Positions 1 through 64,000 of a DNA stretch of 64,000 bases are shown piece after piece; the stretch's first letter is position 1; each line of letters starts with the position of its first letter. The stretch covers positions 11,824,001 through 11,888,000 of the forward strand of contig NZ_CP069396.1 of the NCBI RefSeq assembly GCF_016887565.1, read 5' to 3'. The position numbers were made by a program, and so were the translations under genes. The stretch is from Archangium violaceum. GTDB lineage: Bacteria; Myxococcota; Myxococcia; Myxococcales; Myxococcaceae. Under the pieces are notes generated by a model. The model was not told where the DNA came from. It searched no databases and saw nothing but the letters and a program-made list of their open reading frames with translations.

Positions 1-99
1 GTCACGAAAATCGATGGGACTGTATTCACGATCGGTATGCGGCTCGGCGCCGCCCGCGATGGTCCAATATGAAGCCAACAGCTCGGGACGTTCAGTCAT
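1..99 (-). CDS. Sugar phosphate isomerase/epimerase-like protein, N-terminal part only
   Basis: The reverse strand has an ATG at 99 and stays open for 33 codons to the window edge. The protein begins with M-T-E-R-P-E-L-L-A-S-Y-W-T-I-A-G-G, which I recognise as the start of a group of TIM-barrel sugar phosphate isomerase/epimerase proteins; the P-I-D-F-R-D that follows fits. The gene is divergent from the amidase at 181, with 81 bases between them. A weak purine-rich ribosome site (GAGAG) lies about 10 bases upstream. Only the first 33 residues are visible, so the substrate cannot be guessed. Confidence 0.5.
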   Translation of the reverse strand, partial: MTERPELLASYWTIAGGAEPHTDREYSPIDFRD

Positions 100-180
100 G
101 CTGTCACTCTCATGCGGCGAGACCTTGACCGCGAGGGAAATCAAGAGAAGGTCGTTTCCGTTCCAGAACAGGGGTAACCG

Positions 181-1584
181 ATGAAGGACATGGTGTCTCT
201 CGCTCGCCTCGACGGCATGGCCCAGGCGGAGCTGTGTGCTCGGGGAGAGGTCTCCGCTGCCGAGTTGTTCGACGCGTGCCTGGCGCGCATCGACGCGTTG
301 AACCCGCTGTTGCGTTCGGTCGTCACGGTCGCTCGCGAGCCCACCCGCCCGGCGAAGCCGGGACCGTTCTCCGGGGTGCCGTTCCTGGTGAAGGACGCCA
401 CGCCGTGGCCGGGAATGCGTTGGTCGATGGGCTCGCGGCTGTTCGCGGCCAACGTCGCCCAGCAACAGACGCCGTACGGCAGGCAGCTCGACGAGTCGGG
501 GCTCGTGTGCGTCGGCAAGAGCGCGACGTCGGAGTTCGGCCTGATCGGCAGCACCGAGACGTTGCTCGAGGGCGTGACGCACAACCCATGGAACCTCGCC
601 CATTCGGCCACGGGCTCATCCGGGGGAAGCGCGGTCGCCGTCGCCGCGGGGCTCGTCCCGCTCGCGCACGCCAACGACGGCGGCGGTTCAATCCGCATCC
701 CCGCGTCGGCGTGCGGCCTCTTCGGCTTCAAGCCGAGCCGTGGTCTCACGGTGTCGGCGAGCTTCGCCAGCTCGGACTTCGGGGACATGACGAGCGATCA
801 CTGCATCAGCCGCTCGGTGCGTGACAGCGCGTTGTTCCTGTCGATCACCGAGGATCGCTCGAGGGGTGCGCCCGTCGGCTTCGTGCGCGATCCGATCGCT
901 CGCAAGCTGCGCATCGCGACCTGGACGCGGACGGTGATGGGCTCGGAGCCGGAGCCCGCGGTGCGCCGCGCCTACGATGAGGCGGTGGCGCTGCTCACCG
1001 AGCTCGGTCACGAGGTCGAGCCGATCGCGCCGCCCGCCTTCGACGGCCCCGCGCTGGGCGACGCGTTCTTCCTGGTGTCGGGTGCGGCCATCGCGGGCGT
1101 CGTCGAGCTGGTCGATCGAACGCGTGACATTCCCGTGCAGAGCGACGAGCTCGAGCCGTTCACCTGGGCGCTGGTCGACACCTTCCTCGCCCGCGGTCCC
1201 GACGCGCTGCCTCAATCGCGCGCCGTCTTCGCACGGGCGGTGCACACCTATCACGAGGCGACCCGAGGGTACGACGTGGTGCTCACGCCGACGATCGCCA
1301 CCGAACCCTGGCCCATCGGGCACCTCTCGCCGGTTCTCGGGCGAGAGGAGCTGCTCCGCCGCACGGCGCGCGCCGTCGGTTACACGCCCATCCAGAACAT
1401 CGCGGGCTGCCCCGGCATGTCCGTCCCCCTTCACTTCCCGGATGGCGGTCTGCCCATCGGCACCCACTTCGCCGCGGCCCCCGGCGCCGACGCGCTGCTC
1501 CTCGGCCTCGCGTATCAACTCGAACAGGCACGCCCGTGGAAGGACCGCTGGGCGCCCTACTCGATTCCCGCGCTCCGCCCATGA
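181..1584 (+). CDS. Amidase signature-family hydrolase
   Basis: A 467-residue amidase-signature enzyme that would hydrolyse a carboxamide. The catalytic Lys lies in V-K-D-A-T near residue 77. The Gly/Ser-rich signature (G-S-S-G-G-S, then D-G-G-G-S-I-R-I-P) carries the cis-Ser and nucleophile Ser near residues 141-170. Length is normal for the family. Members close to this type include 6-aminohexanoate-cyclic-dimer hydrolase-like and general amidases; the substrate cannot be told. There is no GatC or GatB neighbour, so it is not a GatA subunit. It stands alone, divergent from the epimerase-like gene. The start at 181 gives the full N-terminal helix of the family. Confidence 0.85.
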   Translation: MKDMVSLARLDGMAQAELCARGEVSAAELFDACLARIDALNPLLRSVVTVAREPTRPAKPGPFSGVPFLVKDATPWPGMRWSMGSRLFAANVAQQQTPYGRQLDESGLVCVGKSATSEFGLIGSTETLLEGVTHNPWNLAHSATGSSGGSAVAVAAGLVPLAHANDGGGSIRIPASACGLFGFKPSRGLTVSASFASSDFGDMTSDHCISRSVRDSALFLSITEDRSRGAPVGFVRDPIARKLRIATWTRTVMGSEPEPAVRRAYDEAVALLTELGHEVEPIAPPAFDGPALGDAFFLVSGAAIAGVVELVDRTRDIPVQSDELEPFTWALVDTFLARGPDALPQSRAVFARAVHTYHEATRGYDVVLTPTIATEPWPIGHLSPVLGREELLRRTARAVGYTPIQNIAGCPGMSVPLHFPDGGLPIGTHFAAAPGADALLLGLAYQLEQARPWKDRWAPYSIPALRP

Positions 1585-1760
1585 ATCCACCAGCTCGCGC
1601 TCATCGTGCCGGCCACCAACCGAGTGCATGCCGGGAACGTAGGCATCTGGCTGGGCCTTCCCTCTCTCGAACGAAGGTCCACACTGGCCCGGGCCCGGGC
1701 GCATTCCCAACTTCCTCTTGAGTAGCAACCAACCGGTCCCCGGACACGGAGGTGAATGCC

Positions 1761-2156
1761 ATGAGCCAGCTAATCACCAAGACGTTCTCCCAACCCGATG
1801 AGCGACGGTCCTTCATCGCGCATGGCCATGTGGACGTCATCCATCTCGACGGCCGTACCATGGGATTGGCCGTCTTCGAGCCCGGGTGGATATGGTCGAA
1901 GGACATCCAGCCCATCGCCGGGACGAAGAGCTGCCAGGTTGCCCACACCTGCTACTACGTCTCCGGGAGCATGGAGGTCGTCATGGACGACGGCACCCGG
2001 AAGACGCTTCACGCGGGGGACGTGGCCTACATTCCGCCCGGACACGATGCGTGGGTAGTGGGCGACGAGCCCTGCGTGCTAGTGGACTTCGAGGGCATGT
2101 CCGACTACGCGCAGCGCGAAGCCTCCATGGGACGGGAGGAGGCGCCACCGGTCTGA
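1761..2156 (+). CDS. Small cupin-domain protein
   Basis: A 131-residue single-domain cupin. The second half has the usual strand pattern: S-G-S-M-E-V-V-M-D-D-G near residue 70 and A-G-D-V-A-Y-I-P-P-G-H-D near residue 90, where the His is a likely metal ligand. A GTG lies three codons upstream, but the GGAGGTG box at 1748-1754 is spaced correctly for the ATG at 1761. It has no obvious pathway partner. Function is unknown; it could be a small metal-dependent isomerase/dioxygenase-type cupin or a binding protein. Confidence 0.75.
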   Translation: MSQLITKTFSQPDERRSFIAHGHVDVIHLDGRTMGLAVFEPGWIWSKDIQPIAGTKSCQVAHTCYYVSGSMEVVMDDGTRKTLHAGDVAYIPPGHDAWVVGDEPCVLVDFEGMSDYAQREASMGREEAPPV

Positions 2157-2237
2157 CGATTCCGCTCATGTGAAGTCACAGGCACGACGGGCGGCTCCAC
2201 CCAGATGCCCCATCGAGGGCATGACAAGGAGGACGCC

Positions 2238-2381
2238 ATGAGTCGTAGAGAGCTGATCATCCGGGCGTGGAAGGACCCGGAGTACCGCCGCACCGTGGCC
2301 ATCAACCCATGCGGGCCCGTCATCACCCGGTTCAGCCCGTGCCCCCTCCCGTGCTGGAGTGAGGACGAGAAGAGCCGCTGA
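2238..2381 (+). CDS. 47-residue peptide with lantibiotic-leader-like N terminus (possible RiPP precursor)
   Basis: A short gene with a near-perfect ribosome site (AAGGAGG at 2226-2232, 5 bases before the ATG). The first 18 residues, M-S-R-R-E-L-I-I-R-A-W-K-D-P-E-Y-R-R, resemble the leader start of the mersacidin/lichenicidin (type 2 lantibiotic) precursor family, where the I-I-R-A-W-K-D-P-E-Y-R stretch is typical. The rest is short, rich in Pro and has three Cys (residues 25, 35, 39), plus one Thr and one Ser in the same segment. The stop codon lies inside the hairpin at 2371-2419. No LanM or other modifying enzyme lies beside it, so it may be an orphan precursor or a relic. That the ORF is translated is well supported by the ribosome site; the RiPP role is inference. 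Confidence 0.55.
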   Translation: MSRRELIIRAWKDPEYRRTVAINPCGPVITRFSPCPLPCWSEDEKSR

Positions 2382-2419
2382 CTCGTCTGGACGCCTCTCA
2401 TCCAGAGGGAGGCGGCTCT
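2371..2419 (+). terminator. Two-stem hairpin overlapping the stop of the 47-residue peptide
   Basis: An outer stem AGAGCCGC (2371-2378) pairs with GCGGCTCT (2412-2419). An inner stem TCTGGA (2385-2390) pairs with TCCAGA (2401-2406). The sequence after the hairpin is GTTTGTG, a short T-containing tail. A second copy with compensating base changes occurs at 6504-6553, which supports a folded RNA. A terminator or 3'-end stabiliser of the peptide mRNA is the simplest reading; an attenuator is possible. Confidence 0.5.
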
Positions 2420-2685
2420 GTTTGTGAGAGAATGACAAAGACGCTGGCAATCTGTCCTCCACGGGCATCGATAACACGCCCACTGGACCACCCGCGGCAG
2501 ATGCCTCGCGACCTGATACGCCTCTGAATCCTCGTCATTTTAGCAAAACATAGAATAACTGTCAATTCAACGAAGATCCCATGGGAGGACTCCGAGGGGA
2601 TGCTTACCTCGGTGTTCGTATCTCGCGGCACCTTCCGGGGAACGTGTCCCCTGCTGGGGAGGAAGGGCCAGCGCAGGAGTGTCCC
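2420..2685. other. Intergenic stretch ahead of the kinase, AT-rich island
   Basis: No coding sequence is supported here. Bases 2525-2580 are unusually AT-rich for this genome and contain TAGAAT at 2551-2556, which could be a -10 element for the downstream kinase, but I see no convincing -35 partner. Confidence 0.3.
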
Positions 2686-5481
2686 ATGTCGACGAAGGAC
2701 AGCCAGAGCGCTCACGGGCTCGCTCCGACTTTCATGAAGGAAGGGGCCGAGTCACCTCCCGTGCGCAGAAGGCCGCCTCCGTCCCTCGCCGCGCGGTACG
2801 AGGACATCCGCTTCGCTGGCGAAGGCGCGATGGGGACGGTGTACCGGGCGGAGGATCCGCGACTCGGCCGCCCCATCGCGCTGAAGCTCCTCAAGAACAG
2901 TGAGCCATCGCTCTGCCGGAGGTTCATCGCCGAGGCGCGGGCCCAGGCGCGCATCCAGCACGAGCACGTGTGCGGTGTGTACGAGGCCGGACTGGCGGAT
3001 GGAGAGCCGTACATCGTGATGCAGTACATCGACGGGGAGCCGCTGTCGCGCGTGCGCGAGCGCATGACGCTCGAGCAGCAGGTGAAGCTGCTTCAGGAGG
3101 TCGCCACCGCGGTGCACGAGGCGCACCGGCAGGGGATGATCCACCGGGACCTCAAGCCGGGGAACATCCTCGTCGAGCGGCGCGAGGACGGGACGTGGAA
3201 GCCGTACGTGGTGGACTTCGGCCTGGCGCGCGAAGTCGCGGAGCAGGGGCAGACCCAGACGGGTGAGGTGCTCGGCACGCCCGCATACATGTCGCCGGAG
3301 CAGGCCAATGGGGACGTGCACCAGCTGGACCGCCGCACGGACGTGTACTCGCTGGGGGCGACGCTGTACGACGTGATCGCCGGCCGGCCCCCCTACGTCT
3401 CGGAGCACCCGTGGAAGTTGCTCCTGATGTCGGTACAGGAGGACCCGCCGCTGCTGGGGCAGGTGAAGCCGGGAGTCCCGAGGGACCTCGAGACCATCGT
3501 GATGAAGTGCCTCGAGCGGGAGCCGGCGCGCCGCTACGACTCCGCGCGGGCGCTCGCGGAGGATCTGCGGCGCGTCCTGGACGGCGAGCCCATCCTGGCG
3601 AAGCAGGCCTCCTGGGGTTACCGCCTCCGGAAGAAGGCACTCAGGCACAAGTTGCTCACGGTGAGCCTCGGGGCCCTCGTGCTGGGAGCGCTCGGACTTG
3701 GAGCCGCCTGGGTGGGTGCCCAGCGGCACGCGGAGGAGCAGGCGCGGCTGGCCCGCGAGCTGGGCGAGAGCGTGAAGGAGATGGAGCTGTTCCTCCGCGC
3801 GGCGTACGGGCTGCCGCTCCATGACGTGGAGCGAGAGCGGGACGTGGTGCGCGCCCGGCTCGTGGAGCTCGAACAGCACCTGCGCGCGTCGGGCGAGGCC
3901 GGACGAGGACCCGGACACCACGCGCTCGGGCTGGGGTACCTCGCGCTCGGAGAGCCCGCGCGGGCCCGGGAGCACCTGGAGAAGGCGCTCGCGGCCGGGT
4001 ACTCGTCGGCGAGCCTCGAGTATGCGCTTGGGAGAGCGCTCGGAGAGCTCTTCCGGCGCGCCCTGGAGGACACCCGGCGCATCACCCAACCACGGGAGCG
4101 GCAGGAGAAGGTGGCGCTGCTCGACAAGGAGCTGCGCGCGCCCGCGCTCCTCCACCTGCGGGCGGCGATGGGGTCGAGGCTCGAGGTGCCCGAGTACGTG
4201 GAGGGATTGATCGCGCTGTACGAGGGCAACCACGAAGAGGCGATCGCGAAGGCGAAGGCGGCCTTCGACAAGGCCCCCTGGATGTACGAGCCGAAGAAGC
4301 TCGAGGGGGATGCGCTGTACGCCGAGGGCAGCAAGTACCGGCATGACGCGGCGTTCGACTACGAGAAGATGAAGGGCTACTTCGAGCGTGCCTCGCGGGC
4401 GTACCGGGTGGCATCGGAGATGGGCAGGAGCGACCCCTCCATCCACCGGGCGGAGTGCGAGCTCTGGGAGAAGATGGGGTGGGCGGACTCCTCGCGGGGC
4501 CTGCCGCCCGGCCCGTCCTTCGAGGCCGCGGAGGTGGCGTGCAACCGCGCGGTGCGTTCGAGCTCGAAGGAGGGCGAGGCCCTGGTGCAGCGGGCCCTCG
4601 TGCTCCTGGCGCAAGTGCATGTGCTGGGCGGCAGCGTCTCGAAGGACACGCTCCCCGTGGTGGAGGAGGCACTCAAGGCCGCCGAGGAGGGGATGAGAGC
4701 GCGCCCCCGGGATGTCATGGCCCATTATGCGCTGGCGCAGGCCCTCTACCTTCGGGCCCGGCTCCTGCCCGCGCTGGACCGCGAGGCGTCCATGGAGCCG
4801 GCCATCGCGGCGTACCAGCGAGTCCTCTCCCTGGAGCCGGGCTTCACCTGGGCCCACAACGAGCTGGGCGAGGCGTATCTCGGGGAGGCCACGAGAGCCC
4901 TCGCGATGGGACGGGAGGCCACGCCGCTGCTGGAAAAGGCCTCCCAACAATACGAGCAGGCCCTGGCGCTCGACTCCAAGTTCGCGCTGCCCGTGGGCGG
5001 ATTGCTGGAGGCATCGACGGTCCGGCTCGAAGCGGAGATCGCCCGGAGGCGCGAGGCGCCCGAGGCGCTCCAGGCGCTCTTCCACGCACTGGCCCGGCTC
5101 GAACAGGTCGGCTCCAGCCCCCAGGTCGTCGCGCTGTGGACGGCGCGCGCGCATCGGCTCCACGCCCACCATGACTTCGTGCTCGGCCGGGATCCCCGTC
5201 CGTCGCTGAAGAAGGCATTCGAGGTGCTCCGCTCCGTCTCCGGAGACCCGCCAGAGGACTCCTGGCTGCTCGCGGAGTGGGTGCTGAACCGCCTCCTCGA
5301 AGCCGAGAACGAGCGGCGCCAGGGGGGGGATCCAGCGTCGGCCCTGGAGAAGGCACGGGCCTCGCTGCGAAGGGTCGGCGAGATGAACAGACCGTGTGCC
5401 AGGGTGACCTGCGAGACAGCGATTCAGCTGAGCCCGCTCCTGACCCGCGAGTGTCAGCGATTCCAGACATCCAAGACGTGA
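2686..5481 (+). CDS. Membrane Ser/Thr protein kinase with TPR-like sensor half
   Basis: A 931-residue Hanks-type kinase. The glycine loop G-E-G-A-M-G is at 45-50, the ATP lysine (A-L-K) near 67, the catalytic I-H-R-D-L-K-P-G-N near 152, the D-F-G in V-V-D-F-G-L-A-R and the G-T-P-A-Y-M-S-P-E-Q activation segment all present, so it should be active. One membrane segment follows at about 322-345 (L-L-T-V-S-L-G-A-L-V-L-G-A-L). The remaining ~580 residues are helical TPR-like repeats. An in-frame ATG lies 35 codons upstream, but AGGAG at 2674-2678 fits the ATG at 2686. This architecture is typical of myxobacterial receptors; the signal and targets are unknown. Confidence 0.9.
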   Translation: MSTKDSQSAHGLAPTFMKEGAESPPVRRRPPPSLAARYEDIRFAGEGAMGTVYRAEDPRLGRPIALKLLKNSEPSLCRRFIAEARAQARIQHEHVCGVYEAGLADGEPYIVMQYIDGEPLSRVRERMTLEQQVKLLQEVATAVHEAHRQGMIHRDLKPGNILVERREDGTWKPYVVDFGLAREVAEQGQTQTGEVLGTPAYMSPEQANGDVHQLDRRTDVYSLGATLYDVIAGRPPYVSEHPWKLLLMSVQEDPPLLGQVKPGVPRDLETIVMKCLEREPARRYDSARALAEDLRRVLDGEPILAKQASWGYRLRKKALRHKLLTVSLGALVLGALGLGAAWVGAQRHAEEQARLARELGESVKEMELFLRAAYGLPLHDVERERDVVRARLVELEQHLRASGEAGRGPGHHALGLGYLALGEPARAREHLEKALAAGYSSASLEYALGRALGELFRRALEDTRRITQPRERQEKVALLDKELRAPALLHLRAAMGSRLEVPEYVEGLIALYEGNHEEAIAKAKAAFDKAPWMYEPKKLEGDALYAEGSKYRHDAAFDYEKMKGYFERASRAYRVASEMGRSDPSIHRAECELWEKMGWADSSRGLPPGPSFEAAEVACNRAVRSSSKEGEALVQRALVLLAQVHVLGGSVSKDTLPVVEEALKAAEEGMRARPRDVMAHYALAQALYLRARLLPALDREASMEPAIAAYQRVLSLEPGFTWAHNELGEAYLGEATRALAMGREATPLLEKASQQYEQALALDSKFALPVGGLLEASTVRLEAEIARRREAPEALQALFHALARLEQVGSSPQVVALWTARAHRLHAHHDFVLGRDPRPSLKKAFEVLRSVSGDPPEDSWLLAEWVLNRLLEAENERRQGGDPASALEKARASLRRVGEMNRPCARVTCETAIQLSPLLTRECQRFQTSKT

Positions 5482-5566
5482 TTTCACCCGTCCTGGAAAT
5501 CATTCAACCCCAAACCAGACAGCAGGGCACGACCTCTCGTGCTCGAAAACGACCCCGGAGCTACCC

Positions 5567-6502
5567 ATGTGGATCAGGCACGCACTCCTTCTGTTCATCA
5601 CGTTCGTCATGTCAGGCCTCGCCGGATGTGGGAGTACCGGAGAGGACTCTGAGCAGAACCAGTTCCCCACGGTCGCCACACAGGCGGTTCTGAGCAACAT
5701 GAGCGATGTGAGCGGTGAGCGGCCCCCGCCCAACGGCTTGAACGGCACGAACCCCTCCTGTTTCTGGGCCGCCAGTACTCAGCAGGCGCTCAGGATGATG
5801 GGCGGCACCGCGCTCGACCAGGGCGCGGGGTTGCTGCCGAGCATCCCCCTGAGCGAAGTCTCCCAGACCTGTCGACACGTCCTCCGCTCCGCTGTCCAGT
5901 GTGCCCTCACGCCAGACCAATCCGTGCGAGATCCCGTGACGGACGAGGTGTACACGGGCTGGTGGGGGCTCGCCCCCTCGTGGCGCGGTGACGTGCTGAA
6001 TACCGAGGGCCGCCGATATGTGACGGCGTGCATGGTCCAGAGACTGAACTTCTATGGGACTTCCGTCCCCATCCTCCTCGACGGCCCCCATTCCGCCCTC
6101 GCCGGGGGCACGGCCCATGCCTCGCAGTACCCCATCGAGGAGTCGACCGTCTTCGGCGACCTGTTCTCGTCCACCACGCCCCTGCTGGGAATCCTGCCCG
6201 CGTTCAATGTCTTCGTGTGCTGGGAGTCACTGCTGCCCCAATCCTGTGGCCTGCTGGGACTGCCCCTGCTCCTCGAGAAGCGGATCTGCGACGACGTGCC
6301 GCTGTGCGGCCTCGTGACGCTGGGGCCGTGTGCCTTGTCGTGCGTGGAGGATGGCTCTCATTGGAAGTGCCGGTCGGGCCTGCTCTCCCCGTTGTGGACG
6401 GAGACGGTCCGGGTGAAGCTGGAGACGGCCACCTGTTCAGTGAGCCCGGCGGCGGATTTGGAGCACCTTCAGCCCCCCTACTGCCCAAGCAACCCACCGT
6501 AG
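5567..6502 (+). CDS. Cys-rich lipoprotein of unknown function
   Basis: A 311-residue protein with a type II signal peptide: a hydrophobic stretch ends in the lipobox L-A-G-C near residue 21. The mature part has many Cys residues and several Trp, with no domain I recognise. N-P-S-C-F-W-A-A-S-T near residue 64 is reminiscent of a papain-like cysteine-peptidase nucleophile region, but I see no clear His/Asn partner, so I do not call it a peptidase. GGAG at 5557-5560 supports the start. It follows the kinase by 85 bases and is followed by the hairpin at 6504. Confidence 0.7.
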   Translation: MWIRHALLLFITFVMSGLAGCGSTGEDSEQNQFPTVATQAVLSNMSDVSGERPPPNGLNGTNPSCFWAASTQQALRMMGGTALDQGAGLLPSIPLSEVSQTCRHVLRSAVQCALTPDQSVRDPVTDEVYTGWWGLAPSWRGDVLNTEGRRYVTACMVQRLNFYGTSVPILLDGPHSALAGGTAHASQYPIEESTVFGDLFSSTTPLLGILPAFNVFVCWESLLPQSCGLLGLPLLLEKRICDDVPLCGLVTLGPCALSCVEDGSHWKCRSGLLSPLWTETVRVKLETATCSVSPAADLEHLQPPYCPSNPP

Positions 6503-6503
6503 A

Positions 6504-6553
6504 AGAGTCGCTGACTCGTCCGGATGCCCTCACATCCGGCGGGAGGCGGCTCT
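6504..6553 (+). terminator. Second copy of the two-stem hairpin, after the lipoprotein gene
   Basis: An outer stem AGAGTCGC (6504-6511) pairs with GCGGCTCT (6546-6553). An inner stem CCGGAT (6520-6525) pairs with ATCCGG (6534-6539). Compared with the copy at 2371-2419 both arms of the inner stem have changed together (CTGG/CCAG became CCGG/CCGG), which preserves pairing. It sits immediately 3' of the lipoprotein stop, so a transcript 3'-end signal is likely. Confidence 0.5.
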
Positions 6554-6608
6554 GTCTGTTCGAGCACGAGGACGCAACGCTGCGGACCCGGAACGACAAG
6601 GAGGTTCC

Positions 6609-6629
6609 ATGGCGCCAGCGATTGAATAG
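6609..6629 (+). other. Six-codon minigene with strong ribosome site, 5' of the collagen-like gene
   Basis: AAGGAGG at 6598-6604 precedes an ATG at 6609 that opens only M-A-P-A-I-E before TAG. This could be a leader peptide, the remnant of a lost gene, or chance. It lies 64 bases upstream of the real start of the collagen-like gene. The GACAAGGAGG context is shared with the small peptide gene at 2238. Confidence 0.25.
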
Positions 6630-6693
6630 TCCACCCAAGGCTACGGGTAGTCGAACCCCCTCGACACCTCGCTCTCTGGAAAGGAGCGATGCC

Positions 6694-7629
6694 ATGAGTA
6701 TCAGTGCTCTGACGAAGGCGGCCCTCTGTCTTGGGCTGGTGGTTTTCGCCGTCTCGGCTCATGCCGCGACCGAGAACGTGCAGTGGACGAAGACGGTGGG
6801 CGTCTCCGTCTCGGGAAACAGCGTGAGCAAGAGCCTCAATACGACGGGCTGGGATGCGGGCGCCAGCTCGACAAAGGCCATTGCGTCTGGAGACGGTTAC
6901 TTCGAGTTCACGGTGACCGAAACGACGACGGACCGCATCGCGGGTCTGAGCAAAGGCGATAGCAATCTGTCCTATACGGACATCGACTATGGAATCTATC
7001 TCGGCCGGTTCGGTGAGATATATGCCATGGAAGGCGGCTCGAGTCGGCCCATTGGCGTCTACGTGCCTGGAGATGTCCTGCGCGTCGCCGTCGAGGGCGG
7101 CGTGGTCAGGTACCGCAAGAACGGAGCCCACGTGGCGACCGGCCTGACGGCACCGACGTATCCGCTCGTGGTTGACACGGCACTGCACCACCCGGGGGCC
7201 AGCGTCACGAATGCGGTCCTCTCGGGAAACCTGACCGGAGCCGTGATTGATTCACCGGGTGGATACGCGGTGAACGGCACGCAGGTCATCAATGATTTGG
7301 GCCAGTGGGTCGGTTCACCGGTCGGGTTGCAGGGACCCGTGGGCCCACAAGGCCCGCCAGGACCCCAGGGACCGAAAGGCGATCAAGGGCCGCCAGGGCC
7401 CCCGGTTCATACAGTCGCCATTTGTGGCCTCGTCAATTGCGACACGGGCTGCGCCTCCGCGTGCGGTGACAGATTGAAGGTCTTCGCCTCTGTGGTCGCA
7501 TCCAGCACGGGCTGCTCCGTCACCTCGTCCACCGGCTCGTGCTCCCTTCCACCGCCCACGCCTCCACCCCCTGGGGTCGCACCCATTGGCCCTTCTCCAT
7601 GCCGCATGTGCTGCGCCTGCAAACCCTGA
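6694..7629 (+). CDS. Secreted collagen-like protein with Cys-rich tail
   Basis: A 311-residue exported protein. A Sec signal peptide ends near A-H-A-A at residue 24. Residues ~25-200 look like a beta-sandwich of the SPRY/concanavalin-like kind found in bacterial surface proteins (T-V-G-V-S-V-S-G-N-S, later Y-T-D-I-D-Y-G-I-Y-L and V-A-V-E-G-G-V-V-R-Y-R-K-N-G). Eight Gly-X-Y collagen triplets follow at about 212-236 (GPV, GPQ, GPP, GPQ, GPK, GDQ, GPP, GPP). The last ~70 residues hold ten Cys and a Pro run. AAGGAG at 6681-6686 fixes the start. It probably forms a trimeric extracellular adhesin or lectin; ligand unknown. Confidence 0.75.
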   Translation: MSISALTKAALCLGLVVFAVSAHAATENVQWTKTVGVSVSGNSVSKSLNTTGWDAGASSTKAIASGDGYFEFTVTETTTDRIAGLSKGDSNLSYTDIDYGIYLGRFGEIYAMEGGSSRPIGVYVPGDVLRVAVEGGVVRYRKNGAHVATGLTAPTYPLVVDTALHHPGASVTNAVLSGNLTGAVIDSPGGYAVNGTQVINDLGQWVGSPVGLQGPVGPQGPPGPQGPKGDQGPPGPPVHTVAICGLVNCDTGCASACGDRLKVFASVVASSTGCSVTSSTGSCSLPPPTPPPPGVAPIGPSPCRMCCACKP

Positions 7630-7678
7630 GTCACAGCGTCCACTGGCCCACGGCGCCACGCTGTGGGAAAAGGACGCA

Positions 7679-8338
7679 ATGACCAGGATCAAGGTGAGCG
7701 CATTTCGCTGGGTACCGCCTTTCGCACAGGGTCTGGTGCGGGATCTGCGCGTGCGCTGGGCACTCGAGGAGGCGGGCCTCGCCTATGAGGAGCGGCTGAT
7801 CGGACCGGAGGATCAGAAGTCCGAGTCCTATCGTCGCCTTCAGCCTTTCGGGCAGGTGCCCGCCTACGAGGAGGACGGGCTGGTGCTGTTCGAGTCCGGT
7901 GCCATCGTGATGCATATCGCCGAGCGGACCGAGGCGCTGATGCCCTCCGAGCCTGGCGCCCGGGCGCGCGCGAAGACGTGGATGTTCGCGGCGCTGAACA
8001 CGGTGGAGCCGCAGATCCAGAATCTCGCCGAGATCGACCTGTTCAACCCCGGAGAGGAATGGGCGAAGCTGCGTCGTCCGGCGGCGGTCGAGGCGGTGAA
8101 GGAACGGCTGGAGAGTCTGTCCGCCTGGTTGGACGGGAAGGACCATCTCGAGGAGCGCTTCACCGCGGCGGACCTGCTCATGACCACGGTGCTGCGCATT
8201 CTGCGCCACACGGAGCTGGTCGCGGAGTTCCCGGTGCTCCATGCCTACTGCCAGCGGTGTGAGGCCCGGCCGGCGTTCCGCAAGGCGCTGGCCGACCAGA
8301 TGGCGCCCTTCGCCAGGAACGCGCCTCCCGGAAGATGA
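7679..8338 (+). CDS. Glutathione S-transferase family protein
   Basis: 219 residues, normal for a cytosolic GST. The N-terminal thioredoxin-like half shows G-Q-V-P-A-Y-E-E-D-G (cis-Pro loop) at about 61-70 and L-F-E-S-G-A-I (the Glu-Ser glutathione-binding pair) near 74-79. The C-terminal helical half has the F-T-A-A-D-L-L-M family motif near 160. There is no N-terminal Cys/Ser in the usual C-P-x-x motif; it reads W-V-P-P-F-A-Q instead. Substrate unknown. Confidence 0.85.
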   Translation: MTRIKVSAFRWVPPFAQGLVRDLRVRWALEEAGLAYEERLIGPEDQKSESYRRLQPFGQVPAYEEDGLVLFESGAIVMHIAERTEALMPSEPGARARAKTWMFAALNTVEPQIQNLAEIDLFNPGEEWAKLRRPAAVEAVKERLESLSAWLDGKDHLEERFTAADLLMTTVLRILRHTELVAEFPVLHAYCQRCEARPAFRKALADQMAPFARNAPPGR

Positions 8339-8368
8339 GGAGCGTACGCGCTGGGTCGTGAAGAAACC

Positions 8369-9517
8369 ATGTTCCTCCTCCTCCTCACCGTCGCCAGTGC
8401 CCTCTATTCGCTCACCCTGGCCGTCCTGCTGCTCCGGGTCATGCGTGCCCTGCCCCGGCTCCAGCGGATGAACGCACCGCCACCCGCGCGGTGGCCTCGG
8501 GTGTCGCTCGTCATGCCCGCGCGGAACGAGGAGCACACGCTGGAGTCCGCCATGCGCTCCAAGCTGGGGAACACCTATCCGGAGCTCGAGCTGGTGCTGG
8601 TGGATGACCGCTCGACGGATGCGACGGGAGCCGTCGCCGACACCTTCGCCCGGGCCGAGCCCCGGCTCCAGGTGGTGCACGTCGAGCACCTTCCGGAGGG
8701 ATGGCTCGGCAAGGTCCACGCCATGCAGCGGGGGCTGGAACGCGCGAGCGGCGAGTGGGTCCTCTTCAGCGACGCGGACGTCCACCTGGTCCCGGGAGCC
8801 CTGGAGAAGATCATCGCCCACGCGGAACACGAGGGGCTCGGCCATGTCTGCGTCCTGCCCGAGATCACCTGCTCCGGCTTCGTGCTCCAGATGACCCTCG
8901 TCTCCATGTTCCGGCTCCTGTGCGTGAGCACCCGGATGTGGGCGGTGTCCGATCCGCGCTCGTCCGCCTCCATGGGGGCTGGCGCCTTCAACCTCGTGCG
9001 CCGCTCGGCCCTGGAGCGCACACCCGGGCTGGAGTGGCTGAAGATGGAGATCGTCGACGACGTCGCGCTCGGAATGATGCTCAAGCGCTCCGGCGCGAAG
9101 TCGGCCGTGCTCAGCGGCCGCGGCGGCGTGAGCCTCGAGTTCTACCCGTCCCTGGGCGCCTTCACCCGAGCGATAGAAAAGAGCGGCGCGTCCTTTCCCT
9201 TCCCCGCGCTCCTGTTGGGCAACGTGCTCCTGGTGATGTTCGAGTGCGGGTTCCTGGCGGGAGTGGTCTCGGGACGCCCGGCGCTCGTGCTCCTGGGGGT
9301 GGGAACGTGGGCGCTGGGCTCCGTGATGACCTGGGCCTTCAGTGTCTGGTCAGGCTTTCCCCGAGCGCCCGCGCCACTGGCCTTCCTCGGCGTCCTGCCC
9401 GCCGCCTGGGCCGCCATCCGCTCGGCGGTGCTGGCGCTCGTGCGCGGGGGCGTCGTCTGGCGTGGGACGTTCTACCCGACGTCCGTGGTGCGCGCCGGAC
9501 AACGCATGGGGCGCTGA
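8369..9517 (+). CDS. Membrane glycosyltransferase, family 2
   Basis: A 382-residue GT-A glycosyltransferase. A hydrophobic N-terminal anchor precedes the nucleotide-sugar domain: V-S-L-V-M-P-A-R-N-E-E near 46-56, L-V-D-D-R-S-T-D near 75, and the metal-binding S-D-A-D near 131. E-I-V-D-D-V-A-L-G near 228 looks like the acceptor-side catalytic acid segment. Two or three membrane helices close the protein (about 275-360). Related proteins act on lipids or carotenoids; the acceptor cannot be told. It starts 30 bases after the GST gene and may share its transcript. Confidence 0.8.
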   Translation: MFLLLLTVASALYSLTLAVLLLRVMRALPRLQRMNAPPPARWPRVSLVMPARNEEHTLESAMRSKLGNTYPELELVLVDDRSTDATGAVADTFARAEPRLQVVHVEHLPEGWLGKVHAMQRGLERASGEWVLFSDADVHLVPGALEKIIAHAEHEGLGHVCVLPEITCSGFVLQMTLVSMFRLLCVSTRMWAVSDPRSSASMGAGAFNLVRRSALERTPGLEWLKMEIVDDVALGMMLKRSGAKSAVLSGRGGVSLEFYPSLGAFTRAIEKSGASFPFPALLLGNVLLVMFECGFLAGVVSGRPALVLLGVGTWALGSVMTWAFSVWSGFPRAPAPLAFLGVLPAAWAAIRSAVLALVRGGVVWRGTFYPTSVVRAGQRMGR

Positions 9518-9577
9518 CGGCCATCTCTCCTTGCCATGCGTGACACAGGGGTCCACCCTGGCGGGTGCAACATCACC

Positions 9578-11491
9578 ATGGCGAGTTCATCCGAGTTGAA
9601 GCCCCTCCCCCCCGAAGAACCCACGCCGCCCAAGCCGGTCGAAACACGACGAGGGCCGCACATCTGGCTCACGCCCCTGTTGGACGGGTTCCTCTCGGAA
9701 CACCTGAGCAAGGCGCCCCCCTCCGAGCTCCTCCGGTACCGGGTGCTGATCGGCACCACCCTGTTCTCCGTCCTCTTCACGGGGCTGTTCCTGCTGTTCA
9801 CCCCCTTCCAGCCCTCCCACGTGCCCACGATGGTCGTGGGCCTGTGCTACCTGGCCGTGCTCGTGCTGGCACGCAGGGCCACCTCGCTCGCCCTCCCAGG
9901 GCTGCTCCTGAGCGCGGCCTCGACGCTGGGGTGGGTATCCTCCAACCTCATCAACGGTGCCCCCCTGGGGGGGACTCATGCCTCGGCGATGCTGCTCCCC
10001 GCCATCGCGGTCTATCTGGCGGGCCCCCGCCCGGGGTTCTTCATCACGGCCGTCCTCTGCCTGTTCGCGGGGTTCATCATCCCGCTCTATCGCATTCACA
10101 TCGGCGCCGACCTCGGGCCCTACACCCTCGAGACGTTCTGGAACGCGCACATCACCGCGGCCGTCTCCCTTCTGGGAGCATGGCTGCTGGGGACGCTGCA
10201 CAGCACCGCGCGCGATGCGGCCCACGAGGCACTCGAGCGGACGCTGAAGACCCTGCGGGAGAGTGAGGGCAAGTTGCTCAGCGTCGTCGAGAGCACCGAC
10301 GACCTGATCTGCGCGCTCGACACCAACAGGCACGTCATCACCGCCAACGCGGCGATACGGCGGGCCTACCGCGTCATTCACGGCCGGGAGTTCCAGCCCG
10401 GGCAGGAGTTCTTCACCGGAACGCCGCCGGAGTTCCAGGCACGCTGGTCCCCTCGGCTCGACAGGGCGTTCGCCGGGCAGCGACTGAGGCTCGAGGATGA
10501 TGACTGGATGGGGGACAAGCCCGTCGTGATGGATGTCTCCGTCAGTCCCATCGTGGCGGAGGAAGGCCGGGTGACGGGCGTGACCCTCTTCACGCGCGAC
10601 ATCACCGAGCGCAAGCAGGCCGAGGCCCGGCTGAAGGAGATGCACCGCACCCTGGTGGACATCTCGCGCCAGGCGGGCATGGCCGAGGTCGCCACGGGCG
10701 TGTTGCACAACGTGGGCAACACGCTCAACAGCGTCAACATCTCGACGGGCCTGCTGAAAGACCAGCTACGCACCTCGCGGCTCTCCGGCCTGCTCAAGGC
10801 CGCCCGGTTGCTGCGCGAGCACGCCTCGGATTTCGGCGCCTTCCTCACGAGGGATCCGCGCGGGCAACGGCTCCCGGGCTACCTCATCGCTCTCTCGGAG
10901 CAGTTGGAGAAGGAGCGCGAGACGATGAGCAAGGAGCTCGACTCCCTGAGCGAGAGTGTCGATCACATCAAATCCATCGTGAGCATGCAGCAGCGGCACG
11001 CGCGTTCCGCCGGGGTGGTGGAGCAGCTGCCGGTGCCCGTGCTCATCGAGGAGGCCCTGCGCCTGCACGCGGGCTCGCTCGAGCGCGAGGGCATCCACAT
11101 CGAGCGGGAGTACGCCGAGGTTCCTCCCATCTTCGTGGATCGACACAAGCTGTTGCAAATCCTCATCAACCTGCTGAGCAACGCGAGGCATGCGCTGCTG
11201 GAGAGCAGTACCCCGGACAAGCGCTTGCGCATCCGCATCCGCCAGAATGCCGGAGGAGAGCGGTTGGTCATCGAGGTGTCCGACAATGGCGTGGGCATCC
11301 CGCCGGAGCACCTGACGCGCCTCTTCTCCCAGGGCTTCACGACGAGGAAGAGCGGGCACGGCTTCGGGCTGCACATCAGCGCGTTGGCGGCCCTCGAGAT
11401 GAAGGGGAGCCTCACCTGCACGAGCGCCGGCCCCGGCCAGGGCGCCACCTTCACGTTGGATCTACCGATGGAGGGAGACACCGAGGAATAG
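9578..11491 (+). CDS. Membrane PAS histidine kinase
   Basis: A 637-residue sensor kinase. The N terminus has about six membrane helices (residues ~45-215). A PAS domain follows (S-V-V-E-S-T-D-D-L-I-C-A-L-D), then a phospho-acceptor helix with V-L-H-N-V-G-N-T-L-N near residue 372-380. The ATPase domain has N-L-L-S-N-A-R, S-D-N-G-V-G-I-P and G-H-G-F-G-L-H. The V-L-H-N-x-x-N H-box is an atypical but known variant. An ATG at 9536 is in frame 14 codons upstream; neither has a strong ribosome site, and I prefer 9578. No response regulator lies beside it. Confidence 0.85.
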   Translation: MASSSELKPLPPEEPTPPKPVETRRGPHIWLTPLLDGFLSEHLSKAPPSELLRYRVLIGTTLFSVLFTGLFLLFTPFQPSHVPTMVVGLCYLAVLVLARRATSLALPGLLLSAASTLGWVSSNLINGAPLGGTHASAMLLPAIAVYLAGPRPGFFITAVLCLFAGFIIPLYRIHIGADLGPYTLETFWNAHITAAVSLLGAWLLGTLHSTARDAAHEALERTLKTLRESEGKLLSVVESTDDLICALDTNRHVITANAAIRRAYRVIHGREFQPGQEFFTGTPPEFQARWSPRLDRAFAGQRLRLEDDDWMGDKPVVMDVSVSPIVAEEGRVTGVTLFTRDITERKQAEARLKEMHRTLVDISRQAGMAEVATGVLHNVGNTLNSVNISTGLLKDQLRTSRLSGLLKAARLLREHASDFGAFLTRDPRGQRLPGYLIALSEQLEKERETMSKELDSLSESVDHIKSIVSMQQRHARSAGVVEQLPVPVLIEEALRLHAGSLEREGIHIEREYAEVPPIFVDRHKLLQILINLLSNARHALLESSTPDKRLRIRIRQNAGGERLVIEVSDNGVGIPPEHLTRLFSQGFTTRKSGHGFGLHISALAALEMKGSLTCTSAGPGQGATFTLDLPMEGDTEE

Positions 11492-11587
11492 CCATTGGGC
11501 TACCCCGGCGGCGTCTCGTAATCTCAGTCGTCCCTGGCGGGAGCGGCCTTCCCCTCTCGCCGGCCCCTCTGACCGGAGGTCTTCCAC

Positions 11588-12679
11588 ATGCGCCGTCCTC
11601 TTTCCCTGTCATCCGTCACGCGGGTGCTCGGGCTCGCGCTCGCACTCAGCTGCCTGGGTGAGGCCCACGCGGAGTTCCAGGAACTGCTGAGGCCCGAGAG
11701 CGCGCCCCCCCTCGTGGAAGACCCCGGCCCACGGAGCTGCACCTCATTCCGGTACCCCGTCGCGCTCGTCCGGGGAAGACCCGCGCATCACGAGGTCGCC
11801 GCCGAGCTCTGCGTGCCCGCCGAGCACTCGCGAGACACGGTGCTGCTCACCGTGCATGGCTCGACGTACTCCAGCCTGTACTGGGACTTCCCGTACCAGC
11901 CCGAGCGCTACTCGTTCGTGCGCCACGCCAACGCCGCGGGCTACGCGACGCTGAACATCGATCGCATTGGCAGCCGCGACAGCGACCGGCCCCTTTCACT
12001 CGCCGTCAACCTGACCGCACAGGCCTACGTGGGCCACCAGCTCGTGCAGGCCCTGCGCAACGGTGCGTTCGGACATGCGTGGAGCCGCGTGGTGCTCGTC
12101 GGCCACTCCCTGGGCTCCATCATCTCGATCGCGCAGAGCGCGACGTACCACGACGTGGAGGGACTCGTCGTCACCGGCTGGCTGCATACCCTCAGCCCCC
12201 GCTTCCCCCTGTCCCTGCCGAACTACATCCCCGCGGCCCTGGATCCCCGCTTCGCGGGCGCGGGCCTCGACCTGGGCTATCTCACGACGCGTCCCGGCAG
12301 CCGGGGCGGGATGTTCTACCACCTGACCAACACGGACCCCGCGGTGCTCGCGCTGGACGAAGCGACGAAGGAGACCACCACCGAGCTCGAGGTCGTCGGC
12401 ATTCCGGTGGTCGGCAGCGCGGCCTTCAGCCTCCAGGTCGACGTGCCGGTGCTCAGCGTCGTCGGGCGCTACGACAAGCTCTTCTGCGGCATCCCCGCGT
12501 GCGGCGACTTCCCGAGCGCCACGACGCTGGAGCCCCTCATGTACTCGCCAGCCGCCCAGCTCTCGCTCGTCACCATCCCGGCGTCGGGCCACGACCTGAA
12601 CCTCCACCGCAACGCGCCCACGACATACGCGGTCATCCTGGACTGGCTCGACGCGCGCTTCGCTCCGTACAGGAATTGA
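11588..12679 (+). CDS. Secreted alpha/beta hydrolase
   Basis: A 363-residue exported protein. The signal peptide ends near E-A-H-A-E (residue ~29). The hydrolase fold shows V-H-G-S-T-Y (oxyanion loop) near 97, the nucleophile elbow G-H-S-L-G-S near 173, an acid in V-V-G-R-Y-D-K-L near 297 and the catalytic His in S-G-H-D-L-N-L-H near 337. Lipase or esterase activity is likely; the natural substrate is unknown. Confidence 0.8.
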   Translation: MRRPLSLSSVTRVLGLALALSCLGEAHAEFQELLRPESAPPLVEDPGPRSCTSFRYPVALVRGRPAHHEVAAELCVPAEHSRDTVLLTVHGSTYSSLYWDFPYQPERYSFVRHANAAGYATLNIDRIGSRDSDRPLSLAVNLTAQAYVGHQLVQALRNGAFGHAWSRVVLVGHSLGSIISIAQSATYHDVEGLVVTGWLHTLSPRFPLSLPNYIPAALDPRFAGAGLDLGYLTTRPGSRGGMFYHLTNTDPAVLALDEATKETTTELEVVGIPVVGSAAFSLQVDVPVLSVVGRYDKLFCGIPACGDFPSATTLEPLMYSPAAQLSLVTIPASGHDLNLHRNAPTTYAVILDWLDARFAPYRN

Positions 12680-12743
12680 TTTCGCGAAGTCGGCCGTGCT
12701 CGACGGCCGCAACGGCGCGGGCCTCGACCCGGCTCGCCGGGGC

Positions 12744-13154
12744 TCAGCCTCCGGTGAGCGCGTCGTAGCCGCGCCCCCGGAACTCGAGCAGGCAGAAGCC
12801 ATGCCCGAAGGGGTCCGCCAGGTTGGCCATGCGGCCCCACTCGCGCTCCTGGATGTCCCGTTCGAGCGTCGCGCCCGCGGCCCGGGCCCGCTGCACCACC
12901 GTGTCGAGGTCGGTGACGGTGAAGTCCAGGTGCACGGGCGTCCAATGCCGGCGGTAATCCCGCGCGGAGGAGGCGCTCGGGGAGGCCGTGCTCCCCACTG
13001 GCTTGGAGAGCAGGTCGATGGGAGACGAGGCCCCGAGCAACTCGGCCCAGTCGGAGCCCAGCCGACGCCCGACCGTCAACCCGAGAGCCTCGGTGTAGAA
13101 CGCGATGGCCTTCTCCAGGTCGTCGACATCGATGCAGGCACGCAGTTCGATCAT
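12744..13154 (-). CDS. VOC (glyoxalase/bleomycin-resistance fold) protein
   Basis: 136 residues with two beta-alpha-beta-beta-beta modules: I-D-V-D-D-L-E-K-A-I-A-F-Y near the start and H-L-D-F-T-V-T-D-L near residue 74, ending with D-P-F-G-H-G-F-C-L-L-E-F. These are the usual marks of the vicinal-oxygen-chelate family. The reaction is not predictable. It converges with the upstream hydrolase gene. Confidence 0.8.
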   Translation of the reverse strand: MIELRACIDVDDLEKAIAFYTEALGLTVGRRLGSDWAELLGASSPIDLLSKPVGSTASPSASSARDYRRHWTPVHLDFTVTDLDTVVQRARAAGATLERDIQEREWGRMANLADPFGHGFCLLEFRGRGYDALTGG

Positions 13155-13164
13155 GCTCGCGAGA

Positions 13165-13342
13165 GTCTCCGGTTGCCGGACAATTCGCCATCGTCCCGGA
13201 GGCAGTGCCTGGCACTGTCCTCGATGAGTTGCTCGCGGTGATCACCACCCTTTCCACTGACCCCGAGCCACGGCGACGCGGTGGTGTTCGCAACCTCTTC
13301 GAGTCCATTCCCGAGGTACTGGAATGGCACGAGCGCTGGTGA
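13165..13342 (+). pseudogene. Remnant resembling an N-terminal phytanoyl-CoA dioxygenase (PhyH) segment
   Basis: The forward frame ending at the TGA 13340-13342 reads ...F-A-I-V-P-E-A-V-P-G-T-V-L, then R-R-R-G-G-V-R-N-L-F-E-S-I-P-E-V. The R-x-G-x-R-N-L pattern after a G-(F/Y)-x-x-(V/L)-P start recalls the first 60 residues of small PhyH-family dioxygenases. There is no start codon with a ribosome site and nothing of the iron-binding half. Boundaries are approximate and the identity is uncertain. Confidence 0.3.
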
Positions 13343-13524
13343 GGCTCTCAACCAAGTGACTCACGCCCCGTGCGGTCAGGCAGCCACACCCCATACTCCG
13401 CCCTCATGAGCGCGGAACCACGGCGTGCCCCCAGGCCCAGTCCTTCCGCGCACTTGGCGCACCGCGAGCCCTGGCCCGCTGGCTGCATTCACTCGGCCCG
13501 TACCCATCCTGTCCGAGGAATCCC

Positions 13525-16071
13525 ATGCGAGCCGCACTCGCCGCGCTCATCGTCTGCCTTCTGTCCGTCCCCGCCTCCGCGCAGGAGCCGGCGTCGCACG
13601 ACACGCCCTGCCCCGCTCCCGCCTCGCCCCTGAGCTCCGGCGCCATCACCCAGGGCACCCTCGTGGCGAAGCTCCGCCACCACGCCTCCGCCCAGGGCTG
13701 CCCCGAGTCCCAGCCCCAGCACTTCAGCCTCAAGCACACCGAGGTGGACGCCGAGGTGAGCGGCTTCCTCGCCAGCGTCACCGTCACCCAGGTCTTCGAG
13801 AACCCCTACTCCGAGCCGCTCGAGGCCCTCTACGTCTTCCCGCTGCCGGAGAAGGCCGCGGTGGATGCCATGGAGCTCGTCATCGGCCAGCGCGTCATCC
13901 GCGGCGTCATCCAGACCCGTGAGCAGGCTCGCGACACCTACGAGCGCGCCCGCGCCGAGGGCAGGACGGCCGCGCTGCTCGACCAGGAGCGCCCCAACCT
14001 CTTCACCCAGTCCGTGGCCAACGTCCTCCCCGGAGAGGAGATCCGCGTGCGCATCCACTACGTGGAGCGGCTCGTCTACGAGAGCGGGAAGTACCGATTC
14101 GACTTCCCCATGACGGTGGGGCCGCGCTTCATCGGCGGTGAGCCCCTGGCCTTCCGCCAGGGCGAGGGCACCGCGCCCGACACCACCACCGTCCCCGACG
14201 CCAGCCGCATCACCCCGCCCGTGCTGCCCCCCGAGGCGCGCAGCGGCCGTGACATCCACCTCTCCGTGCGTCTGGACGCGGGCCTGCCCGTGCACGAGCT
14301 GCGCTCCACCTCGCACCAGGTGACGGTGACGCGCGAGGGCTCCAGCCGCGCCCGCGTGGAGCTCGCCCCCAACGACCGCATCCCCAACAAGACCTTCACC
14401 CTGGAGTACCGCGTCGCCGACGCCCTCATCCGCCCCGCCGTGCTCATGCACCGCGAGCCCGGCGCCGACGAGGGCTACTTCCTCGTGCTCCTCAACCCGC
14501 AGCTCGAGCCCAAGCAGGAGGAGGTGGTGCCTCGCGAGCTGTACCTGGTGCTGGACACCTCGTGCTCCCAGTCCGGCCAGCCCATCGAGAAGTCCAAGGC
14601 CATCACCGCCGAGGTGCTGCGCCACCTCCACCCCGAGGACACCTTCCAGGTGCTCAACTTCGACACGTCGGTGACGAAGTTCGCCCCCGCCGCGGTGCCC
14701 GCCTCGCCGGAGAACGTGGCTCGCGCCCTGCCCTACGTGGCCAACTTCTGGGGCGGCGGCGGCACGGACGTGCGCGTGGCGGCCCAGGAGGCCATGGTGC
14801 CCGCCAACGACCCCGCCCGCCTGCGCATGGTGCTGTTCATGACGGACGGCTTCATCGGCGATGACGACCAGGTGCTCGGCACCCTCCAGCAGCACCTGCG
14901 CGAGGAGACGCGCGTCTTCAGCGTGGGCGTGGGCAACGACGTCAACCGCTACCTCGTCGCCAGGATGGGCGAGGTGGGCCGTGGCGCCTCCACCTTCGTC
15001 AACCTCCGCCGCCCCGAGGCCGAGGTGGCCCAGGAGTTCGAGTCGCGCATCCGCGGCCCGGTGTTGACCTCGGTGCGCGTGGACACGGACGGGCTGCCGG
15101 TGTCGGACGTCTACCCGCGCGTGCTGCCGGACCTCTTCAGCGGCCAGCCGCTGTTCCTCATCGGCAAGTTCCACGGCTCGGGCGATGGCCTGCTGCGCAT
15201 CACCGGCCGCGTCCGCGGGCAGGAGCGCCACTTCGACGTGCCCGTCACCTTCCCCGCCTCCGCGCCGGAGCACGCGTCGCTGCGCAGCCTGTGGGCCCGT
15301 CAGCGCATCGAGGAGCTGTCGGTGGAGAACTACCGCGGCGAGAAGCCCGAGGTCGTCCAGGCCATCACCGCCACGGCGCTCCAGTACCGGCTGATGAGCA
15401 AGTACACCTCGTTCGTCGCGGTGGAGGAGGTGGCGCGCACGCAGCCGGGTGGCGACACGGTGCGCGAGATGGTGCCGGTGGAGCTGCCCGAGGGCACCTC
15501 GTACGCGGGCGTCTTCGGCGAGCTGAGCCGCGAGGAGATTCCGCCCGGGGACCCCATCATCTCCGTGGTCGCCCCGAGGAACGCGCGCCGGGTGACGGCC
15601 TACTTCCCCTTCGGCCTGGTGAAGCCCCTCACCTTCGACGCGGCCACGGGCCTGTGGCGGGGCCGCTTCCTGGTGCCCCTCTTCGTGGAGGACGGCTACT
15701 ACGACGTGCTGGTGGCGGTGGAGATGAGGGACGGCACGGTGCGCCGCCGCGAGGTGCGCTACCGGCTGGACTCCAAGGGCAACGACTTCGAGGTGACGCT
15801 GTCCACGCGCGTGCTCGCCCCGGGGCAGGCCCTGCGCCTGGAGGTGGACGCGGTGGAGGCCACCCGCGAGTTGAGCGTCTACGGTGAGCTCTTCGGCGAC
15901 GAGCAGCTCCTCCTGGAGACGCGCGATGGGCTGCGCTTCTCCCGCGAGCTGGTGGTGCCCGCCGGCACCGAGCCCGGGGAGTACGAGCTGGTGCTCGTGG
16001 CCCGTGACGCCGCCGGCAACCGCTTCGAGCGCCGCGAGAAGGTGCGCGTCGCCCTCCGCGTCGAGGAGTGA
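13525..16071 (+). CDS. Exported VIT and von Willebrand A domain protein
   Basis: 848 residues with a Sec signal peptide (cleavage near A-S-A-Q, residue 20). A VIT domain spans about 65-195 (V-T-V-T-Q-V-F-E-N-P-Y, L-Y-V-F-P-L-P-E-K-A-A-V). A VWA domain spans about 335-510, with the metal site D-T-S-C-S (DxSxS) near 343 and M-T-D-G-F-I-G-D-D near 439. The rest is beta-rich. Bacterial VIT-VWA proteins resemble inter-alpha-trypsin inhibitor heavy chains and are thought to be periplasmic or surface binding proteins. The propeller protein downstream may be a partner. Confidence 0.85.
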   Translation: MRAALAALIVCLLSVPASAQEPASHDTPCPAPASPLSSGAITQGTLVAKLRHHASAQGCPESQPQHFSLKHTEVDAEVSGFLASVTVTQVFENPYSEPLEALYVFPLPEKAAVDAMELVIGQRVIRGVIQTREQARDTYERARAEGRTAALLDQERPNLFTQSVANVLPGEEIRVRIHYVERLVYESGKYRFDFPMTVGPRFIGGEPLAFRQGEGTAPDTTTVPDASRITPPVLPPEARSGRDIHLSVRLDAGLPVHELRSTSHQVTVTREGSSRARVELAPNDRIPNKTFTLEYRVADALIRPAVLMHREPGADEGYFLVLLNPQLEPKQEEVVPRELYLVLDTSCSQSGQPIEKSKAITAEVLRHLHPEDTFQVLNFDTSVTKFAPAAVPASPENVARALPYVANFWGGGGTDVRVAAQEAMVPANDPARLRMVLFMTDGFIGDDDQVLGTLQQHLREETRVFSVGVGNDVNRYLVARMGEVGRGASTFVNLRRPEAEVAQEFESRIRGPVLTSVRVDTDGLPVSDVYPRVLPDLFSGQPLFLIGKFHGSGDGLLRITGRVRGQERHFDVPVTFPASAPEHASLRSLWARQRIEELSVENYRGEKPEVVQAITATALQYRLMSKYTSFVAVEEVARTQPGGDTVREMVPVELPEGTSYAGVFGELSREEIPPGDPIISVVAPRNARRVTAYFPFGLVKPLTFDAATGLWRGRFLVPLFVEDGYYDVLVAVEMRDGTVRRREVRYRLDSKGNDFEVTLSTRVLAPGQALRLEVDAVEATRELSVYGELFGDEQLLLETRDGLRFSRELVVPAGTEPGEYELVLVARDAAGNRFERREKVRVALRVEE

Positions 16072-16224
16072 CCCGGGCATGCCCTCGGGGTGCTGGCGCC
16101 GAGCCACGGCCCGAGGCTGGAAGGAGACGCGGGCCAGCGGTTCCGAGGGGTTGGTCGCTGGCCCATGCTTCGCAAGAGAGAAGGACGAGGCGGCGCACAC
16201 CGCCGCCACGCCGAGGACCCGCAC

Positions 16225-17895
16225 ATGCTGCTCTCCACCCTGACCGCCGCCCTGCTCTCCGCCACCGTCACCAACACCGAGACGGTGCATGACCTCGCCT
16301 CGTACAACGGCCACGTGGTGGCCTGCACCGAGGGTGGCCTGGAGCTCTTCACCTCCGCGGGCCGGCCGGTGCGCAAGTTGACGGTGGAGGACGGCCTGCC
16401 GAGCCACTTCTGCCGCGCGCTGGAGGTCGCGGGAGACCGTCTCTTCGCCGCCACGGACGAGGGCGTGGTGGTGATGGACGACCGCTGGCGCGTGGAGCCG
16501 GTGGTAGAGGCGAAGTGGTACGCGCTGCCCGCGGCGGAGGGCATGAACGCGGAGGTGTACCGCGCGGCGCTCGGGTGGCTCTCGGAGCGGCTGCTCGCGG
16601 GCCCCACGTACACGGCCTTCACCGAGCGCTACCTCGGCACCGCGGACGGGCGGGTGATGGCTCCGGCCTCGGGGCGCATGTGGACGGTGCCAGGGCAGGT
16701 ACTGCTACTGGAAGAGGAGGGTGACTCGCTGCGCGTGGGCACCACCGAGGGCACCTTCACGCTGGGGCCAGATGGGCTCGTGTCCCTCCCCGTCCCCGTG
16801 GGGCCGCTCGCGTACGCCACGGGCCCGGGGAGCGAGACGCGGGTACTCGGCGCGGAGGGCGAGTCCCGGCGCTGGGGCGCGAGCTCGGGCGAGCCCAGGG
16901 CCCTGCCCGCGGGAGCCACGAGCACGCTCGAGGAGAAGGGCGTGGCATGGGTGGGCACCCGTGACCAGGGCGTCTTCCGGCGTCAGGACAAGGAGTGGAA
17001 GCGGGTGACGCCCTCGGGCCAGCTGTGTGGCAACCACATCACCGCGCTCACGCGGCACCAGGGACAGCGGGTGGTGGGCACCTTCGACAAGGGCGTGTGC
17101 TGGGAGCTGCCCGACGGGCGGTGGCGGACGTTCCGCGCGCCGAACCTCCCGAGCAACCATGTGCTGGGCCTCGCGAGCGATGGGAAGAACCTCTACGTGG
17201 CCACGATGTACGGGCTGGGCCTCTACGATGGGAAGTCGTGGACGCCCATGGCGTACGGAGGCCGCAACCCGGTGGCGCTCGGCAAGCTGTCGGTGCTGGC
17301 GGCGATGGCGGACACGGAGGACGGTGTCGCCCTGGTGGATGGACGGGGTGTCTCCTTCGTGAAGCGGGCGAGCCAGCCGCTCGAGCTGGCGAAGCGGCTG
17401 CAACTGCCGGAAGGCTGGAGCTCCCATGTCTCGGTGGCCGACGGCACCGGGCGCTACCTCTGGGTGGCGAGCGAGGACCGGGGACTCGTGCGCTGGGACG
17501 GCACGCAGTGGAACCGCTTCCACGACGGCAAGAACCTCACGGACAACTGGGTGACGGCGCTCTCGGCGGACGGTGAGGGCCGCGCGGTGGTGGGCTCGTG
17601 TCAGGACGGCTTCAGCTACTTCGACGGCGAGCGCTGGACGCGGGTGCGCGACGCCGCGGGACTGCCGAGCCGCTACGTGGTGTCCACCGCACTGGTACCG
17701 GGCGGGGCCCTGGTGGGCACGCTGCGGGGCGCGGCCCATTACGACGCGGCGAGCGGAACGGTGCGCGCGCTGCCCCGGCTCGCGGACCCGCGCGTGCACT
17801 CCCTCCTCGTGGAGGAAGACACGGCCCTCTTCGGCACCGAGGGAGGACTCTCCCAGCACGCCTGGAGCGCCCCGGCCACCGTCTCCCAACGCTGA
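16225..17895 (+). CDS. Exported beta-propeller protein
   Basis: 556 residues. A short hydrophobic N terminus (M-L-L-S-T-L-T-A-A-L-L-S-A) is followed by repeated blades with the pattern V-E-D-G-L-P-S, N-L-P-S-N-H-V-L-G-L-A-S-D-G-K-N-L, G-L-Y-D-G-K-S-W and N-L-T-D-N-W-V-T-A-L-S-A-D-G. These match the two-component-regulator propeller (Reg_prop-like) repeats, but no kinase domain follows, so this is a stand-alone sensor or binding propeller. It follows the VIT-VWA gene by 153 bases and is likely in the same transcript. Confidence 0.75.
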   Translation: MLLSTLTAALLSATVTNTETVHDLASYNGHVVACTEGGLELFTSAGRPVRKLTVEDGLPSHFCRALEVAGDRLFAATDEGVVVMDDRWRVEPVVEAKWYALPAAEGMNAEVYRAALGWLSERLLAGPTYTAFTERYLGTADGRVMAPASGRMWTVPGQVLLLEEEGDSLRVGTTEGTFTLGPDGLVSLPVPVGPLAYATGPGSETRVLGAEGESRRWGASSGEPRALPAGATSTLEEKGVAWVGTRDQGVFRRQDKEWKRVTPSGQLCGNHITALTRHQGQRVVGTFDKGVCWELPDGRWRTFRAPNLPSNHVLGLASDGKNLYVATMYGLGLYDGKSWTPMAYGGRNPVALGKLSVLAAMADTEDGVALVDGRGVSFVKRASQPLELAKRLQLPEGWSSHVSVADGTGRYLWVASEDRGLVRWDGTQWNRFHDGKNLTDNWVTALSADGEGRAVVGSCQDGFSYFDGERWTRVRDAAGLPSRYVVSTALVPGGALVGTLRGAAHYDAASGTVRALPRLADPRVHSLLVEEDTALFGTEGGLSQHAWSAPATVSQR

Positions 17896-17951
17896 GGCGC
17901 ATCCCCGGGCATGCGCCTCCCCCTCGCCGGGCCCCGGGTCCCCGGCTGGCC

Positions 17952-18437
17952 TCAGCCCGCCTTGAGGACGCCCACCGGGTGCGACTCGCCGGAGGGCCCG
18001 GACGAGAGCACCAGGACGGCCGACTGGCTCAGGGCCGCCTGCCCCAGGACGTTGAGCTGCTGCTGGTTGGCCACCGCGTTGTGGAACGCCAGGCCGAGCG
18101 CCTGCGCCGCCGCCTCGTACACCGAGGCCAGGGCCCGCGCCCTCACCTCATCGGGGTGGACGGACGAGGCCCTGGACTCGGGCTCGTTCCCCTCCACCGG
18201 GGCCACGGACTGTGCTGGCTCGATGGGCGGGAGGAAGGCGGACTTCGGCTCGGGCCCCGGGCCCCGGACGGACTCGCTGGCCACCCGGGCCTCCACGACG
18301 AGATCCAGGATGCTCTGCTGCTGCCGCGCGGTGACCTCGTTCAGCTTCGCCAGTACCTGGGCCACCGCCGTCCCGAGACGCACCAGCTCCGCCTCGGCGC
18401 CGAGCGTCGCCAGATCCACGTTGTCGCTATCCGCCAT
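17952..18437 (-). CDS. RebB-like R-body / killing-trait family protein
   Basis: 161 residues. The stretch Y-E-A-A-A-Q-A-L-G-L-A-F-H-N-A-V-A-N-Q-Q near residue 110-130 followed by N-V-L-G-Q-A-A matches the conserved core of RebB proteins (Y-x-x-x-A-Q-x-x-G-x-x-x-x-N-A-x-x-x-Q-Q). R-bodies are protein ribbons first known from Caedibacter, a Paramecium endosymbiont; RebB-like genes are scattered in proteobacteria. The N-terminal half is longer and more polar than in the classical protein. AGGAGG 8 bases upstream of the ATG fixes the start. No second reb gene is visible here. Confidence 0.65.
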   Translation of the reverse strand: MADSDNVDLATLGAEAELVRLGTAVAQVLAKLNEVTARQQQSILDLVVEARVASESVRGPGPEPKSAFLPPIEPAQSVAPVEGNEPESRASSVHPDEVRARALASVYEAAAQALGLAFHNAVANQQQLNVLGQAALSQSAVLVLSSGPSGESHPVGVLKAG

Positions 18438-18581
18438 CGAGTTCCTCCTGGGAGTGAAGGGCACCACGGTGCCACGCCAGGGGGAGTAAAGCCGCCCGGA
18501 CCGGATCCGTCGAGCCACCTCTCACCTCCGGGCCGCCTTCTCTCCCGCCAGCCGGGCATGCCACACTGTCCCAAGGTCCCC

Positions 18582-19325
18582 ATGCGATTGAGCGACGCGC
18601 AGGCGCTGCTGGACACCTCCTTCCAGGGTGTGCAGGAAGGTGCCACCCGGATGTACGAGCCCGAGGACGAGCGCTTCGACAAGCGCCTGAGCGCCGTGTG
18701 GCTGGAATACCGCTGGTACGTGCACGGACGGGGGCTCGCCGAGGTCTTCGTGAAGTGGAAGCGGGTGGAGCGGGAGTCCTGCGCCCGGGAGGAGGTGTCC
18801 GTGCTGCGCCTGCACCTGCTCGGACACTCGGCCGTGCTCGCGGGGTGCGCGCAGCGGGTGCTCGACGCGGGCCAGCCCGCCCCGGGACGTCTGCTGGAGC
18901 TGTTCGGCGCGGACGGAGTGAAGCGCGAGAGCAGCGCGGCCGGCACCACCGGCATCACCCTGGAGCACTGGCCGCACCCGGCGCCCCAGCCGCTGCTGCC
19001 GGAGGAGACGTTCCAGGCGCTGTCGGCGGTGCTGGTGGACCCGCACGCCTCCTTCGAGGAGCGGCACGAGGCGGTGGACAGGCTCTGCCGGGAGCGCAGC
19101 CCGCGCGTGGTGCGGATGCTGCTGGCGGCGCTGGAGGTGGGCCCCTCCCTGTCCGCCCTGCGCCGGCTGTCCGAGTGGGGCGAGCTGGACGCCCTGCCGC
19201 ACCTGGAGCGGGCGCTCGCGGACGTGGCACCTGACAACCCGGCGGACCTCTGGGCGCTCACCGCGCTGCAGCGTCGGTTGCAGGCCTGGGAGACGGCGAC
19301 ACGCGCGCTCCAGCCCGCTATGTAA
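18582..19325 (+). CDS. Conserved hypothetical protein, helical
   Basis: 247 residues, no domain recognised. It is rich in Leu, Ala and Arg, and the C-terminal 110 residues look HEAT-repeat-like ([18 protein letters not shown]). An AAGG box lies 6 bases before the ATG at 18582; an ATG eight codons upstream is also possible. The stop is only 5 bases before glyoxalase I, so the two are probably cotranscribed. Confidence 0.6.
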
Positions 19326-19330
19326 CGCCC

Positions 19331-19717
19331 ATGCGAATCCTCCACACGATGCTGCGTGTCGGCGACCTCGAGAAGTCGCTGGACTTCTACACCCGCGTCC
19401 TCGGAATGCAGTTGCTGCGCCGCAAGGACTACCCGGATGGCAAGTTCACCCTGGCCTTCGTGGGCTACGGCCCCGAGGACACCCACCCGGCCCTGGAGCT
19501 CACCCACAACTGGGACACCTCGAAGTACGAGCTGGGCAACGCCTACGGCCACGTCGCCCTGGGCGTGAAGGACATCCACGCCACCTGTGACGCCATCCGC
19601 AAGGCCGGTGGCAAGGTGGTGCGCGAGCCGGGTCCCATGAAGCACGGCACCACCGTCATCGCCTTCATCGAGGACCCGGACGGCTACCGCGTGGAGCTCA
19701 TCCAGCAGGGCTCGTGA
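19331..19717 (+). CDS. gloA: Glyoxalase I (lactoylglutathione lyase)
   Basis: 128 residues, the length of the bacterial nickel enzyme. It converts the methylglyoxal-glutathione hemithioacetal to S-lactoylglutathione. All four metal ligands of E. coli GloA are at the same positions: His5 (M-R-I-L-H), Glu56 (A-L-E-L-T), His74 (Y-G-H-V-A) and Glu122 (R-V-E-L-I). It is close behind the hypothetical gene at 18582. Confidence 0.95.
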
Positions 19718-19779
19718 GCCCCAGGTCCACCGGCCGAGCGGGTCGGCCGGCGGGCACCGTGCCTTTTGGCCCCTCTGGC

Positions 19780-21171
19780 CTACTGGCCCATCTGGAAGGA
19801 GCCCTCGGCCACCAGCATCAGCTCCACCGCGGGCGTGGCCTTCACACCGAAGGCGGACAGCGCGGAGGCCTGGGCGCGCACCGCCGCCGCGTAGGTCTGG
19901 TAGGCCTCGGCCGTCTTCGTGGCCAGCAGCGTGACGTTGGTGCCGCTGGCCGTCACCGCCGCCGAGGCCGCGAGGTCCAGGGTGGTGTCCAGCGTGGCCG
20001 CCGCCGCCACCGAGGCCTGCACCGCCGCGCTCACCGCGAGCTGGTTCGTCGCGCTCACCCCGAGGTAGCGCCCCAGCACCGAGGCCTGCACGTCCGTGGT
20101 GCCCACCACGCTGGCGCCGAAGCCCGCGAAGGCCTGTGCCGCCAGCGCCGCGCTCGTGGAGGCGCGCACCTGGGTGCGCAGCGTGGTGCTCGCCGTCACC
20201 GCCTGCTGCTTCACGTCGTCCGCCGCGTTGGCCGCCGCGAGGAGCGCCGACAGCGCCGCGCCAGAGGCCTGTGCCTCCAGCCCCGCCGAGGCCCGCGCCG
20301 CCGCGTCCACCAGCGGCTTCGCGTCCTCCGCGGACAGCCGCGCCTTCAGCGTCGCCCGGAAGGAAGCGCCCGCCGCGCGCTCGCTCTGCGCCTGCTGCTC
20401 CACCTTCGCGCCCAGCTTCTCGGCCGCCGCCCGCAGGTCCGCGTGGAACTTGTCATAGGCCTGCTCCACCGAGCCGCCCGCGTCCAGCGCCACGTTCAGC
20501 GCCGCCGCCGCCGCGAGCTCCTCGTGGAAGAGCGCCGACTGGGTCGTCCGCGCGCCCGCCTGGGCGTACATCTCCAGCTCCGCCTGCTGCGCCGCGCGCA
20601 CCGCGTCCGCCATCGCCTTCACACGCGAGCGGAAGGCCTCGCTCGTGGAGGCTCCCTCGCGCGCCGCCGCCGCCATGCGGGCGTTGATGCGGGCACGCAC
20701 GTCCACCAGGTCCACCGTCTCCGCCTGGGACTTGTCCGCCATCATCTGCGCGAAGACCTCGGCCTCCAGCGAGCTCTCCCCGTCCATGGGCGGAGCCACC
20801 GCGTCCTGGCCCTCGGCCGTCGCCTCGAGCAGCGCCGAGGCCACCACCTGGCCGGAGGCGTCCACCGCCTGCAACACCAGGTGCTCCTCACCCGCGGGCA
20901 CGTCGAGCGTGTACTGGCCCTGCGCCTCCAGCTTGCCCTCGGCCACCACCGTCAGGGTGCCATCGGGCCCCACGGTGCTGGCGCGCACCTGCGTCGCCGC
21001 GGCCACCGTGCCCGAGCCTCCAAGCGGAAGAGCCCCGGACACCAGCCCCTGCGGCTGCGTGCCCTCGCCGTCCGTCACGCGCCCCTTCACCTGCACCGTG
21101 TTGCCACAGCCCGTGCCCAGGCCGAGCACCACCACCGCCGCCCAGAGATTGCGAAGCGTCGTCGTCTTCAA
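19780..21171 (-). CDS. Large Ala-rich lipoprotein of unknown function
   Basis: 463 residues beginning with a TTG codon: GAGGAG lies 7 bases upstream of TTG at 21171, while the nearest in-frame ATG farther up has no site. The signal peptide ends in the lipobox L-G-T-G-C (residue ~21). A short beta-domain (residues ~25-115) is followed by ~330 residues of Ala-rich helices with many Gln and Ser, probably coiled coil or helical bundle. No enzymatic motif is visible. It converges with gloA. Confidence 0.7.
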   Translation of the reverse strand: MKTTTLRNLWAAVVVLGLGTGCGNTVQVKGRVTDGEGTQPQGLVSGALPLGGSGTVAAATQVRASTVGPDGTLTVVAEGKLEAQGQYTLDVPAGEEHLVLQAVDASGQVVASALLEATAEGQDAVAPPMDGESSLEAEVFAQMMADKSQAETVDLVDVRARINARMAAAAREGASTSEAFRSRVKAMADAVRAAQQAELEMYAQAGARTTQSALFHEELAAAAALNVALDAGGSVEQAYDKFHADLRAAAEKLGAKVEQQAQSERAAGASFRATLKARLSAEDAKPLVDAAARASAGLEAQASGAALSALLAAANAADDVKQQAVTASTTLRTQVRASTSAALAAQAFAGFGASVVGTTDVQASVLGRYLGVSATNQLAVSAAVQASVAAAATLDTTLDLAASAAVTASGTNVTLLATKTAEAYQTYAAAVRAQASALSAFGVKATPAVELMLVAEGSFQMGQ

Positions 21172-21340
21172 TGTCGTCTCCTCACGTCCAAAGGCGCCGC
21201 ATCCGGCCACCCGGCCCGGAACCGGAGCGAGCGCTCGCCCATTTCTTGAGAAAAGGGCTCCCGGATGGATCTGCGCCGCTTTCTCGTGGGGCTGACGACC
21301 TTTCCGTACAAGGGGCGAGGTGGGTGTGAAGGGAGGTACG

Positions 21341-22261
21341 CTACGGCTGGCGGACAGCGGGTTCCCAGCCGGCGGTGACGAGCTGAAGCAGCTCGACGCC
21401 GAGCAGCTCCGGGTAGCGCCGCCGCCAATCCGTGCGCTCCGGCGTGGCGGGCTCGCCGTTCCAGAGCACCTGCCCCCCGGCGCGCACCCGCAGCCGCTCG
21501 GCCGCGGCGAAGGTGGTGTGCGCCGTCCGTGAAAAGGAAGCCTCTCCCCACTGGGGCCAGATCAGCAGTTCGTCCGCCGCGTGGGGATTGCGAAGGAACC
21601 ACGTCACGGGCTCACCCGAGGCCCGATCGAACCAGACGCCCTGTGTCCCCTGGAGCTCCACATCCTGTCCTTCCGGTGGCGCCGCCAGCAGCTCCGTGAG
21701 CGGTGGCGGCTTGGGGTGCTTCAGCCTCAGGGCCAACAGGTTGGGGCCCTCGTCATGTCCCCCCGCCGGAAACTCGAGGGGCATGTGGAGGGTGGTGTGG
21801 AGCTGCTCGCGGCGTTGCAGCCACTGGCGCCCCTGCTCCAGCGCGTACTTCCCCTGGGCCTCCGTGAGAGCGCCGAGGGATTCCACCGTCACCTCGCGCC
21901 CGTGCACCCCCTCGAAGGCGCGCAGTCCCAGCTCCTCGTTCACGAGGGCCGCGAGGGAGAGCAGCTCGAACATGTTGGCCAGGAAGGAGGGGCTGGTGCC
22001 ACTCACCGAGAGCTGGAGGGTTCCCGCCCGGGGCCCGTTGTTGGGCCGCACACCCGCCCACAGCAAGGGGGCGGAGGCGGGCTCCGCGTCCGCGCGGAAC
22101 ACCCAGGTGGCCCCATCGGGCCGGCGAGCTCGCACGATGGGACGGGAGCGGGCGAGCAGGTCCAGGCAGGCACGCAGCTCCTCGGGGGTGAGCCGGTCCG
22201 GCGCACCGGCCCGGACATCCTCGTAACGGAGGTGTGATGTCAACCAGACGGAGTAGGGCAT
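21341..22261 (-). CDS. Conserved hypothetical protein
   Basis: 306 residues with no recognised domain. It has alternating beta-strand and helix segments, an R-P-N-N-G-P motif near 73 and Trp-rich segments in the second half (W-F-L-R-N-P-H, L-L-I-W-P-Q-W-G). No signal peptide or membrane helix is apparent. Its start overlaps by two bases an alternative upstream start of the divergent hydrolase gene, which argues that the hydrolase begins at 22332. Confidence 0.6.
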   Translation of the reverse strand: MPYSVWLTSHLRYEDVRAGAPDRLTPEELRACLDLLARSRPIVRARRPDGATWVFRADAEPASAPLLWAGVRPNNGPRAGTLQLSVSGTSPSFLANMFELLSLAALVNEELGLRAFEGVHGREVTVESLGALTEAQGKYALEQGRQWLQRREQLHTTLHMPLEFPAGGHDEGPNLLALRLKHPKPPPLTELLAAPPEGQDVELQGTQGVWFDRASGEPVTWFLRNPHAADELLIWPQWGEASFSRTAHTTFAAAERLRVRAGGQVLWNGEPATPERTDWRRRYPELLGVELLQLVTAGWEPAVRQP

Positions 22262-22331
22262 GGGAGGTTCCTCGGGGCGGACGCTACTACCGCGTCGCCC
22301 CGGAAAAATCGCGCGATGTTATGGCTGCGGC

Positions 22332-23159
22332 ATGACCACTCTTCCTCCTCCCGTCCAGGGCTTCGCCGAGGTGAAGGGAGCCCGCCTGCACTACGAGCTC
22401 CATGGTGATGGCTTCCCGGTGGTGTTCCTCCATGGGGGCCTGCTCGACCTACGCATGTGGGAAGGGCAGATGGGACCGTTCTCCCGGCACTTCACCACCC
22501 TGCGCTACGACCAGCGGGGCTTCGGCCGGACGGAAGCCCCCCTCGGGCAACCCCACGCGCCCCACGAGGATCTGCTCGCCCTGCTCGACCGCTTCTCGAT
22601 GGACCGCGCACACATCATTGGCCACTCGCTCGGAGGGCGCGTGGCGCTCGACTTCGCCCTGGCCTTTCCCGAGCGCGTCTCCTGTCTCGTCCTCGTCGCG
22701 CCCGGCATCCAGGGCGCTCCGCCCTCGCCCGAGGAGTTCTCCTGGTACACGCGCCTGCTGGGCACCGGCGGGGAGAAGGACCCCCAGGCCCTCATCGAGG
22801 CCTGGCTCGGCAGCGACTACCTGGCCGCTGCCATGGCCCTGCCCTCGGTGGCTCCCCAGGTGCGGCAATGGACGGTGGAGAACCTGCCGGGCATGAGGCC
22901 TGGAGCCCACCTTCCCCGCTTCCTGGAGCCCTCGGCCTACAGCCGGCTCGAGGAGCTGCTCATGCCCGTGCTCGTCGTGGTGGGGGACAGGGACAACCCG
23001 GTCATGCTGAAGAACGCCGAGGTGCTGGCCCGGCGCGTGGCCGCCCTCACCCGCGTCACCCTTCCGGGTGTGGGACACCTCCCCAACCTGGAGCGCCCCG
23101 AGGACTTCAACCGTGCTGTGCTCGACTTCCTCCTGGGACATCCCACCCCAGCCCCTTGA
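22332..23159 (+). CDS. Alpha/beta hydrolase
   Basis: 275 residues with a complete hydrolase fold: oxyanion loop V-F-L-H-G-G near 36, R-Y-D-Q-R-G-F-G near 60, nucleophile G-H-S-L-G-G near 98, acid D in V-V-G-D-R-D-N-P near 223 and His in G-V-G-H-L-P-N-L near 251. Close in type to haloperoxidase/esterase-like and 3-oxoadipate enol-lactonase-like hydrolases; substrate unknown. The start leaves 70 bases to the divergent gene. Confidence 0.85.
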   Translation: MTTLPPPVQGFAEVKGARLHYELHGDGFPVVFLHGGLLDLRMWEGQMGPFSRHFTTLRYDQRGFGRTEAPLGQPHAPHEDLLALLDRFSMDRAHIIGHSLGGRVALDFALAFPERVSCLVLVAPGIQGAPPSPEEFSWYTRLLGTGGEKDPQALIEAWLGSDYLAAAMALPSVAPQVRQWTVENLPGMRPGAHLPRFLEPSAYSRLEELLMPVLVVVGDRDNPVMLKNAEVLARRVAALTRVTLPGVGHLPNLERPEDFNRAVLDFLLGHPTPAP

Positions 23160-23209
23160 CGCAGTGCGGCATCACCCCTGATGCTCGCATCTCCAAAGGG
23201 GTGCTCGGG

Positions 23210-23872
23210 ATGAAGCCAAGGCGTCACTTCGATACCGGGTGGAGGGAACGGCTGGCACTCGCCGATGGGACGGAGGTGGAATTACGGCTGGTCCAGCCGG
23301 CTGACGCGGAGTTGCTCCTGGAGGGCTTCGAACGGCTCTCGCCGCGCTCGCGCATCGGACGTTTCCACGCCGCCAAGCCACGGCTCTCGGAGCACGAGGT
23401 GCACTACCTCACCGCGGTGGATGGGGAGCAGCATCTGGCGCTGGGCGCGGTGAGCGTGGGTCCCGAGGGCCAGGGGCGCGGGTTGGGCATCGCCCGCTTC
23501 ATCCGTCTGGCCCCCGCCTCCGAGGTGGCCGAGGCCGCCATCACCGTGGTGGACGCGGCCCAGGGCAAGGGGCTCGGCCGCATCCTCCTGGAGCGGCTCA
23601 TGGAAGCGGCGCGGGAGCGGGGCGTGGAGCGATTCGAGTGCCACATCCAGCCGGGCAACGCCGCGATGGTCCGCCTGCTGAACCGGCTCCTTCCCGATGG
23701 CGCGCACGAGGAGGAGGATGACGCGCTCCGCATCACCGTGTCGCTGTCCTCCACGCCCCGCAGGAAGTGGAACCTGCTGCTCCTGCTGCTGGCGCTCGCC
23801 GCCCAGGGGGCACTGACCGTGCTCGGGCCCGCTCGCTCGCATTCTCCGAACGAGCAGGGGCCACCAGGTTGA
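23210..23872 (+). CDS. GNAT acetyltransferase with a C-terminal membrane anchor
   Basis: 220 residues. The acetyl-CoA loop is A-Q-G-K-G-L-G-R-I-L-L near 119-129, with the Q/R-G-x-G-x pattern of motif A, preceded by A-A-I-T-V-V-D. The last ~35 residues hold a hydrophobic segment (W-N-L-L-L-L-L-L-A-L-A-A), an uncommon addition that would tether the enzyme to the membrane. An AAAGGGG box lies about 8 bases before the ATG; a GTG three codons upstream is the alternative. The acceptor is unknown. Confidence 0.75.
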   Translation: MKPRRHFDTGWRERLALADGTEVELRLVQPADAELLLEGFERLSPRSRIGRFHAAKPRLSEHEVHYLTAVDGEQHLALGAVSVGPEGQGRGLGIARFIRLAPASEVAEAAITVVDAAQGKGLGRILLERLMEAARERGVERFECHIQPGNAAMVRLLNRLLPDGAHEEEDDALRITVSLSSTPRRKWNLLLLLLALAAQGALTVLGPARSHSPNEQGPPG

Positions 23873-23932
23873 CGTTGGACCGGGCTCCGCGCGGTGATGC
23901 ACCCCGCAGCCCTGCCCTTCAGGGGAAGTCCC

Positions 23933-24789
23933 ATGACGTCCACCCGCCGAAACCCCTCGGGGTTCCGCCTTCCCACGCTCGCCCTGGCAGCTCCCACCTC
24001 ACCCCCGAGGCCCGGGCGGCCCTCAACAGCGCCTGTGACACCGCCGCCGACCCCGGAGCGCCCCTCGAGACGAGCCTCCACCCCGGCTGCGCGGACGAGC
24101 TCGTCAGCATCTACAACGGGGGCAAGACGCACGCGGGCCAGACCGCCTGGAACAACCCGGTGACGCTGACGCTCAACACCGCGTATGCCTGGGTGGCCCA
24201 GCTCCAGGCCGGCTACACGCCGGAGGAGCTCCGCGCCTTCGCCCGGTCCGCCTACGCCGAGAACGCCTTCAACCCGCCGGGCACCATGCAGAGGGTGGGC
24301 ACCACCTCGGGGCTCGCCTACCACGTCCAGGTGTACACGGATGCCCAGGGGCGCGTGACGGCGCACCTGCAGGGCTGTGGCCCCGTGGCCGATGGCGCGG
24401 ACACGCTCATCACCTACGACCAGGGCAAGCGCTGTTGGATCAACAAGGTCATCTTCCACCAGCCGGTGGAGAAGCAGCTGCCCCGCCAGCCGGACGCGAA
24501 GGCGCGCCAGGTCTTCGCGGCCGGGGACTCGGACACGGACCTCTCCTTCGTGCAGGACGCGACGCACCTCAAGCTGGCCATCAACCGCAACAAGGTGCAG
24601 TTGATGTGCAATGCCTACGCGAACCACCAGGGCCAGTGGCTGGTACAGCCCATGTTCGTCCAACCTCGCGCCCAGGGCTCCCGCTATCCCTGCACCACCG
24701 CGAAGGACGCGGCCGGACAGCCCCTCGTCGACGAGGCGGGCCACCCCTTCACCCAGGACTACGAGGACCGGGTGTACGCCCTGCCGTAG
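23933..24789 (+). pseudogene. Broken HAD-superfamily phosphatase, exported type
   Basis: The ATG at 23933 (after AGGGGAAG) opens a signal-peptide-like start, M-T-S-T-R-R-N-P-S-G-F-R-L-P-T-L-A-L-A, but the body of the protein (from S-S-H-L-T-P-E-A-R-A-A-L-N) is in another frame; the shift lies near 23985-23995. The C-terminal half keeps HAD motif III (G-K-R-C-W-I-N-K) and motif IV (A-A-G-D-S-D-T-D-L-S-F). No D-x-D nucleophile motif I or Ser/Thr motif II is found in any frame, and from memory of the family two internal segments seem to be missing. A decayed gene is the best reading; a sequencing slip alone would not restore motif I. Confidence 0.55.
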
Positions 24790-24797
24790 CCGCCCAC

Positions 24798-26426
24798 TCA
24801 GGCCGCGCGGCTGGCCAGATCCGCCATCAGCGTCTGCGTCCCGGCGAGCGTCGGGTCCTCCCGCCGGGACCGCGCCGACTCCACCTCCACGCCATGCGCC
24901 ATCCACCAGCGCTCGGCGTCCTCCTCCGTCCAGCGCCCGGCGTCCGCGCACGCATCCAGCGCCATCCGCAACGCCCGCGCGCTCTCGTAACGGGCCTCGG
25001 GCTTCTTCTCCAGACAGCGCAGGAGGACGTCACACAGGTCCTTCGGCAGCTCGCGCCCGGCGCGCACCTCCGGTGGCACGGGCGGCGTGTGCAGGTGGTG
25101 GGCGCAGATCTCCACCACGCTCCGGCCCTTGAAGGCGTGAGTGCCGGTGAGCAGCGCGTACCCCACCGCGCCCAGCGAGTAGAGGTCTCCCCGCGCGTCC
25201 ACCGCCTCCGGCGTGGAGATGGCCTCGGGGGCCATGTACAGCGGCGTCCCGGTGATGACGCTGCCCTGGGAGATCGCCACGTCCGACGAATTGCCCAGCT
25301 GCTTCACCAACCCGAAGTCGAGCACCTTCACCAGGTCCGGCATGCCCCGGCGCCGGCACAGGAAGAGGTTGGCCGGCTTGATGTCCCGGTGCAGCAACCC
25401 CAGGCCGTGCGCCTCCTCCAGCGCGCCGCACACCTGACGCAGGATGTGGATGACGCGCGCGGGCGGCTGCGGGCCCGTGGCCGTGAACAGCCCCTCCAGG
25501 TCCACGCCCTCCAGGTACTCCATCACGTAATAGAAGAGCCCATCCGCGGTGCGGCCGTAGTCGTAGATGGCGATGGTGTTGGGGTGGGTGAGCTGGCTGG
25601 TGAGCTGCACCTCGCGCTCGAAGCGCTCCAGACCCTGGCCGTCCGTGTCGGCGCGCAGCAGCTTGATGGCGGTGCGGCGGCGCAGCAGGGCGTGGCTGGC
25701 CAGGTACACCTCGCCCATGGCGCCGGCGCCCAGCCGCTGCAGCAGCGTGTACTGGCCCAGCTTGCGCGCGTCGCGCACCTGCTTGCGCAGCCCGTAGATG
25801 ACGGCCGAGGCCACCGTGCTGAAGGCCACCGCCACGATGAACCAGCACAGCGCCAGCAGCACCTGACTGATGGGCGAGAGGGGCGCCGCGTCGCGGTGCT
25901 GCATGGCGACGACGGTGGCCAGCATCCCGATGCCGCACGCGCCACCACTCAGCAGCAGCGTGCGCCGGGCACTGCTCGGCACGAGGATGGCGCGCAAGCT
26001 GAGGAGCGCCACCAGCGCCAGCAGCATCTCGTAGATGCCCGCCACCGGGTAGGGGTGGACGAAGGGCCAGCTCGACACCACCGCGCCCATCAGCAGCACG
26101 CCCACCGTCTCGATGGCCTGCAGGGCCTTCCACGAGCGCGTACCAGTGCGACACAACAACCAGATGCACCCGAAGACGGCGTACTCGCCCAGCGCCTCGT
26201 AGGAGAAGAGGCCCTCGAGCGCCGCCTGGAGGCCCACCTGGGGATCCAGGACGATCGCCAGGTGGAACAGGGGGTAGTAGAGGATGTCGATGAGGAAGCA
26301 CACCTTCCCGAACAACCCCAGACGCTCCTGGAGCAACGCGCGCCCGTCCTCGGTGCGGCTCGAGGACACGGACGGCGCCGCCGGGCCCGCCGCGGCACCG
26401 AGAGAGGGAGGGAGCACTTCGCTCAT
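24798..26426 (-). CDS. Ser/Thr protein kinase with N-terminal membrane domain
   Basis: 542 residues with the membrane part first: five to six helices between residues ~35 and 215. The kinase domain then runs to about 500, with G-A-G-A-M-G-E-V-Y near 234, A-I-K-L-L near 255, L-L-H-R-D-I-K-P-A-N near 345 and D-F-G near 369. The order (membrane, then kinase) is opposite to the usual receptor kinase layout. It is divergent from the NtrC-type regulator, with 60 bases between starts, so their promoters may overlap. Confidence 0.9.
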   Translation of the reverse strand: MSEVLPPSLGAAAGPAAPSVSSSRTEDGRALLQERLGLFGKVCFLIDILYYPLFHLAIVLDPQVGLQAALEGLFSYEALGEYAVFGCIWLLCRTGTRSWKALQAIETVGVLLMGAVVSSWPFVHPYPVAGIYEMLLALVALLSLRAILVPSSARRTLLLSGGACGIGMLATVVAMQHRDAAPLSPISQVLLALCWFIVAVAFSTVASAVIYGLRKQVRDARKLGQYTLLQRLGAGAMGEVYLASHALLRRRTAIKLLRADTDGQGLERFEREVQLTSQLTHPNTIAIYDYGRTADGLFYYVMEYLEGVDLEGLFTATGPQPPARVIHILRQVCGALEEAHGLGLLHRDIKPANLFLCRRRGMPDLVKVLDFGLVKQLGNSSDVAISQGSVITGTPLYMAPEAISTPEAVDARGDLYSLGAVGYALLTGTHAFKGRSVVEICAHHLHTPPVPPEVRAGRELPKDLCDVLLRCLEKKPEARYESARALRMALDACADAGRWTEEDAERWWMAHGVEVESARSRREDPTLAGTQTLMADLASRAA

Positions 26427-26486
26427 GGTGCGGACAACTTAGCTCAAACCCCTGTCTCTGTCTGGCGGTGTACAGTGCCGCCCGCA

Positions 26487-27893
<1,407 letters not shown>

Positions 27894-27914
27894 TCTCACT
27901 TCCGGAATCCTCTC

Positions 27915-29162
27915 GTGCTCTCCTCGAAGAACGTCTCCGCGTCCTCCACCTCCACGCGCCGTGTCCCGCCCCTGCTGCGCACGCTGACACCGGGCGCGGT
28001 GGCGCTCGTCCTCGCGGTGCTGCCCGGCACCGTGCTCGCGGTGACCACCTGCTCCACCGTGTGGACGCTCGTGGGAGCGGGGCTCGGCGTGCTGCTGGGA
28101 CTCGGACTGTTGACGTGGGCCGCGCGAGCCCAGGCCGCCGGCCAGGAGAAGCTGCTGCGCACGGTGGTGGAGGGCGTGCCCATGGCCATCGTGCTGTATG
28201 GCGACTCGGGCCACATCGCCTTCACCAACGCCGCCGCCCGCGAGCTCTTCTTCGAGGGCCGCGCCGTCGAGGGGCAGAACTTCCTCTCCATGCTCCAGGC
28301 CGCCCCCGCGGCCCTGCGCCAGGCGCTCCTCACCGACAGCGACGAGCTCTTCACGGTGGAGGTGAACAAGGAGAGCGAGACGTTCCACTTGTCCAAGCGC
28401 GACTTCGACTTCGCCGGCGAGCCGCACACGCTGCTCATGGTGAAGCACCTCACCCAGGAGCTGTCACGCCAGGAGGTGGACGTCTGGAAGAAGGTCATCC
28501 GGGTGATGAGCCACGAGCTGAACAACTCGCTGGCGCCCATCTCCTCGCTGCTGCACTCGGCGCGGCTCATCTCCCAGAACCCCGAGCAGCTCGGCAAGCT
28601 GGCGCGCGTGCTGGACACGCTCGAGGAGCGCACCACGCACCTGCGCACCTTCCTGGATGGTTACGCGCGCTTCGCGAAGCTGCCGCGCCCCCGGCAGGTG
28701 GTGGTCGAGTGGCCGCGGCTGCTCTCGGGATTGCAGGCCCTGTATCCCCAGGCGACCTTCTCACCGCCGCCGGGCAAGCCGGGCTGGTTCGACGCGGCGC
28801 AGGTGGAACAGGTGCTCATCAACCTGCTGAAGAACGCCCAGGAGTCCGGAGGGCCACCCGAGTCCGTGGCCCTGGAGGTCGACGAGGCCGAGGGAGGCTT
28901 CCGGCTGCGCGTGCACGACCGGGGGCGGGGACTGGCACCCGAGGTCCTGCAGAGCGCCCTGCTGCCCTTCTACACGACGAAGGAGAAGGGCACGGGGCTG
29001 GGGCTGGCGCTGAGCCGGGAGATCATCGACGCGCACCGGGGGCGGCTGCGCATCGAGAACCGCGAGGGCGGAGGAGCCACCGTCACCGTATGGCTGCCCG
29101 GGCGCGACATGACGATCGCTGGCCGCACGTCCCTGGCTCGGCTGACGATGACGCGGGTGTGA
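27915..29162 (+). CDS. NtrY-like histidine kinase
   Basis: 415 residues from a GTG start. Two N-terminal membrane helices (residues ~23-70), a PAS domain (V-V-E-G-V-P-M-A-I-V-L-Y-G), the phospho-acceptor V-M-S-H-E-L-N-N-S-L-A-P with His near 200, then ATPase boxes N-L-L-K-N-A-Q, D-R-G-R-G-L-A-P and G-T-G-L-G-L-A-L. The H-E-L-N-N-S-L-A-P box is typical of NtrY-type kinases. It is the probable partner of the sigma-54 regulator just upstream. Confidence 0.9.
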   Translation: MLSSKNVSASSTSTRRVPPLLRTLTPGAVALVLAVLPGTVLAVTTCSTVWTLVGAGLGVLLGLGLLTWAARAQAAGQEKLLRTVVEGVPMAIVLYGDSGHIAFTNAAARELFFEGRAVEGQNFLSMLQAAPAALRQALLTDSDELFTVEVNKESETFHLSKRDFDFAGEPHTLLMVKHLTQELSRQEVDVWKKVIRVMSHELNNSLAPISSLLHSARLISQNPEQLGKLARVLDTLEERTTHLRTFLDGYARFAKLPRPRQVVVEWPRLLSGLQALYPQATFSPPPGKPGWFDAAQVEQVLINLLKNAQESGGPPESVALEVDEAEGGFRLRVHDRGRGLAPEVLQSALLPFYTTKEKGTGLGLALSREIIDAHRGRLRIENREGGGATVTVWLPGRDMTIAGRTSLARLTMTRV

Positions 29163-29193
29163 GGCATGGAGGCCCAGCGCCAATCCCGCCATC

Positions 29194-29769
29194 TCAGACT
29201 TCGGTGAAGCGAATCCCTCCAACCCGAGGGTCTTCCAGTGCCTCTTTGAGACGCTCGGAGACGAGAAGGACGGAACTCCACCCCTTGGGCCGGAAGATGT
29301 CCGCATCGCCAGCCTTGCTCGGGTCGATACGTAGGCCCCTGACAAGGCGGTAGTCGCCTACCCTGTCGGGTGCTCCATCTTCGGGCTTCCAGTATTCCAC
29401 GCGCTCACATCGAGCATCGTCAATGCAGGGGATGACACGGAGGACGTTTGCAATGAAGAAAGGGGCTGTCTGTCCCACCACATCGACCGGGATGAACTGT
29501 ATCTGTTGTTGAAGACCGAGGCCTTCGAAGAGGGGAACGAGCCGACCGTGAATGATGGGGATGCTGAGCGTCGTGAAGCTGAAGTCGAGCGCACGTCCAG
29601 GAGCAGCCAGGGAAATTCGAGGCGTCCCCGCCAACGCGATGGGATGTCCGCTGAAGAACTGCCAGGGGTCGAGCTCCTCGCCATACTCGTCGGTGGGATC
29701 CGCCAGGACCCACTGATCTCGGATGCGTGAGTCGAGGAACAACTCATGATATCGAATGGGTTCACCCAT
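29194..29769 (-). CDS. imm11 (DUF1629)-type immunity protein
   Basis: 191 residues. The pattern F-I-P-V-D-V-V-G-Q-T-A-P-F-F-I-A-N-V-L followed by V-E-Y-W and a C-terminal S-E-R-L-K-E-A-L-E-D-P-R-V-G-G-I-R-F is what I know from imm11-family proteins, which in myxobacteria usually follow AHH-type lipoprotein toxins. AGGGA lies 5 bases before the ATG at 29769; a TTG seven codons upstream is the alternative. The ATG is 1 base after the stop of the toxin remnant, so it was translationally coupled to it. Confidence 0.6.
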   Translation of the reverse strand: MGEPIRYHELFLDSRIRDQWVLADPTDEYGEELDPWQFFSGHPIALAGTPRISLAAPGRALDFSFTTLSIPIIHGRLVPLFEGLGLQQQIQFIPVDVVGQTAPFFIANVLRVIPCIDDARCERVEYWKPEDGAPDRVGDYRLVRGLRIDPSKAGDADIFRPKGWSSVLLVSERLKEALEDPRVGGIRFTEV

Positions 29770-29770
29770 T

Positions 29771-29961
29771 TCAGTCCCTGGATTTCGCAATCAGGTCGTG
29801 GAGCCGTGTGCCAGGAGTGCAGACCTCATCTGCAATCCTCTTGAGCTCCTCCAACAGTCTGGACCTGCATTGCTGTCGATGGTGACACACGCCGGAGCGA
29901 GCAACAGGCACAGAGCTACGGCCAAGTACGGGGCCAGCGGGCCCATCCTTGTCTCTCGCAT
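29771..29961 (-). pseudogene. Gutted AHH-type lipoprotein toxin
   Basis: The start at 29961 opens M-R-E-T-R-M-G-P-L-A-P-Y-L-A-V-A, then a lipobox L-A-P-A-C and V-T-I-D-S. About 30 codons in, this frame loses meaning and stops. In the next frame the DNA reads S-R-L-L-E-E-L-K-R-I-A-D-E-V-C and then T-P-G-T-R-L-H-D-L-I, closing with TGA at 29773-29771. This tail matches the end of AHH-domain toxins as I remember them (hydrophilic helix, then T-P-G-T-R-L). N and C termini are thus joined with the whole body missing. The immunity gene beyond is intact. Confidence 0.5.
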
Positions 29962-30060
29962 GGTGTGCCAGAAGGTATCAGAGGGTTGGAATCGCGACTC
30001 GCATCCTGTGACACTGGAGCTCGACAAGGTGGCGAGGAGCTGGTCTACAACGCATGCGCC

Positions 30061-30729
30061 ATGAACCGCAGCCTCCTCCTGTCCGCCTGTGCCCTCACCA
30101 CGTGCCTCGCCTGCACTGACTCGCGCCGCGCCCCGACACAACCGACGGAAATGCCCCAACTGGTCGACGCCGGCACCACGCCCCCTCGCGAGCACCGGGA
30201 CTCACCCACCGCCGAGGCGCTGACGGATGCCGGCTCCACGGATGCGGGGATACACACGGACGGCGGCACCGCCTGCTCGGCCCAGGGGCTGAGCCCCACA
30301 CCCGCCCCCGCGCAGCCGCCTCTGCCTCCAGCCGTGGACTCCATGCGCCGCCGCATCGTCGCCGCGGCGGTGGCGTGTGACTACGCGGCGCTCGGCGCGC
30401 TCGCGGACGAGCAGGGCAAGGGCCTCCGCTTCTCCTTCGGCCCCGACAAGGACGTGGCCCGCTTCTGGCGCCGGCTGGAGCAGGAGCACGGCGCTCCGGT
30501 GCTGGCCCGGTTGGTGAAGATCCTGAGCCTGCCCTACACGAAGCAGGACGAACTCTACGTCTGGCCCTCGGCGTTCCGCGAGAAAGCCACCGCCGAGGAC
30601 TTCGCGGCCCTGAAGGGACTCTACCCGGACGAGCAGCTCCAGGCGATGCGGCACGAGGGGAGCTATCTCGGCCTGCGCGCCGCCATCACCGGCACCGGAG
30701 ACTGGCAGCTCGCCGTCAGCGGAGATTGA
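30061..30729 (+). CDS. Lipoprotein of unknown function
   Basis: 222 residues with a lipoprotein signal (C-L-A-C near residue 18). A Pro/Thr/Asp-rich linker with D-A-G-S-T-D-A-G precedes a compact domain of ~135 residues beginning at R-R-I-V-A-A-A-V-A-C-D-Y. This domain (Y-A-A-L-G-A-L-A-D, F-S-F-G near 125 and W-P-S-A-F near 175) recurs in actinobacterial and myxobacterial lipoproteins but I cannot name it. It is upstream of a 104-base gap with nothing recognisable. Confidence 0.65.
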   Translation: MNRSLLLSACALTTCLACTDSRRAPTQPTEMPQLVDAGTTPPREHRDSPTAEALTDAGSTDAGIHTDGGTACSAQGLSPTPAPAQPPLPPAVDSMRRRIVAAAVACDYAALGALADEQGKGLRFSFGPDKDVARFWRRLEQEHGAPVLARLVKILSLPYTKQDELYVWPSAFREKATAEDFAALKGLYPDEQLQAMRHEGSYLGLRAAITGTGDWQLAVSGD

Positions 30730-30833
30730 GGACCACGCCCCAGAGGCCCGAGGGCATGCGCGGAGCGCACCACCTACAATCCGTGCCCGCGGTGCGGTAC
30801 GGCGCGACGGCCAACAGCGGAGGGGCCGGCGCG

Positions 30834-31388
30834 TCAGGCGAAGGCGAGCGGATACAGCACCACCTGGGCGTAGTTGATACTGCCCTCGTGGGTGAAGAAG
30901 TGCTGGGCGGACTGGCGCAGCCTCTGGATCATCGTCTCGAACTCGGCCTGACTCACGGCTCGCAGGGACATGTACAGGCGCGCCGCCGCCCTCAAGTACG
31001 AGAAGAGTGGGTGGTCATCATGCCCGTCCGGCCACCGGCACAATTGGCGGTAGAGCCGATCGAACTCGGAGTCCAGCTCGGGCCTGCCCATCGCCGCGCA
31101 GTAGACGGCGGCCGTCGTCTCCAGCAGCAGGAAGAAGGGCCTGTACTGCCACGGCGGCTCCCGTGTCATGTCCGGCGGTACCGCCGTTCCCGTCCACAAC
31201 CGTGAGATGGGTTTGAGCCGCACCGTCACGATCCTGCCCGAGTAGTCCGCCACCGGGGCTTCCTCTCCTTCCAGTGGAATCACGCGGTCCTGCTCCCGAG
31301 AGTGGTGCCTGATGGGGATCTGCAACACCTCGGGCCGGCGCACATCCAGGCCGCCCCGCTTCAACTGCTCCACCACATCCCAATCCAT
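30834..31388 (-). CDS. Conserved hypothetical protein
   Basis: 184 residues, no signal peptide and no recognised domain. The N-terminal half is beta-rich (P-V-A-D-Y-S-G-R-I-V-T-V-R-L-K-P) with W-Q-Y-R-P-F-F near residue 82; the C-terminal half is helical with F-F-T-H-E-G-S-I-N-Y. A purine-rich AAGGAGG box lies 5-6 bases before the ATG. Divergent from the DUF2381-like gene. Confidence 0.6.
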   Translation of the reverse strand: MDWDVVEQLKRGGLDVRRPEVLQIPIRHHSREQDRVIPLEGEEAPVADYSGRIVTVRLKPISRLWTGTAVPPDMTREPPWQYRPFFLLLETTAAVYCAAMGRPELDSEFDRLYRQLCRWPDGHDDHPLFSYLRAAARLYMSLRAVSQAEFETMIQRLRQSAQHFFTHEGSINYAQVVLYPLAFA

Positions 31389-31537
31389 GCCTCCTCCTTG
31401 AACGTCATCTCGTGAGTCAAGTGGAAGATGCGACTTTTCTGGTCAGGTGTCGAGTGTTTCGGCCCTTCTTCCGTTTTGAAGGGAGCTTCGGATTTCACTT
31501 GACCTCGAAGGTTCGGTGGTCAGTAGGTTCTTCCGGC

Positions 31538-32224
31538 ATGCGACCCACCCCCTGCGGTCTCGTCCCCCTCCTGCTGGCCCTGACTGGAAGCCCCGAGGAG
31601 CCACCGTCTTTTCAGGTCATCTCCCCGGAAACGCCCGCGCGGCCGGAGATGATTCCAGAAGTCACTCCCGCTCCGGAAGGACGGGAACGTGCGGTACGCG
31701 CGCCGGAGACTCCCGAGGCGACTGGCTCCACCGGGCCGGAGGACGATGCGCGGCAGGTGCGGGTACTTCCGGAGGCGCCAGCTCGGCCGCTCACGGAGCG
31801 GGCCGGAGACTACGAGACCGGCCTCTTCGCCCGGCTGGTGCTTTCGGGACGGTTGGGCTGGAGCGGTGTCACCCTCTCAAGGCCGATGGACGCCAAAGGA
31901 ATGACCGAGGGTGGCGAGCTCATCGCATGGGACCAGCTCATCCACCGTGCGGAAACCCTCGCCGTGGTCTCGGCGGCGCTGAAGCTGTCCGCGGCGTCCA
32001 CGCGGCCCTGGGTACCAACCGAGGCGTGGCTGCTGGACACGAAGGGCGAGAGAGTGGGCCGTTTCCCGGTGTGGATGGGCGTTCCGATGCTCTACCCGGG
32101 CGGCAGATGCATCGTGGTCGTTGAGGTGGAGCTCGTCCCGGGTGCATCGCCGAGGACGCTCCGGCTCGAGCTGCGGGAGAAGGACGGCGGGCGCGTCGTT
32201 GCCATCGGGGAGATGGAGCTGTGA
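31538..32224 (+). CDS. DUF2381-like exported protein, shortened
   Basis: 228 residues. The signal peptide M-R-P-T-P-C-G-L-V-P-L-L-L-A-L-T-G-S and the C-terminal beta-domain (R-P-W-V-P-T-E-A-W-L, P-G-G-R-C-I-V-V-V-E-V-E) resemble the myxobacterial DUF2381 family, which is usually near 290 residues and often sits before a Ser/Thr kinase. Here the middle (residues ~25-85) is a low-complexity Pro/Glu/Thr stretch and the N-terminal beta-domain of the family seems absent. The stop overlaps the GTG of the kinase by four bases (GTGA). Confidence 0.6.
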   Translation: MRPTPCGLVPLLLALTGSPEEPPSFQVISPETPARPEMIPEVTPAPEGRERAVRAPETPEATGSTGPEDDARQVRVLPEAPARPLTERAGDYETGLFARLVLSGRLGWSGVTLSRPMDAKGMTEGGELIAWDQLIHRAETLAVVSAALKLSAASTRPWVPTEAWLLDTKGERVGRFPVWMGVPMLYPGGRCIVVVEVELVPGASPRTLRLELREKDGGRVVAIGEMEL

Positions 32225-34140
32225 ACGAGAGTGTGACGGGCATGAACGGGCACGTGTGGAACGTGGCGGAGCTCGAATCCGGCACCGTGGTGGCCGGTTG
32301 GCGCGTACTGGAGCGACTGGGCGTGGGCGGCTATGGGGCCGTCTACCTCGTGGAGTCCGTGGAGCAGCCGGGAGCCCTCGGCGCACTCAAGGTGTTCTTC
32401 CACCCCCAGGACATTCGCGCCGGACGCGAGCAGTCCCTGCTGGTGGACAAGGCGATGCACCCCAACGTGGTGCGCTGCCTTGGTACGGGCCGCTGGCCCC
32501 ACCCCATTCAGGGGCGTCCCTTCCTCGTATTGGAGTACGTGCCCGGCCCGCCACTGCATCTGTGGGTGGAAGAGAACAACCCCGAGTTCTCACGACTGGC
32601 CTACCTGGGCGCCGAAGTGGCCCTGGCGCTGAGCCACCTGCACGCGCGGGGCGTGCTGCACCGCGACCTCAAGCCCGAGCACGTGCTGGTGAGGGAGACG
32701 GACAGGAAGCCGGTGCTGGTGGACTTCGGCGTGGGTGACTACACGGGGGCGAACACGCTCACCGAGACGCCCCTCCCCCCGGGCACCGCGCACCTGCGCA
32801 GCCCCGAGGCCGCGTGCTTCTGGCTGGCCCATGGCGACAAGCCCCGGGCGCGCTACGACTATCGTCCCTCGGACGAGCTGTACGCGCTGGGAGTGTGCCT
32901 GTATCGGGCGACAACGGGTCACTACCCCTTCCCGGCCGTGGCGGACGTGAAGCTCCTGCTGTACATGGACATCGCCCACCGGGTGCCGCCACCGCCGGTG
33001 GAGGTCAATCCCCGGGTGCCGCTCGCGTTGAGTGACGTCATCACGAGGCTGCTGGCCAAGCACCCCGAGGCGCGCTACCGCAACGGCGAGGAGGTGCACG
33101 CGGCGCTGATGGCGGCGGCCACCTTCGGTGGGCGCGAGCCCTGGGAGGCCAGCATCTTCGAGTGGGAGGAGGTCCCCACGGGAGACGTGCCAGAAGGGGC
33201 GAGCACCGCCAGGCGGCGCATCCGCCGGCCCCCTCCGCCCGTACGGGAGCAGCAGCCAACGCCGCCCAGGGACCCACCTCCAGCCGAACCGCCCACCTCC
33301 GAGTCCGCCGTGAGTCCGCCCGAGCGCTCGCGCAAGACAGTGCTGACGGTTACCGCGGCACTGATGGCCCTGCTCGCGACCGCAGTCGTCCTCATCCCAC
33401 ACGAGTGGAGGTGGAGGCAGGAGGAAACCCCTCAGGTCACCGCGAGCGACCCGCCTGCTGCGGTCCAGGAAGTGGCACACCCGGCCAAGGCGCCCGACAC
33501 TGCGCCCGCCCCGGCCCCGCCACCAGCGGAAGACCCCCCCGAGGCCACCGTCCAGCCGGTGCGACACACGGAGAACGTGTCCATGAAGAAGAACAGCCCG
33601 CCCAACAAGAAGCCCGAGCAGAAGCCCGCCACCAGCGAGGCGATCTCCGCCGATGCATGGAGGCGAGCGATGATGGTGTGCCTTCTGTACGGAGGCACGG
33701 CGTGCACGGGAGCCCAGGTGCGGCCACAGCCCGGAGATTGTCCTCCCGAGGCGCTCGCCGCCATGCGCTCCTTGCGTCAAAGAGTCCCCGGTGCTGTGGA
33801 CGTGTGGCTCGACGTCACCAAGCCCCACTCCAGGGGTCTGGACAACTATGCGGATGGCCCCGTCATCAGCAGCATCGCGTACAGCAGTAGTGACATCCCC
33901 GAAGGCGCGTTGCTGTACGGGTGGCTGTGGGTGACCGGAAACGGAGTCAATGCCGAAGGCTACAAGAGGGTCTACGGCCGTTGGGACAAGTTGAAGCTGC
34001 CCGATGGAAGGGAAATGCCGGTGTGCTTCATCCTGGCCGATTCGGATGGAGTGCCCGAGGTCGAGGCCGGACCGCCGGGCTACGCCCGGTTTCCGCGCAT
34101 CGCACCGCTCATGTCCGTCAAACGCTTCGTTTTCGAGTGA
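32221..34140 (+). CDS. Ser/Thr protein kinase coupled to the DUF2381-like gene
   Basis: 639 residues from a GTG that overlaps the upstream stop (GTGA). The kinase domain has G-V-G-G-Y-G-A-V-Y near 36, A-L-K-V-F near 56, L-H-R-D-L-K-P-E-H near 145 and V-D-F-G-V-G-D. A Pro-rich linker (~325-365), one membrane helix (V-L-T-V-T-A-A-L-M-A-L-L-A-T, ~375-392), a second Pro/Ala linker and a ~155-residue external domain follow; that last domain has paired Cys near 490 and 510. It probably senses something outside through the DUF2381-like partner. Confidence 0.85.
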   Translation: MNESVTGMNGHVWNVAELESGTVVAGWRVLERLGVGGYGAVYLVESVEQPGALGALKVFFHPQDIRAGREQSLLVDKAMHPNVVRCLGTGRWPHPIQGRPFLVLEYVPGPPLHLWVEENNPEFSRLAYLGAEVALALSHLHARGVLHRDLKPEHVLVRETDRKPVLVDFGVGDYTGANTLTETPLPPGTAHLRSPEAACFWLAHGDKPRARYDYRPSDELYALGVCLYRATTGHYPFPAVADVKLLLYMDIAHRVPPPPVEVNPRVPLALSDVITRLLAKHPEARYRNGEEVHAALMAAATFGGREPWEASIFEWEEVPTGDVPEGASTARRRIRRPPPPVREQQPTPPRDPPPAEPPTSESAVSPPERSRKTVLTVTAALMALLATAVVLIPHEWRWRQEETPQVTASDPPAAVQEVAHPAKAPDTAPAPAPPPAEDPPEATVQPVRHTENVSMKKNSPPNKKPEQKPATSEAISADAWRRAMMVCLLYGGTACTGAQVRPQPGDCPPEALAAMRSLRQRVPGAVDVWLDVTKPHSRGLDNYADGPVISSIAYSSSDIPEGALLYGWLWVTGNGVNAEGYKRVYGRWDKLKLPDGREMPVCFILADSDGVPEVEAGPPGYARFPRIAPLMSVKRFVFE

Positions 34141-34151
34141 GGCCGCGAGGC

Positions 34152-34553
34152 TCAAGCCACGAGGTGGTCCACGCCCTCGGGCAACCCGAGGTGCCTGCGC
34201 ACCACGGCCGTGAGCGCGGCGCTGGAGATGGGCTTGCGCACGAACTCGGAGGCACCCGCCTGCACCGCCCGAAGATCGAGATCCGGCGCCTTGCCTCCGG
34301 TGAGCAGCACGATGGGCAGGTGGCACACCTCGGGCCGCGCGTCCGCCCGCACCTGGCGCACGAAGTCCAGACCGTTCATTCCCGGCATGTTGAAGTCAGC
34401 GATGATGAGGTCCACGGGGCTCGAGCCCAGCAATCGCAGTCCTCGATCCGCCCGGTCCGCATCCAGAAACCCCAACTTCAACTTCATCAAATACACCTTG
34501 ATGATGTGCCGGATGGTGTCGCTGTCATCCACGATCAGAACGCTGCGCTTCAT
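34152..34553 (-). CDS. Receiver-only response regulator (first of a twin pair)
   Basis: 133 residues, a CheY-like receiver with nothing attached. Acidic pair D9-D10 (I-V-D-D-S), phospho-acceptor Asp in I-I-A-D-F-N-M-P-G-M near 53, Thr in L-L-T-G-G-K-A near 86 and Lys in F-V-R-K-P near 109. The gene at 35148 has the same length and almost the same motifs, so the two are tandem duplicates. There is no kinase beside them. Confidence 0.9.
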   Translation of the reverse strand: MKRSVLIVDDSDTIRHIIKVYLMKLKLGFLDADRADRGLRLLGSSPVDLIIADFNMPGMNGLDFVRQVRADARPEVCHLPIVLLTGGKAPDLDLRAVQAGASEFVRKPISSAALTAVVRRHLGLPEGVDHLVA

Positions 34554-35147
34554 GGAGCCCCCTCGAATCCAAAGGCAGAATTCCGGAAGAACCCGCGTGT
34601 GTCGACCCGATGGCATTCGCGGCCGGCCTCGGCACGACCAGGGCTGAACACTCCGGGACTCGGGACGTACGGAGATGTTGAGCAACCGACTGCGACATGT
34701 CGTGGGTGGTGAGCAACGGGGAGAGGAGACGCGGTCCGGAAGGCGGGTCACGGCCATGCGCGAACCCGTGCCCGCCCTCCGGTACCGCTGCGCTCCGGAA
34801 TGCTGGAGACCCCCCCGGGCCCCGCCTTCATTCCGTTACGGTGTGTGAACGACCTCTCGGGCCGAGCCCACGACGACGGCTCCATCAGCCCCAGGGCCTC
34901 ACACGTCAACCCCGAGGAACAGTGCGCATCGCTATCCGCGTGAGCAACTGCCGTGCCGCCATCAAGTTGCACCTGGAGGTCTCACCCACCCGCGAGAGCC
35001 CCCTCGGATTTTCGAGAGAAGCCCTGGAGATTCCGTGAGTTACGCGCGCGCCGGTGTCCGCGGCACGCGTGTCAGAATGGCGCGGAGCCGGACACCTGTC
35101 CGGACACATGTCCGCGTGAGCCGGTGGAGCCGGACACTCGTGTCGCG
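34554..35147. other. 594-base spacer between the twin receiver genes
   Basis: No gene is supported. Short open frames exist on both strands but lack ribosome sites and protein-like composition. The stretch holds the promoter region of the 34152 gene and, near its far end, the palindromes at 35088-35146. Confidence 0.4.
35088..35146. repeat. Cluster of GGACA-nn-TGTCC palindromes
   Basis: CCGGACA-CC-TGTCCGG (35088-35103) is a perfect palindrome. It overlaps CGGACA-CA-TGTCCG (35101-35114), and a partial copy CGGACA-CTCG-TGTCGC follows (35131-35146). The cluster lies 2 to 60 bases beyond the 3' end of the 35148 receiver gene, so it may be a terminator for it or an operator array. Confidence 0.5.
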
Positions 35148-35549
35148 TCAGGCGACGAGATTCACATCCTCGGAAAGTGGGAGATGCCGCCGCACCACGG
35201 CCGCGAGGTCCTCGATGGAGACGGGTTTGCGCACGAACTCGGAGGCTCCCGCCTGCAGGGCCCTCGCCTCGAGGTCCGGCGCCTTGCCCCCGGTGAGCAG
35301 CACGATGGGCACCTTGCGCACCTGCTCCCGCTCACTCGCGCGGACCCGGCGCACGAACTCCAGGCCATCCATCCCACCCGGCATGTTGACGTCCGCGATG
35401 ATGAGATTCACCGCGCTCGTCTCCAGATGCTGGAGCCCCTGCTCTCCTCCACTCGCGTCGAGGAAACCCAGTTTCATCTTCATCAAGTAGATCTTGATGA
35501 TGTGCCGGATGGTGTTGCTGTCCTCCACGAGCAGCACGGTGTGATTCAT
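35148..35549 (-). CDS. Receiver-only response regulator (second of a twin pair)
   Basis: 133 residues, same layout as the gene at 34152: E-D-S acidic pocket (L-V-E-D-S), phospho-acceptor Asp in I-I-A-D-V-N-M-P-G-G, L-L-T-G-G-K-A-P-D-L and F-V-R-K-P-V. The segment T-I-R-H-I-I-K-x-Y-L-M-K-x-K-L-G-F-L-D-A is nearly identical in both. Single-domain receivers act by protein contact, as in CheY; the target is unknown. A C-T-T-T-T-T run upstream in the intergenic DNA hints at a promoter for this gene. Confidence 0.9.
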   Translation of the reverse strand: MNHTVLLVEDSNTIRHIIKIYLMKMKLGFLDASGGEQGLQHLETSAVNLIIADVNMPGGMDGLEFVRRVRASEREQVRKVPIVLLTGGKAPDLEARALQAGASEFVRKPVSIEDLAAVVRRHLPLSEDVNLVA

Positions 35550-35698
35550 GGGAATCCCCTTTTTTAATGGAGTCTTTCCATTACCCGTGAATCAACGTCC
35601 CGCCACCCGACATGCCCGTGAGTCTTTGGCACGGTGAGAACTGAACAGAGACGCGGGTGCCCGCAGCAACCCATGTATGCGAGCTACCCTCACCCCGA

Positions 35699-35719
35699 CC
35701 CTCTCCCGGAGGGAGAGGG
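35699..35719. repeat. REP-like hairpin
   Basis: CCCTCTCCC-GGA-GGGAGAGGG forms a perfect 9-base-pair stem with a three-base loop. It belongs to the CACCCCGACCCTCTCCC dyad (from about 35690) that is common between genes in high-GC bacteria. It lies between pgi and the receiver gene. Confidence 0.5.
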
Positions 35720-35723
35720 AGGG

Positions 35724-35752
35724 TGTTTGTTTGTTTGTTTATTCGTTTGTTT
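35724..35752. repeat. TTTG tetranucleotide tract
   Basis: Four to six TTTG units, interrupted once (TTTATTCG), run from the REP-like hairpin to the end of pgi. In this high-GC DNA such a tract is conspicuous. It lies just past the pgi stop codon on the minus strand, where it reads as an A/C-rich (AAAC) tail. Confidence 0.5.
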
Positions 35753-37341
35753 CAGCTCGCGCGGAAGCGTGCGTCGAAACGTGTGGGACCTGGCTCTCGC
35801 CTCACACCGTGGTCCGGGTTCGCCGACAGGTGCTCCAGCACCTTGAACACCGTCTCCACCTCGTCCGCCGCTCCCACCGCCGTGGCCAGCTCCTCCGCGG
35901 TGTAGGCCTTCGCCTTGTCCCCGCGCAGCTTCGCCAGCACCTTGCCCTGCAGCTCCAGCACCACGCCCGCCGCCTTCTTCCCCGCCTCCACTCCCGGCTG
36001 GTGGTATGCGTTGATGTTCACCAGTGTCGCGTAGAAGCCTACTGCCCGCTCGTACAGGGCGATCAGCGCTCCCACCGTCCGCGCGCTCACGTCCGGCACC
36101 GTGAGCGTCATCGACTCGCGGTCCTTCTCGAACAGCGCCCGCCGCGTCCCCAGGAAGAAGCCCAGCAGGTAGTCCCCGCTCGTGATGTCCGGCTCCACCT
36201 GCATCGACGCGCCCCCGCGGTCCTTCAACACCTCCAGGAAGGTGACGAAGAAGTTGTTCACGCCCTCACGCAGCTGCTGCACGTAGGCGTGCTGGTCCGT
36301 GGAACCCTTGTTGCCATACACGGCGATGCCCTGGTTCACCACCTTGCCATCCAGATCCTTCTCCTTGCCCAGCGACTCCATCACCAGCTGCTGGAGGTAC
36401 CTGGACATCAGCATCAGCCGGTCCTTGTACGGCAGGATGACCATGTCCTTCTGTCCACGCCCGTTGCCCGCGTGGAACCACATGAGCGCCATCAGCGCGG
36501 CCGGGTTGCGCAGCAGGTCGCGCTTGCGCGTCGCCTCGTCCATGTCACGCGCGCCCGACAGCATGCCGTCGATGTCCAGCCCCTGCAGCCGCGCCGGCAG
36601 CAGGCCCACCGCCGACAGCACCGAGGTGCGCCCTCCAACCCAGTCCCACATGGGGAACGTCCGCAGCCAGCCGCCCTTCTTCGCGTAGCGGTCCAGCTCG
36701 CTTCCCCCACCCGTCACCGCCACCGCGTGCTTGCCGAAGTCCAACCCCTTCTGCTGGTACGCGCGCTCGGCCTCCACCATGCCGTTGCGCGTCTCCTTCG
36801 TGCCACCCGACTTGCTGATGACCACGGTGAGCGTCTCGGAGAGCCTGTCCCCGAGCTGCGCCAGCACCCGGTCCATCCCGTCCGGGTCCGTGTTGTCGAA
36901 GAAGAACACCTGCATCCGGTCCGCCGCCGTGCCGAGCGCGTCCGCCACCAGCTGCGGCCCCAGCGCCGAGCCACCGATGCCCACGAGCAGCACCCGCGTG
37001 AAACGGTCCGCCTTCGGAGGCTTCATGCGGCCGGCGTGCACGTCATCCGCGAAGCCGCGAATGGCCGCCACCGTGTCTTGAATCTCCTTGGCGAGGCCCG
37101 TCTCCGGAGCGCGCTCGGGAGCACGCAGCCAGTAGTGCCCCACCATCCGCTTCTCGTCCGGATTGGCGATGGCTCCCTTCTCCAGGGTCTCCATCGTGTC
37201 GAAGGCCTTCTCCATGCGGCCGCGCATCTGCTCGATGAACTCGTCGGCGAAGTTCATCCGCGACACGTCGAGCGTCAGCCCGACCGACTCCACCTCGCAC
37301 AGGTACTTCTTGTAGCGCTCCCACAGTTGGCGCTCGGTCAT
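35752..37341 (-). CDS. pgi: Glucose-6-phosphate isomerase
   Basis: 529 residues. It interconverts glucose 6-phosphate and fructose 6-phosphate. Sugar-phosphate binding segments are [10 protein letters not shown] near 120 and [11 protein letters not shown] near 177; catalytic Glu is probably in N-G-R-G-Q-K / [15 protein letters not shown] (His of the signature near 352). The start at 37341 has GGGAG 7 bases upstream, in preference to an upstream extension of 48 codons. Length and motifs match the long bacterial form. Confidence 0.93.
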
Positions 37342-37483
37342 CGCATCTCCCTCGGCTTCGTTGCTCCTTGCCTCGCCCGTTCCTACCGCCGCGCCCACAC
37401 TCGGGGGAATGATTTTGATGGGCTCACGCCCCCGGCGTGACACTGTTGATGCACCAGCCGTCTCCGGCCCATCATCACCCTCC

Positions 37484-38290
37484 ATGAGCCTGCCCTGGAT
37501 GCTCGAGACGCCCGCGCCGCCCGCCGACGCGCGAATTCCCTATGGCACCGCCACCCACCAGTTCGGGGACCTGCGCCTGCCTCGGGGCAAGGGCCCCCAC
37601 CCCGTCGTCGTGGTGGTGCATGGCGGTTTCTGGCGCGCACGGTATGACCTCGAGCACGTCGGCCACCTGTGCGCGGACCTCACCCAGCGGGGCTACGCCA
37701 CCTGGAGCCTCGAGTACCGGCGCGTCGGCCACCCCGGCGGCGGCTGGACCGGCACCTTCGAGGACGTCGCGCACGGAACGGATTTCCTCCGCACCCTCGC
37801 GGCCCGGCACCCGCTGGACCTCGGGCGCGTGGTCAGCCTGGGGCACTCGGCTGGGGGGCACCTGGCCCTCTGGCTCGCGGGACGTGGACGGCTGAAGCCC
37901 GGGCAGGCGTTGCACACCGGGAAGCCCTTCGTTCCCCGGGGGGCCGTGTCGCTCGCGGGCGTGGTGGATCTGGAGCGCGCTCACGCGCTGCACCTGGGGG
38001 ATGGGATCGTCGAGTCCTTCCTCGGGGGGACGCCCACCCAGGTGCCCGAGCGTTATGCGCTCGCGTCTCCCTCCGCGCTCCTGCCGCTCGGCGTGCGGCA
38101 GGTCCTCGTGCACGGGGAAGAGGACACCACCGTCCCGGTGACCCTCAGCGTCGAGTACCATGCCCGTGCCACGAAGCTCGGGGACTCTGTCAGGCTCGTG
38201 AGCCTGCCGGGCACCGAGCACTTCGAGGTCATCGACCCGCGTGCGAAGGAGTGGCCACGGGTCGTCGAGGCCGTGGACTCGCTCGTATGA
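37484..38290 (+). CDS. Alpha/beta hydrolase with HGGFW motif; possible arylformamidase-type esterase
   Basis: 268 residues. The oxyanion motif H-G-G-F-W near 45 is shared with kynurenine formamidase and related carboxylesterases; the nucleophile elbow is G-H-S-A-G-G near 126, the acid D in H-G-E-E-D-T-T-V near 210 and His in G-T-E-H-F-E-V near 247. The kynurenine operon lies 7 kb away and lacks a formamidase, so this enzyme could supply that step; a generic esterase is equally possible. Convergent with the P450 gene. Confidence 0.75.
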
Positions 38291-38318
38291 GGCCGCTGCT
38301 TTCGCCTCGCGGAGGAGA

Positions 38319-39548
38319 TCAGGCCTCGGGACGAAGAAGCACTGGGAAGGAGCGCATGCCACGGAAGGTCGTATTGTCCGACCACATCGGCCGCTCCGGT
38401 GCTACTCGCAGGTGGGGGAAGCGACGAAGCACGGTGCCAATGACGATCTGCCCCTCCAATCGCGCCAGCGGTGCTCCCGCGCAGTAGTGGATGCCCATGC
38501 CGAAGGCGAGGTGTCGATTGTTCTCTCGACGCACGTCCAGCCGGTCTGGCTCCGAGAACTGCTCCGGGTCACGGTTGGCCGAGCCCATCATCAGGAAGAT
38601 GCGCTCCCCCATGGCGATGCGCTGACCGCCCACCTCCATGTCCTCCAGGGCCAGTCGGGACATCCGCTGCACCGGGCTGTCGTATCGCAACAGCTCGTCG
38701 ATGGCCGAGGCGGGCAGTTCCACCGAGTCGCGAAGCAGCCACAGTTGCTCGGGCTGGTGCAGCAGCGCGTGGAGCCCGTTGCCAATGAGGCTGGTGGTCG
38801 TCTCATGCCCGGCGAAGAGCAGCAACAAGCAGGTGGAGAGAATCTCCTGCTCATTGAGGATCCGCCCCTCTTCCTCGGCGGCGAGCAAGGTGCTGATCAG
38901 ATCGTTCCCCGGGTCCTTGCGCCGCCGGGCCAGCACGTCCTCCAGGTAGCGCTCCAGCTCGCGGAAATCGGCGGCCGCCTGCTCCACCTGCGCCAACGCC
39001 ACGCGGCCCGAGGCAAGCGCGGCGAGCATGTCCGACCAGGCCTTGAGTCGCTCTCCATCTTCTGGGGGGAGACCGAGCATCTCGCCGATGACGAGCACCG
39101 GGAGCACGTTGGCCAGATCGCGCATGACATCCATGCGTCCGGAGTCCTCGACCCGGTCCAGGAGCTGGTCCGTGAGCGACTGGATGCGCGGGCGCAGGGA
39201 CTCCACCATCCGTGACGTGAAGGCCTTGTTGACGAGCGATCGCAGCCGCGTGTGATCGGGCGGATCGTTCATCAACATCCAGGAGGAGACATAGCGGATC
39301 ATCGGCCCCATCAGCGCCTGCATCCGCCTCATCGTCTCCGGCATCGCGTGCGGCGTGACCCGCTCGGCACGTTTGCAGGAGAGGCGCGGGTCCCGGAAGC
39401 CCGCGAGCACATCCTGGTAGCGAGTGAGGAGCCAGGCGTTCCAGGATGCGTGGAAGTACACCGGGGCCCGCGCCCTCAGTTGCGCGTAGGCGGGGAAGGG
39501 ATTTTCCCGGAAGTCGGGCCCATCCAGGCCGTAGGGGTCATGCTGCAT
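38319..39548 (-). CDS. Cytochrome P450
   Basis: 409 residues, soluble bacterial class. The heme-binding segment is F-G-M-G-I-H-Y-C-A-G with the thiolate Cys at 356; the I-helix oxygen motif is A-G-H-E-T-T near 245; the K-helix E-L-L-R is present near 283. GAGGAA lies 6-7 bases before the ATG at 39548, which is preferred to an ATG 20 codons upstream. Divergent from the peptide operon at 39746 with 197 bases between; no ferredoxin gene is near. Its substrate could be the product of that operon, but this rests on position only. Confidence 0.92.
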   Translation of the reverse strand: MQHDPYGLDGPDFRENPFPAYAQLRARAPVYFHASWNAWLLTRYQDVLAGFRDPRLSCKRAERVTPHAMPETMRRMQALMGPMIRYVSSWMLMNDPPDHTRLRSLVNKAFTSRMVESLRPRIQSLTDQLLDRVEDSGRMDVMRDLANVLPVLVIGEMLGLPPEDGERLKAWSDMLAALASGRVALAQVEQAAADFRELERYLEDVLARRRKDPGNDLISTLLAAEEEGRILNEQEILSTCLLLLFAGHETTTSLIGNGLHALLHQPEQLWLLRDSVELPASAIDELLRYDSPVQRMSRLALEDMEVGGQRIAMGERIFLMMGSANRDPEQFSEPDRLDVRRENNRHLAFGMGIHYCAGAPLARLEGQIVIGTVLRRFPHLRVAPERPMWSDNTTFRGMRSFPVLLRPEA

Positions 39549-39745
39549 GGGGAATTCCTCGTGTGTCAGGGGGTCGAATGCCAATCGGGCTGCTTGCACC
39601 ATGCCCACGGCGGAACGGCTCCCCTATGCGCTGGTTCACCCTCCAAGTGTAAAATGCATCACTGAAGAGGGAAGCCGAGCCCCCTATACAGGTTCCGCCC
39701 ACATCGTTCCGTGGGTCAAGCCACACCTCGCGCGGAGAAGACCTC
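39549..39745. promoter_or_regulatory. Divergent promoter region between P450 and peptide operon
   Basis: This 197-base region holds TAAAAT at 39650-39655, a fair -10 match on the + strand preceded by TG (extended -10), which would start transcription about 85 bases before the peptide gene. No clear -35 was found. A short dyad (CCCAC / GTGGG) lies near 39700-39720. The ribosome site of the peptide gene (GGAGAAG) is 39735-39741. Confidence 0.35.
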
Positions 39746-39964
39746 ATGACCCAGCAAGCCTCGCAGCAGCTCGACATCTCCATCTCCATCACGGACAGCC
39801 AGACCCTGCAGGTGAAGTTCTCCCGGCCCGTGACGGACATGTTCAAGGCCTCCGTGGTCAATGGTGAGGTCCCCGTCGATGTGGTGGCGGCCGCGCTCCA
39901 CTTCTACCTGGCGCTGAAGAAGGATGCGCCGTCCGCCAGCAAGCCCGTCATGGCCCCCTGGTAG
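39746..39964 (+). CDS. 72-residue peptide ending in Trp, candidate RiPP precursor
   Basis: A short gene with a ribosome site GGAGAAG a few bases before the ATG. No signal peptide, no Cys. Residues 8-28 are strand-like (L-D-I-S-I-S-I-T-D-S-Q-T-L-Q-V-K-F-S), 43-58 form a likely helix (P-V-D-V-V-A-A-A-L-H-F-Y-L-A-L-K), and the C terminus is a flexible S-A-S-K-P-V-M-A-P-W with Trp as the last and only Trp. A structured leader with a short disordered core at the C terminus is the usual shape of a RiPP precursor. It is followed after 49 bases by the FAD enzyme and the PatF-like gene. An accessory subunit of the FAD enzyme is the main alternative. Confidence 0.6.
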   Translation: MTQQASQQLDISISITDSQTLQVKFSRPVTDMFKASVVNGEVPVDVVAAALHFYLALKKDAPSASKPVMAPW

Positions 39965-40013
39965 GTCGAACCCCATCATCCACGCTGCCTTCCCGGAACG
40001 GAGGCCTTCACAG

Positions 40014-41660
40014 ATGGCCATGTCGAAGCATGAGGGAAACACTCCCGAACTCATCGATGTCGCGGTCGTCGGGGGTGGAATCTCCGGCGTGTATTCGGCC
40101 TGGCGCCTGGCCCGGGACGTGTTGCATCCAGAGCTCGGTGAACGGCTGACGGTCCACCTCTTCGAGAGCAGCGGCCGGATTGGAGGGCGGCTGGAAACGG
40201 TCGCCCTGGGTGACTCGGGACAGCGCGTCGATGTAGGGGCAATGCGCTTCTTCCCGGGCCAGCGACTGGTGTCCTCCCTCTTCCAGGCGCTCGAGCTGCC
40301 CACGGTACCCTTTCCCAGTGAGCAGCTCCGCCGATTGTACCTGAGGGGCGTGCTCCTCACGCCGGCCGAGCTGGCCCGATACCCAGACAGGCTCCCCTAC
40401 CGGCTCGTGGGTGAGGAGCGCGGGAAGTCCCCCTTCGTGTTGCTGCAGTACGTCATCCAGCTCATCCTCCCCAATGCCTTCGAGCTCTCACCCAGTCAGT
40501 GGGAGGAAGCGAAGAAGAGCTGCACGGTGAATGGTGTGCCCCTCTGGCAGCTCGGGTTCTGGAACCTGCTGGACCAGATGGTGAGCGGCGAGGCCTATGA
40601 CTACCTGCTCAACACCATCGGTATCGACTCGCTCCTCAGCAACTGGAACGCCGGGGAGGCGTTGCAATTGCTGTGCTTCGTGCTCAAGCAATTCCAGGAG
40701 GCCGAGGCCAAGGGGACTCCCCCCACCCTGGCTCCCGGCGAGGGATTCCAGAGCCTCGCCCTCACACTGGCCGAACGGTTCGTCAGCAGCAAAAAGACGA
40801 AGCTCCTGCTACGGCACAGGCTCGTCTCGGTGGAGCGGGTGCGTCCCTCACGAGAACACCATGGCCTGGAGTTGCGTTTCGAGCTCCGCGACGAGGCGGA
40901 CCGGCCCATCGGCGAGAAGCGGGTGCACGCCTCCCACGTCATCCTGGCGATGCCAAAGCGAGCCCTGGAGCTGGTCGGCCAGAAGAGCCCGGAGCTCGAC
41001 ACCCCCGAGGTGCGCACGCTGCTCGCCACGGTGAAATCCGAACCGGCCTACAAGCTCTACATGTCCTACGGGCAGTCCTGGTGGAACACGCTTGGGTTCG
41101 GGCCGGGCAATTCCGTGACGGACGTCCCACTCCGGCAGGTCTTCTACGGAATGGCGGTGGGTGACTCCAATGCCCCGGTGCTCCTGGCCAGCTACACCGA
41201 CATGGACGGGGTCTCCTTCTGGAAGGGCCTGGCTCCGCTGGCGACCAACCGCATGCAGCAGTTCCTCGAGCAGCAGCGGGGCATGGAACATGAAACCTTC
41301 GGCTCCCCCGGCCTGGCCGAGACCCTGACACCCCTGGCGAACGTCGTGCAGCGCCATCTCGGGGAGATGCATGGAATGAAGTACGTGCCGCCTCCGCGTG
41401 GTCTCGTCTATCGCGACTGGACGGAGGAGCCTTATGGAGGTGGCTGGCACTCCTGGAATCCCTATGTGGAGGTCGCGGGGGTCATCGGCCGGATGCGGCG
41501 CCCGGTGCCGGACCTGAACCTGTATGTCTGCGGTGAGGCGTACTCCAGCATGCAAGGCTGGGTGGAGGGGGCGCTGCGCTCGGCCGAGCTGGTGCTCCAG
41601 AACGGCCTGCGGCTGCATCGTCCCGACTGGCTCCCCGCCGACGTGGACCTGGGCGTGTAA
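40014..41660 (+). CDS. FAD-dependent amine oxidase-family enzyme
   Basis: 548 residues. The dinucleotide-binding motif is V-V-G-G-G-I-S-G at 18-25, followed by the L-F-E-S-S-G-R-I-G-G-R-L motif near 53-64 and G-A-M-R-F-F-P; the C-terminal FAD segment is L-Y-V-C-G-E-A-Y-S-S-M-Q-G-W-V-E-G-A near 515. These are the marks of flavin monoamine oxidases and L-amino-acid oxidases. GGAGG lies 9 bases before the ATG at 40014. The next gene begins 2 bases after its stop, so the two are translationally linked. In this setting it may oxidise a modified peptide, an amino-acid side chain or an amine; this is not resolved. Confidence 0.8.
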   Translation: MAMSKHEGNTPELIDVAVVGGGISGVYSAWRLARDVLHPELGERLTVHLFESSGRIGGRLETVALGDSGQRVDVGAMRFFPGQRLVSSLFQALELPTVPFPSEQLRRLYLRGVLLTPAELARYPDRLPYRLVGEERGKSPFVLLQYVIQLILPNAFELSPSQWEEAKKSCTVNGVPLWQLGFWNLLDQMVSGEAYDYLLNTIGIDSLLSNWNAGEALQLLCFVLKQFQEAEAKGTPPTLAPGEGFQSLALTLAERFVSSKKTKLLLRHRLVSVERVRPSREHHGLELRFELRDEADRPIGEKRVHASHVILAMPKRALELVGQKSPELDTPEVRTLLATVKSEPAYKLYMSYGQSWWNTLGFGPGNSVTDVPLRQVFYGMAVGDSNAPVLLASYTDMDGVSFWKGLAPLATNRMQQFLEQQRGMEHETFGSPGLAETLTPLANVVQRHLGEMHGMKYVPPPRGLVYRDWTEEPYGGGWHSWNPYVEVAGVIGRMRRPVPDLNLYVCGEAYSSMQGWVEGALRSAELVLQNGLRLHRPDWLPADVDLGV

Positions 41661-41662
41661 CC

Positions 41663-42532
41663 ATGAGTTGGGAGTACCACGCACTCAAACGGCGGTTGGG
41701 GCTTGGGACGGAGCCGCTCCTCGGTCTCTTCGAGGAGTTCTGCCTGGATGCCTTCGCGGCCATGCGGGACATGGAGTGGTCTTGCAAGGTATGCCCGGAC
41801 GTCGTCCTGACCGACCGCTTCTTCTGGCTCGGTGCACCCACGGACTCCGCGCTCTACGCCCCTGGCCTGCGCCTGCTGCTGGATGCGCTCCGATTCGAGC
41901 CGACCGGTCTCCCCGGGGGCCGGGCCCGCTTCGAGGCATTGGTAGCCGAGGAGACCGAACGCCTGCTGGTGGCCTACGCCGGGCCGGATCCGCGCTCCGG
42001 CCGAGCGGCGCAGCTCAAGGTGTACCTGACCCTCAAGGACTGCTCGGCGGCCCGCTACCACGAGCTACTGCGGCCCGTGCTCCCCGCGCTGCCAGCCGAA
42101 CCTCCACCGGAAGAAGCCACACTGCTGTTCTGCTATGCCCTCGAGGCCGGGGGGTCGGCACGTCCCCGCCTGTACGTGCAGTTCCGCGAGGAGGCCTACC
42201 AGAAGCCGCGCATCGCCCGGTACATGGAGGAGCGCGTGGGCACGCGAGGCCTGGCGCTGGCCCGGGGCCATCGTGCCTCGGGCGTCGCCCTCAAGGAGGG
42301 GGCCACGGAGATGCTCGGGCTGGGGCTGAGGCCCACCGGAGCCGAGGGCCCCCACCCCTGCCAGGTCATCTCTCCCGTGGCGCTGCCGCTGTTGGAGGCC
42401 GCGCGGCGGGTACCATTGCTGGCCGAGCGGCTCGACCGGGTGAGCTGGGTCACCCTCGCCAACGACGAGGATTCCCTGCGGTGCCAGACGCATCAGCGTG
42501 AGATGAACGTCTATGTGAAGCTGCTGCGCTGA
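41663..42532 (+). CDS. PatF/LynF-like (ABBA-fold) peptide prenyltransferase candidate
   Basis: 289 residues, the size of cyanobactin prenyltransferases. By eye it lines up with PatF/LynF: L-F-E-E-F and then M-E-W-S-C-K-V near 37-43 (family L-F-E...E-S-S-C-K-x-E), D-R-F-F (family x-R-F), strand Q-L-K-V-Y-L-T-L-K-D near 117-126, strand L-L-F-C-Y-A-L-E-A-G-G-S-A-R-P-R-L-Y-V-Q near 155, and a last helix-strand L-E-A-A-R-R...V-S-W-V-T-L-A-N-D. Such enzymes attach a dimethylallyl or related group to Tyr, Ser/Thr, Trp or a terminus of a RiPP. Assignment is from recalled sequence, not a search; it converges with the kinase at 42545. Confidence 0.6.
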   Translation: MSWEYHALKRRLGLGTEPLLGLFEEFCLDAFAAMRDMEWSCKVCPDVVLTDRFFWLGAPTDSALYAPGLRLLLDALRFEPTGLPGGRARFEALVAEETERLLVAYAGPDPRSGRAAQLKVYLTLKDCSAARYHELLRPVLPALPAEPPPEEATLLFCYALEAGGSARPRLYVQFREEAYQKPRIARYMEERVGTRGLALARGHRASGVALKEGATEMLGLGLRPTGAEGPHPCQVISPVALPLLEAARRVPLLAERLDRVSWVTLANDEDSLRCQTHQREMNVYVKLLR

Positions 42533-42544
42533 GCCGCCGCGCTC

Positions 42545-45211
42545 TCAAGGAGAGGGGAAGGGACGCGCCAGCCGGAAGGAGAGCGACACGTCGCGGTACA
42601 CTGCCGGCGGGCTGTTGCGGTAGGCAGAGCGGCACAACTCCTCGGAGGCATGGAAGGGAGCACCCTTCACGATGCGATGGATGCCTCCGGCGCCAGGGCC
42701 GGAGATGTCCTCCCCGTTGGACAGCACCGGCCTGCCACGCACGACCCGGGGACCCTCCACCTGGTAGGCATCCTGGCACCATTGGTGGACGTTGCCCGCC
42801 ATGCCGCGCACCCCGTAGGGGCTCTCGTCGATGGGATAGCGGTCCACGGTCACCTTCGTGGCACGGCCTCCAGAGAGGCTGTGGCGCATATGGCAGAAGG
42901 TAGGGTCCAGGAAGTCGCCCCAGGGGAAGTGACGGCCATCGGTGCCGCGGGCTGATTTCTCGTACTCCATCTCCGCGCATAGTCGCCAGGGCACGCCATC
43001 CTTCTCCGCGCGCCAGCGCGCGTAGGCATCGGCCGAGTGCCAGTTGATCATCGTCACGGGCCAAAACCGCCGCGTGTCGGAGGCGTCGATGAAGAAGCCC
43101 CCCTCCGGACTCCGCTCGATGAAGGGTTGGGCCTGCTCCGTGCGCGACTTGCCCTCCTCCCACGCGGGTTGTGGTGGCACGTGGCGCTCCGCGTCCTCCC
43201 GCTGGCCCCGGGCAACGAGGTCATTGAGGAAGTCCAGGTACTCCACCAGGGTCACCGGGAAGCGCTTCATCACGAAACCGTCCAGCCACAATCTCCGGAG
43301 GGGCAGGCTGTTCTGGGCCTTGGGATCGCCCCCGCTCCAGAACCAGCCGGCTGGCACGTAACAGTCGTTCTCGAGCAATTCCTCTGGGCGTGGCAGGTAG
43401 ATGGGCTGGGGCGCCGACTCGCCCTCAGGCACACCATCCCAGTGCCTCAAACGATCGATGTGGATGGGGTACTTCACCTCGACGCGGCCTGGGTAATGGA
43501 TGCGCAGCAGGTAACTGCCCATGGGCAGTTCCAGGCGGTGGAGGGGCGTGACCCCCAGGCGCCGCCCCTCTGCGGGTATCAGGTGCCGGTCGCGCGATTC
43601 GTAGGGGTGCAGCGTTACCTCCGCGCCGGGAGGATTCGTCACCAGGCTGACCGCGCCCGGGCCCAGGAGGTAGGCGGAATGCTCGCCGCGATCATGGACG
43701 CGCAGGAGCAGTTCGCTCTGGAGCTGGGCCTGCTCGTCGCGGAGGCGCTCGGCCTGCTCGTGGAGCCGCCGGTAATGCTGTGCGAGCAGAGCATGAGCCT
43801 CCCGCAGGTCGGGAGCCTGGGTGAGCGCGGCCTGGAGGAGTTGGAGGGCCTGATGCTGCTTCAATTCCGCTTCACGCCGCAGGCGCGCGGCCTCGTCCTG
43901 GAGGTCCCAGCCGGGAATCTTGTCCTCCACAGGCGCGAAGGGAGGAATCTTCTGAAGCAGGTGGTTGGCCGCGACCTGCCGCTCGGCGGCCATCGCGCGC
44001 AATGCCTCCATCTCCGGTAGAAGCATCCGAACCTGGGCAACGAGCGCCAGTGCCTCCTCTTGCCGCCGCTCGCCATCCAGCCAGGCCCGGATGTCCTCCG
44101 CGAGGGCACCCGCGTCCGGGTAGCGCTGGGACTGCTCCCAGGCCATGGCCCGCAGGCAGATGCGCCGCAGTGCCTCGGGGAGAGGCGGATGGCTGGCGGG
44201 AGCACCAGGCCCGTGACCAGGGAGCAGTTCCTCCACACGCCGACCGTGAGGAGGACGATTGCCAGTGAGGACGTGGAGCAAGGTGGCCCCGAGCGCATAG
44301 ACATCGGTGGTGGGGTCCAACAGGTCCTGCCGCCCCGCAGCCTGCTCCGGGGCCATGTAACCCGGGGTTCCACTGGCGCTCCCCGGCAGGGTGAACATCT
44401 GCGACTCCCCGGACAACAGCAAGCCACCTCCCTCCGCGGCGCTCACGCCCTCCTCCAGCGGCGCTCTCTCCTGCAGCACCTTGGCGAGCCCCCAGTCGAG
44501 GATGAGCGTCTCACCGTACTCACCCACCATCAGGTTGAGGGGTTTGATGTCACGGTGCAGCACGCCCCGCGAATGGGCGAAAGCGACTCCCTCGCACACG
44601 CGCAGGAACGCGTCGATGAGCCGGCGCAGAGTCCAACCCGAGGCCGCCGGCCGCCACTCCGGCATGCCTTGTGGCTCGTGCGTACGCGAGGCCTGGTGTA
44701 CCTCCTGGAGGACGTCCAGCAGGGTGCGGCCCTGGACCTCCTTCATCGTGAAGTAGAGCCGCCCGTCGGGATGTTTCCCCAGGTCATACACCGGGACGAT
44801 GCTGGGGTGCTGGAGCTGGGCGGTGACCTGGGCCTCGGCGATGAAGCGGGCCAGCATCGATTCATCGTGCTGGGTCTCGGGCTTGACGAGCTTCATCGCC
44901 GTCCTGCGACGGAGGGTACGATCGAAGATGCGCCGGACTTCGCCCATGCCCCCTCTACCAATGAGCCCCATGTCCTCGAAGCGACTGGTGACATCCCGCA
45001 CCTCGATGGGGGCGGGAGCGGGGGCGGGACGGCGGCTGACCTCCTCGGGGGACGAAGAGGGACTCATCATGCTGCCGGTGGCCATCCGCGAGTCGAACTC
45101 CTCCGTGGTGAAACCGGAGGCGGCACTCCCGCGCAGCATCTCCGACAGCTCCTGCCCCGCCTCCGGAGGCAGTTGGAATTTCGAGATGAAGCCGTCGATG
45201 ATGTCTTTCAA
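42545..45211 (-). CDS. Ser/Thr kinase fused to a sulfatase-modifying-factor (FGE-like) domain
   Basis: 888 residues. Kinase domain residues ~78-375: G-R-G-G-M-G-E-V near 85, A-M-K-L-V near 105, L-H-R-D-I-K-P-L-N near 220 and L-I-L-D-W-G-L-A-K (DWG in place of DFG, common in this kinase group). A coiled linker follows (L-R-R-E-A-E-L-K-Q, R-D-E-Q-A-Q-L-Q). A PEGA-like segment precedes an FGE-sulfatase domain (~630-885: W-F-W-S-G-G-D, P-V-T-L-V-E-Y, G-M-A-G-N-V-H-Q-W-C-Q-D, S-L-S-F-R-L-A-R). The two active-site Cys of true FGE are not in place, so it is likely a binding or sensor module. Confidence 0.85.
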   Translation of the reverse strand: MKDIIDGFISKFQLPPEAGQELSEMLRGSAASGFTTEEFDSRMATGSMMSPSSSPEEVSRRPAPAPAPIEVRDVTSRFEDMGLIGRGGMGEVRRIFDRTLRRRTAMKLVKPETQHDESMLARFIAEAQVTAQLQHPSIVPVYDLGKHPDGRLYFTMKEVQGRTLLDVLQEVHQASRTHEPQGMPEWRPAASGWTLRRLIDAFLRVCEGVAFAHSRGVLHRDIKPLNLMVGEYGETLILDWGLAKVLQERAPLEEGVSAAEGGGLLLSGESQMFTLPGSASGTPGYMAPEQAAGRQDLLDPTTDVYALGATLLHVLTGNRPPHGRRVEELLPGHGPGAPASHPPLPEALRRICLRAMAWEQSQRYPDAGALAEDIRAWLDGERRQEEALALVAQVRMLLPEMEALRAMAAERQVAANHLLQKIPPFAPVEDKIPGWDLQDEAARLRREAELKQHQALQLLQAALTQAPDLREAHALLAQHYRRLHEQAERLRDEQAQLQSELLLRVHDRGEHSAYLLGPGAVSLVTNPPGAEVTLHPYESRDRHLIPAEGRRLGVTPLHRLELPMGSYLLRIHYPGRVEVKYPIHIDRLRHWDGVPEGESAPQPIYLPRPEELLENDCYVPAGWFWSGGDPKAQNSLPLRRLWLDGFVMKRFPVTLVEYLDFLNDLVARGQREDAERHVPPQPAWEEGKSRTEQAQPFIERSPEGGFFIDASDTRRFWPVTMINWHSADAYARWRAEKDGVPWRLCAEMEYEKSARGTDGRHFPWGDFLDPTFCHMRHSLSGGRATKVTVDRYPIDESPYGVRGMAGNVHQWCQDAYQVEGPRVVRGRPVLSNGEDISGPGAGGIHRIVKGAPFHASEELCRSAYRNSPPAVYRDVSLSFRLARPFPSP

Positions 45212-45333
45212 GTCGACTCCTTTCCGGCGCTCGCCGATCCCTCACGAAGGGGATGCGGAATGAAAGCGTTCCGCATTCCGTGCCGTCAACACGCCAGCAG
45301 GAGCCGCGAGCCCCCAACGGGGAGGGGGCGCCG

Positions 45334-46071
45334 TCAGAAGCCTCGCATCCAGCCTCCGTCGATCGCGATGGATTGGCCCGTGATGTAGCCCGCCTGCTCC
45401 GACGCCAGGAACGTCACCAGCGCTCCCAGCTCCTCCGGCTTGCCCAGACGGCGCGCCGGGATCGCCGAGGTGATCTTGTCCTCGGGAACACCCAGTTCCC
45501 TGAGGCGCTCCGTCGCGTGGTAGCCCGGCTGCACCCCGTTGATGGTGACCCCGTGCTCGGCCACCTCGTTACTGACGGTCTTCACCAGCCCCATCAACCC
45601 CGCTCGCAAGCCGTTGGAGATCGTCAGCTGCGACATCGCCTCGCGCGCCGCCACCGACGTCACCAGGATGATGCGCCCCCAGTGTCTCTCCTTCATCCCC
45701 GGCAGCGCCGCCTGCAGCCCCTCCACCACGCTCATCCACAGGCTCTGGAAGCCCTCCTGCCACTGCTCAGCTGAGATCTTCTCGATGCCCCCCTTCGGCG
45801 GCCCGCCCGTGTTCACCACGAGCACGTCCACTCCACCCAGCTCCGTCACCACCTTCTCCACCAGCCCCTTCGTGGCGCCCGGCTTCGTCGTGTCCGCCGC
45901 CACCCCCAGCGCGGCGCCCATCCGCTTCGCCGCCTCCCGGATGCGCTCCTCGCTGCGCGAGCAGATGGCCACCCTCGCCCCTTCCTTCACCAGCTGCTCA
46001 GCGATGGCGTACCCCAGTCCGCTGGAGGCCCCCATCACCAGTGCCCGCCGACCCTTCAAGCCGAAATCCAT
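45334..46071 (-). CDS. SDR oxidoreductase, last gene of the kynurenine operon
   Basis: 245 residues. NAD(P) motif G-A-S-S-G-L-G near 15 and N-T-G-G near 87 are clear, as is the C-terminal G-Y-I-T-G-Q-S-I-A-I-D-G-G. The catalytic Tyr-x-x-x-Lys is replaced by Ser-Asn-Gly-Leu-Arg at the expected distance from the active Ser (V-T-S). A similar S-N-x-x-R occurs in a small SDR subgroup, so the enzyme may still work. AAGGAG lies 7 bases upstream of the ATG, within the 3' end of the monooxygenase gene (74 bases shared). Role in the pathway unknown. Confidence 0.8.
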   Translation of the reverse strand: MDFGLKGRRALVMGASSGLGYAIAEQLVKEGARVAICSRSEERIREAAKRMGAALGVAADTTKPGATKGLVEKVVTELGGVDVLVVNTGGPPKGGIEKISAEQWQEGFQSLWMSVVEGLQAALPGMKERHWGRIILVTSVAAREAMSQLTISNGLRAGLMGLVKTVSNEVAEHGVTINGVQPGYHATERLRELGVPEDKITSAIPARRLGKPEELGALVTFLASEQAGYITGQSIAIDGGWMRGF

Positions 46072-47446
46072 CCGAATGCTCCTTCACGAAAGGCACCAGC
46101 CGCTCGTGGATGAGCGCGCGGGCCCGGTCCAGGTCCACATCCTCCGCACGGGTGAGGCCCTCGCTCAGCTCGGCGACGATTCCGCCCGCGATGGCTCCCA
46201 CCTCGTACGCCAGACGGTACGGCACCCGGCTGAAGCTCACCAGCGTGTAACGGCTCAGGAACTCGCCCGGGAAGGCGTTGAGCAACACCTTCTCCACCGC
46301 CTTCTCCTGCAGGAAGCGCGGGTCCGCCGTCCTGTCCCGCATCTCCACGAAGTTCTCCACCGCCATGTCCGCGATGGCGTCCGCGTTCGGCTTGCGCAAC
46401 TGGAAGAAGTCCTCGAACGCCTCCTCCCACCGCGCGTGCCGCCCGAGGCACTCGTCCAACACCACGCAGTCCTCGAAGCCGCAGTTCATCCCCTGCCCGA
46501 AGAACGGCACGATGGCGTGCGCCGCGTCTCCCAGCAGCAGCGTCCTCCCCCCCACGTGCCACGGCGCGCTCTTCACCGTCACCATCGTCCCCGTGGGGTG
46601 GTGGAAGAAGTCGTGCTCCAGGTCCGGAATCAACGCCAGCGCGTCCGGGAAGTGCTCCTCGAAGAAGGTCACCACGCGCTCGGGCGAGTCCAATGACGCG
46701 AAGCTCACCGGCCCCTGGAAGGGCAGGAAGAGCGTGCAGGTGAAGCTGCCATCCTCGTTCGGCAGGGCAATCAACATGTACGAGCCCCGGGGCCAGATGT
46801 GCAGCGCGTGCTTCTCCATCCGGAAGGCGCCACCCGGACCCGCGGGAATCGTCAGCTCCTTGTAGCCATGGCTCAGGTGCTCCTGCTCCGCGACATGGCC
46901 CGGCCGCGACACCAGCTCGCGCCGCACCGCCGAGCCCGCGCCATCCGTGCCGAACACCACCGGGGAGCGCACCTCGCGCACGGCGCCACTCTCCTCGTCC
47001 AACACCTCGAGCAGGCCCCGCTCGGCATCCAGGTGCTGCACGCGCTGCTTGAACTGGATGCGCACCCGCCCCGTGGCCTCCGCATGCGTCATCAGGCTCT
47101 TGTTGAGCCACGCGCGCGAGAGGCTGTTGATGTGCTGGGATTCGTCCTTCCCGTACGCCTGGAAGGCCAGCGCCCCCGTGGCGGAATGAATCATCCGTCC
47201 GCGCATGGGGATGGCGTGGCTCAGCGCCTCCTCCTCCAACCCCACCTGCCGCAGGGCGTGCAGCCCCCGGGTGGAGATGGCGAGGTTGATGGAGCGGCCC
47301 GCGCCAATGGCCTCGCGCCGCATGTCCGGGCGCCGCTCCAGGACCTCCACCTGGAAGCCGCGCCTCGCCAGGTACATCGAGAGGAGCGAGCCCACCAGGC
47401 CCGCTCCCACCACCGTCACGCGCTCAGTCCGCTGAATCTCTTGCAT
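45998..47446 (-). CDS. kmo: Kynurenine 3-monooxygenase
   Basis: 482 residues. It hydroxylates kynurenine to 3-hydroxykynurenine with FAD, NADPH and oxygen. FAD motif G-A-G-L-V-G-S near 13, G-x-G-R-S-I-N-L-A-I-S-T-R-G near 48 (the signature of this enzyme) and the G-D-A-A-H-A-I-V-P-F-F-G-Q-G-M-N-C-G-F-E-D segment (FAD ribityl contact) near 305. The N terminus begins inside the 3' end of kynureninase (23-base overlap) and its own 3' end overlaps the SDR by 74 bases. Confidence 0.93.
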   Translation of the reverse strand: MQEIQRTERVTVVGAGLVGSLLSMYLARRGFQVEVLERRPDMRREAIGAGRSINLAISTRGLHALRQVGLEEEALSHAIPMRGRMIHSATGALAFQAYGKDESQHINSLSRAWLNKSLMTHAEATGRVRIQFKQRVQHLDAERGLLEVLDEESGAVREVRSPVVFGTDGAGSAVRRELVSRPGHVAEQEHLSHGYKELTIPAGPGGAFRMEKHALHIWPRGSYMLIALPNEDGSFTCTLFLPFQGPVSFASLDSPERVVTFFEEHFPDALALIPDLEHDFFHHPTGTMVTVKSAPWHVGGRTLLLGDAAHAIVPFFGQGMNCGFEDCVVLDECLGRHARWEEAFEDFFQLRKPNADAIADMAVENFVEMRDRTADPRFLQEKAVEKVLLNAFPGEFLSRYTLVSFSRVPYRLAYEVGAIAGGIVAELSEGLTRAEDVDLDRARALIHERLVPFVKEHSDGFRLEGSAGTGDGGLQRTGVRHR

Positions 47447-48716
47447 GCCGTTCGAGTACCCCCACGAACCTGTATACGTCATGGAAGCTGACATAGAAGG
47501 GAGCCGGTGCGGCACGGATGATGTCCGGTGAACGGAAGTCGCAGAAAACGCCCGCGCTGTTCAGTTTCTCCAACATTCTCCGCGGCTCCTTGCTGAAGCG
47601 CAGGGAGAGCTGCACCCCGCGCTGCTTGGGGTCTCTCGGGGTGAGGACGGTCACGAAGCCGGGCGGGAGCCGTTCCAGCAGGAACTCCAGGTAGCCGGTG
47701 AGCAGCTCGCTCTTGTGGCGCAGGGCCGGCATCGTCGCGCGGTCGAAGAGCTCCATGGACGCACGCAGCGCGGAGAGCTGGAGGATGGGCGAGTTGGACA
47801 GCAGCCAGCCCTCGGCACCCGGAGACGGGTCGAAGTCCGGGCCCATCTGGAAGCGCGTCTGCTTGTTGTGGCCCCACCAGCCCTCGAAACGGGGAAGGCC
47901 CTTGTCACGGGCGTGGCGCTCGTGGACGAAGACACCACCGAGCGTGCCCGGACCTCCGTTGAGGTACTTGTACGAGCACCACACGGCGAAGTCCGGCCCG
48001 TCGTCGTGCAGCGAGAGCCGCAGGTTGCCGGCCCCGTGCGCCAGGTCGAAGCCCACCTGGCAGCCCTGCTTGTGCGCGGCCCGGGTGATGGCCGCCATGT
48101 CGAACGCCTGGCCGGTGAGGTAGTTCACGTTGCCCAGCAGCACCAGGGCGATCTCCTTCCCGTGCCGCTCGATCGTCTCCAGGATGTCCTCGAGGCGCAG
48201 CGTCTCTTCGCCCGGGCGCGGCGAGAGGCGGAGGATGTCGCGCTCCGGGTCGTATCCATGGAAGCGCACCTGCGAGGCCACCGCGTACTGGTCCGACGGG
48301 AACGCACCCGCCTCCATGAGGATCTTCGAGCGCTCGCGCGTGGGCCGGTAGAAGGACACCATCATCAGGTGCAGGTTCACCGTGAGGGTGTTCATCACCA
48401 CCACTTCGATGGGGTGGGCGCCCACCAGCCGAGCCGTCTGCTCGGTGAGCGTCTCGTGGTAGGGCATCCACGGGCGAGTACCGGTGAAGTGGCCCTCCAC
48501 GCCCAGCTTCGCCCAGTCCTCCAGCGCCTCCAGCACATAGGTCTTCGCCTTGCGCGGCTGGAGCCCGAGCGAGTTGCCCACCAGGTACATGGCGGGCTCA
48601 CCACTCTTGTGGTCGGGGAAGATGAACTCCTCTCGCAAGTGGCGCAGCGGATCCTCCGAATCCATCCGCCGGGCGAACTCCTCACTGGCCTCGAAACGCA
48701 CCGCCTGACTGCCCAT
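47424..48716 (-). CDS. kynU: Kynureninase
   Basis: 430 residues. A PLP enzyme that cleaves 3-hydroxykynurenine to 3-hydroxyanthranilate and alanine. The PLP-binding Lys is K250 in W-C-S-Y-K-Y-L-N-G-G-P-G-T. P-S-D-Q-Y-A near 130 and F-D-L-A-H-G-A-G-N (Asp/His contacts) near 220 fit the family. Its ATG follows directly the stop of the decarboxylase gene (TAG then ATG). Confidence 0.95.
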   Translation of the reverse strand: MGSQAVRFEASEEFARRMDSEDPLRHLREEFIFPDHKSGEPAMYLVGNSLGLQPRKAKTYVLEALEDWAKLGVEGHFTGTRPWMPYHETLTEQTARLVGAHPIEVVVMNTLTVNLHLMMVSFYRPTRERSKILMEAGAFPSDQYAVASQVRFHGYDPERDILRLSPRPGEETLRLEDILETIERHGKEIALVLLGNVNYLTGQAFDMAAITRAAHKQGCQVGFDLAHGAGNLRLSLHDDGPDFAVWCSYKYLNGGPGTLGGVFVHERHARDKGLPRFEGWWGHNKQTRFQMGPDFDPSPGAEGWLLSNSPILQLSALRASMELFDRATMPALRHKSELLTGYLEFLLERLPPGFVTVLTPRDPKQRGVQLSLRFSKEPRRMLEKLNSAGVFCDFRSPDIIRAAPAPFYVSFHDVYRFVGVLERHARDSAD

Positions 48717-49730
48717 CTACTTGAACTCCTCGGCCGAGCGCCCGAGCCACTCGAGCGCGTTACGCCACAACAAACGTTCGCGCGTGGGGGCATCGAAGTC
48801 CACGAGAGACTCCACCAGCTCCCCCGGCCGATCCTCTCCCAGGGGGAAGGGATAGTCACTGCCCAGGGCCACCTTCTCCGGGCCGAACAGCCGGACGATG
48901 AAGCGCAGCATGTCCGGGTCGTGCACCAGCGAGTCCACCCAGAAGCGGCCCAGGTACTCGCGCGGTGAAACCGGGTTGTCCACGGCCACCAGGTCCGGTC
49001 GTACCTGGAAGCCGTGCTCGATGCGGCCGAAGGTACCCGGGAAGGCGCCGCCGCCGTGCGCGAAGGCCAGCCGCAGCTTCGGCAGCTTCTCCAGCGTGCC
49101 GGAGAAGAGGAGCGAGCAGAGGGCCAGGGCCACCTCCGCGGGCATGCCCACGAGCCAGGGCATCCAGTACTTCTTCATCCGCGCCTCGCCCAGCATGTCC
49201 CAGGGGTGGACGAAGATGGCGGCGCCCAGCTCGGCCGCGGCCTCGAAGAAGGGGAACAGCTCCGGCTCCCCCAGGTTGAGGCCGTTGACGTGCGAGCCCA
49301 CCTGCACACCCGCCATCCCCAGCTCGCGCATGCAGCGCTCCAGCTCGCGCACGGCGAGCGCCGGGGACTGCAGGGGCACCGTGCCCAGCCCCACGAAGCG
49401 CTTCGGGTGCGCCTTCACCACCGAGGCCAGCTGGTCGTTGAGGAAGCGCGACACGTCCAGCCCGTGCTCCGGCTTCGCCCAGTAGCTGAACATCACCGGC
49501 ACGGTGGACAGCACCTGCACGGTGACTCCGCACGCATCGCACTCCTCGATGCGCTTCACCGGATCCCAACAGTTGCTCTCGACTTCGCGGAAGAACTTCC
49601 CGTCATCGCGCACCATGCGCGCCCGGCACGGCACGTGGTGGTCCAGCGTCATGAAGCCGCCGTACCCGTAGCGCTCGGCGAAGCGTGGCAGCTCGGGCGG
49701 CAGCAGGTGGGTGTGGATGTCGATCTTCAC
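48717..49730 (-). CDS. nbaD: 2-Amino-3-carboxymuconate-6-semialdehyde decarboxylase (ACMSD)
   Basis: 337 residues from a GTG. It removes CO2 from ACMS to give 2-aminomuconic semialdehyde. Metal ligands H6-x-H8 (I-D-I-H-T-H), His in F-V-H-P-W-D near 178, His in F-A-H-G-G-G near 228, and Asp in G-S-D-Y-P-F-P near 294. The GTG overlaps the stop of the dioxygenase gene by four bases (GTGA), which decides the start. The decarboxylase commits the pathway to oxidation rather than quinolinate/NAD synthesis. Confidence 0.93.
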   Translation of the reverse strand: MKIDIHTHLLPPELPRFAERYGYGGFMTLDHHVPCRARMVRDDGKFFREVESNCWDPVKRIEECDACGVTVQVLSTVPVMFSYWAKPEHGLDVSRFLNDQLASVVKAHPKRFVGLGTVPLQSPALAVRELERCMRELGMAGVQVGSHVNGLNLGEPELFPFFEAAAELGAAIFVHPWDMLGEARMKKYWMPWLVGMPAEVALALCSLLFSGTLEKLPKLRLAFAHGGGAFPGTFGRIEHGFQVRPDLVAVDNPVSPREYLGRFWVDSLVHDPDMLRFIVRLFGPEKVALGSDYPFPLGEDRPGELVESLVDFDAPTRERLLWRNALEWLGRSAEEFK

Positions 49731-50245
49731 GACGCGCGCTTCTCCCGCGTCATCTGGAAGCCGCACTTCTTGCAGGTGCAGTGCTCGGGATTGCCATAGA
49801 AGCGCTCGAACACGGGTGGCAGTTGCGTGACGATGTTGGTGACCTGCAGGTACTCGTCATACAGCTTCGTGTCGCACCGGGGGCAGAACCACGCGAACCC
49901 GTCCAGCTCTCCCGGCTTCCGCTTGCGCTCGATGACCAGGCCCACCGTCCCCGCCGGCCGCTGCGGCGAGTGCGGCACCTTGGAGGGCAGCAGGAAGATC
50001 TCCCCCTGTCGGATGGGGATGTCCTGGGGCTTGCCGTCCTCGATGACGCGCAGGTTGATGTCTCCCTCCACCTGGTAGAAGAACTCCTCGCTCTCGTCGA
50101 TGTGGAAGTCCGTGCGCGAGTTGGGCCCGCCCACCACCATGACGATGAACTCCCGGTCCTCCCACACCAGCTGGTTGCCCACGGGCGGCTTCAGCAGGTG
50201 GCGGTGCTCGTCGATCCACTTCTTGAAGTCGAGGGGTCGCAACAT
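49727..50245 (-). CDS. nbaC: 3-Hydroxyanthranilate 3,4-dioxygenase
   Basis: 172 residues. It opens the ring of 3-hydroxyanthranilate to ACMS. Iron ligands His48, Glu54 and His92, with substrate Arg44 and Arg96, each three residues earlier than in the Cupriavidus enzyme. The extra rubredoxin-like iron site is present (Cys121, Cys124, Cys158, Cys161). GGAG 6 bases before the ATG supports start 50245 over a TTG four codons earlier. Coupled to RidA upstream (1-base gap) and the decarboxylase downstream. Confidence 0.95.
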   Translation of the reverse strand: MLRPLDFKKWIDEHRHLLKPPVGNQLVWEDREFIVMVVGGPNSRTDFHIDESEEFFYQVEGDINLRVIEDGKPQDIPIRQGEIFLLPSKVPHSPQRPAGTVGLVIERKRKPGELDGFAWFCPRCDTKLYDEYLQVTNIVTQLPPVFERFYGNPEHCTCKKCGFQMTREKRAS

Positions 50246-50246
50246 C

Positions 50247-50678
50247 TCAGTCTCCAATCGTGGCCACGCACTTCAGCTCGATGGCGATGGGGGTGGGCAG
50301 CGCGGTGATTCCGAGTGTCGTCCGGCACGGCGGCGTGGGCACGTCCTTGAAGTACTCGGCCCACAGCCGGTTGTAGGTGGGGAAATCCTTCTTCATGTCC
50401 GTGAGGTACACCGTCACGTCCACCAGCCTGTCCCAGGAGGAGCCTGCCTCCTCCAGGATGTAGCGCACGTTGCGGAACACCGAGTGGCACTGCGTCTCGA
50501 TGTCGTACGAGACGATGTTGCCCGCCGCGTCCAGCTCGACGCCGGGGATCTTCTTGCTCCCGCGCTCGCGCGGCCCCACGCCGGAGAGGAAGAGCAGGTT
50601 GCCCACGCGCCGGGCATGGGGATAGAGGCCCACCGGCTCGGGGGCCCGATTGGAATCGACTCGCTCGGAATGGCTCAT
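50247..50678 (-). CDS. nbaF: RidA-family 2-aminomuconate deaminase
   Basis: 143 residues, RidA/YjgF fold: G-N-L-L-F-L-S-G-V-G-P near 27, then R-N-V-R-Y-I-L-E-E-A-G near 72 and the P-C-R-T-T-L-G segment whose Arg binds the carboxylate in RidA proteins (near 122). In the nba-type tryptophan pathway the 2-aminomuconate deaminase is a RidA-like protein of this size, and the position in the operon fits that role. ATG overlaps the stop of the dehydrogenase gene (ATGA). Confidence 0.8.
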   Translation of the reverse strand: MSHSERVDSNRAPEPVGLYPHARRVGNLLFLSGVGPRERGSKKIPGVELDAAGNIVSYDIETQCHSVFRNVRYILEEAGSSWDRLVDVTVYLTDMKKDFPTYNRLWAEYFKDVPTPPCRTTLGITALPTPIAIELKCVATIGD

Positions 50679-52117
50679 AGCTTCACGCACACGTTCTTGG
50701 GCTCGGTGAAGAAGCGCAGCGCGTCCCAACCGCCCTCGCGCCCCACGCCCGAGTCCTTCACCCCGCCGAACGGCGTGCGCAGGTCGCGCAGCATCCAGCA
50801 GTTCACCCAGACGATGCCGCTCTCCAGCTTCGCGGCGAAGCGGTGCGCCCGGCTCAGGTCCCGCGTCCACACGGTCGCCGCCAGCCCGTAGCGCGTGCTG
50901 TTCGCCCAGGCCAGCACCTCCTCTTCCTTCTCGAAGGGGGTGAGCGTGGCCACCGGGCCGAAGATCTCCTCCTGGTTGGTACGGCAGGCGTGGCCCAGGC
51001 CTTCGATGAGCGTGGGCTCCACGAACCAGCCGTTGCGGCAGCGCCCCGGCACCTCCACACGCTTGCCTCCGGTGAGGACGCGGCCCCCCTCCTGACGGGC
51101 CACGTCGATGCAGCCCATCACCTTCTCGAAGTGCTGCGAGGACACCAGCGCGCCCTGGTCCGTCGACGGCTCCAGCGGATCGCCCACCTTCAACGCCCGC
51201 GTGCGCGCCACCAGCGCCTCCTTGAAGCGCTCATAGAGAGGGGCCTGCACGAAGATGCGCGAGCCGCAGAGACAGATCTGCCCCTGATTGGAGAAGGACG
51301 AGCGCACCGTGGTGGCCAGCGCCTCGTCGAAGTCACAGTCGGCGAAGATGACGTTGGGGTTCTTGCCCCCCATCTCCAGCGAGAGCTTCTTGAAGAGCGG
51401 CGCGGCGGTGCGGGCAATCTCGGCGCCCGTACGCGTGCTGCCGGTAAAGGAGATGGCGCTGATCTCCGGATGACTGCTCATCGCGGCGCCCACCTTGGCG
51501 CCGTAGCCGTGGACGATGTTGAGCACGCCCGGCGGCAGCCCCACCTCGCGGCACACCTGCGCGAGCAGGTACGCGGTCATCGGCGTCACCTCGGAGGGCT
51601 TGGCCACCACGCAGTTGCCCATGGCCAGCGCGGGAGCGATCTTCCAGGTGAGCAGATAGAGCGGCAGGTTCCACGGCGAGATGCACCCCACGACGCCCAG
51701 CGGCGTGCGCAGCGTGTAGTTGAGCGCCAGGCCGTCCGTGGTGTGGGCCTCGGTGGAGAACTGCGTCACCGCGTCCGCGAAGAACTCGAAGTTGAGGACG
51801 CTGCGAGGGATGTCCACCGTGGAGGCCAGCTTCAGCGGCTTGCCGGTGTCGATGGCCTCGGCGCGGGCGAAGGCCTCGGTGCGGGCGCGAATCGTCTCCG
51901 CGATGCGGCGCAGCATGCGAGCCCGCTCCACCGCCGGAGTCGCGGCCCAGGCCGGGAAGGCGCTCCGGGCCGCCTCCACCGCACGTTGGATGTCCGTCCC
52001 GTCCGAGTCCGGCACCCGGGTGGAAGGTTCCCCGGTCGCGGGGTCGGGCTTGTCGAACCAGACCTGGGAGCTCGGGGACACCAGCTCTCCGCCGATGTAA
52101 TTGAGGACCTTCTCCAC
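50675..52117 (-). CDS. nbaE: 2-Aminomuconic semialdehyde dehydrogenase, first gene of the kynurenine operon
   Basis: 480 residues from a GTG with GAGGAGG about 8 bases upstream. NAD-dependent aldehyde dehydrogenase: Glu in L-E-M-G-G-K-N-P near 247, catalytic Cys in G-Q-I-C-L-C near 281, and E-I-F-G-P-V near 378. The I-C-L-C variant and the operon context support 2-aminomuconic semialdehyde over other aldehydes. The operon order on the minus strand is dehydrogenase, deaminase, dioxygenase, decarboxylase, kynureninase, monooxygenase, SDR. Confidence 0.9.
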   Translation of the reverse strand: MEKVLNYIGGELVSPSSQVWFDKPDPATGEPSTRVPDSDGTDIQRAVEAARSAFPAWAATPAVERARMLRRIAETIRARTEAFARAEAIDTGKPLKLASTVDIPRSVLNFEFFADAVTQFSTEAHTTDGLALNYTLRTPLGVVGCISPWNLPLYLLTWKIAPALAMGNCVVAKPSEVTPMTAYLLAQVCREVGLPPGVLNIVHGYGAKVGAAMSSHPEISAISFTGSTRTGAEIARTAAPLFKKLSLEMGGKNPNVIFADCDFDEALATTVRSSFSNQGQICLCGSRIFVQAPLYERFKEALVARTRALKVGDPLEPSTDQGALVSSQHFEKVMGCIDVARQEGGRVLTGGKRVEVPGRCRNGWFVEPTLIEGLGHACRTNQEEIFGPVATLTPFEKEEEVLAWANSTRYGLAATVWTRDLSRAHRFAAKLESGIVWVNCWMLRDLRTPFGGVKDSGVGREGGWDALRFFTEPKNVCVKL

Positions 52118-52332
52118 GCGCGAATCCTCCTCTGGCAACCCGGGCCTCGAATACCACGGGCCCCTACAGCGGGCCCCCAACGAGAGGGGCCGAAGCGTTC
52201 ACTTGTCGAGCACGCCAGGTCATGACGCGTCGCGCGAATGCACTGACAATCGGGGTTTCCCCTGTCTTACTTTCTCATATTATTAAACCCACCTATCCTG
52301 CTGGGCGCTTCTTACCCCCCAGGAGGTTCCCC
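52118..52332. promoter_or_regulatory. Divergent promoter region of kynurenine operon and secreted hydrolase
   Basis: An AT-rich patch (52262-52300) contains TATTAT at 52278-52283, a candidate -10 on the + strand; the reverse reading TAATAATAT can serve the operon. GGGGTTTCCCC (52252-52262) is a small dyad beside it and could bind a regulator. No regulator gene is adjacent and no -35 is convincing. Confidence 0.35.
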
Positions 52333-53715
52333 ATGCACTTCTTTCCCAGGTCCGGGTGGCTCTTCGGCGCCACCTGTGCCGCGCTCCTCGGAGCGAGCGG
52401 AGTGGCCCAGGCCGCCGCCGATGGCGTGGTCTTCGTCCACGGTACCGGCGACCAGTCGGTGAGCTCGGCAACGACCGGCTACTGGACGCAGAGCTCCATC
52501 GACACCATGCGCAGCGGCCGGCCCTATCTCATCGTCGGCTACCCCGGAGCGTCCTGCGCCGGCTTCAGCCAGTGCAGCTGGGGATCGATCGTCGATCAGA
52601 TCGTCCCCTGGATGAACGCCAACAACATCACCAGCTTCACCGTCATCACCCACTCGAACGGCTCGAGCCCGCTGCGCTACATGCTCGGCCACACCGGCGC
52701 GGTGAGCGCCAAGGGCCATGCCGTCAGTACGGTGACGAGCCGCATCTCCCAGGTCATCTTCTCCGCGCCGGACCTCACGGGCACCCCGCTGGCCGATCAG
52801 GTCACCACGAGCGGCTCCTTCCTCAACATCGCCAACAGCGTCGTCGAGTTCTTCGGTGGGGGTAGCTACAACAACCCCGCCGTCGTGCAGCAGCGCACCG
52901 ACAACATGCGCGTGTACAACTCCAACGGCACCTTCGCGGGCGCCCAGGGCGCCACCACCGTCGGCGGCAAGCCCATCTCCGTGGTGCGCGGCAACCGCGT
53001 CTACGCCAACATCTTCTCGAGCGACGCGTACTGCGGCGGCTACATGTACACCATCGGCCTCAAGGCGGCCGCGCTGCTCGGCTGGGGCAGCTTCAACGCC
53101 AGCACCGATGGATTCATCGGCAGCGACAGCTCGGGCTACTTCGGCAACATCATCATCGACGACGCGCGCCTCAACCACCACCAGTCGCGCCGCAGCTGCC
53201 ACAACAGCGGGACCCTCATCGGAAAGAAGGTGGCCAGCGTCAGCATCCCGCCGCCCTCCCAGCAGACCTACACGCCCGAGACCAACGTGCAGGCCGCCGC
53301 CCTCGCCTGCAACAACTACGCGGCCGCCTATGCCACGGACTTCATGACCGGAAACACCGTCTGGAAGTACGGCTGCTCCAGCACCCAGCTCAACAACGGC
53401 TACGTGGAGCCCGACTGCCTCATCTCCTACGGCTACTCCAGCAGCTACCGCATCCCGAGCACCGCCAGCTGGAACCCCTTCCTCAACCCCGCCTACTACC
53501 CCACCTGGAGCGAGGTGTGCCCCGACTCCTGGCAGGGCGACGGCATCTGCGACGCCTGCCTCATCTCCAAGTACGGCTTCGACGCCACCACCGGCTCCAC
53601 GGGCGCCAATGACTGCGTCCAGTCTCCGCCGGGCGGCTCCAACTGGTGCGCCGACCTCGCGTGGGACACCTACTATGGCTTCCACAACTACGCCGTCGTC
53701 CAGGCGCTCCACTAG
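52333..53715 (+). CDS. Secreted alpha/beta hydrolase-like protein, Cys-rich C terminus
   Basis: 460 residues, signal peptide ending near A-Q-A-A (residue 27). V-F-V-H-G-T-G-D near 37 is the oxyanion-loop start and T-H-S-N-G-S near 108 resembles the nucleophile elbow, with Asn after Ser. The C-terminal 130 residues hold many Cys and Trp/Tyr (W-K-Y-G-C-S-S, C-P-D-S-W-Q-G-D-G-I-C). AGGAGG 6 bases before the ATG. It may be an extracellular lipase/esterase. Eighteen bases separate it from the next gene; they are probably cotranscribed. Confidence 0.7.
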   Translation: MHFFPRSGWLFGATCAALLGASGVAQAAADGVVFVHGTGDQSVSSATTGYWTQSSIDTMRSGRPYLIVGYPGASCAGFSQCSWGSIVDQIVPWMNANNITSFTVITHSNGSSPLRYMLGHTGAVSAKGHAVSTVTSRISQVIFSAPDLTGTPLADQVTTSGSFLNIANSVVEFFGGGSYNNPAVVQQRTDNMRVYNSNGTFAGAQGATTVGGKPISVVRGNRVYANIFSSDAYCGGYMYTIGLKAAALLGWGSFNASTDGFIGSDSSGYFGNIIIDDARLNHHQSRRSCHNSGTLIGKKVASVSIPPPSQQTYTPETNVQAAALACNNYAAAYATDFMTGNTVWKYGCSSTQLNNGYVEPDCLISYGYSSSYRIPSTASWNPFLNPAYYPTWSEVCPDSWQGDGICDACLISKYGFDATTGSTGANDCVQSPPGGSNWCADLAWDTYYGFHNYAVVQALH

Positions 53716-53733
53716 GCCAGAGAGAGAACGATC

Positions 53734-55113
53734 ATGACCTTCCCACGTTCCTTCGTTCAGTCCGCCGGCCTGGCGCTGGCCGTCACCCTCCTCGGCGGTT
53801 TCACCCAGGAGCCCGCCATGAGTGCCAACCTGCGCAGCGCCTCGGACGCCACACGCGCCCCCGGCGACGTCGCCCCGGGCCGCCTCTTCGCCCGCGATGC
53901 CCGCGAGGGCATCGGCCCGGGCCGCGTCTCCGTGTCCAACCCCACCTCGCCCAAGCAGCCGATCGCGGCTCCGCTCGCCCCCGAGACCCGGCGCTCCAAG
54001 TCCACCGTCATCCACGTGGCCCCACGCTCGGCCGCCACGCAGCTCGAGCTGCCCATCACCTCGCCCGACGAGGCCTGGGTGATGTTCATCCCCAAGGGCA
54101 ATGACGCCAAGGTGGGTGAGGAAGCCCTGCGCGACATGGCCCTGTTCGACCCCCAGGGCGTGCGCGCGGACAAGCGCGCCGCTCGCGCCGCGGAGAAGGA
54201 GCTGGACGCCGACCCCGCGCGCATGAAGGCAGAGGGCATCACCAGACCCATCACGATGCTGCGCATGAACCGCGACATGGGCCGCGGCCTCTACAAGGTG
54301 CAGGTCGGCCCCAAGGCGGCCGCGGTGGGCATGGCCATCGAGGTGCGCGAGCCCTCCTCCACCATCGAGCTGTCGCTCACCGCCTCGACGATGCAGCTCT
54401 TCCCGGGCGACGATGGCTACGTGACGGTGGGCCTGCAGTCGGAGGCGCCGCTGGAGCGCGTGCGCTACGAGGCCACGCTCTACAACCCGCGCTACGAGCG
54501 CGACCGCTCGGTGCCCGTGGTGAAGGTGGGCAACGAGTACCGGGCCATGGTCTCGCGCGTCATGCAGGAGAAGGACGAGACGGGCGCATGGGTGCTCGAG
54601 GTGCGCGCGGTGGGCACGGCGGGCGGGCAGGCCTTCGACCGCCTGGCGCAGACCGCCTTCGGCTTCGCGGTGCCGACGGCGCGCATCGCCTCGGTGGGCC
54701 GGGAGCGTCTGGTGCGTGAGGGCGGCAAGGTGACGGCGCTCGAGGTGGACGTGGTCCTCGAGAGCCAGGCGCTCGACCGCTACGAGGTGACGGGCACGCT
54801 CGTGGCCACGGACGCGCGGGGGGTCGAGCGGCCGGTGGCCGAGGCCCAGGTGACGGACCAGCTCGGCACGGGCACGCACACGCTCACGCTGCGCTTCGAG
54901 GCCGGCCACGCCGGTCTGTCCAGGCTGGACGGCAGCTACGCGCTGCGCGGGCTGCAGCTCTACTCGCTGGGCACCAACACCCTGTACCACCGGCTCGCCA
55001 GGGGCCTCGAGGTCCGCTTCCCGACGGTGCGCCTCGCGGAGCTGGGAAGCTCCGAGGTGACACCCGCCATCGAGCACCTGCTGCGCGCGGGAGAGTTCGA
55101 CGTCGGACAGTAG
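53734..55113 (+). CDS. Exported beta-rich protein, possibly DUF4785-like
   Basis: 459 residues with a Sec signal peptide of about 27 residues. Residues 90-230 read like one domain (T-Q-L-E-L-P-I-T-S-P-D-E, Y-K-V-Q-V-G), and 235-430 like two immunoglobulin-like beta-domains (P-G-D-D-G-Y-V-T-V-G-L, G-A-W-V-L-E-V-R-A-V-G-T). The layout suggests the DUF4785 group, without certainty. No catalytic motif. It follows the secreted hydrolase and may act with it at the cell surface. Confidence 0.6.
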   Translation: MTFPRSFVQSAGLALAVTLLGGFTQEPAMSANLRSASDATRAPGDVAPGRLFARDAREGIGPGRVSVSNPTSPKQPIAAPLAPETRRSKSTVIHVAPRSAATQLELPITSPDEAWVMFIPKGNDAKVGEEALRDMALFDPQGVRADKRAARAAEKELDADPARMKAEGITRPITMLRMNRDMGRGLYKVQVGPKAAAVGMAIEVREPSSTIELSLTASTMQLFPGDDGYVTVGLQSEAPLERVRYEATLYNPRYERDRSVPVVKVGNEYRAMVSRVMQEKDETGAWVLEVRAVGTAGGQAFDRLAQTAFGFAVPTARIASVGRERLVREGGKVTALEVDVVLESQALDRYEVTGTLVATDARGVERPVAEAQVTDQLGTGTHTLTLRFEAGHAGLSRLDGSYALRGLQLYSLGTNTLYHRLARGLEVRFPTVRLAELGSSEVTPAIEHLLRAGEFDVGQ

Positions 55114-55320
55114 GCCGCACCCGGTCCAGGGGTCCGGCCTTCACGGGTCGGGCCCCCGGCTTCCGCTCCACCCCCGCCGTGCCAGCGGTTGCACGCCCGC
55201 CCGCCCGGGTGTTCCGCGGGTGATTCCGGCAGTTGCTGGCGCAAGCGGTTGGAGCCCGTAGAGTTCGCCCCGGAAAACGCTGGTGGAGGCCCCCCGCCCC
55301 TCAGCAGGAGAGGTGTGTCG

Positions 55321-56793
55321 ATGTTCTCGAAGTGGACGGTGGGACAGCAGTTCCGCATCGGCTTCCTCCTGGTCGCCGCGCTGCTCGGCCTCTTCCTGCT
55401 CGCGTCCTTCGAGAGCACCCGGGACTTCGCGACCGCCCTCACCGCCGTGCAGCGCAGCCACGAGACCCTCAATGGAATCGATCGGGTCCGCGCCCGGCTC
55501 GACGGCGCGGAGATGGGTCTGCGCGGATACATCTTCACCGGTAGCACGTCCTACCTCGAACCCCACTCCCGGGCCGCGACCGAGCTCGCCCGGGAGCTGT
55601 CCCTCCTGCGCGAGCTCGTCTCCAGCAATCCCGAGCAGGCCCGCCGCCTGGAAGCGCTCCAGCCCCTCATCGAGCGGATGCTGGTCCAGCTGCGCGACAC
55701 CACCGAGCTGCGCCGCACCCAGGGGTTCAGCGCCGCCCTGGCCACCCTCGACACCGGAGAGGGCAAGCGGCTGATGGACGGCATCCACCAGACGATGGAG
55801 GAGATGCGCCGGACCGAGGCCAACCAGCTCGCGGCGCGTGATGCCTATCTGGCGAAGGGCTCGCGCACGCTCAACTGGTTCTTCAGCGGTGGGAGCGCCG
55901 GCGTCCTCGTCTTCGTCACGCTGATCGGCGTGATCATCGCCAGGAGCCTGGGCCGCAAGCTCGAGAACGCCATCCATCAGGTGCAGAGCTCCTCGGCCGA
56001 GCTCCAGTCCGCGGCCTCGCAGCAGGCCACGGGCGCGCGTGAGCAGGCCTCGGCCTCCACGGAGATCTCCACCACCGTCCAGGAGCTGCTGTCCACCTCG
56101 AGGATCATCGCCACCAGCGCGCAGCAGGTGGCCCGCGTGGCGGACGAGACGGCCGGCGCGGCCCACACCGGCAACGAGACGGTGCAACACGCCCAGGAGG
56201 CCATCGAGTCGGTGCGCCGCCAGGTGGACGCCATCGTCAATCACATGCTGGAGCTGGGCAAGCGCTCGCAGGAGATCGGCGGTATCGTGGACATCATCAA
56301 CGAGCTGGCCGAGCAGACGAACATCCTCGCCATCAACGCCACCATCGAGAGCGCCGGGGCGGGTGAGCACGGCAAGCGCTTCGCGGTGGTGGCGGAGGAA
56401 ATCCGCAAGCTGGCGGACCGCGTGGGGGGTGCCACCAAGGACATCCGCGTCCTCATCGACGAGATTCGCGCGGCCTCCAACACCACCATCATGGCCACCG
56501 AGGATGGCTCCAAGGCGGTGCAGAGCAGCGCGAAGCAGTTCGGTGACGTGGCCGGCAACTTCCGCCGCATCGCCGAGCTGGTGCGCGCCAACCTGGACGT
56601 GGCGCGGGAGATCGAGCTGAGCACCCAGCAGCAGACGACGGCCGTGGAGCAGGTGAACACCGCCATCCACGAGATGGCCGCGACGGCGCGTCAGACCGAG
56701 GCCAGCTCCACCCAGACGCTGCAGACGGCCAACCAGCTCATCCAGCTCTCCCAGCAGCTCAACGCCATCATGGCCGCGCGCGTCACCCGGTAA
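55321..56793 (+). CDS. Methyl-accepting chemotaxis protein
   Basis: 490 residues. Two membrane helices ([14 protein letters not shown] near 12-30 and [14 protein letters not shown] near 185-205) bracket a ~150-residue helical periplasmic sensor domain of the CHASE3-like kind. The cytoplasmic coiled coil has its hairpin tip [17 protein letters not shown] near 333-348, the contact site for CheA/CheW. An AGGAGAGG box precedes the ATG at 55321. No HAMP is obvious. Confidence 0.9.
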
Positions 56794-57178
56794 CGCGGCG
56801 CGTCCGTCTGACATTGTCTGTCATTGTGGCCGGCCCCCGGCCCACGCGTGGTCCTTCCCACCCCACCCGGGTCCCTCTCGACCAAGTCCGGGAGCGCGTT
56901 CACCACGCGGTGCAAATGCAAAGTTATGAGGTGAGCGGTTCATTTGCATTTGTGCCTCTCATTCCTAATCAAACTCCTCGCGAGGCTTCGCCGCCGAGGC
57001 TCTTCCATGCCCATACACAACGAAAAGATTTGCCCTGGGTGTACGGAGAGCACGTTTTGGAAAGTATTTGCTCCAAGACGATCCAATCGGACCGCCTGGC
57101 ATCAATCCAGCATCGAAGAGAACCGTCCAGGGGGGACTCGACGAGCAACCCCCCTCGCATCTCGCAGGGGAGGGAACC
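56794..57178. other. 385-base gap with AT-rich regulatory-looking DNA
   Basis: No established gene. Bases 56905-57110 are unusually AT-rich for the region. They contain the inverted repeat 56913-56952 and a short open frame from 57007 beginning M-P-I-H-N-E-K-I-C-P-G-C, with a C-P-G-C pair, but lacking a ribosome site and running out of the usual codon pattern. I read the stretch as promoter and operator DNA of the 57179 gene. Confidence 0.35.
56913..56952. promoter_or_regulatory. Perfect 10-base inverted repeat, likely operator
   Basis: CAAATGCAAA (56913-56922) and TTTGCATTTG (56943-56952) are exact reverse complements with a 20-base spacer. Centre-to-centre distance is 30 bases, about three helix turns, as for a dimeric regulator. 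It lies ~226 bases upstream of the 57179 gene and ~120 past the chemoreceptor stop. Confidence 0.5.
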
Positions 57179-57910
57179 ATGAGGGCAGTGCTGCAACACA
57201 TCAGTGTCCGACAGGCCCGTTTCGCCGAGCACCCCTTCTTCGCCGAGCTCCGACAGGACCGCCCGCTGGAGCAGGTGCTGGCCTTCGCCCCGCGCCTGGC
57301 CTTCTGGGTGATGAGCTTCCAGGACGTGCTGCGGCTCAACGCACAGCGGGTGAGGGACCCCGAGCTCAACCTGCTCATGCTCCGCCACCGCTCCGAGGAG
57401 CGCGGGCACGACCACTGGTTCTTCGAGGACGTGGCCGTGCTCATGGGCCGCCCGCTGACGCTCACCGACCTGTGGGACCGGCCGCACGAGCGCACCCGCG
57501 ACGCCAGCTACGACCTCATCTCCGAGGTGCTCCGCCCCATGGATGACCGGCTGCGCGTGGTGCTGGTGCTGACGCTGGAGTCCACCAGCCACGCCTTCTT
57601 CAGCCGCACCGCCGCGCTCACCCAGTCCTCGGGCACCAACAAGCGGCTGAAGTACTTCTCCAACCACCACATGGAGGCCGAGGAGCAGCACGAGGTCTTC
57701 GAGGAGCAGATGGAGGCGATGCTGCGCGGCATCGAGCTCACCCCCGCGTTGCGTGAGGAGGCCGTCACCCTGGTGGACCGCATCTACGCGGCCTTCCACG
57801 CCATGTTCGACGGGCTGCACACCGAGCTGCTGGCTTCCGTGAACCGGCCCGACTGGCGTCCGCAGCAGACCCACGTCTCCGGGCAGGACCTGGCCGGCGT
57901 GGGCACCTGA
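57179..57910 (+). CDS. Heme-oxygenase-fold (possible diiron) protein
   Basis: 243 residues, all helical. Motif pairs rich in Glu and His, R-H-R-S-E-E-R-G-H-D-H-W-F-F-E-D near 62-77 and S-N-H-H-M-E-A-E-E-Q-H-E near 161-172, are of the kind found in heme-oxygenase-like iron enzymes that bind two irons. A strong ribosome site GGGGAGGG precedes the ATG. Reaction unknown; thiaminase-like and N-oxygenase-like members have the same fold. The next gene is convergent. Confidence 0.6.
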   Translation: MRAVLQHISVRQARFAEHPFFAELRQDRPLEQVLAFAPRLAFWVMSFQDVLRLNAQRVRDPELNLLMLRHRSEERGHDHWFFEDVAVLMGRPLTLTDLWDRPHERTRDASYDLISEVLRPMDDRLRVVLVLTLESTSHAFFSRTAALTQSSGTNKRLKYFSNHHMEAEEQHEVFEEQMEAMLRGIELTPALREEAVTLVDRIYAAFHAMFDGLHTELLASVNRPDWRPQQTHVSGQDLAGVGT

Positions 57911-57917
57911 GCCCTGG

Positions 57918-58445
57918 CTACTGGGGCTCGACGATATTGAAGAACGACTTGATGACCTGCTTGCCCTTCACCTCCCAGATGACCACCTGTCCCTGGCGGA
58001 TGAAGTAGCTGTCACCCTCCTTGAACGTGTGGCTCTTGCCGGTGTGGTCCGTGATGGTGACCTGACCCTCGAGGATGGTGGCGTGCTCGGTGAAGGGGAA
58101 GGTCACTCGGATCTTCCCCTTCGTCGCCTTGAAGAGGCCCGCCGTCGTGCCGTTGCGGCTGTGGTCGATGCGGGCGAAGAGCTGCGGATTGCCCTCGAGC
58201 ACCCGCCCGCCCAGCACCTCCGGCGGCCCCAGCCACACGAACTTCGAGTCGTCCACCGGCTTGCCCCGCGTGGAGTAGACGATCATCCCGGAGGGGGCCG
58301 CGTCCTCGAGCGACGAGGTCGAGGAGACCATGCCCTCGGAGGAGGTGGAGCCCTGCGGCTGCTCACCGCCGCAAGCCACCAACAATCCCGTCAGAGCAAC
58401 CAGACCCAGGCCCAACAACTGGTGGCGGCGAACGTGACGAGACAT
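57918..58445 (-). CDS. Cupin-domain lipoprotein
   Basis: 175 residues. A lipoprotein signal ends in L-L-V-A-C-G near residue 25. After a Ser-rich linker comes a cupin of the DUF861 type: E-H-A-T-I-L-E-G-Q-V-T-I-T-D near 118-131, then F-K-E-G-D-S-Y-F-I-R-Q-G near 140. The usual His of cupin motif 1 is only partly kept. The protein sits in the outer membrane or cell surface; ligand unknown. Upstream DNA 58446-58500 is AT-rich and has an AGGAGG ribosome site. Confidence 0.75.
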   Translation of the reverse strand: MSRHVRRHQLLGLGLVALTGLLVACGGEQPQGSTSSEGMVSSTSSLEDAAPSGMIVYSTRGKPVDDSKFVWLGPPEVLGGRVLEGNPQLFARIDHSRNGTTAGLFKATKGKIRVTFPFTEHATILEGQVTITDHTGKSHTFKEGDSYFIRQGQVVIWEVKGKQVIKSFFNIVEPQ

Positions 58446-58576
58446 GAACCCCTCCTGATTGGTTTCAGTGTTCGCACATATTTAAACCATGTCCTGAATC
58501 TGCTGTCTATGAAAAATGGGGCTTATGCGCGAAACGACATAAACCGACAAAGTCCCTGGCCCGCATACCCATACAA

Positions 58577-58613
58577 TCCTGGCGGCTATTTACAGACAGA
58601 ACGGCCGCCAGGA
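58577..58613 (-). terminator. Hairpin after the V4R-like gene
   Basis: TCCTGGCGGC (58577-58586) and GCCGCCAGGA (58604-58613) are perfect 10-base inverted repeats with a 17-base loop, 17 bases past the stop of the gene at 58630. No T-run follows on the minus strand, so a stem-only terminator is the best guess. Confidence 0.45.
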
Positions 58614-58629
58614 GCCTCCAATACTTGAA

Positions 58630-59169
58630 TTACCATTTAAGGCGATAGGAGCAGGAACGGGCACCCTTCGCGCGGCAGCCCACGGCGTCGTGCTCGATGC
58701 GCAGCACGATGGAGCCCTTGGGCTGGAAGCGGTCGTAGAGCGCTTCCATGATTCCCTGGTCGAAATCGCAGGGGTAGGGATTGTCACACACCATCTGGGC
58801 CGTACGCCCCACGCCGGGGACGTAGCGGTAGCTGCCGATGTCGCCCGTGCCCCGGTGGTTCATCCGATAGGCCTGGTCGAGCGAGAGCAGGGCCGACTCG
58901 AACGAGTTGATGGCGGGAGGAAAGACAGAGGATTTGGGAATGGCGTGGCCAATCGCTCGTGTGGTGTGTGGACCGACCTGTGCGAGGATGTCGTTGAAGC
59001 TCGAGAGGACACTGTTCATCGGATACCACTTGTCCGCCTGAAGCGTCTCGATGCCATGAGAGGCCAGGATGCGTTGCGCCCTGAGCTTGAGAAACTCCAT
59101 GGCATTGACCAATGCCTGGACACTCTGCCCATACACCTCGACTTCGCTTGAAAGCGTGCTGCGAGTCAT
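58630..59169 (-). CDS. V4R-like (small-molecule-binding) protein
   Basis: 179 residues, no signal peptide. The end C-D-F-D-Q-G-I-M-E-A-L-Y-D followed by V-G-C-R-A-K-G-A-R-S-C-S-Y-R-L-K-W resembles the V4R (4-vinyl reductase) fold, where the C-terminal C-x-x-x-G-x-x-x-C-x-Y motif binds a metal or stabilises the fold. AAGGAG lies 5 bases before the ATG. Divergent from the oxalocrotonate decarboxylase by 88 bases; a ligand sensor for that pathway is possible but untested. Confidence 0.55.
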   Translation of the reverse strand: MTRSTLSSEVEVYGQSVQALVNAMEFLKLRAQRILASHGIETLQADKWYPMNSVLSSFNDILAQVGPHTTRAIGHAIPKSSVFPPAINSFESALLSLDQAYRMNHRGTGDIGSYRYVPGVGRTAQMVCDNPYPCDFDQGIMEALYDRFQPKGSIVLRIEHDAVGCRAKGARSCSYRLKW

Positions 59170-59257
59170 GAACACTCCTTCTTCCTGACCAGCGGGCCCA
59201 TACTCAAACACGCGGCTGGCTTCCCCCTCAAGACGTCGACTCCCAGGAGATGGCCAC

Positions 59258-60043
59258 ATGACGGAACACATGCAGGCGGAGCTGGCACGGTTGCTGGACC
59301 AGGCCCGGCTAGAGGCCCGGGAGATTCCACCCCTCACACGGCAGCACCCGGACCTCACGCTCCGGGATGCCTATGCCATCCAGGCCGAGGGCATCCGCCT
59401 GCGCACCGCCCGGGGTGAGCGCGTCGTGGGCCTGAAGATGGGGCTCACCTCCGAGGCCAAGCGCCGGCAGATGAACCTGGACTCGCCGGTGTATGGGGTC
59501 CTCACCGACCGCATGCGCGTGCCCGCCCATGGGTCGCTTCGGCTCCAGGGCGCCATCCACCCGAAGATCGAACCGGAGATCGCCTTCCGCACCTCGCGCG
59601 AGCTGCGCGGCCGCATCACCCGCGAGCAGGCGCTGGATGCCTGCGCGAGCGTCTTCGCCGCGATGGAGATCCTCGACTCACGCTTCGTCGACTTCAAATA
59701 CTTCTCCCTGCCCGACGTGGTGGCGGACAACTCCTCGTCCTCGCTCTTCGTGCTGGCCACCACCGAGCGGCCCCCCCGTGAGCTGGACCTGCCCCACCTC
59801 CAGATGGTGATGGAGGTGAATGGCGAGCGCGTGCAGGCGGCGCGCTCGGACGCCATCTCGGGAGATCCGGTGCTGTCCCTCATCCAGCTGTGCGAGCTGC
59901 TCGAACAGCACGGCGAGTCCCTTCCCGCCGGCAGCATCGTGCTCGCGGGCGCCGCCACCGCGGCACACATGCTGAAGCCCGGAGACCACGTCCGCCTCAC
60001 CGTGGACGGCCTGGGTGAGGTCGCGGTCTCCGTCGAGACCTGA
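59258..60043 (+). CDS. nbaG: 4-Oxalocrotonate decarboxylase (2-oxo-3-hexenedioate decarboxylase)
   Basis: 261 residues of the hydratase/decarboxylase family. It decarboxylates 4-oxalocrotonate to 2-hydroxypenta-2,4-dienoate with Mg. Markers: V-V-G-L-K-M-G-L-T-S near 56-65, Y-G-V-L-T-D near 79, I-E-P-E-I-A-F near 104 and A-A-M-E-I-L-D-S-R near 134, with the Glu residues as metal ligands. It differs from the close hydratase (MhpD type) by the L-K-M-G-L-T-S and E-P-E-I-A motifs. It takes up the product of the deaminase in the operon 7 kb away. Confidence 0.85.
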   Translation: MTEHMQAELARLLDQARLEAREIPPLTRQHPDLTLRDAYAIQAEGIRLRTARGERVVGLKMGLTSEAKRRQMNLDSPVYGVLTDRMRVPAHGSLRLQGAIHPKIEPEIAFRTSRELRGRITREQALDACASVFAAMEILDSRFVDFKYFSLPDVVADNSSSSLFVLATTERPPRELDLPHLQMVMEVNGERVQAARSDAISGDPVLSLIQLCELLEQHGESLPAGSIVLAGAATAAHMLKPGDHVRLTVDGLGEVAVSVET

Positions 60044-60088
60044 TAGTCAGACGCGGCGCTCCATTTTCATTCAGAGAGGCTCGCGTCC

Positions 60089-60463
60089 ATGTCCACGACC
60101 CGCACCGGCCGAGTGGCCGCCCTGTTCGCTACCCTGTCGCTCCTGTCCGCCCCCGGGGTCCTCGCCGCGGAGCAGGAGGCCGAGTACGACAAGCCCTATA
60201 CCTTCGAGACCGTCGACGCCTACGAGGCGAACGACCGGATGTTCCTCATCGTCACGGGCGTCCTCCAGGGCGAGACCAGTCCCCGGACCTTGAAGTTCTG
60301 GGCGGGCGGCGCCTCCGACGTCAGGCTCCTCCAGCTTCAGCGCTGCGATCGCATGGCCCTTCTCACCATGAACAAGCCCGGTCGCTACTACCTCCAGGTG
60401 ACGCGGTACGAGACCCCCGCCACCTCCCCGCTCGGCGTGAACTGCAAGCTGACCCGGCGCTAG
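60089..60463 (+). CDS. Small exported protein of unknown function
   Basis: 124 residues, signal peptide ending near V-L-A-A (residue 27). The mature part (Y-T-F-E-T-V-D-A-Y, L-L-Q-L-Q-R-C-D-R, G-V-N-C-K-L) is beta-rich with a likely disulfide pair. I do not recognise the family. It follows the decarboxylase by 45 bases and may share a transcript. Confidence 0.6.
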   Translation: MSTTRTGRVAALFATLSLLSAPGVLAAEQEAEYDKPYTFETVDAYEANDRMFLIVTGVLQGETSPRTLKFWAGGASDVRLLQLQRCDRMALLTMNKPGRYYLQVTRYETPATSPLGVNCKLTRR

Positions 60464-60475
60464 GCGAATTTTTCC

Positions 60476-62104
60476 ATGGGGATGATACGAAGGACATGGC
60501 TGGCATTGGCGCTGGCGCTCCTCGGCCTCCAGGCAGGATGTACTGGACGGAACGGCGGAGAGGAGGACGCGGGCTCCACGACGAAGGACGCGGGCTCCAC
60601 CACGGGTGACGCGGGTTCCACCACGAGCGACGCCGGCTCTCCCCCGGGTGACGCGGGCTCCGCCGAGGACGGTGGCACCTCCCTCGTGGATGACGACCAG
60701 GACGGCCACCCCGCCGCCGAGGATTGTGACGACCACGCCGCGGAGGTGTGGCGGGAGCTGACGGTCTACCCGGATACGGACCTGGACGGCATCGGAGCGG
60801 GAGAGGCCGAAAAGCGCTGCAGCGGCACCCAGCCGCCGCGAGGCTACTCACTCCAGGCCACGGACTGCGCACCCGAGGACGCGGTGCGCTGGCGACAGCT
60901 CTCCTATTTCTTCCGCGACGTGGACGGAGACGGCTTCACCGTGGCCTCCTCCGGGCAGGTGTGCGGCGGCGAGCAACTGCCCGCGGGATACACCCTCGTC
61001 TCCTCCGGCTCCGACTGCGATGACACCCAGGCCACGCGCTGGGCCCTCGTCACCTCCTATGTCGACACGGACGGAGATGGCTTCGGCACGGGAGACGCGG
61101 TGCTTCAATGCACGACGGGAATCCCCGAGCTGGGCTACGCGCCCCGGGGCCAGGACTGCGCCCCCGGGGACAACACCCGCTGGCGGATGCTCGCCTACTC
61201 CCACCGGGATGAGGACCTCGACGGCGCCACCCGCGCCGAGAGTGGCCAGGTGTGCGGCGGCGCGGCGCTTCCCGCTGGCTACACGCAGAGCCCCGGCGGC
61301 GACGATTGCAACGACACCAACGCCGCCGTGCAGGTGTCCTGGAGCGTCTTCCCCGACACGGATGGGGACGGCGTGGGCGCTGGCTCGCGGGAGACCGTGT
61401 GCGCGGGGAAGGAGCGTCCGGCGGGCTACTCCCCAACGGGCACCGACTGCGAGCCCGAAGACGCCTCCCACTGGCAATGGCTGTCCTACCTCCACCGGGA
61501 CACGGACCTCGATGGCTTCACCGTGCCGTCCCCGGGCCAGGTGTGCAGTGGCACGGCCCTCCCGCCCGGCTACGCCACCTCCGCCCGAGGCGAGGACTGC
61601 GATGACTCGAACACGTCCATCCACCAGAGCCTCCAGGGGTGGCCCGACACGGACGGAGACGGCGTGGGCGCGGGGACGGCGAAGACGCTGTGCACGGACG
61701 GCTCCCTGCCTCCATCCTGGTCCCCCGTCGGAACGGACTGCGCCCCCGACGAAGCGGACCGCTGGAAGCGCCTCGGCTACACGTACGTGGACCAGGACGG
61801 CGACGGGCAGACCGTGCGCTCCACCGGCTCGGTGTGCACGGGAGACACGCTGCCCCTGCCCTACTTCACGAAGGCGACGGGCAATGACTGCGACGACGCG
61901 GACGCCCTCCTCTTCCGCTGGTCCGTCCTCTACCCGGACAAGGACTCGGACGGCGCGGGCGCTCCGCCCCGGGTCATCCAATGCATCGGAGAGTCCCTGC
62001 CCCTCGGCCACTCCATCTACGGTGACGACGTGAACGACGCCGACCCGAGCCGTCAGGTGGACGCCGAGCAGGACGAGGAGGACGAGCTCATCCTCGAGCT
62101 CTGA
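60476..62104 (+). CDS. Lipoprotein with alternating calcium-binding (TSP3-like) repeats
   Basis: 542 residues. Lipobox L-Q-A-G-C at residue ~22, then a D-A-G-S-T-T heptad repeated five times. The rest consists of TSP3-like units that alternate between two types: A (T-D-x-D-G-x-G-A-G...C) and B (x-D-x-D-G-x-T-V-x-S-x-G-Q-V-C-x-G), each closed by a Cys. About nine units with a superperiod of about 97 residues. Asp-rich loops should bind calcium and make a stiff rod on the cell surface. Function unknown. Low-quality ribosome site; a second ATG is two codons on. Confidence 0.7.
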   Translation: MGMIRRTWLALALALLGLQAGCTGRNGGEEDAGSTTKDAGSTTGDAGSTTSDAGSPPGDAGSAEDGGTSLVDDDQDGHPAAEDCDDHAAEVWRELTVYPDTDLDGIGAGEAEKRCSGTQPPRGYSLQATDCAPEDAVRWRQLSYFFRDVDGDGFTVASSGQVCGGEQLPAGYTLVSSGSDCDDTQATRWALVTSYVDTDGDGFGTGDAVLQCTTGIPELGYAPRGQDCAPGDNTRWRMLAYSHRDEDLDGATRAESGQVCGGAALPAGYTQSPGGDDCNDTNAAVQVSWSVFPDTDGDGVGAGSRETVCAGKERPAGYSPTGTDCEPEDASHWQWLSYLHRDTDLDGFTVPSPGQVCSGTALPPGYATSARGEDCDDSNTSIHQSLQGWPDTDGDGVGAGTAKTLCTDGSLPPSWSPVGTDCAPDEADRWKRLGYTYVDQDGDGQTVRSTGSVCTGDTLPLPYFTKATGNDCDDADALLFRWSVLYPDKDSDGAGAPPRVIQCIGESLPLGHSIYGDDVNDADPSRQVDAEQDEEDELILEL

Positions 62105-62113
62105 GCCTCGTGC

Positions 62114-62413
62114 TCAGCGAGCGGAGTCCATGCCCCGCGGGGCCGCTTCCTTCTTGCGCGGCCCGCCACGGTTCTTGTCCGCGATGGCCACCAGGATGAG
62201 CACGAAGGAGAACAGCCGGATGATGTACGCCGTGATGAGGTGCTCGTTGTCGTCCCGCAGGTAGAGACTCACCATGCGGTGCAGCGCCATCAGCAGGAAG
62301 GAGGTGGCGAAGAAGGCGAAGAACCGATCGCGCGTCTTCCGCCAGAACCGGAGGAAGAACAGCCCCGCGACACAACACAGGGCGGATGTCATGCCGGAGA
62401 GAAAGTCGTTCAT
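62114..62413 (-). CDS. Small membrane protein, DUF5985-like (first copy)
   Basis: 99 residues with three predicted membrane helices and a positively charged tail (D-K-N-R-G-G-P-R-K-K). F-F-A-F-F-A-T-S-F-L-L-M-A-L-H-R and Y-I-I-R-L-F-S-F-V-L-I-L-V-A-I-A-D-K recall the DUF5985 family of paired small membrane proteins. Its ATG overlaps the stop of the second copy by four bases (ATGA), so the pair is coupled. Confidence 0.65.
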   Translation of the reverse strand: MNDFLSGMTSALCCVAGLFFLRFWRKTRDRFFAFFATSFLLMALHRMVSLYLRDDNEHLITAYIIRLFSFVLILVAIADKNRGGPRKKEAAPRGMDSAR

Positions 62414-62667
62414 TCGGAATCCCACACGAGTCCGAAGACCAGGAGCGCGAGTGACAGCAACCCGGACAGGTTGCGCAGCACCAGCAGGTCCCGACCAGGG
62501 ATGATGATCAGGTCCACCACCAGCAGCAGGTTGTTCACCGCCAGCCCCACGAAGCACAGGCTGCTCCACAGCAGCAGGGGAACCCGGTTGCGGGCATACC
62601 CGCGAAGCAGCAGCACCGCACAGGCCAGGCTGGTCACCGCGCACAGAACGAAGACTGCCTCAGCCAT
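62410..62667 (-). CDS. Small membrane protein, DUF5985-like (second copy)
   Basis: 85 residues, three membrane helices and R-N-L-S-G-L-L-S-L-A-L-L-V-F at the end. It pairs with the gene at 62114. AAGGGG about 6 bases before the ATG supports 62667. The start overlaps the 3' end of the HTH-like gene by eight bases; all three are one operon. Confidence 0.65.
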   Translation of the reverse strand: MAEAVFVLCAVTSLACAVLLLRGYARNRVPLLLWSSLCFVGLAVNNLLLVVDLIIIPGRDLLVLRNLSGLLSLALLVFGLVWDSE

Positions 62668-63058
62668 TGTCATCCCCCTTCCGCAGTCGGAAGGCATCCG
62701 CGAAGGTCCGTATCTTGTCGACGGGCTTGGAGAAGATGAGGTTGATGACGGTCACCCGGCGCTCGGCATACGCCTTGGCCAGGCCCGCCACCGCCTCGTC
62801 CAGCGCCGGAGTCCCCGGGGCATAGCGGTACCCACCCGGGCTCCCGTCCACTCGGGCCAGCAGCCCGGCACGCGCCTGATCCTCCAGCCGATCACTCGCG
62901 GAGAGGGCGGAGATCCTCAGCTCGCGCGCCACCGACTCGGCGTCCCACGTACGCTCCGCGTGCTGATGGAGCAGCAGGAGGATCTCCAGCTGCTCCACCG
63001 AATCGACATGATCGACGATGAATCGCCGCACCACCTCGGGAAGATCGCCCGCGCGCAA
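62660..63058 (-). CDS. HTH-like small regulator or accessory protein
   Basis: 132 residues from a probable TTG. The N-terminal 60 residues resemble a winged helix (V-E-Q-L-E-I-L-L-L-L-H near 21 and R-I-S-A-L-S-A-S-D-R-L-E near 48, then a Gly-rich wing); the end is charged. It stands at the head of an operon with the two membrane proteins, 50 bases behind the histidine kinase. A regulatory role is plausible but unproven. Confidence 0.55.
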   Translation of the reverse strand: MRAGDLPEVVRRFIVDHVDSVEQLEILLLLHQHAERTWDAESVARELRISALSASDRLEDQARAGLLARVDGSPGGYRYAPGTPALDEAVAGLAKAYAERRVTVINLIFSKPVDKIRTFADAFRLRKGDDNG

Positions 63059-63108
63059 ACCTCATCCCTTTCTCCCCACCCCAGCCGGCCCGCCCCCTGG
63101 CGGGTCCG

Positions 63109-64000
63109 TTACGAAAGCATGGATTGGACGGGCAGGCGCACGTGGAAGGTACTGCCCTCCCCCTCCACGCCCCGTGACTCGGCCCAGATGCGCCCGCCAT
63201 GCTGCTCGATAATGCCCTGGGAGATGGTCAAGCCCAAGCCAAGACCGCCATAACGTGCGCCATGGGCCTGCCCGAAGCGTTCGAAGATGAGCGCTAGCTT
63301 CTCCGAGGGAATGCCAATGCCGTGGTCCCGCACCCGGAGCGCCACCTGGCCCTCCTCGGCCCAGACCCGCAGCTCCACCGGCCCCCCATGGGGGGAGTAG
63401 CGGATGGCGTTGGAGACCAGGTTGGTCACCACCTGCTCGATACGTCCCGGGTCCCCGCGCATGGGCAGCCGCGCGGGGGCCTCCAGGCGCAGCCGATGGT
63501 CCGCGGAGAGCGCCTGCAACCGCTCGCAGGACGTGCGCAGCAGGGGCACCAGGTCGAACTCCTCCACCTCCAGTGACAGCCGGCCCGTGAGCAACCGGCT
63601 CACGTCCAACAGGTCCGACACCAGCTTGGTCATCCGGTCCACCTGCCGGTCCAACCCCTCGAAGGCCCGGCGGGGCCCGTCCGTCAGCTCGTCGCCGAAC
63701 TTCCGCTTCGCCAGCTGCACCTGCATCTTCGCGGCGGCCAGTGGCGTGCGCAGCTCGTGCGAGGCGGCCGCCAGGAAGGCGTCCTTCGCCGCGCTCGCCC
63801 GGGCCAGCTCCTCCTCGGCCCGCTTCTGATCGTCGATGTCCGTGGCGGTGATGATCCACCCGGAGATGCGCCCGCGCTCGTTGCGCTCCGGCACGGCGCG
63901 GCCCAGGTGCCAGCGGTACGCCAGGTCACTCTGGCGCAGCAGCCGGAACTGCACCTCGAAAGGCTGGCCGGTGCTCACCGAATGACACCAGGCGGCATGC
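63109..64000 (-). CDS. PAS histidine kinase, C-terminal part (cut by window edge)
   Basis: Open to the window edge. The visible 296 residues have the last part of a PAS domain (Q-P-F-E-V-Q-F-R-L-L, G-W-I-I-T-A-T-D-I-D-D), the phospho-acceptor S-H-E-L-R-T-P-L-A-A, and ATPase boxes N-L-V-S-N-A-I-R, D-H-G-I-G-I-P and G-L-G-L-G-L-T-I. The kinase may be coexpressed with the HTH-like and DUF5985 genes downstream. The N-terminal sensor is unseen. Confidence 0.9.
   Translation of the reverse strand, partial: HAAWCHSVSTGQPFEVQFRLLRQSDLAYRWHLGRAVPERNERGRISGWIITATDIDDQKRAEEELARASAAKDAFLAAASHELRTPLAAAKMQVQLAKRKFGDELTDGPRRAFEGLDRQVDRMTKLVSDLLDVSRLLTGRLSLEVEEFDLVPLLRTSCERLQALSADHRLRLEAPARLPMRGDPGRIEQVVTNLVSNAIRYSPHGGPVELRVWAEEGQVALRVRDHGIGIPSEKLALIFERFGQAHGARYGGLGLGLTISQGIIEQHGGRIWAESRGVEGEGSTFHVRLPVQSMLS

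Follow-up and report, generated by a model that had tools for sequence, protein, structure and literature searches.

A short-peptide, amine oxidase and PatF-like prenyltransferase operon in Archangium violaceum: a candidate RiPP-type cluster

Introduction

Does a myxobacterium prenylate a ribosomal peptide with a distant relative of the cyanobactin prenyltransferases? This question is raised by a three-gene operon of Archangium violaceum, located in a stretch of 64,000 nucleotides of contig NZ_CP069396.1, which was analysed as a whole and is hereafter called the window. Most of the known peptide prenyltransferases of the PatF type are cyanobacterial. An earlier inspection of the bare DNA, the sequence-only reading, had attributed the three genes to a short peptide, an FAD-dependent amine oxidase-like enzyme and a PatF-like prenyltransferase. 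A deep, apparently intact myxobacterial outgroup with different partner enzymes would widen the PatF family and could serve as a new biocatalyst for lipidating peptides. The cluster could also be the first in which peptide prenylation is combined with an enzyme of the L-amino-acid-oxidase type.

Gene organisation of the operon

The three genes lie head to tail on the plus strand and code for a peptide of 72 residues, considered as a candidate RiPP precursor (39746..39964), a predicted FAD-dependent amine oxidase of the L-amino-acid-oxidase type with 548 residues (40014..41660), and a putative PatF-like ABBA prenyltransferase of 289 residues, named here protein 3 (41663..42532). The gaps amount to 49 bases between the peptide and oxidase genes and to 2 bases between the oxidase gene and the third gene; the coordinates and spacings given by the sequence-only reading were all correct. 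Clear Shine-Dalgarno sequences precede the first two genes. GGAGAAG at 39734..39740 on the plus strand bears out the earlier statement that the peptide has its own ribosome site, and GGAGG at 40000-40004 is followed by the oxidase ATG at 40014, with the stop at 41660. A longer oxidase ORF starting at 39924 was discarded as an over-extension. Spaced by 2 bases, genes 2 and 3 are translationally coupled and belong to the same operon as the peptide gene. An RNA hairpin between the peptide and oxidase genes was not significant (z -1.07), the promoter and terminator scan yielded no promoter and a single terminator-like site at chance level, and PADLOC reported nothing relevant.

Coding quality was assessed with a codon model trained on the other genes of the window. 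The peptide gene scores 0.736 bits/codon, compared with 0.503 for the oxidase gene and 0.434 for the third gene, and ranks first among the 151 ORFs of 55-95 residues, with the other frames over the same stretch reaching at most 0.145 bits/codon. Because of this top rank and of the low scores of the other frames, the 72-residue peptide is a real coding gene, and not an accident of GC-rich DNA.

The 72-residue peptide

The first 58 or so residues of the peptide look ordered, judging from the sequence, and are followed by a short tail rich in Pro, Ala and Ser (...APSASKPVMAPW). The peptide is devoid of Cys, and its sole Trp is the last residue, W72 (codon 39959-39961). Searches of 142 genomes of the same order, of plasmids and of the neighbourhoods of 14 oxidase relatives detected no homologue, and leader and core are therefore indistinguishable by conservation. 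The Pfam and NCBIfam precursor models gave no match, and a CcmE match (E 0.16) was taken as chance. The motif LAELSEE characterises the leader of PatE-type precursors, and nothing resembling it was seen by eye in the peptide.

A remote PatF-like prenyltransferase

Automatic annotation misses protein 3 since none of the curated families reaches its cut-off, and for the same reason similar clusters may hide in genomes. The best, insignificant, Pfam match is DUF5838/PF19156 (11.1 bits versus a cut-off of 28.8, E 0.25), which can be equated with the PatF family because its matches to PatF-type loci of cyanobacteria lie between 1e-77 and 1e-105. HMMER with PatF profiles gave a sub-threshold match limited to the N-terminal part, and the sole phmmer match in the PDB, an enoyl-CoA hydratase, was dismissed as chance. 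Profile-profile comparison was performed with a PatF-family profile that did not include the two solved members diverging most, Fl3F and FjoF. Using hhalign against the 27-sequence family alignment, protein 3 was matched with a probability of 73.9% and a score of 41.7 over 184 columns, whereas 200 shuffles gave at most 23.6 and the other window proteins at most 19.4; a repeat with one more divergent member gave 40.9 versus 21.8. With the first profiles, built from 4 and 20 sequences, the signal was weak (P about 0.005) and was nearly equalled by one shuffle in 60; a clear separation from shuffles was obtained with the wider profile alone.

With regard to the fold, an AlphaFold2 model computed from the single sequence has low confidence (pLDDT 44.8, pTM 0.43), and its agreement with known structures is informative because no homologues entered it. 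The top 17 Foldseek rows obtained with this model are cyanobactin-prenyltransferase chains, KgpF being the best (E 2.3e-5, probability 1.00), and DMATS enzymes come next. VIA-align returned ABBA/DMATS-type prenyltransferases in 50 of 50 rows, with DciF at Z 11.6. Still with the single-sequence model, the PatF group surpasses the indole/DMATS group (Z 11.6 versus 8.4; E 2e-5 versus 2e-2). A second model, built with PatF rows (pLDDT 59.6), superposes 262 residues on DciF (Z 19.3, 3.5 A), a result which is partly circular as fold evidence. At the fold level, and on models of low to moderate confidence, protein 3 is predicted to be a remote prenyltransferase of the PatF/LynF (ABBA) type. As judged by profiles, it is a probable remote homologue of PF19156, placed outside the curated family and called a deep outgroup rather than a filed member because it falls below the cut-off. 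The earlier assignment to PatF-like enzymes is thereby upheld by the ABBA fold, the profile-profile homology and the residues described below, and fails at the PF19156 cut-off. The sequence-only reading had also named a different fold as grounds for abandoning its proposal; the search returned the ABBA/PatF fold, and the proposal is not refuted in this respect.

The L-F-E...S-C-K motif pointed out in the sequence-only reading is present as LFEEFCLDAFAAMRDMEWSCKV (residues 22-43) and aligns with PatF, PagF and OcyF. PatF itself has no demonstrable activity, and this loss was traced to the equivalents of DMATS Lys187 and Asp178, which are Met136 and His125 in PatF, but Lys/Arg and Asp in active relatives (PMC3668578). 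In the same study, PatF Arg66 was equated with the phosphate-binding Arg100, and PatF Gly127 was found to be replaced by Arg in other members (PMC3668578). In protein 3, the residues aligned with PatF R66, H125, G127 and M136 are R52, D109, R111 and K119, encoded within 41816..42019 on the plus strand (codons 41816-41818, 41987-41989, 41993-41995 and 42017-42019, respectively). The corresponding segments read GPDPR and QLKVYL, versus GIDLR and SLKMHI in PatF. Moreover, R279 and N282 occupy near-invariant C-terminal columns of the family. Since the four DMAPP-site residues are kept, protein 3 looks catalytically intact and like a working prenyltransferase.

The flavin amine oxidase

The product of gene 2, already described as an FAD amine oxidase-like enzyme, is indeed recognised as a flavin amine oxidase by PF01593 (E 1.8e-31, 110.3 bits versus a cut-off of 19.8). 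Its closest solved relative is 8jt7, an 'Amine oxidoreductase' (E 4.8e-79, residues 7-542); another one is 7eii, which carries the annotation L-Lys oxidase, and the C-terminal half also matches the Trp oxidase VioA. The resemblance to the group comprising 8jt7, the ancestral LAAO and L-Lys oxidase (7eii) extends to the full-length alignment and to the FAD and substrate-site motifs, with retention of the dinucleotide-binding motif, GRIGGR, GxMR and a C-terminal GEAYSxxQGWVEGAL. By the curated cut-off and the full-length alignment, gene 2 codes for a flavoenzyme of the L-amino-acid-oxidase type, with a predicted activity. The GxMR arginine of L-amino-acid oxidases binds the substrate carboxylate, and its conservation makes a residue inside a peptide a less likely substrate than a free amino acid or a residue that has been released. 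The enzyme may take a residue or fragment set free by proteolysis, use a free amino acid, or work apart from the other gene products.

Relatives of the oxidase in other myxobacteria and on plasmids have unrelated neighbours. Neither a PatF-like gene nor a similar short peptide was linked to any of the 14 relatives sampled. A recurrent neighbour of amine oxidase genes of this family, in myxobacteria and on staphylococcal plasmids, is a gene for a second FAD oxidoreductase (loci L012, 7427-10408; L013, 9818-12898; L073; L077).

A strain-specific block

The operon belongs to a block of about 7.0 kb (38294..45319), comprising a P450 gene, the trio and a kinase-FGE gene, which has no syntenic match in five of five genomes of the genus and whose flanks are kept in all five. 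The conserved genes of the left flank code for an alpha/beta hydrolase and phosphoglucose isomerase, and those of the right flank for an SDR and kynurenine-pathway enzymes. The nearest genome carries about 80 bp in place of the block, and the others harbour unrelated genes. The GC content of the block (0.667) is close to that of its flanks (0.673 and 0.681), and composition is therefore silent as to gain here versus loss elsewhere.

Divergent from the peptide gene is a cytochrome P450 gene on the minus strand (38319..39548; PF00067, E 3e-33), with an ATG at 39548 and a possible upstream GTG at 39608; the closest PDB match of its product is PksS (E 8e-91). The 197-bp divergent intergenic region (39549..39745) presumably contains both promoters; scanning it revealed no sigma-70 consensus. 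The P450 is likely a cluster member and the best candidate for a fourth gene. Both the P450 and the strain-specific block are additions to the sequence-only reading. On the other side, the trio is followed by a convergent gene on the minus strand (42545..45211), coding for a Ser/Thr kinase fused to an FGE-sulfatase domain (PF00069, PF03781), which lies inside the block and does not clearly belong to the pathway. The block contains neither a protease nor a transporter gene. In agreement with the earlier statement, no PatA/PatG-type protease is encoded in the trio or its 10 neighbouring genes (35.7-52.2 kb), and no LanM/LanB-type gene occurs among the neighbours over the same range.

The site between the alpha/beta hydrolase and SDR genes is hypervariable, its content differing in each genome of the genus or being nearly absent. 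A dispersed GC-rich palindromic repeat, CCCTCACCCCGACCCTCTCCCGGAGGGAGAGGGAGGG, is found at 35685-35723 and has many near-identical copies across the genus, one of which lies in the nearest relative's empty site of 80 bp (L064, G045). The genus-conserved kynurenine-pathway row occupies 45998-52180 on the minus strand and comprises kynurenine 3-monooxygenase-like, kynureninase, amidohydrolase (ACMSD-like), 3-hydroxyanthranilate dioxygenase and aldehyde dehydrogenase genes.

Comparison with known systems

The cyanobactin prenyltransferases (PatF, LynF, TruF, KgpF, LimF, PagF, PirF and DciF; PF19156/DUF5838) have in common with protein 3 the predicted ABBA fold, the length, the LFE...SCK motif, G-x-D-x-R ... 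L-K, the C-terminal R..N and the DMAPP-site residues. Protein 3 differs from them by its 17-23% identity in the alignment, its score under the family cut-off and its myxobacterial host. The cluster, for its part, lacks the PatA/PatG proteases and the PatE-type precursor of the cyanobactin pathway, and has an amine oxidase as partner. Within the range covered (35.7-52.2 kb), a cyanobactin pathway was rejected on the absence of PatA/PatG-type protease genes, and a prenylated lanthipeptide pathway on the absence of a lanthionine synthetase gene and of Cys in the peptide. MppC, the ABBA prenyltransferase of a Moorena lanthipeptide, is leader-dependent and prenylates a single Trp of the uncleaved precursor (PMC12715784). 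Like protein 3, it is an ABBA enzyme outside the cyanobactin pathway, but it is accompanied by a LanM macrocyclase and a Nif11-like leader, whereas LanM, Cys and any recognised leader family are absent here.

Two other systems provide a precedent for modification at a C-terminal Trp. PalQ/ComX-type enzymes prenylate the C-terminal Trp of a ribosomal peptide (PMC10853753); PalQ is related to isoprene synthases and belongs to another protein family than protein 3. Crocagin, a RiPP of the myxobacterium Chondromyces crocatus, has a very short C-terminal core ending in a modified Trp (PMC10070186), but its pathway involves CgnB/C/E, with no prenyltransferase or amine oxidase, and its precursor has 21 residues.

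Proposed pathway and alternative explanations

With moderate confidence, we favour a small strain-specific cluster of RiPP type, where the C-terminal tail of the 72-residue peptide would be modified by protein 3. This proposal stems from the PatF-like fold, the profile score of 41.7 and the four DMAPP-site residues, from the coding peptide gene heading the operon and the P450 sharing the strain-specific block, and from the ribosomal peptide substrates, in some cases still bearing their leader, that have been reported for enzymes of the PatF type (PMC12715784). A short precursor-like gene beside modifying enzymes, a general feature of RiPP clusters, is present and comes first in the operon. Against the proposal, the peptide has no homologue and hence no conserved core, the LAAO-type GxMR suits a free amino acid, the block lacks a protease and a transporter, protein 3 scores under the PF19156 cut-off, and the trio is known from one genome. 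In the proposed RiPP-type pathway, the 72-residue product would serve as precursor; about residues 1-58 would form its leader, and the tail APSASKPVMAPW would receive the modifications. Protein 3 would transfer a C5 or C10 prenyl group from the diphosphate onto the tail, most likely onto the Trp72 indole, and it would do so with the leader still attached, as in MppC, given the lack of macrocyclase and leader protease genes at this locus. The two weakest steps are oxidation of the tail, which the P450 may carry out, and deamination of a residue or small fragment, freed by a protease encoded elsewhere, which would fall to the amine oxidase. The product would probably be a prenylated, oxidised peptide. 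More speculatively, and in a form that we think rather unlikely to hold in full, the cluster may represent a new myxobacterial RiPP class, built on a linear precursor with a leader. A PatF-like enzyme from outside the known family would prenylate the C-terminal Trp of this precursor, and the LAAO-type flavoenzyme and the P450 would then turn that end into an oxidised (keto or imine) prenyl-indole product, without macrocyclase or dedicated protease.

The main rival, to which we grant a clear minority share of credence, is a small-molecule pathway, where the oxidase makes the imine or keto acid of free Trp or Tyr, the prenyltransferase prenylates the ring and the P450 hydroxylates, the 72-residue protein being accessory or regulatory, and not a substrate. 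The full-length alignment of the oxidase with free-amino-acid oxidases, the match of its C-terminal half to VioA and the lack of a leader protease and a transporter all suit such a pathway, and ABBA/DMATS enzymes of common fold acting on free Trp do exist (CymD, IptA, PriB). However, protein 3 is closer to PatF than to the indole/DMATS group by both Z and E values, and a short gene that looks well expressed by its codons heads the operon. We regard as improbable that the genes are chance neighbours, with the oxidase a free-standing maker of peroxide and ammonia, and the prenyltransferase having its partners elsewhere or being a relic. The locus is a hotspot with contents differing in each genome of the genus, and the oxidase relatives have unrelated neighbours elsewhere, but the coupling of genes 2 and 3 within one operon with the peptide gene, the intact reading frames with coding-like codon use and the kept active-site residues argue otherwise. 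Very improbable, finally, is a resemblance to PatF produced by the modelling in a protein that is no prenyltransferase: the pLDDT of 44.8, the absence of matches over curated cut-offs and the weak separation of the narrower PatF profiles from shuffles would fit it, whereas fold, profile and active-site residues concur, the fold being supported by a model into which no homologues had gone.

Distribution

In the Myxococcota genomes searched (195 for protein 3 and 142 for the peptide), each of the two occurs only once. In the 195 genomes, the matches to protein 3 at E 0.001-0.01 were short and partial, and none was meaningful; plasmids contained no relative. Pattern scans of genome and viral contigs, which distant relatives could escape, revealed none either, and PF19156 had zero matches in 20 relatives, own genome included. 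The sequence-only reading had suggested homologous trios in other myxobacteria as a further line of enquiry; the search found none in the genomes covered. In the open-access literature, no paper on this enzyme combination was found, subscription journals being outside the search.

A separate observation concerns the one other Myxococcota gene picked up by the PatF-family profile (L072, 7252-8049; genome G177), which codes for 265 residues in a low-GC genome of 1.1 Mb. It adjoins a cation-efflux gene, with no oxidase nearby, and its product appears, by eye, to retain the DMAPP-site residues D, R and K.
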